Part shown: positions 1 to 20,201 of the stretch, one piece after another
Position numbering within the stretch: the first letter of the stretch is position 1
Layout of the letters: every line of letters starts with the position of its first letter
Source of the DNA: a virus
Reading direction: 5' to 3' (one strand)
Length of the DNA: 20,201 nt
Virus record (IMG/VR): IMGVR_UViG_3300031957_002075
Span: 1 to 20,201 of that record
Position numbers and translations under genes: made by a program
The notes under the pieces: generated by a model
Seen by the model: the letters and a program-made list of their open reading frames with translations, nothing else
The model's database searches: none
Told to the model about the DNA's origin: nothing

Positions 1-368
1 AGATGATGAAAGTTGTGGATGAAACTACACTTAAATTGAAAGACGCGGAGAAGGCTATCGAAGAGAAACAAGCGGTGATTGAATCGGCGTATGCTGAGTC
101 CAAAAGACAGGCAGATTTGATGGAACGTAAGGAAAAGATGGCTGAGATGCTCAATCCGTTGGGCAAAGAAAAGAGTGAAGTTATGAGTCAACTGTTGGAA
201 TCAGTTCAAACAGCGAAACTTGAAGCATCATTCAACAAGTATCTACCACATGTGATGGCTGACAAAGCAGTTAAAGGAGCTACGAAAGTACTTTCTGAGA
301 GCGGCGGAGACAGAGCACCTAGGGAAGATGCTGACTTAACAAATATCCGTAAATTAGCGGGTATATAA
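1..368 (+). CDS. gp22: Prohead core scaffold protein gp22 (C-terminal part)
   Basis: Partial gene: the frame is open at the left edge and the start lies outside the window. The visible ~121 residues are highly charged and helical, with long Glu/Lys/Ala runs suggesting a coiled coil, and contain a block around 'LESVQTAKLEASFNKYLP' that I recognise from gp22 of marine T4-like phages. In T4, gp22 forms the inner scaffold of the prohead and is digested by the gp21 protease during maturation. The gene lies 26 bases upstream of the major capsid gene, the expected T4 order (21-22-23). An L-S-E triplet near the C-terminus fits the (Leu/Ile)-X-Glu cleavage rule of gp21. The family call rests on charge pattern, this block and position. 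Confidence 0.85.
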   Translation, partial: MMKVVDETTLKLKDAEKAIEEKQAVIESAYAESKRQADLMERKEKMAEMLNPLGKEKSEVMSQLLESVQTAKLEASFNKYLPHVMADKAVKGATKVLSESGGDRAPREDADLTNIRKLAGI

Positions 369-394
369 TTAACTAAACTAAAGGAAGATTACAA

Positions 395-1567
395 ATGTCA
401 GATATATTTGAATCAAAATGGGGCGAAACTAAACAGGCCCTTACAGAAGGTTTAGCAGGCAACAAGAAAAAGACTATGGATGTTATCTTAGAAAACACTA
501 AGAGATACCTTTCAGAGCAGTCTACAGCAGGTGCGACATCTGCCGGTAACGTTGCTACGTTAAACAGAGTTATCCTACCAGTAATCAGAAGGGTTATGCC
601 TACTGTTATTGCAAACGAAATCGTTGGTGTACAACCGATGACTGGTCCTGTAGGACAAATTCACACACTAAGAATAAGATATGCAGATACAGTTGCGTCA
701 AACACGACAGCAGGTGAAGAAGCACTATCTCCTTTCAAAATTGCGAAAGCATACTCTGGTAACCAGAACAACACAACTCCAAAAGCGGCTTCAACAGCTT
801 CTTTAGAGGGAACACCTGGTAAAAGATTATCAATCCAGATCTTGAAACAACCGGTTGAAGCGAAGTCTAGAAAATTATCAGCTAGATGGACGTTTGAAGC
901 GGCTCAAGATGCTCAAGCACAACAAGGTATCGATGTAGAAGCAGAAATCATGGCGGCATTAGCTCAAGAGATCACTGCAGAAATCGATCAAGAAGTAATT
1001 GGTTCATTAAGAACATTAGCTGGAACGGCTTCTGAGACTTTTGACCAATCTGCTGTATCTGGTACGGCTACTTTCGTTGGTGATGAACACGCGGCATTGG
1101 CTGTTCTTATCAACAGAGTTGCAAACCAAATCGCAACAAGAACAAGAAGAGGCGCTGGAAACTACGCAGTAGTATCTCCAACAGCTTTGACTGTTCTTCA
1201 ATCAGCAACTACTTCAGCGTTCGCAAGATCGACTGAGGGAACTTTTGAAGCGCCTACAAATACTAAATTTGTTGGAACTTTAAACGGTGCTATGAGAGTG
1301 TACGTTGACGCTTACGCGGCAGACGCCACTTCAGTACTTGTAGGTTACAAAGGAGCAAGTGAGGCAGACGCACCAGCGTTCTATTGTCCTTACATTCCTT
1401 TAATGTCTTCAGGTGTTGTGCTTGATCCATCTACTTTCGAACCAGTAGTAGGCTTCTTAACAAGATATGGCTATGTAGAGTTAACAAACACTGCATCATC
1501 TCTTGGTAACGCGGCTGACTACGTTGGATTAGTAGCTGTAACATCAGCGAACTTAAAATTCAAATAA
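395..1567 (+). CDS. gp23: Major capsid protein gp23
   Basis: 390 residues, shorter than T4 gp23 (521) as in many marine T4-likes. It forms the hexameric shell of the head. Recognisable blocks are the N-terminal 'RVILPVIRRVMPTVIANEIV' and 'VGVQPMTGPVGQIHTLRIRY' around residues 56-95, and the C-terminal 'PFYCPYIPL'-type segment (here 'PAFYCPYIPLMSSGVVLDP') followed by 'RYGYVELT'. The ATG at 395 has a good Shine-Dalgarno (AAGGAAG) about 9 bases upstream. The likely maturation cut is after Glu41 in Y-L-S-E, matching the (L/I)-X-E rule of the gp21 protease and leaving a propeptide of 41 residues. A strong terminator follows the stop codon. No gp24 vertex homologue follows. Confidence 0.97.
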   Translation: MSDIFESKWGETKQALTEGLAGNKKKTMDVILENTKRYLSEQSTAGATSAGNVATLNRVILPVIRRVMPTVIANEIVGVQPMTGPVGQIHTLRIRYADTVASNTTAGEEALSPFKIAKAYSGNQNNTTPKAASTASLEGTPGKRLSIQILKQPVEAKSRKLSARWTFEAAQDAQAQQGIDVEAEIMAALAQEITAEIDQEVIGSLRTLAGTASETFDQSAVSGTATFVGDEHAALAVLINRVANQIATRTRRGAGNYAVVSPTALTVLQSATTSAFARSTEGTFEAPTNTKFVGTLNGAMRVYVDAYAADATSVLVGYKGASEADAPAFYCPYIPLMSSGVVLDPSTFEPVVGFLTRYGYVELTNTASSLGNAADYVGLVAVTSANLKFK

Positions 1568-1592
1568 TCCTAGATTATTTTATTTTCAAGGA

Positions 1593-1618
1593 AAGGCGGC
1601 TTTATGTCGCCTTTTTTT
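1593..1618 (+). terminator. Rho-independent terminator after gp23
   Basis: Eight-pair stem AAGGCGGC / GTCGCCTT (one G-T pair) with a TTTAT loop, running into a T7 tract. It closes the head-gene transcript. The hairpin after gp19 has the same design, with a TTTATA loop. Confidence 0.9.
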
Positions 1619-1637
1619 GTGGCGGTACTATCTAACA

Positions 1638-1645
1638 TTTAAATA
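1638..1645 (+). promoter_or_regulatory. T4-like late promoter box (TTTAAATA) for the sulfotransferase
   Basis: TTTAAATA differs from the T4 late consensus TATAAATA at one position. Exactly five bases separate it from the GTG at 1651. By T4 geometry (box at -13 to -6) transcription would start on the G of GTG, giving a leaderless message. Confidence 0.7.
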
Positions 1646-1650
1646 GTCAC

Positions 1651-2364
1651 GTGCAATACTGTTTCCATCATATACCAAAGACGGCGGGCAGTAGTTTACA
1701 ACTGAGATTGTCACACAGAGAACATGTAGGACAGTTACCAAAAGGCTCTACCATGATTGTGTATCCGTTGTACGACGATATGAGATTCTATAGAGTGAGT
1801 CACGACCCGGAATTCGATGCCAGTAAGCCTATCAAAGAAGCGTTCTTACGCACATACAATAATCCTAAGTCCCTTGGCCATGCATCTATCGTGTGTGGAC
1901 ATTCCACTACCATGCACCAGGATGGCAAACACTACACATGGTTCAGACATCCTCTGAAGAGAGACATATCACATTTCAACTATGATTCTAAATTTAGCAA
2001 CGAGGAGTCGACAGACTTCGCCACACACCTGACACTGATGAACGGAAACTTTCTAGTACTATGGCTGTACAGCAAATATTGTTCTCTTTCGGCGACATCA
2101 GACATCAAAGAGAAATACGATGTTGTAAGAAAGACACTGAAAGAAAAATCTGTAAAAGTTTATGACTCTGATGATTTTGAAAACTCATGGACCGAGATAG
2201 CCGACGAGCTGAAAGTTGAAGTAGAACCGAGACTGAACTCCAATGAGGGCGGCAAGGCCTATGAGCAACTCATAAATTATTCCGACATGACAGATGAATT
2301 TAAAATCTGGCACAGGAGTTACAACCACTACGATTATCTCCTCTACGAAGAATTCTGTACGTAG
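1651..2364 (+). CDS. Sulfotransferase family protein (PAPS-dependent)
   Basis: 237 residues. The N-terminus carries the 5'-phosphosulfate-binding loop 'HHIPKTAGSSL' (residues 6-16), the hallmark of the Sulfotransfer_2/carbohydrate sulfotransferase group. The 3'-phosphate-binding motif is at residues 96-111, with Arg99 and Ser107 spaced eight apart as in PAPS enzymes ('FRHPLKRDISHFNY'). The enzyme should transfer sulfate from PAPS to a hydroxyl or amine; the acceptor is unknown. The GTG start places the PAPS loop right at the N-terminus, as usual, and fits the late promoter box five bases upstream. No Shine-Dalgarno is visible. It sits as a single-gene insert between the gp23 terminator and a hairpin at 2405, which suggests an acquired accessory gene. 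A role in modifying host or virion glycans is inference. Confidence 0.88.
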   Translation: MQYCFHHIPKTAGSSLQLRLSHREHVGQLPKGSTMIVYPLYDDMRFYRVSHDPEFDASKPIKEAFLRTYNNPKSLGHASIVCGHSTTMHQDGKHYTWFRHPLKRDISHFNYDSKFSNEESTDFATHLTLMNGNFLVLWLYSKYCSLSATSDIKEKYDVVRKTLKEKSVKVYDSDDFENSWTEIADELKVEVEPRLNSNEGGKAYEQLINYSDMTDEFKIWHRSYNHYDYLLYEEFCT

Positions 2365-2404
2365 ATAACATTTTTTTTCCATACTCGTACCATCCGCAGA
2401 CCAA

Positions 2405-2428
2405 ATAGTGTAAGATTACTTGCACTAT
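2405..2428 (+). other. Strong stem-loop after the sulfotransferase gene
   Basis: Ten-pair stem ATAGTGTAAG / CTTGCACTAT (one T-G pair) with an ATTA tetraloop. No T tract follows on the plus strand, so it is not a classical terminator. It may mark a 3' processing end or act as a weak terminator. It is followed immediately by the palindrome AGACGTCT (2429-2436) and the next late promoter box. Confidence 0.65.
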
Positions 2429-2433
2429 AGACG

Positions 2434-2441
2434 TCTAAATA
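2434..2441 (+). promoter_or_regulatory. T4-like late promoter box (TCTAAATA)
   Basis: TCTAAATA, one mismatch to TATAAATA. The predicted transcription start is about 2447, one base before a GCAA-capped hairpin, giving a leader of about 38 bases before the ATG at 2485. Confidence 0.65.
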
Positions 2442-2447
2442 AAATAC

Positions 2448-2461
2448 GATTCGCAAGAATC
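2448..2461 (+). promoter_or_regulatory. 5'-terminal GNRA hairpin of the leader RNA
   Basis: GATTC-GCAA-GAATC, a perfect five-pair stem closed by a GNRA tetraloop, starting at the predicted 5' end of the mRNA. It is followed by an unstructured CA-rich stretch and the strong Shine-Dalgarno GGGAGGT. This layout usually stabilises a message. Confidence 0.6.
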
Positions 2462-2484
2462 ACAACAACAAGGGAGGTCCAACT

Positions 2485-2718
2485 ATGGATATCATGAACC
2501 AAGTTAAAGGATGGGCGAAAGGATTAGCTGACGTGGGTGTTTCACTTATAGCGTTAGGAATCGTTTTGGAAATCCTTTTCAAGGGGCAAGGTATTCCGTT
2601 CTGGCCAAACATTTCTGTAATAGGAAATGTCCAGGGCGTACTGAAAGGCTTTTCTGATCAAGGTTTGATCGGATTGGTCGCGGTTTGGATTCTATATCAT
2701 ATCTACAGCAGAAAATAA
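2485..2718 (+). CDS. Small two-helix membrane protein
   Basis: 77 residues. Two hydrophobic segments are visible: about residues 17-35 ('VGVSLIALGIVLEILF') and 58-74 ('GLIGLVAVWILYHIY'), separated by a short loop with 'FWPNISVIGNVQG' and ending in a basic tail (SRK). The ATG follows a strong Shine-Dalgarno (GGGAGGT, about 7 bases upstream) and a structured 5' leader with its own late promoter, so high late expression is likely. I know similar short proteins in marine T4-like genomes but no firm function. A holin-like, envelope or minor virion role is possible and unproven. Confidence 0.8.
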   Translation: MDIMNQVKGWAKGLADVGVSLIALGIVLEILFKGQGIPFWPNISVIGNVQGVLKGFSDQGLIGLVAVWILYHIYSRK

Positions 2719-2744
2719 TATAGATCTAGAAATACGTTAAGCTC

Positions 2745-2787
2745 AGGGAGTGGTGTGAATTATTCGGATTGGCGCCACTCCTTTTAT
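2745..2787 (+). terminator. Terminator after the small membrane protein
   Basis: Stem of about 11 pairs (2745-2755 with 2773-2783, two G-T pairs) built around GGAGTGG / CCACTCC, with a 17-base loop and followed by TTTTAT. Confidence 0.75.
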
Positions 2788-2814
2788 ACTCCTAGTTTAA
2801 TCAAAATTACCACT

Positions 2815-2822
2815 AATAAATA
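2815..2822 (+). promoter_or_regulatory. Late-promoter-like box (AATAAATA) without an adjacent gene
   Basis: AATAAATA, one mismatch to the T4 late consensus, in the 216-base non-coding stretch 2719-2934. Its predicted start is about 2828. No convincing gene begins nearby; the next gene has its own box at 2920. Confidence 0.4.
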
Positions 2823-2827
2823 TTTGC

Positions 2828-2911
2828 AAGTCAATGTGCATTCGCACAGTACAGAGAACACGTACTTTACACGACACACTTATAAGAGAAGGGGGAGTTA
2901 CACGCTCCCCC
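2828..2911 (+). ncRNA. Candidate small structured RNA
   Basis: From the predicted start of the 2815 box the sequence holds a hairpin TGTGC-ATTC-GCACA (2835-2848). It ends in a seven-pair GC-rich hairpin GGGGGAG / CTCCCCC (2891-2911), giving about 84 bases with a stem at each end. No U tract follows the second stem. Purely structural inference; it could equally be an insulator upstream of the next promoter. Confidence 0.3.
2891..2911 (+). other. GC-rich hairpin upstream of the fibre operon promoter
   Basis: Perfect seven-pair stem GGGGGAG / CTCCCCC with loop TTACACG, nine bases before the late promoter box at 2920. With no T tract it is not a standard terminator. Confidence 0.65.
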
Positions 2912-2919
2912 AATCTAGA

Positions 2920-2927
2920 CATAAATA
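2920..2927 (+). promoter_or_regulatory. T4-like late promoter box (CATAAATA) for the small-protein/fibre operon
   Basis: CATAAATA, one mismatch to consensus. The predicted start is about 2933, two bases before the ATG at 2935, so the message is effectively leaderless. No Shine-Dalgarno is seen. The genes at 3192 and 3642 have no box of their own and probably share this promoter. Confidence 0.65.
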
Positions 2928-2934
2928 GTTGCAA

Positions 2935-3183
2935 ATGGCAAAAACAGTTAGAACATCAGGGGCATACACGCTAGAACCAGGAGCTGAGGTAGTAACGCTA
3001 AAGAACGGTCTAGCATTCACACCAGTAGCATTCGCAAATCTACCATCAAGTCCAGCAAACGGAATGGTGGCATTCTTGACCACAGACGGTGCCGGATCCA
3101 CAAAAAACAAACTTTGTTATTACGAAACAGCCAACAACAGATGGAACTATGTGGTTGACGATAGTGCTGTTGCAACATCATAG
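2935..3183 (+). CDS. Small protein with a G-x-x-W/Y 'label' module seen in the tail proteins
   Basis: 82 residues, function not recognised. I chose the ATG at 2935 because it lies two bases after the predicted transcription start; an in-frame TTG at 2929 would add two residues but lies upstream of that start. The C-terminal half reads 'LPSSPANGMVAFLTTDG...KLCYYETANNRWNYV'. This follows the pattern P-x-x-G-(V/L)-x-(hydrophobic)-...-(L/I)-x-x-Y-x-x-x-x-x-x-W-x-(hydrophobic) that recurs in gp14, gp15 and gp18 of this window. It is probably a small virion or decoration protein. It heads the operon leading into the fibre gene at 3642. Confidence 0.75.
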   Translation: MAKTVRTSGAYTLEPGAEVVTLKNGLAFTPVAFANLPSSPANGMVAFLTTDGAGSTKNKLCYYETANNRWNYVVDDSAVATS

Positions 3184-3191
3184 GATACAGG

Positions 3192-3629
3192 ATGAGATTC
3201 AAAGAGATAGATATCAATATAAAAGCACTGCCAGATGATGGAGACGAAGAATTGCTGAAGCAGTTGTTTGGCGCCAAGGGTGTTACAGTTTCGGACTCAG
3301 ATGATGAACCAAAAGCTGGCAACCCAGAAAATCCGGGAAAGGTGGCTTCAGATGATCCAACCACTGTGGCATCGGTATATCCACTACAACAAGAATTAGA
3401 ATTAAAGAAACAAGAAGCAGGTAAAGATCTAGCACAGTTCGATAACATCACACAAGATGCTGACGAGACTGCACCAGACCAAGAAGTAAGACAAGACGAA
3501 CCTCTAGTTGCACAACCAGAAGTAACCGGTGGTGAGAACCCAGGCGTGCCTGCCGAGATGAAGAAGAAACAACCCAACAACGAAAACACAGAACTATCAC
3601 TACTGAAGAAACTATCTGGCGTGATATAA
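3192..3629 (+). CDS. Acidic hypothetical protein
   Basis: 145 residues, not recognised. It starts 'MRFKEIDINIKALPDD', a type of opening common in marine T4-like phage proteins, then becomes a low-complexity Asp/Glu/Pro/Gln-rich, probably disordered region, and ends in a short Lys/Leu-rich helix ('LSLLKKLSGVI'). It begins eight bases after the previous stop and 'AGGATACAGG' upstream can serve as ribosome-binding site. It ends 12 bases before the next gene, so it is the middle of a three-gene operon. A long open frame on the opposite strand here looks like a coding shadow. Confidence 0.7.
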   Translation: MRFKEIDINIKALPDDGDEELLKQLFGAKGVTVSDSDDEPKAGNPENPGKVASDDPTTVASVYPLQQELELKKQEAGKDLAQFDNITQDADETAPDQEVRQDEPLVAQPEVTGGENPGVPAEMKKKQPNNENTELSLLKKLSGVI

Positions 3630-3641
3630 GGAGCGTAGGTC

Positions 3642-4631
3642 ATGGCATTCAGAAAACTAGTAGGTTCCTACAAGGACTACAACCTAGCAACACACATCAT
3701 AGAAGACGGATATCTAGCAGTAGACGTAGACACAGGAACTCTTAGACTAGGGGACGGTGTAACAGCAGGTGGTATCACAGTTGGTGGTGGTGGTAGTCTA
3801 GGTGATCTCTCCGGTATAGGATCAACACTGACTGCGCCGACTAACGCAGACATGACATTGCAGACATCCGGCACAGGGATTGTGTTGATCAATGACACCT
3901 TCAAAATAGGTTCCGGTGTAAGTGTAACAACAATACTAGATGAGGACACCTTATCTTCAAATTCAGCAACGGCCTTGGTAACACAGCAATCAATAAAGGC
4001 ATATGTTGACACAGAGATAGCGAACGTGGCCATAGGTGACCTTTCATTCGTGGGATCCACAATTGCCGCACCCAGCAATGCTGATTTAACTTTGACATCC
4101 AGCAACGGAAATGTTGTCATAGAAGGTATCAGGGTAGCAGGGACCACACTGTCAACAGAAGATTCAAGTCCGGGTATAGAAATAGCAGGTAATCTTATTC
4201 CCAGTCAGAATGGAGTCTTCCAACTGGGTAGTGCAACAAGAAGATGGCAGACCGTGTATGTTGCGGCAGAGACAATCGACCTAGGTGGCGCGACCATAAA
4301 ATCAGATGGTTCAGGGGCGTTGACCATCGCGGCCACTGGTGCCACACTTCCCACGGGAAGCAAAGTGGGAACCAATGGTATATCACTGACTGGTTCCACG
4401 GCTGGCACAACTGCAAGACCAGTACAAACTGTGGGATTATTCCTAAATGATGGTAGTACATCACTGTCTGACGCACAACTGCTGGCAACAACAGCCGCTT
4501 TGACATTGGAATTCAATGCCACTGTCGAGGACGTGCCTGTGTACACAGATGCAGGACAGACCTTCATACTAGCGAATGGTACGGCATTAGAGGCATCGGG
4601 AGCCTCTGGTATCACACTATTCCAGTTCTAG
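3642..4631 (+). CDS. Fibre-type virion protein with Mtd-like N-terminus
   Basis: 329 residues. The N-terminus (about residues 15-50) has 'LAVDVDTGTLRLGDGVTAGG', the pattern of the major-tropism-determinant-type N-terminal domain found in phage fibre and baseplate-attached proteins, followed by a glycine run. Residues about 60-126 have 'GSTLTAPTNADMTL' and 'TTILDEDTLSS...QQSIKAYVD', modules repeated in the next gene. Around residue 190, 'QLGSATRRWQTVYVAAETI' is a motif frequent in marine myovirus fibre proteins. Shine-Dalgarno AAGGAG lies 11 bases before the ATG. Probably part of the adhesion apparatus; I cannot say whether distal or proximal. Confidence 0.8.
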   Translation: MAFRKLVGSYKDYNLATHIIEDGYLAVDVDTGTLRLGDGVTAGGITVGGGGSLGDLSGIGSTLTAPTNADMTLQTSGTGIVLINDTFKIGSGVSVTTILDEDTLSSNSATALVTQQSIKAYVDTEIANVAIGDLSFVGSTIAAPSNADLTLTSSNGNVVIEGIRVAGTTLSTEDSSPGIEIAGNLIPSQNGVFQLGSATRRWQTVYVAAETIDLGGATIKSDGSGALTIAATGATLPTGSKVGTNGISLTGSTAGTTARPVQTVGLFLNDGSTSLSDAQLLATTAALTLEFNATVEDVPVYTDAGQTFILANGTALEASGASGITLFQF

Positions 4632-4632
4632 C

Positions 4633-4640
4633 AATAAATA
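4633..4640 (+). promoter_or_regulatory. T4-like late promoter box (AATAAATA) for the 1108-residue fibre gene
   Basis: AATAAATA starting just after the previous stop codon; predicted start about 4646, giving a leader of about 59 bases that contains a tiny open frame (4658-4684). Confidence 0.6.
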
Positions 4641-4657
4641 CCTACAATACAAAGGAA

Positions 4658-4684
4658 ATGAATGCATTCCGTGAGTTCAAGTAG
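4658..4684 (+). other. Possible leader peptide frame MNAFREFK
   Basis: An eight-codon frame (ATG to TAG) with a good Shine-Dalgarno AAAGGA immediately upstream, in the leader of the large fibre gene, whose own ATG at 4705 has only a distant purine run (AGGCGGAG). M-N-x-F-R/K-E-F is a typical N-terminus of marine T4-like phage proteins, so it may be a gene remnant or a re-initiation device. Confidence 0.3.
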
Positions 4685-4704
4685 GCGGAGCACAGAATTG
4701 AGTT

Positions 4705-7700
4705 ATGGCTGATAAAACACCGGTACGAGTAGTCTTTAATGCTTCGAACGTTGCCACTGGAATGGCGGAATTCCAATCAGGCGAAACTGTACCCGTAGCA
4801 AATGGCGGAACGGGTCTAGCATCAATTGGGTCAGCAGGACAAGTTCTCAGAACCAACGCGGCAGGAAATGCCTTAGAGTTCGCAACACTGGAAGATCTTG
4901 CAGACATTATATCAGTTGGGTCAACATTGACAGCACCGTCAAACGCTGATTTCAACATAACCACGGCCGGCACTGGAAACATAGTGCTAAATGATTTAAG
5001 CATCAGCGATAACACTCTTTCAACCAACAGATCCAACGACGATCTACACATCAACGCCAGTGGTACAGGAACCGTAGTCCTTGAAAATCTTAAAATAGGT
5101 TCAAGTGGATCCACCGTAACAACGATTTTAGATGAGGACAACATGTCCTCTGATAGTGCAACATCACTAGCCACACAACAATCTATCAAGGCCTATGTTG
5201 ACAGCGAGGTATCAGCAGTAAGCACCACATCAATATCAACAGGTGACAGCAATGTAACAGTTGTTGACTCAGGCACAGGAAATGTTACCATCGAAGTTGA
5301 CGGCACTGACAGGCTTACAACAGTGGCGGCCACTACAACAACTGCCACAGGACACAGTCTCGTAATAGGTGCAGGCAGTAACAGTGCCGGTGGACAAATA
5401 AAATTCTTAGAAGGCACAGACAATGGAACCAACGGTGTTACGCTACTAGGACCGGCCAGCACTGCTGACGTAACAGTCACACTACCAGCGGCCACTGACA
5501 CACTGGTAGGTAAAGCAACCACTGACACATTCACAAACAAAACCATAGATGCCAATGGCACAGGAAACAGTATTACAAATTTAGAAGTGGCAGACCTTGC
5601 TTCTGGTGTCTTAGACACAGACCTATCAAGTGTTTCAGCATCAGACAACACCCTTGCATCTGCCAAAGCAATTAAAACATATGTGGATGCACAGGTAACA
5701 GCATCTGACTTAGACTTTGCTACAGACGATTCAACAGCATTGAGCATAGACCTCGATAGTGAAAGTTTACAAGTTTCGGGTGGAGCAAACATTTCAACAA
5801 GTGGTTCTGCCAACACGATCACAATAGCATTAGATACCAGCCTATCAGGCCTGTCATCTGTTACATCAACAGCATTAGTTACAAACAATATTTCATCTTC
5901 GGATTCAACAGCAGTAAGAATCGACGATGCACTAAACGTTGACGGTGCATTAGACGTTGGTGCAGGGTTCACTATAAGCAATACCACATCAATCACTTCT
6001 ATACTCGATGAAGATGCCATGGGTTCAGACAGTGCCACTGCGTTAGCAACACAACAGTCAATCAAAGCATACGTTGACACACAAGATGCCAACATAGCAT
6101 CTGACACTTTAACATTTACAAACAAAACATTCGACGTAGAAGGAACAGGAAACAGCATTTCAAACATCGACGTGGCGGATCTTAAATCAGGTGTCCTAGA
6201 CACAGATATTTCAAGCGTGGCTGGCACAGACACAACACTTGCTTCTGCAAAAGCAATCAAGACTTATGCAGACACCAAAGCAGTGCTTTCTGGGTCAACC
6301 AACAATCAAATCACAACAGTGACCGGTGCACACGCTATACAGGGCGAATCGAACCTCACGTTCGATGGTTCAACACTGGCAGTTACAGGTGCTGTGACAG
6401 TGTCAGGCGATCTAGCCGTTGATACAAATACTTTATTTGTAGATGTGAGCACGAACAGAGTTGGTGTTGGATCAACAACATTATCTCAGCCATTTACAAT
6501 ACACAATACCTCTTCAGCACAAATTCATTTAAGGACGGCAAATCCTGCAATTAGATTTTCAAGTGACGAAGCCGGTGGTAGTGATTCAACTAGAGCATTT
6601 ATAGGTTTGGCCACTAATAGTAATGCATTTATAAATGGAACAGCCGCTGGTGATCTTGCAGTTAGGAGTGCAACAGATGGAAAAATTCTTTTAGGTCATT
6701 CCGGTGGAGAATATGCTAGACTAACCACTAGTGGTGCAACATTCACTGCCGGTGTGACTGCCACTGGTGTCACAATTTCTGGTGCTTCGATACTTGACGG
6801 TGTAACAATAACAGACAATACTATTTCAACAAATGCCTCGAATGCACCTTTAGAGATAATTGCTAATGGCACAGGCCCGGTGGTAATAACTTCAGGTGGT
6901 GTTGCGTTTACCTTGCCAACGTCAGATGGTTCGGCGGGACAGGCACTGATTACAGACGGTTCGGGTACTTTAAGTTTTGACACAGTAACAACAACAGCAT
7001 CAGATGACTCAAGGGCTGTCATCAAAAACAACAAGAAAGTGAACACCTCGGCAAAGACTGTGGACTACTTCCAAGAAACTGGATTCGACATGGCATGGTA
7101 CTTCATGGCACTGAACGATCTCACAAACGACCACACAAGTGGATCAGTATTCACGGTTTGCCACAACAATAGTAATGCTTTCGTCGGCAGTCCAAGGGGA
7201 GGTTCTTCTGGCACTGGAAACCTTTTGCCTACCACAACGGCGGACATGGCGGCGGATCAGGTCAGGGTTAAAATAACAGGACCTAGTGCAGATGGCAAAG
7301 TCAGTTTCTACAAGATTCCAATCTCGACAGCAAACACTGCCGATGCCACATCAGGTGTCACTGTAACAACATCAAACACGGATGTAGATTCTGCCTCAGA
7401 AAGCATAGACACATTCGCCCACGCTTCATTCAGGGCCGCGAAGTACACCATACTGATCGATGACGACGCCAAGACCGAGACGGGTGTGACAGAAGCACTT
7501 GTGGTGCATGACGGGACCAACGCTTTCGTGTCACAGTTCGGCACAGTCAACACCGGCAACAATGACATGATCACGCTGTCAGCGGCCATAAGCGGATCCA
7601 ATGTTGTGTTAAGTGCGGCAGGACTGACACCAAACCTAAAATTGAAAACACACAAAATTCTACTATCAGATTCAATGACAGCCGTATCAAATGCCAACCA

Positions 7701-8031
7701 GAAGACAATTGGTGCAACCACAGTGAGTTCAACTGCCACAGCGTTTGACAGTTTCGATCTCGACGAAGTAACTGCGGCAGTGTACTATGTTGTGGGCAAG
7801 AATGCCTCAGAGGGTGCGTACAGTGTACAGGAAGTGTACATGTGTGGTGACATAGGGGAGGCGGGTGTCAGTGCAGGACCTTACGTTTCAACCAAGGAAA
7901 CCACACAGTTGGAATTCGCTGGCGATTACATCGGCACAGCCGACAACACTGTCCAACTGACCATTTCGTCCACATCAGGTGGTTCAACAGTGGCCAATGC
8001 ATACAGAATAAGCTGTCTAGCAGAGGAATAG
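4705..8031 (+). CDS. Large repeat-rich tail-fibre-type protein (1108 residues)
   Basis: The N-terminus shares the 'VANGGTGLASIGSAGQVL' block typical of phage fibre proteins. Two internal module pairs are visible. The first is 'TILDEDNMSSDSAT...QQSIKAYVD' at about residues 138-170 and 430-461. The second is 'GTGNSITNLEVADL...AKAIKTYVDAQ' at about 284-332 and 480-522; both have the 'KxYVD' short-helix element common in fibres. Residues about 572-678 ('NRVGVGSTTLSQPFTIHN...') follow the 'VGIG-T-P' fibre module and have visibly more A/T-ending codons than their surroundings. The C-terminal ~350 residues contain 'ASFRAAKYTILIDDD' and 'ALVVHDGTNAFVSQFGTV', known to me from marine myovirus fibre proteins. 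Late promoter box 65 bases upstream. Precise location on the virion is unknown. Confidence 0.85.
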   Translation: MADKTPVRVVFNASNVATGMAEFQSGETVPVANGGTGLASIGSAGQVLRTNAAGNALEFATLEDLADIISVGSTLTAPSNADFNITTAGTGNIVLNDLSISDNTLSTNRSNDDLHINASGTGTVVLENLKIGSSGSTVTTILDEDNMSSDSATSLATQQSIKAYVDSEVSAVSTTSISTGDSNVTVVDSGTGNVTIEVDGTDRLTTVAATTTTATGHSLVIGAGSNSAGGQIKFLEGTDNGTNGVTLLGPASTADVTVTLPAATDTLVGKATTDTFTNKTIDANGTGNSITNLEVADLASGVLDTDLSSVSASDNTLASAKAIKTYVDAQVTASDLDFATDDSTALSIDLDSESLQVSGGANISTSGSANTITIALDTSLSGLSSVTSTALVTNNISSSDSTAVRIDDALNVDGALDVGAGFTISNTTSITSILDEDAMGSDSATALATQQSIKAYVDTQDANIASDTLTFTNKTFDVEGTGNSISNIDVADLKSGVLDTDISSVAGTDTTLASAKAIKTYADTKAVLSGSTNNQITTVTGAHAIQGESNLTFDGSTLAVTGAVTVSGDLAVDTNTLFVDVSTNRVGVGSTTLSQPFTIHNTSSAQIHLRTANPAIRFSSDEAGGSDSTRAFIGLATNSNAFINGTAAGDLAVRSATDGKILLGHSGGEYARLTTSGATFTAGVTATGVTISGASILDGVTITDNTISTNASNAPLEIIANGTGPVVITSGGVAFTLPTSDGSAGQALITDGSGTLSFDTVTTTASDDSRAVIKNNKKVNTSAKTVDYFQETGFDMAWYFMALNDLTNDHTSGSVFTVCHNNSNAFVGSPRGGSSGTGNLLPTTTADMAADQVRVKITGPSADGKVSFYKIPISTANTADATSGVTVTTSNTDVDSASESIDTFAHASFRAAKYTILIDDDAKTETGVTEALVVHDGTNAFVSQFGTVNTGNNDMITLSAAISGSNVVLSAAGLTPNLKLKTHKILLSDSMTAVSNANQKTIGATTVSSTATAFDSFDLDEVTAAVYYVVGKNASEGAYSVQEVYMCGDIGEAGVSAGPYVSTKETTQLEFAGDYIGTADNTVQLTISSTSGGSTVANAYRISCLAEE
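6421..6740 (+). other. Compositionally distinct module inside the large fibre gene
   Basis: Codons here favour AAT, ATT, TTT and AGT, while the flanking fibre repeats favour AAC, ACA and GCA. The encoded 'VGVGSTTLSQPFTIHN...LHL' type block is a mobile-looking module found in many unrelated phage fibres. Judged by eye, not computed. Confidence 0.45.
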
Positions 8032-8042
8032 GGTCAAATCAA

Positions 8043-8050
8043 CATAAATA
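8043..8050 (+). promoter_or_regulatory. T4-like late promoter box (CATAAATA) for the 783-residue fibre gene
   Basis: CATAAATA, one mismatch to consensus; predicted start about 8056, leader of about 32 bases with Shine-Dalgarno GGGAG at 8073-8077 serving the ATG at 8088. Confidence 0.65.
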
Positions 8051-8087
8051 CAAGCAATATTAACAATCATGCGGGAGATATGGAACC

Positions 8088-10439
8088 ATGACAACACGAA
8101 ATTTTAGAGTAAACAACGGACTGGAAGTAGGAGATATCGTACTCAATGCTTCAACCAATAAAATAACAGGACTAGCGACCGCGGCACCAAGTGCTGACGG
8201 TGACGTGTCCAACAAGAAGTACGTAGATGACCAAGCGGCGGCGGCATTAACATTAACTAACAAAACTTTAACAGCACCAAAAATAGCAGACGCAGGATTC
8301 ATTGCAGACGCAAATGGAAATGAACAGATCATTTTCCAGACAATAGGTTCAGCAGTTAATGAATTAGAAATTTCAAACGCGGCATCAGGCAACGGTCCAA
8401 TCATAGGATCAAGTGGAGAAACAAACGTTCCAATAAACATCACTCCAAAAGGAACTGGAAACATTCTCTTAAACGCAGGAGCAGATGTAGTAATACCGGC
8501 CAATATTGGATTACAATTTGTAGATGCCAATGAAAAGATCGAATCAGATGGAACTGATTTAACAGTAAACTCCGGTGCAAAAATTAATTTAACAGCAACG
8601 ACAGATGTACACATTCCAAATGCAGTAGGTTTAGTTTTTGGTGATGGTGGAGAACACATTGAAACCAACAACACTGATTTCACAATCACATCAGGTGGTA
8701 AAATCAATTTAGCAACAGCTTCGGATGTACACATGGCCAATGACCGAGGAATAGTTTTTGGCGATGCAGGTGAGAAGATCGAAGGGGATGGTACAGACTT
8801 GACTATCACTTCTTCTGCCGCATTGAATCTTACAGCAGGAACTGATGTAGTAATTCCAGCAAACATAGGTTTGACATTTGGTACTGGTGAGAAGATCGAG
8901 GGTGATAGTACAAACTTGACTGTGACTTCCGGTGCTCAGATCATAATGGCGGCGGCGACAGACGTAGTAATACCTGTCAACGTGGGAATCACGTTTGGAG
9001 CAGGTGAGAAGATCGAGGGGGATGACACAAACTTAACAATCACATCGGGTGCCCAGATCATAATGGCGGCGGCGACAGATGTAAAACTGGCCAATGACAT
9101 TGGAATAGTTTTTGGTGATGCAGGTGAGAAGATCGAAGGGGATGGTACAGACTTGACTATCTCTTCTAGTAACTTACTAAATTTATCAGCGGCTACAGAC
9201 ATTGTTATACCAAATGACGTGGGAATAGTGTTTGGTGGCGCTTCAGAAAAGATCGAAGGTGACGGTACAGACTTAACAATTTCAGGTGCTAAAATCAATT
9301 TAGCGGCAGTAACAGATGTACACATGGCCAATGACATTGGAATAGTGTTTGGCGATGCAGGTGAGAAGATCGAGGGTGATGGTACTGACTTGACAATATC
9401 TTCAAGTAACTTACTAAATTTATCAGCGGCTACAGACATTGTTATCCCAACAAACGTTGGATTACATTTCACTGATGCCAACGAGAAGATTGAATCAAAC
9501 GGAACTGACTTTACTTTTAACTCAGGTAATGACATAAATTTAACAGCGACCACTGATATTAACATTCCAGCCAACGTTGGTTTAACGTTTGGTGACGATG
9601 GTGAGAAGATCGAAGGTAATGGTACTAATCTAGTAATTGCATCTTCCGGTAATCTTACACTTACTGCTACAGGTGAAACTATTGTTACTAACAACATGAG
9701 AATTTCGGGTAACTTTACAGTTGATGGAACAACAACAACTATTAACACAACGACACTTTCAGTTGAGGACAACATCATCGAGTTGAACAGAAACGTATCT
9801 GCCAACTCAGGAATGCCTTCACTTTCAGGTTTAAAAGTACAGAGGGGTTCCACATCAGCCGCTACAGAGACGGATCTGTTCTGGGCTTGGGATGAAACTT
9901 TTGCAGATGACGGAACAACTATATTTGGTAACGCAGGTGGTGCCTGGACAGCATACAAACATGCGGCTGATTCTATACCAGTAGACGCAGACCTAGTAGA
10001 CATTAGGGCCAACGTGTTACATGCCTTAGCAACTTCGGCGCAGTATGCGGACGTTGCCGAGCGTTTCGAAGCAGACGCTCCTATGACAGCAGGTGCAGTA
10101 GTAATGGTTGGCGGTGACGCAGAGATCACAGAGACAACTTCAGATTTATCTGATCAAGTGTTTGGTGTCATATCTGACAGTCCGGCTTATGCCATGAACG
10201 CAGGTGCAGGTAACAACGATTCACACCCATTTGTTGCGATGACTGGAAGAACTCCAGTGAGAGTAGTAGGTGCAGTGACCAAAGGTCAAAGACTAGTTAG
10301 TTCATCAACTAAAGGTTGTGCGAGAGCGGCCGCAACAGGCGAAACAATTTCACCATTCAACGTTATCGGAAGAGCACTAGAGAGCTCAACTGACGCAGGG
10401 ATCAAATTGGTAAATTGTGCGGTGAGGACAAACAACTAA
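8088..10439 (+). CDS. Tail-fibre-type protein with ten tandem repeats
   Basis: 783 residues. The N-terminus 'MTTRNFRVNNGLEVGDIVL' and 'SADGDVSNKKYVDDQAA' (about residues 38-53) are typical of fibre or virion structural proteins in marine T4-likes. Residues about 132-528 are ten tandem ~40-residue repeats of the form 'TDVVIPANIGLTFGDAGEKI' followed by 'EGDGTDLTITSGAKINLTAA'. They probably form a trimeric beta-helix or spiral shaft. After them comes 'VDGTTTTINTTTLSVEDNII' (about 544-563), a familiar junction motif. The C-terminal ~130 residues ('QYADVAERFEADAPMTAGAV ...') look like a compact terminal domain resembling the C-terminal modules of other marine phage fibres; I could not confirm any proteolytic or chaperone activity. 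Own late promoter and Shine-Dalgarno; a convergent terminator follows. Confidence 0.87.
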   Translation: MTTRNFRVNNGLEVGDIVLNASTNKITGLATAAPSADGDVSNKKYVDDQAAAALTLTNKTLTAPKIADAGFIADANGNEQIIFQTIGSAVNELEISNAASGNGPIIGSSGETNVPINITPKGTGNILLNAGADVVIPANIGLQFVDANEKIESDGTDLTVNSGAKINLTATTDVHIPNAVGLVFGDGGEHIETNNTDFTITSGGKINLATASDVHMANDRGIVFGDAGEKIEGDGTDLTITSSAALNLTAGTDVVIPANIGLTFGTGEKIEGDSTNLTVTSGAQIIMAAATDVVIPVNVGITFGAGEKIEGDDTNLTITSGAQIIMAAATDVKLANDIGIVFGDAGEKIEGDGTDLTISSSNLLNLSAATDIVIPNDVGIVFGGASEKIEGDGTDLTISGAKINLAAVTDVHMANDIGIVFGDAGEKIEGDGTDLTISSSNLLNLSAATDIVIPTNVGLHFTDANEKIESNGTDFTFNSGNDINLTATTDINIPANVGLTFGDDGEKIEGNGTNLVIASSGNLTLTATGETIVTNNMRISGNFTVDGTTTTINTTTLSVEDNIIELNRNVSANSGMPSLSGLKVQRGSTSAATETDLFWAWDETFADDGTTIFGNAGGAWTAYKHAADSIPVDADLVDIRANVLHALATSAQYADVAERFEADAPMTAGAVVMVGGDAEITETTSDLSDQVFGVISDSPAYAMNAGAGNNDSHPFVAMTGRTPVRVVGAVTKGQRLVSSSTKGCARAAATGETISPFNVIGRALESSTDAGIKLVNCAVRTNN
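8481..9671 (+). repeat. Ten in-frame tandem repeats of ~117-120 bases
   Basis: 1191 bases, 397 codons, ten units of 39-40 codons. Units 6-7 and 8-9 are a recent pair duplication: 9168-9208 and 9405-9445 are identical over 41 bases at a spacing of 237 (79 codons, two units). Units 4 and 5 also share an identical 26-base stretch (8937-8962 and 9054-9079). Other units are conserved in protein but diverged at silent sites. Confidence 0.9.
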
Positions 10440-10466
10440 TAAATATTCATACTTTTTAGTAGAATC

Positions 10467-10500
10467 AAAAGGCCTTGTAGAAATACTGGGCCTTTTTTTT
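10467..10500 (+). terminator. Bidirectional terminator between convergent operons
   Basis: Stem AAAAGGCC (10467-10474) with GGCCTTTT (10489-10496), 14-base loop, T8 on the plus side. On the minus strand the stem is followed by TTTTG. It separates the plus-strand fibre gene from the minus-strand Nudix gene whose stop is at 10499-10501. Confidence 0.85.
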
Positions 10501-10927
10501 AGGTTATAAGATCTAGTATAGTCTGTAACTTGCCCTTGATGGCTTTGTTGTTCAGTGTGTTCTTCAAACCCATGTGTAGGTTCTTGGGCCAGCATTCAAA
10601 CGCAGTCCAACAGTATCCCGAATGTTCATCATTCAGTTTAGGTAAGAATTCAGTCTCTATCGCAATAAGATAAGTGTGGAAGAAAAACTTCTGATCATTT
10701 GAAGTGAACATCTCCAAGGGAATGACTTTCTTGAACTTAGGAGTATCTCCTATTTCCTCTTTGATTTCTCTCTTCAATCCTTCAAATGCTGATTCAGTGT
10801 ATTTGGCCTGGCCTCCGACCAATCCCCACATGCCCTGTGTCTTCTTGTCGGTCCTCTGCAAGAACAGGAAACGCTTGGTACCAGTTGAATAGAACAGTGC
10901 CCCTGAGCAGACTATATTTTTTTCCAT
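10499..10927 (-). CDS. Nudix hydrolase
   Basis: 142 residues with a near-perfect Nudix box GX5EX7REUXEEXGU at residues 39-61: Gly39, Glu45, Arg53, Glu54, Glu57, Glu58, Gly60; the final hydrophobic position is Asp61. Upstream, 'GMWGLVGGQ' is the usual strand-loop before the box. The family hydrolyses nucleoside diphosphates linked to another moiety (dNTPs, NDP-sugars, ADP-ribose, capped RNA); the substrate cannot be read from sequence. It lies 15 bases downstream of gp15 on the same strand but has its own sigma70-type promoter inside the end of gp15. That suggests early expression and nucleotide-pool or RNA-related duty rather than a virion role. The ATG at 10927 fits the promoter geometry. 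Confidence 0.92.
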   Translation of the reverse strand: MEKNIVCSGALFYSTGTKRFLFLQRTDKKTQGMWGLVGGQAKYTESAFEGLKREIKEEIGDTPKFKKVIPLEMFTSNDQKFFFHTYLIAIETEFLPKLNDEHSGYCWTAFECWPKNLHMGLKNTLNNKAIKGKLQTILDLIT

Positions 10928-10932
10928 GTATT

Positions 10933-10962
10933 ATTATAACAATTATGGAGTAGTGGCGTCAA
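10933..10962 (-). promoter_or_regulatory. Sigma70-type promoter for the Nudix gene
   Basis: Reading the minus strand: -35 TTGACG (10962-10957), 18-base spacer, -10 TATAAT (10938-10933), then five bases to the ATG. The predicted start is within a base of the ATG, so the message would be leaderless. It lies partly inside the 3' end of gp15. Confidence 0.75.
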
Positions 10963-12385
10963 GGCTTGAATTATATCCTGGATCTGCTCCACCGTCCAAC
11001 ACAATACTCCAAGTACCTTGTGCATACACGCCTTCGTATGATTTGACCCACTCTGTGCCATTGAATCTGTATTGAATTCCTGTGTTTAAATTAGTAACAT
11101 AATGTTGTGTTGAATCTGGATTTGAAGCGTCAAACGCCACGTTCCATTTACCAGTTGAACTGTTGTACTCTATGATATCTCCAATACTTGCCACTAGTGT
11201 TCCCCATGTTGCACTCTGGAATGATGACGTGCTGTCTCCCACATCGTTTATGACCAGATACCTGTCACCGTTTGCAGGTGTGCCAGGACTAAATGTTGCA
11301 GGATTTATGATCTTGGAAACTGCTGTCAGTGAGTTTGCGGGTATCGTGTCCGAATCAATGCTGTATAACAAAATTGTGTCGTCTAATGATGTTGTTGCAA
11401 TCGTTCCTACTATCTCGTTGCCATTGGGTTGGGTAAGTCTGATCTGCGATGTGCCGTTGGTCACTTTACCATACTGGTCTAGTAATGTTTTCCAGTTGAC
11501 TGCTGGACCAAATGTCTCAAATGGATCAAAATTAGATGGTTCATTCGCTCCTGTCTGGAATCCGTCTCCTCCCGAAGTCACACTTGTTCCTGTAGACCCC
11601 AGTAATCTCAATTGATTCCCAGTCACCAGCAATCCAAAATTGTTTGGTGTGATGAAACTCCTCGATGTTAGTGTACCGTCTATTAACCCTTTTGTTATTC
11701 CGCCATCGTCATCATAGATGCTCATTATGATCTTCTGTATAACTCCCAGTTTCTTGACCTTCACAGGAGGTGATATCCATATTGGCATTGAAAATGTCAA
11801 TGTAGCGATATCGATCTCAGAGTCAGCCCCAACGGGTATGGTCCTCGATGAGAACGTTGTACCGGTCAGTTCCACGTAGCTCAAGCTGGTCCAGTCGATG
11901 TAATTGTCTGATTTTTGTATCTCGAAGTCTGGATTGAACAGGTATAATATCTGTTCCATGATCTGTAATTTCTGGTCTGTGTTTGAACTCCAGATGTCTG
12001 CAGTCACTTCCAATCTAAAGGGAGAAGGCATAACTTTCTCGACCGTGTATCCTGCACCTATTTCGCTTGTGTAATTTCCGTCTGCATCAACATTCCTTTC
12101 TCTTAAATGTTGTTTTTCAATGTGATAGGGGTTCTGCATTCTTTCCCTGTCATAGTTCAGTTCTCTAACGTAACACGCAATCTTTGGAACATACTGTAAT
12201 GCGTTCTCAGAATTGTTCCTGATTATACTTGCAACTTGTCTTGTAGGATCTCCGTAAACTACCGGAACAGCTCTTAACTGTATAGAATTATCTTTACCTC
12301 GGCCTGTTTCCACAGAAAAGTTACTCAAAATCCTGATGAATTGAGTTAAAAATTTCCTTACCTGTCCTTCGTAAAAGTGTAGCAT
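10943..12385 (-). CDS. gp15: Tail sheath stabilizer/completion protein gp15
   Basis: 480 residues against 272 in T4; the long form is typical of marine T4-likes. The N-terminal ~220 residues match gp15: 'MLHFYEGQVRKFLTQFIRIL', 'LRAVPVVYGDPTRQVASIIR', 'MPSPFRLEVTADIWSSNTDQ' and 'IATLTFSMPIWISPPVKVKK'. gp15 caps the tail and joins it to the neck. The C-terminal ~220 residues are an extension with 'GIQYRFNGTEWVKSYEGVYA' and 'DIIEYNSSTGKWNVAFDA', copies of the Y-x-x-x-(x)-W module shared with gp14 and gp18. The ATG is two bases after the gp14 stop, so translation is probably coupled to gp14. Confidence 0.93.
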   Translation of the reverse strand: MLHFYEGQVRKFLTQFIRILSNFSVETGRGKDNSIQLRAVPVVYGDPTRQVASIIRNNSENALQYVPKIACYVRELNYDRERMQNPYHIEKQHLRERNVDADGNYTSEIGAGYTVEKVMPSPFRLEVTADIWSSNTDQKLQIMEQILYLFNPDFEIQKSDNYIDWTSLSYVELTGTTFSSRTIPVGADSEIDIATLTFSMPIWISPPVKVKKLGVIQKIIMSIYDDDGGITKGLIDGTLTSRSFITPNNFGLLVTGNQLRLLGSTGTSVTSGGDGFQTGANEPSNFDPFETFGPAVNWKTLLDQYGKVTNGTSQIRLTQPNGNEIVGTIATTSLDDTILLYSIDSDTIPANSLTAVSKIINPATFSPGTPANGDRYLVINDVGDSTSSFQSATWGTLVASIGDIIEYNSSTGKWNVAFDASNPDSTQHYVTNLNTGIQYRFNGTEWVKSYEGVYAQGTWSIVLDGGADPGYNSSLDATTP

Positions 12386-12387
12386 TC

Positions 12388-13557
12388 TTAATTGTCAGCC
12401 TTAGGTTTGAGAGCATCTGTCAATGATTGTCTCTGTGTTACTGTCAAACCATTTATCGTTGAACTTGTTGCATCGTTAACAAAACTTGTTTTGTAGTTTG
12501 CTCTCGAATTATTGTTAGTTGTAGTTATTCTAACGGAATCTTCTATTTTAACCCATCTGGTTCCGTCATAACGGAATAATCTGTTAGGTAAGTAATCTGT
12601 TCTCAAGAAATAATCACCAACGTCAACACCCGATGTTGGGAAAGATATTCCAAATCCGGCCGGGTGTCCGTTTGGTGCGACCCCATCGCCGTCCATGTAG
12701 AAGCCATAGTGCGAACTTGCCGGTGTGTCTATTGTAGCATTAACAGTTTTGTCACCACTTGCTCTTTGTTCTTCTGTGTTAACATTTTCTGTCCTAATAT
12801 TTCCTCTCTCGTCTATGGGTGCAACATAGTACTGCTTATAGTTGAATCCTGACTTGGGTGCATCTGCTTCTGCCTGTGCAACTACTTGATCGTTAATTGT
12901 TTTTTCTTTGTTGAATGTTGACATGTAACTGGCAAGGGATCCTGTTGTGGTTGCATCACCTATGATGTCTTTGAACTCCTGTGAGTCTACCATGGTCTTC
13001 ATCTTCAATCTCAACAGGTGTGGCCACCATGTTTGCGAAAATCCTTCCGCCGCCCTGTTAACATCCTCCACAACATAGTATCTTTTCAATGCGATCGGTA
13101 TGCTCTCGTCCAACGAGTAGTCTTCTTTCATGTGCGGGAATTCTATGACATCACCTGCCATTGGTTTCCTGCCTAATCTTTCAACTATGTCGTTCAGGTG
13201 TACTGTTAAAAATAGTGTGTCGTTCTGTAAGAACATACCAAACTGTGAAAGGTTGAAATCTGCATCTTGCACATTGTAAATCCCCCTCACGATGTAAATA
13301 TCATCTGCATATTTCCTGTCCCTGTTCTCTAGGAAAAGTAAATCCTGTATGGTTCTCTCGTTTAATGAGTCTCCGGAATACTGAGGATTTGTAGGACTTG
13401 CCTCTCCGTCCTTGTTTGTGTCTCCCTGATCGTAGGGGCCTATGTACTTGTGGAAATGTAGATCGGTTCCTCCAACAACGAACATCTCCTTGATGTTACG
13501 ATCGAAGAACTTGTAGTCATTACCTTTTTCAGGCTTAAAAATGGACAATCTTGGCAT
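12388..13557 (-). CDS. gp14: Neck protein gp14
   Basis: 389 residues from the ATG at 13557, longer than T4 gp14 (256) as in marine relatives. Diagnostic blocks: 'MPRLSIFKPEKGNDYKFFDR', 'GGTDLHFHKYIGPYD', 'QDLLFLENRDRKYADDIYIV', 'RGIYNVQDADFNLSQFGMFL' and 'YYVVEDVNRAAEGFSQTWWP'. gp14 and gp13 build the neck between head and tail. A C-terminal module 'GDYFLRTDYLPNRLFRYDGT' (roughly residues 310-340) is the shared label module. An in-frame ATG at 13566 would add three residues, but it overlaps the late promoter box and lies upstream of the predicted transcription start (about 13560). First gene of a minus-strand gp14-gp15 operon. Confidence 0.94.
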   Translation of the reverse strand: MPRLSIFKPEKGNDYKFFDRNIKEMFVVGGTDLHFHKYIGPYDQGDTNKDGEASPTNPQYSGDSLNERTIQDLLFLENRDRKYADDIYIVRGIYNVQDADFNLSQFGMFLQNDTLFLTVHLNDIVERLGRKPMAGDVIEFPHMKEDYSLDESIPIALKRYYVVEDVNRAAEGFSQTWWPHLLRLKMKTMVDSQEFKDIIGDATTTGSLASYMSTFNKEKTINDQVVAQAEADAPKSGFNYKQYYVAPIDERGNIRTENVNTEEQRASGDKTVNATIDTPASSHYGFYMDGDGVAPNGHPAGFGISFPTSGVDVGDYFLRTDYLPNRLFRYDGTRWVKIEDSVRITTTNNNSRANYKTSFVNDATSSTINGLTVTQRQSLTDALKPKADN

Positions 13558-13565
13558 ATCATACA

Positions 13566-13573
13566 TATTTATT
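13566..13573 (-). promoter_or_regulatory. Late promoter box (AATAAATA, minus strand) for gp14-gp15
   Basis: Reads AATAAATA on the minus strand; predicted start about 13560, three bases before the gp14 ATG at 13557. Only 14 bases separate it from the divergent plus-strand box of gp13. Confidence 0.7.
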
Positions 13574-13587
13574 GCACAGGCAAAGGT

Positions 13588-13595
13588 AATAAATA
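13588..13595 (+). promoter_or_regulatory. Late promoter box (AATAAATA) for gp13
   Basis: AATAAATA followed by five bases and then the ATG at 13601; the predicted transcription start is the A of that ATG. Paired back-to-back with the gp14 promoter. Confidence 0.7.
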
Positions 13596-13600
13596 TGAGT

Positions 13601-14362
13601 ATGTCAGAACTACAAACAGGACAACAAGAAATATTTGATTACGTCAAGAACAACCTAGGTGACGGTATGATTGACGTTGAATTAGACCCTAAACACTATC
13701 AAACGGCGCTGGAAAGAGCAGTCAACAAATTCAGACAAAGATCATCAAACGCTGTGGAAGAATCTTATGCTTTTCTTCAATTAAAGAAAAATCAGAACAC
13801 ATACATTTTACCGGATGAGATTATCAATGTGAGAAATCTCAACAGGAGAAGTGTTGGATCCAGGACAGAAGGTGGCGAAGGCGGAACACTGTTCGAACCT
13901 TTCAACTTGGCCTACACAAACACCTATCTGTTAAAAGCGGGAGCAACAGGTGGATTGGCCACTTACTATGCGTTTGCATCATACCAGGAATTAGTAGGTA
14001 AGATGTTTGGTAGTTTCATACAGTTCCATTTTGACGTGGCAACAAAGAAATTAACTATCACACAGAGACCCAGGGCGGACGACGAAACAGTCCTTATGCA
14101 CACTGACAATTTCAGACCTGACATAACGCTGTTCAAGGACATCTATTCTAAACCATGGATCAGAGATTACACACTTGCAGTATCTAAACTCATGTTGGGA
14201 GAAGCAAGGGGAAAATTCAATACCATAGCAGGACCACAAGGTGGAACAACACTGAACGGTGATGCATTGAAGAATGAAGGCCAGGCAGAGATGGACAGAC
14301 TCGAGGCAGACATAGGCAATTTCCAAGAAGGCGGGAGTCCAACAAGTTTCATTATCGGTTAA
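13601..14362 (+). CDS. gp13: Neck protein gp13
   Basis: 253 residues from ATG 13601 (255 from ATG 13595). Strong gp13 signature: 'MSELQTGQQEIFDYVKNNLG', 'GMIDVELDPKHYQTALERAV', 'FRQRSSNAVEESYAFLQLKK', 'RSVGSRTEGGEGGTLFEPFN', 'ARGKFNTIAGPQGGTTLNGD'. With gp14 it closes the filled head and forms the collar to which tails attach. I prefer 13601 since it coincides with the predicted mRNA start and gives the usual N-terminus. A purine run AAAGGT (13582-13587) would suit 13595 only if an upstream transcript exists. gp13 points away from gp14, unlike the co-directional 13-14-15 order of T4. Confidence 0.94.
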   Translation: MSELQTGQQEIFDYVKNNLGDGMIDVELDPKHYQTALERAVNKFRQRSSNAVEESYAFLQLKKNQNTYILPDEIINVRNLNRRSVGSRTEGGEGGTLFEPFNLAYTNTYLLKAGATGGLATYYAFASYQELVGKMFGSFIQFHFDVATKKLTITQRPRADDETVLMHTDNFRPDITLFKDIYSKPWIRDYTLAVSKLMLGEARGKFNTIAGPQGGTTLNGDALKNEGQAEMDRLEADIGNFQEGGSPTSFIIG

Positions 14363-14395
14363 CTTCTATTACCGGTAAATTCTTACATGTATTAT

Positions 14396-14403
14396 TTTAA
14401 ATA
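14396..14403 (+). promoter_or_regulatory. Late promoter box (TTTAAATA) for the 60-residue gene
   Basis: TTTAAATA, one mismatch to consensus; predicted start about 14409, three bases before the ATG at 14412. No Shine-Dalgarno. Confidence 0.55.
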
Positions 14404-14411
14404 CTAGTATC

Positions 14412-14594
14412 ATGATAGACGACAGATACAAAAAACTTACCAAATGCACACTAGACGAATTGGCCGACATGGTCGATGACCTAGAGAACATTGCCATACA
14501 CGCCCTGAAAGAGGGAAAATTAAGTATGCGTAAACTGGTATTAACACAGATCCATGATGTTAAAAAAGAGATTGAAAAACGTTTAAAAAAATAG
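14412..14594 (+). CDS. Small helical hypothetical protein
   Basis: 60 residues, not recognised. Strongly charged and probably all-helical ('LDELADMVDDLENIAIHALK', then a Lys/Glu-rich second helix ending KRLKK), suggesting a helical hairpin or a dimer. Its start sits three bases after the predicted start of a late-type promoter, which supports it as a real gene. Its 3' end carries the sigma70-type promoter of the downstream kinase. Stop and next ATG are 12 bases apart. Confidence 0.65.
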   Translation: MIDDRYKKLTKCTLDELADMVDDLENIAIHALKEGKLSMRKLVLTQIHDVKKEIEKRLKK

Positions 14595-14600
14595 TATAAT
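14572..14600 (+). promoter_or_regulatory. Sigma70-type promoter for the dNMP kinase
   Basis: -35 TTGAAA (14572-14577), 17-base spacer, perfect -10 TATAAT (14595-14600). The predicted start, seven bases after the -10, is the A of the ATG at 14607, so the message would be leaderless. The -35 lies inside the 60-residue gene. Confidence 0.78.
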
Positions 14601-14606
14601 AAGTCT

Positions 14607-15260
14607 ATGTTAATAGGCATAGTAGGTTTAATAAGTTCTGGTAAGGACACAGTCGCAGAAAGACTAGTACAAGAACATAATTTCAAAAAAGATTCATTCG
14701 CAAAAAGTTTAAAAGATGCAGTAAGTTCTATGTTCAATTGGGACAGAGAAATGCTGGAAGGCAAGACAGCCGAAAGCAGAGAATGGAGAGAACGGCCTGA
14801 TGCTTTTTGGAGTAAAAGATTTAATAAAGATGTAACACCTCGTTGGGTGCTACAACACTTTGGCACAGAAGTAATGCGTCAGAATATGCATGATGGCATA
14901 TGGATTGACAGTTGCATGGCCAGATACAAGGGTGAACCAACGGTGATATCAGATACAAGATTTGAAAATGAAATCAAGATGATCAAGGAATCCGGAGGCA
15001 ACATTATACTTGTAAAAAGAGGACAAGATCCTGATTGGTTTACAAGCTATGTTGAAGGTAATATCAAACCCTCGGGCATTCACTCTTCGGAATATGCATG
15101 GGCAAAATCAGAGTTTGATTATGTTATCAAGAACGACGGAACACTGGAAGAATTACACCAACAAGTTGACGATCTAATCGTCAGCAACAAGATCACCAAT
15201 ACGCCATCCAAGTCTACGGACACTGCCCAACCGTTGGCAATTGGCGCAAACAGTTTTTAG
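14607..15260 (+). CDS. gp1: Deoxynucleoside monophosphate kinase gp1
   Basis: 217 residues (T4 gp1: 241). Walker A loop 'GLISSGKDT' at residues 7-15 (Gly12-Lys13-Asp14-Thr15) opens the protein, with 'RWVLQHFGTEVMRQ' and 'WIDSCMARY' in the middle and 'ISDTRFENEIKMIKESGG' as the typical later block. The T4 enzyme phosphorylates dTMP, dGMP and hydroxymethyl-dCMP for DNA synthesis in the cytoplasm. The gene is preceded by a good sigma70-type promoter rather than a late box, fitting an early role. The last ~28 residues are low-complexity and lie opposite the 3' end of the minus-strand HNH-like gene, an 87-base antisense overlap. Start ATG 14607 is set by the Walker A position and promoter. Confidence 0.93.
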   Translation: MLIGIVGLISSGKDTVAERLVQEHNFKKDSFAKSLKDAVSSMFNWDREMLEGKTAESREWRERPDAFWSKRFNKDVTPRWVLQHFGTEVMRQNMHDGIWIDSCMARYKGEPTVISDTRFENEIKMIKESGGNIILVKRGQDPDWFTSYVEGNIKPSGIHSSEYAWAKSEFDYVIKNDGTLEELHQQVDDLIVSNKITNTPSKSTDTAQPLAIGANSF

Positions 15261-15533
15261 ATTAGTAGTCGCGGTATTCCTCATACTCCCATCCACAAAG
15301 AACACATCCAGTTGAGATTGTTTCTGTGCCCTGAACCCACACAGCTCACACTTCTTATGTTTCTTGTATCCGGATCTCTGCAGGGCCGTGATTCCTCCAA
15401 CTTTCTTGCCAGCTTTCTTTCTGTTGCAGGTGTCACACAGGCTACGCCAGTAGATCTTTGTTCCTTTCCTGTAAGCATAGGCACGAGGCTTTGCCTTGCA
15501 CTCCTTACACAACGGTCTGTCCTTGTATGCCAT
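15174..15533 (-). CDS. Zinc-binding HNH-like protein, catalytic His apparently lost
   Basis: 119 residues from ATG 15533, the start set by a late box five bases upstream; an in-frame ATG at 15575 would lie upstream of the predicted mRNA start. Four CxxC pairs are visible: Cys9/12, 33/36, 62/65, 96/99. The last two pairs frame 'LDVFFVDGSMRNTATTNLKT' then 'VCANCQ', which has the layout of the zinc-containing HNH fold (usually '-VHHIDG-N-NL--LC--CH'). Here the paired His are Phe-Phe (residues 78-79) and the terminal CH is CQ, so nuclease activity is doubtful. The first pairs look like an added zinc ribbon. It may be a DNA-binding or structural protein derived from an HNH endonuclease. It converges on gp1 with an 87-base overlap. 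Confidence 0.7.
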   Translation of the reverse strand: MAYKDRPLCKECKAKPRAYAYRKGTKIYWRSLCDTCNRKKAGKKVGGITALQRSGYKKHKKCELCGFRAQKQSQLDVFFVDGSMRNTATTNLKTVCANCQRLGSVRRLGWRIGDLVADD

Positions 15534-15538
15534 ACACT

Positions 15539-15546
15539 TATTTAAG
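15539..15546 (-). promoter_or_regulatory. Late promoter box (CTTAAATA, minus strand) for the HNH-like gene
   Basis: CTTAAATA on the minus strand, exactly five bases before the ATG at 15533, predicting a leaderless message. A perfect 12-base palindrome GCCTATATAGGC (15549-15560) lies just upstream. Confidence 0.6.
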
Positions 15547-15548
15547 TC

Positions 15549-15560
15549 GCCTATATAGGC
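15549..15560. other. Perfect 12-base palindrome GCCTATATAGGC
   Basis: Located two bases upstream of the minus-strand late box and about 40 bases upstream of the gp18 box, between two divergent late genes. It could be a protein-binding site or chance; no second copy was noticed. Confidence 0.4.
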
Positions 15561-15601
15561 ACCAGAAAATAGCAAGTTATATCGTAAAAACCATATGATT
15601 G

Positions 15602-15609
15602 AATAAATA
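15602..15609 (+). promoter_or_regulatory. Late promoter box (AATAAATA) for gp18
   Basis: AATAAATA; predicted start about 15615, leader of about 33 bases with strong Shine-Dalgarno AAGGAG ahead of the ATG at 15648. Unlike its neighbours this transcript has a conventional leader. Confidence 0.7.
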
Positions 15610-15647
15610 ACTCTGTATACGTTAAACTTGCAAGGAGAAAACGAAAA

Positions 15648-18600
15648 ATGGCTTTAACATCACCAGGAGTAGAAGTTTCAGTAATAAACGAGAGCTTTTA
15701 TGTACCATCAGATGCGGGTACAACACCACTATTCATAGTAGCATCAGCACAAGACAAGACAAACGGAGCGGGTGACGGAACAGCGACTGGAACAACAGTT
15801 GCCGGCGCCAACACTGCTTACTTGATCTCATCACAAAGAGAATTAACAGAGACTTTCGGGGATCCGAGTTTCTACACTGACACTTCAGGAAATTCATTAC
15901 AAGGGTATGAGTTGAACGAATACGGTCTACAAGCGGCTTACTCATTCTTGGGTGTGGCCAACAGAGCTTACGTTCTAAGAGCAAACATTGACACTGGCGA
16001 ATTACTAGGCAGTGCAACGGCTCCTACAGCAGACCCAACAGACGGAACATACTGGTTTGACCTTGCATCAACTAGCTATGGTTTATTTGAATGGTCTCAA
16101 ACTAATCAAACGTTTACAGCAATTACTCCAATCTTGATCACACTAGTTGGTGAATTAGTTGGCGGTGTTTCCACTGGTGCACCACTGACTTCTATTGGAC
16201 AAGTTGGATCATACGCAATCAACACAACACACGTTTCAAACAAGATCTTCAAGAAGACAGCAAGTAACACTTGGGTACAGGTTGGATCACAAACTTGGCA
16301 CACTTCATTACCGGTGGTATCAGTTGCATCAGGAACAACAGTTACGAATGGTCACAACATGATAATGAACGGTGTAACTGTCACTGTATCAGGAACAACT
16401 TTAACTGCGGTTGCATCAGCGATCGGTTCTAACGTGACCAACGTTACAGCTTCTATTAACTCAGTAACAGGTAACCTAGATATATTCCACAACGGTCTAG
16501 CACTAGGTGACTCAGCAGGAGGAACAGGGACAATCAGATTTGACGAAGGCACAGGCTTACTAGCTAGCCTAGGAATCACAGCAGGTGTTAAAAATGGTGT
16601 TCAATTCCTACAAGCGGCACACACTTCAAGACCCACTTGGAAAACTGCAGACGAAGACAGGCCCGATGGTTCTGTTTGGTTCAAGACTACATCGGCTAAT
16701 GCAGGTGCTAACATTATTGCAAAACTTTACGCTTCGGATAGTGCAAGTTTCTCAACAATAGCGGCCCCATTACATGATGATCACAGCACGGCAATCTTCA
16801 AATTAGACCCTTCGACAGGTGGAACATCATTAGCAACAGGAACTTTATACACACAATTCAACATCACTGAACAGAGCATAACGGCGGCTGACTCGGCTGA
16901 CACTACTCCTAACGTTGGTGACTTCCAACTATTCAGATACGAAGGCGGCCAAACTACTGTTACAAGTTTATTGACTAGTCCGAGTTTCACAAGTTCAGAA
17001 ACTTTCTCAATCAAAGAGACAAGAAAAAATCAAGATGGTTTCAGTACAGCAGTTACAGTTACACTGGGCGGAACAGGTGCCGATGATTTTGTTGCGGCAG
17101 TCAATGCTAAAGTTAACGCTTCAGCATCAGCTACATCAACTACTGAACTGATAAATGTCAGAGCTAGTAAATTAACAACTGGCGAGATCGTGCTTACACA
17201 CGTACTGGGCGGTGACATCAGAATGGTAGACACAAGCGGTACTCCATTAGCAGATGCTGGTTTTAGTACAACGACAGCACATGAATATGGATCGTACACG
17301 GCAAACAGTTCAACACTGATTGACAACTTGTACAAGGTTCCGACTGGAGAGACTATTGACTCATCGGCCAACAATGCATTGTTGATTTCGAACTGGAAGA
17401 GATTGAGCTACACAGCTTCACTTTCTGCTCCAAGCAACGAGCCAGCTGACGGAACACTATGGTATGACACTAGCCTCGAAGCAGACATCATGGCACACAA
17501 CGGCACAACTTGGGTTGGTTATGCGACTGCATACTCAACTACAGATCCAAATGGTCCACAGTTTAGTGCAACAGCACCGACTACACAGTCAGATGGTACT
17601 GCACTTGTGACGAACGACCTATGGATTGACACAAGTGATTTGGAAAACTATCCAAAACTTTACAAATATAACACAGCGGCTTCGATCAGTTCGAGCAACA
17701 CAGCCAACCAGGTAGCAGTTACTACAACAGGTGCGGCATGGGTGCTAGTTGACAAAGCTGACCAAACAACAGAAGACGGTATAGTTTTTGCAGATGCGAG
17801 ATTCCACACAACGACTGACAAAGTGGCGGGAACATCAACAGCGGCAGGAGTACCTTCAACAATCAAGAACTTGTTGAGTGATGGTTTCCTAGACCCGGAT
17901 GCGCCAGATCCAACTTTATTCCCACAAGGTATATTGCTTTGGAACACTAGACGTTCAGGTTACAATGTTAAAGAATACAAAAACAGTTACATCACAACCA
18001 CGAAGTATCCAGGGTCTGGATCAGCAGGGTTGGGTAACATCAGAGCAAACAATGAATCTGTTGCAACTTACTACCCAGACAGATGGGTTCTTAAGTCAAG
18101 CAACAACGCAGACGGTTCTGGATCTTTCGGAAGGAAAGCACAGAGAAAAGTCATCGTTGAGCAACTGAAATCAGAGATCGACACCAACCAAGCAATCAGA
18201 GAAGACCAAAGAGGCTTCAATGTTATTGCTGTACCTGGTTACCCTGAACTGATCTCAAACATGATCAACTTGAACACAGACAGGAACAACACAGCGTTTA
18301 TAATTGGAGATACGCCTTTGAGATTAGATGGAACATCAACAGCAATCCAGAACTGGGCCAACAACACGGCAGGTGCACTGGACAACGGTGAAGACGGTCT
18401 AATAAGTGCAAGTGATTACTTGGGTGTGTTTTATCCATCTGGATTAACAACAGACAACACAGGTAAATCGATTGTGGTTCCGGCATCACACATGATGATG
18501 AGGACACTGGCAAACAACGATAACATCGCTTTCCCATGGTTCGCACCATCGGGAACGAGAAGAGGTGTCGTTGACAATGCCACAGCAGTTGGTTACATCG

Positions 18601-19076
18601 ACTCAGCGTCTGGAGAATTCCAAACAATATCTGTGACGGAGTCAGTGAGAGATTCAATGCATGAAGTCAAGATTAACCCGATCACTTTCTTTGCAGGAGC
18701 AGGCATAGTTAACTTTGGTAATTTAACCAAAACATCGGCAAGTTCAGCATTGGATAGGATCAACGTTGCAAGGTTGGCAGTGTATCTAAGAACACAACTA
18801 GATGCTATTGCTAAACCGTTCATATTCGAACCAAATGATGAACTGACAAGGAACGAGATCAAAGGTGCGGTCGAATCATTCTTGTTGGAACTGGTCGGAC
18901 AGAGAGCATTGTTTGACTTCTTGGTAGTTTGTGATGACACAAACAACACATCTACTAGAATAGATAGAAATGAACTGTACGTAGATATAGCAATTGAGCC
19001 GATCAAATCAGTTGAATTTATTTACATACCGTTGAGGATTAAAAACACAGGAGAAATTGCAAAATTAGGAAGCTAA
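15648..19076 (+). CDS. gp18: Tail sheath protein gp18, expanded
   Basis: 1142 residues against 659 in T4. The N-terminus 'MALTSPGVEVSVINESFYVP' and 'LISSQRELTETFGDPSFYTD' to 'YSFLGVANRAYVLRANID' (residues 1-122) and the C-terminal ~400 residues ('LLWNTRRSGYNVKEYKNSYI', 'RIDRNELYVDIAIEPIKSVE', ending 'IPLRIKNTGEIAKLGS') are the sheath core. That core polymerises around the tail tube and contracts at infection. Between them, residues about 125-704, lies a large insert made of five copies of a D-G-x-(L/Y/V)-W-x-(D/K)-T module and at least one block resembling the IN-type motif of hook/filament-cap proteins. These inserts probably project from the sheath surface. Conventional leader with AAGGAG; gp19 follows directly. 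Confidence 0.95.
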   Translation: MALTSPGVEVSVINESFYVPSDAGTTPLFIVASAQDKTNGAGDGTATGTTVAGANTAYLISSQRELTETFGDPSFYTDTSGNSLQGYELNEYGLQAAYSFLGVANRAYVLRANIDTGELLGSATAPTADPTDGTYWFDLASTSYGLFEWSQTNQTFTAITPILITLVGELVGGVSTGAPLTSIGQVGSYAINTTHVSNKIFKKTASNTWVQVGSQTWHTSLPVVSVASGTTVTNGHNMIMNGVTVTVSGTTLTAVASAIGSNVTNVTASINSVTGNLDIFHNGLALGDSAGGTGTIRFDEGTGLLASLGITAGVKNGVQFLQAAHTSRPTWKTADEDRPDGSVWFKTTSANAGANIIAKLYASDSASFSTIAAPLHDDHSTAIFKLDPSTGGTSLATGTLYTQFNITEQSITAADSADTTPNVGDFQLFRYEGGQTTVTSLLTSPSFTSSETFSIKETRKNQDGFSTAVTVTLGGTGADDFVAAVNAKVNASASATSTTELINVRASKLTTGEIVLTHVLGGDIRMVDTSGTPLADAGFSTTTAHEYGSYTANSSTLIDNLYKVPTGETIDSSANNALLISNWKRLSYTASLSAPSNEPADGTLWYDTSLEADIMAHNGTTWVGYATAYSTTDPNGPQFSATAPTTQSDGTALVTNDLWIDTSDLENYPKLYKYNTAASISSSNTANQVAVTTTGAAWVLVDKADQTTEDGIVFADARFHTTTDKVAGTSTAAGVPSTIKNLLSDGFLDPDAPDPTLFPQGILLWNTRRSGYNVKEYKNSYITTTKYPGSGSAGLGNIRANNESVATYYPDRWVLKSSNNADGSGSFGRKAQRKVIVEQLKSEIDTNQAIREDQRGFNVIAVPGYPELISNMINLNTDRNNTAFIIGDTPLRLDGTSTAIQNWANNTAGALDNGEDGLISASDYLGVFYPSGLTTDNTGKSIVVPASHMMMRTLANNDNIAFPWFAPSGTRRGVVDNATAVGYIDSASGEFQTISVTESVRDSMHEVKINPITFFAGAGIVNFGNLTKTSASSALDRINVARLAVYLRTQLDAIAKPFIFEPNDELTRNEIKGAVESFLLELVGQRALFDFLVVCDDTNNTSTRIDRNELYVDIAIEPIKSVEFIYIPLRIKNTGEIAKLGS
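16020..17760 (+). repeat. Diverged beta-module repeats inside gp18
   Basis: Five copies, approximate limits: 16020-16131 ('DGTYWFDLASTSYGLFEW'), 16190-16302 ('GSYAINTTHVSNKIFKK'), 16632-16770 ('DGSVWFKTTSANAGAN'), 17420-17526 ('DGTLWYDTSLEADIMAHNG') and 17568-17760 ('NDLWIDTSDLENYPKLYKYN'). The pattern is G-x-x-W/Y-x-(D/N/K)-T, then Y/F/A-x-x-x, then W. They are repeated in protein, not in DNA sequence. Confidence 0.75.
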
Positions 19077-19081
19077 TTTTC

Positions 19082-19089
19082 GATAAATA
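19082..19089 (+). promoter_or_regulatory. Late promoter box (GATAAATA) for gp19
   Basis: GATAAATA; predicted start about 19095, five bases before the ATG at 19100. The Shine-Dalgarno AGGAG (19089-19093) lies upstream of that start, so it would serve only read-through transcripts from gp18. Confidence 0.6.
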
Positions 19090-19099
19090 GGAGAAACAA

Positions 19100-19726
19100 A
19101 TGGCAATATCAACATTATCAAAATTTACAGTACCTTTAAGCAACGATCAAAGTTCAGCATCACAAGGTCTGTTGATGCCAAAACTCCAGTATCGTTTCAG
19201 ATTGGTCCTGGAAAATTTTGGAGTATCAACACCAAGATCAGAACTAACAAAACAAGTAATGGACGTGACAAGACCCAGCTTGACTTTTGACACAGTGACA
19301 CTAGATGTGTACAACTCAAAAGTATACATGGCAGGTAAACACACTTGGGAACCTATCACAATCAATCTAAGAGATGACGTCAACAACTCGGTTAGCAAAC
19401 TGGTCGGTGAACAGATACAGAAACAGTTTGATTTCTTCGAACAGTCAAGTGCGGCATCAGGTATTGATTACAAATTCACAGGTAGAATTGAAATGCTAGA
19501 CGGTGGTAACGGATCAAGTGCTCCAAACGTTCTAGAGACATGGGAACTTTACGGTGCTTATATTGAAAACGTTAACTACAACACACTGGCCTACAACCTT
19601 TCGGAACCAGTGACTATCACACTGTCTATGAGATACGACAATGCGGTACAGACACCACAGGGTACAGGAATCGGAACAGCAGTGGCTAGAACGATCGGTA
19701 CACTTTCAACAGGTGGTGGACAGTAA
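19100..19726 (+). CDS. gp19: Tail tube protein gp19
   Basis: 208 residues (T4: 163). It forms the rigid inner tube through which DNA passes. 'MPKLQYRFRLVLENFG' (about residues 24-39) and 'HTWEPITINLRDDVNNSVSK' (about 78-97) are typical of the T4 gp19 family, as is 'LYGAYIENVNYNTLAY' with 'VTITLSMRYDNAV' near the C-terminus. The C-terminal ~20 residues are a Gly/Thr-rich tail. The gene directly follows gp18 (23-base gap) with a Shine-Dalgarno AGGAG and a late box, and ends at a strong terminator. Confidence 0.96.
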   Translation: MAISTLSKFTVPLSNDQSSASQGLLMPKLQYRFRLVLENFGVSTPRSELTKQVMDVTRPSLTFDTVTLDVYNSKVYMAGKHTWEPITINLRDDVNNSVSKLVGEQIQKQFDFFEQSSAASGIDYKFTGRIEMLDGGNGSSAPNVLETWELYGAYIENVNYNTLAYNLSEPVTITLSMRYDNAVQTPQGTGIGTAVARTIGTLSTGGGQ

Positions 19727-19759
19727 TAAACAAAATTAGACTTAGCATTTAATACACTG

Positions 19760-19785
19760 AAAGCGTCTTTATAGGCGCTTTTTTT
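19760..19785 (+). terminator. Terminator after gp19
   Basis: Eight-pair stem AAAGCGTC / GGCGCTTT (one T-G pair), TTTATA loop, T7 tract; the next promoter box begins six bases later. Confidence 0.9.
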
Positions 19786-19790
19786 GTGAC

Positions 19791-19798
19791 TATAAATA
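19791..19798 (+). promoter_or_regulatory. Consensus T4 late promoter box TATAAATA
   Basis: Exact match to the T4 late consensus. Five bases separate it from the ATG at 19804, so the predicted first transcribed base is the A of ATG. Confidence 0.8.
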
Positions 19799-19803
19799 AC
19801 AGT

Positions 19804-20201
19804 ATGCCAAGCATTAACAATTTCTTAAAAGGTTTCCAAGATGGTCTTCCAGGGATGAAGGACTATCGACACGCATCTAGACTGTACCTCGATAACAATT
19901 ACCAGTTGATGCCAAAACAGAAGTTTCTGTTTCACGTGGTATTCGATCTCGATGACTCCATAGCATTTGAAAAATTTAACCCCAGCGAGAGAGCCCAACT
20001 CAACATGTTGGTCAAGGCGTGTGACCTACCCAAGTACAACATGAGTATGGAAGAAAAGGTACAGTACAACAAGAAGATGTACACGGCCACGAGGATCGCA
20101 TACGAGCCGATCAACATCACATTCCACGATGACCATGCAGACACTGTCAACGCATTCTGGAAGAAATACTACGAGTACCACATAGCCGACTCCGTGTCCA
20201 T
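19804..20201 (+). CDS. Second tail-tube-fold virion protein (3' end outside window)
   Basis: 132 residues are visible and the frame runs off the right edge. It begins 'MPSINNFLKGFQDGLPGMKD'. The segment 'YEPINITFHDDHADTVNAFW' aligns with gp19's 'WEPITINLRDDVNNSVSK', supporting the same tube-type fold; 'FLFHVVFDLDD' matches the gp19 'YRFRLVLENFG' strand. Similar proteins sit beside gp19 in marine T4-likes, where I know them only as structural or tail-tube-like proteins. It has an exact consensus late promoter and no Shine-Dalgarno, so a leaderless start. It may cap the tube or act at its ends. Confidence 0.85.
   Translation, partial: MPSINNFLKGFQDGLPGMKDYRHASRLYLDNNYQLMPKQKFLFHVVFDLDDSIAFEKFNPSERAQLNMLVKACDLPKYNMSMEEKVQYNKKMYTATRIAYEPINITFHDDHADTVNAFWKKYYEYHIADSVS

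Follow-up and report, generated by a model that had tools for sequence, protein, structure and literature searches.

The window analysed here is the whole of a 20,201-nt stretch (positions 1 to 20,201 of IMG/VR record IMGVR_UViG_3300031957_002075), a 20.2-kb piece of a T4-like phage. Its major capsid gene is followed after 83 nt by an open reading frame that the sequence-only reading took to encode a PAPS sulfotransferase. The features on which the argument rests are as follows.

395-1567, + strand: T4-like major capsid protein gene gp23 (PHROG 138, major head protein, E 2e-101)
1587-1619, + strand: intrinsic terminator of gp23, a hairpin plus U tract (predicted folding energy -19.5 kcal/mol, z -6.3; relatives have a matching hairpin and T tract)
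1638-1645, + strand: late-type promoter box TTTAAATA, lying 5 nt ahead of the GTG; mRNA predicted to have little or no leader; box kept at this position in 25 loci
1651-2364, + strand: predicted sulfotransferase gene, 237 aa, GTG start (hhalign, AF2 and Foldseek evidence below)
1666-1698, + strand: 5'-PSB, the P-loop-like PAPS motif HHIPKTAGSSL (P9, K10, T11, G13, S14 and L16 invariant, A12 and S15 at least 90% conserved in 28 sequences)
1897-1902, + strand: Gly83-His84, candidate catalytic base, invariant in 28/28
1945-1971, + strand: 3'-PSB motif, Arg99...Ser107 (R99 invariant, S107 at least 90% conserved in 28 sequences)
2374-2408, + strand: right flank of the empty site (TTTTTCCATACTCGTACCA to CGCAGACCAAAT), beginning ~10 nt past the stop codon; in L221 and L222 this sequence comes soon after the gp23 terminator
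2405-2428, + strand: hairpin 3' of the gene, arms 2405-2414/2419-2428 (RNA fold -11.3 kcal/mol, z -5.4; no U run)
2485-2718, + strand: gene for a conserved 77-aa hydrophobic (membrane-like) protein, found after both filled and empty versions of the slot

The frame at 1651-2364 is a real gene under purifying selection: frame, start and motifs are conserved across 28 aligned sequences of 44-100% identity, and dN lies well below dS (NG86 dN/dS of 0.033/0.47, 0.040/0.13 and 0.090/0.94 in example close pairs). Its motifs stand where they had been placed by eye, with HHIPKTAGSSL at residues 6-16 and Arg99 and Ser107 within WFRHPLKRDISHF. Homologues occur in ~44 IMG/VR contigs at about 42-100% identity, whereas 50,697 phage records gave no match and ~85,000 genomes, in a scan that reaches fairly close relatives only, no homologue; within the collections searched, the family is thus phage-only. 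A short form of 190 aa lacks residues 37-82, most of the variable region, and keeps every motif (L054, L055); a 190-aa form without most of that region also occurs in L195-L198. A divergent member (E 3e-30; L291:3843-4448, - strand) lies in the opposite orientation, ~390 bp beyond a gp23 of 80% identity. By gp23, the nearest isolates fall in the Phosso, PA5oct and GAP32 groups, with 73% identity to Sinorhizobium phage Phosso and 69% to Pseudomonas phage PA5oct, both jumbo phages, and the large terminase of a near-identical longer contig (G001) points to the same nearest phages.

Assignment to the sulfotransferases

With single sequences as queries, nothing turned up in Pfam, NCBIfam, PHROGs, PDB sequences or annotated phages. 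The Pfam PF03567 model matched neither the window protein nor 10 relatives, even at E 10, and a six-frame search of the contig against it was equally silent. A BrxL_N match (E 0.0086, below that model's own cut-off) is a chance hit, given the results that follow. Because ordinary searches were silent, a family alignment was built and compared with a profile of 20 Rhodobacterales Sulfotransfer_2 proteins, representatives scoring above the PF03567 cut-off. This gave a probability of 95.6% in hhalign (E 1e-8) over residues 2-201. Column-shuffled versions reached at most 1.6% (60 shuffles), the reversed alignment reached 0.2%, and, when every ORF of 150-400 aa from four related contigs was scored, nothing but the 4 copies of this gene came above 3%; overall, shuffled and unrelated controls stayed at or below 2.6%. 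The failure of single-sequence profiles, taken alone, would thus speak against the sulfotransferase call of the sequence-only reading, but profile-profile comparison and structure place the protein among the sulfotransferases.

The AlphaFold model computed from 28 sequences is confident (pLDDT 91.9, pTM 0.88) and supersedes a poor first model from 11 sequences (pLDDT 70). Its best Foldseek match in the PDB is 4NDZ, a heparan-sulfate 2-O-sulfotransferase with PAP and a heptasaccharide (E 3.5e-4, prob 1.00), followed by the bacterial sulfotransferase 3RNL from Alicyclobacillus (E 5.4e-4, 15% identity) and then by sulfotransferase S4, retinol dehydratase and SULTs; the top 18 PDB matches are all sulfotransferase-superfamily structures. 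In the viral structure library BFVD, 'Sulfotransferase family' entries came first even with the poorer model. The likeness to 2-O-sulfotransferase (4NDZ, 3F5F) is nonetheless modest, at 12% identity and a TM-score of 0.54 on the query, and that enzyme is itself a eukaryotic Golgi protein acting on heparan sulfate. Uridine kinases and PRK do turn up among the much lower Foldseek matches, as would be expected if the protein were a P-loop nucleotide kinase of similar fold, but the sulfotransferases come first with far better E-values, a 3'-PSB motif is present and a kinase-type protein of the same phages (G004 ORF 21) scores 0.7% against the sulfotransferase profile, which leaves a kinase very improbable. 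By family and fold, the protein is almost certainly a sulfotransferase.

The residues that would hold PAPS agree with this assignment. Both PAPS-binding motifs are intact, as had been claimed, with K10, T11, S14 and R99 invariant, and H108 is conserved in at least 90% of the 28 sequences. Bacterial PF03567 proteins with the motif 'HIPKTGGSS/T' (Rhodobacterales L163/L165, L168 and others) are colinear with the phage family through the 5'-PSB loop, the His region, the R-x-P-x-x-R-x-x-S 3'-PSB and the C-terminal region, Arg99...Ser107 aligning with their R-[DNH]-P-x-x-R-x-x-S motif; the phage family differs in a shorter His84-Arg99 spacing and in giving no single-sequence HMMER match. A histidine serves as catalytic base in established sulfotransferase chemistry, and His84 is the candidate for that role here. 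The protein is very compact, more so in the 190-aa form that has lost most of the variable region, and it could on that ground be a catalytically dead PAP/PAPS binder, a decoy or a regulator of host PAPS/PAP levels; yet His84 and all pocket residues are conserved, in the short form too, so we regard a dead binder as quite improbable, and judging from sequence and model the enzyme is probably active.

Profile and predicted fold thus indicate that the enzyme belongs with Sulfotransfer_2, although the plain Pfam model did not recognise it. It represents a compact sulfotransferase family new to the databases searched, of an enzyme kind already known, and one that is frequent in marine viral contigs yet invisible to Pfam, NCBIfam and PHROGs searches. 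Other phage sulfotransferases (Sulfotransfer_3 proteins and the BFVD entries) share its superfamily, but the Sulfotransfer_3 proteins belong to a different Pfam family, and those in the phage collection have no detectable sequence match to the 237-aa protein. Sulfotransfer_3 is encoded by OM43-phage metagenome genomes and by Synechococcus phage S-SRM01, and the role of phage sulfotransferases has been called unclear (PMC10580990), an open question on which the present family bears; elsewhere, modification of nucleotides or proteins has been suspected (PMC10829341). One related contig (G003) carries a second, different sulfotransferase-like gene (L026:14587-15222; Sulfotransfer_2 E 0.001, just below cut-off; motif HTPKCAGRWI).

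The slot behind gp23 and its promoters

The gene had been described as a single-gene unit with its own late box, bounded by the gp23 terminator and a second hairpin. The folding energy of the upstream hairpin, which a simple terminator scan did not flag, bears out a real terminator, the late-type box is present and a single-gene unit is supported. Downstream, the hairpin exists, but because it has no U run it is not a canonical terminator, and the scan flagged nothing at 2405-2428.

Across the family, the 45 nt upstream of the gene are of two types. The late type, with TTTAAATA 4-5 nt before GTG or ATG, occurs in 25 loci including the window, whereas a sigma70 type, TTGACT-17-TAAAAT/TATAAT at 5-8 nt before ATG, occurs in 15 loci (in one, the first hexamer is TTGGAG) and, by eye, in L016, that is, in ~16 relatives. 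The sigma70 promoter of L013 scores 10/12 in a scan in which shuffles average 0.4 sites, and neither type is accompanied by a Shine-Dalgarno sequence. Since the two types are clustered on the gene tree without forming one clade (4 changes), expression timing is probably not conserved among relatives.

Boxes of the late type, TATAAATA, AATAAATA or TTTAAATA, lie 5-8 nt before many structural-gene starts, often without a Shine-Dalgarno sequence, in six related contigs (G001-G004, G136 and G137; L021-L035, L202-L217). Of the 195 WWTAAATA boxes in six related contigs, 55 have a start codon 5-8 nt past their end, a count whose reversed-octamer control overlaps the real box and overstates the background. 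Given this spacing, leaderless late mRNAs look like a lineage-wide habit. Upstream of its Shine-Dalgarno sequence, the 77-aa gene has a leader (window 2434-2484) in which a TCTAAATA box is accompanied by a small hairpin, GATTC-GCAA-GAATC; relatives retain a hairpin whose paired bases differ (AGTTCC/GGAACT, GAGTTC/GAACTC, AGTTTC/GAAACT), which suggests compensatory change. The 77-aa protein itself matched no Pfam family above cut-off.

A survey of the gp23-downstream slot, which the sequence-only reading had proposed, upheld the usual position of the gene but not its link to the capsid. Of 43 loci whose upstream sequence is long enough to check, 41 have the gene downstream of gp23, usually at a distance of 71-93 nt and in some loci with one or two genes in between. 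Its two most divergent members (L051, L053) have no gp23 nearby and sit between a Toprim primase and a DnaB-type helicase. In three loci (L221, L222, L223) the 77-aa gene directly follows a gp23 of 96% identity, and L225, L228, L235 and L239 are further empty sites; in isolates the same slot holds a Hef-like homing endonuclease (PA5oct) or hypothetical proteins (Phosso, Vibrio phage 2.275.O). As empty sites stand beside a near-identical gp23, the gene is a movable accessory insertion. It has its own promoter, the gp23 terminator lies upstream and close relatives have empty sites; these sequence features mark it as a mobile accessory gene (a "moron") rather than one tied to the capsid.

The same observations bear on the proposal to read late expression beside the capsid gene as a sign of a virion substrate or of a role near lysis. 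A late-expressed enzyme that sulfates a virion component, be it a capsid or tail glycan or a protein, would fit the 41 loci behind gp23 and the 25 late-type boxes, and the large repetitive structural proteins encoded downstream could be glycosylated. However, ~16 relatives drive the same gene in the same slot from a sigma70-type promoter, L051 and L053 carry it in the replication region, and a nearly identical gp23 flanks the empty sites. These findings undercut the proposal, and we consider a virion substrate unlikely; capsid-gene adjacency should not be taken as a virion role. The filled and empty versions of the slot and its two alternative promoters offer natural pairs for comparison.

Neighbouring genes and the probable substrate

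The genes that accompany the sulfotransferase are often sugar-type tailoring enzymes. Between gp23 and the gene lie KdsA in L003 (DAHP_synth_1, 3.6e-70) and FkbM methyltransferases in L015 and L016; contig G003 encodes more FkbM methyltransferases and an epimerase; and in L051 and L053 the gene is preceded by a carbamoyltransferase with overlapping stop and start codons, joined in L053 by an SGNH-like protein. Their repeated company favours a glycan precursor. The protein begins directly with its first strand and has no evident signal peptide or membrane segment in its sequence, so the substrate should be cytosolic. KdsA, the FkbM methyltransferases and the carbamoyltransferase thus make a cytosolic glycan precursor more likely than a virion protein, and sulfation of a host surface glycan, which the sequence-only reading had raised, is plausible. 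As a counterpoint, neighbours vary between phages and some are not glycan genes, such as the DctP-like gene in L017, L018 and L046-L049. With guilt by association as its basis, we give the glycan precursor as substrate a little less than an even chance. The DctP-like inserts (L017:4944-5936, L018, L046:5034-5972, L047-L049) encode a protein of the TRAP solute-binding family (PF03480, E ~1e-28), apparently without a signal peptide, and stand with a gene for an unknown ~220-aa protein between gp23 and the sulfotransferase.

The carbamoyltransferase operon between primase and helicase is also what a sulfated small molecule, nucleotide, RNA or DNA base would lead one to expect, for example hypermodification alongside O-carbamoylation, and a phage-type 5-hydroxymethylcytosine carbamoyltransferase provides a precedent (PMC8670742). 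Against modification of a base, ten related contigs, one of them of 196 kb, contain no thymidylate-synthase/hydroxymethylase homologue, nor did they yield a Tet/JBP dioxygenase, in a weak search in which Tet_JBP gave no match in controls either; moreover, carbamoyltransferase genes without a link to DNA modification adjoin unrelated genes such as glycosyltransferases (PMC8670742). We judge this family of substrates improbable.

Our preferred explanation, an accessory PAPS-dependent sulfotransferase acting on a glycan precursor, has as a whole a probability of about 50%. A compact, soluble O-sulfotransferase of the Sulfotransfer_2 type, closest in fold to heparan-sulfate 2-O-sulfotransferase, would be made from a moron-like insertion that brings its own promoter and sits after the gp23 terminator, ahead of the next late gene. 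The lysine/threonine/serine loop together with Arg99 and Ser107 would hold host-supplied PAPS, and a histidine, with His84 the best candidate, would activate a substrate hydroxyl on a cytosolic glycan or a lipid-linked sugar precursor of LPS, capsule or similar. Such sulfation might change the envelope glycans of the infected cell, as a defence against superinfection, say, or against host recognition. These incomplete contigs yielded no convincing gene for PAPS synthesis, so PAPS would have to come from the host; the 196-kb contig gave no APS kinase match, and a possible APS kinase in G003 (one match above cut-off) scores better as AAA_33. To our knowledge, SAR11 lacks assimilatory sulfate reduction, and PAPS would be scarce if the host were SAR11. 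The host clues single out no group: the phage KdsA is ~60% identical to those of Pelagibacteraceae and other Alphaproteobacteria alike, and the related contigs have 33-42% GC. G003 also encodes a full-length TctA, the membrane subunit of a tripartite tricarboxylate transporter (L026:10426-11751; PF01970, E 1e-74), next to what may be a binding protein; this TctA is at best ~31% identical to alphaproteobacterial TctA.

More tentatively, and in our view with odds clearly below even, this T4-like jumbo phage lineage may carry a kit of interchangeable glycan-tailoring genes. Sulfotransferase, O-carbamoyltransferase, FkbM methyltransferase and KDO-8-P synthase would be swapped as morons behind the capsid gene or in the replication region, and replacement of a late-type by a sigma70-type promoter or the reverse, both leaderless, would reset when the sulfotransferase is made. 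If so, envelope glycans would be sulfated early or late in infected cells, depending on the type of phage.

Several other genes of these phages deserve mention. A conserved ~207-aa MptE-like protein (weak Pfam match; L008:1296-1925 and equivalents), encoded a few genes upstream of gp23, is possibly another glycan-related enzyme. In a T4-like phage (G002, L021:11987 to L022:7396), a 15-kb cluster combines a carbamoyltransferase, a methyltransferase, SGNH-like proteins and several radical SAM/SPASM proteins. Among the structural genes of the window lie genes for a small Cys-rich, possibly HNH-type protein (15174-15575; weak match only), a NUDIX hydrolase (10499-10927; PF00293, E 2.5e-13) and a deoxynucleotide monophosphate kinase (14607-15260; PF21448, E 2.5e-15).
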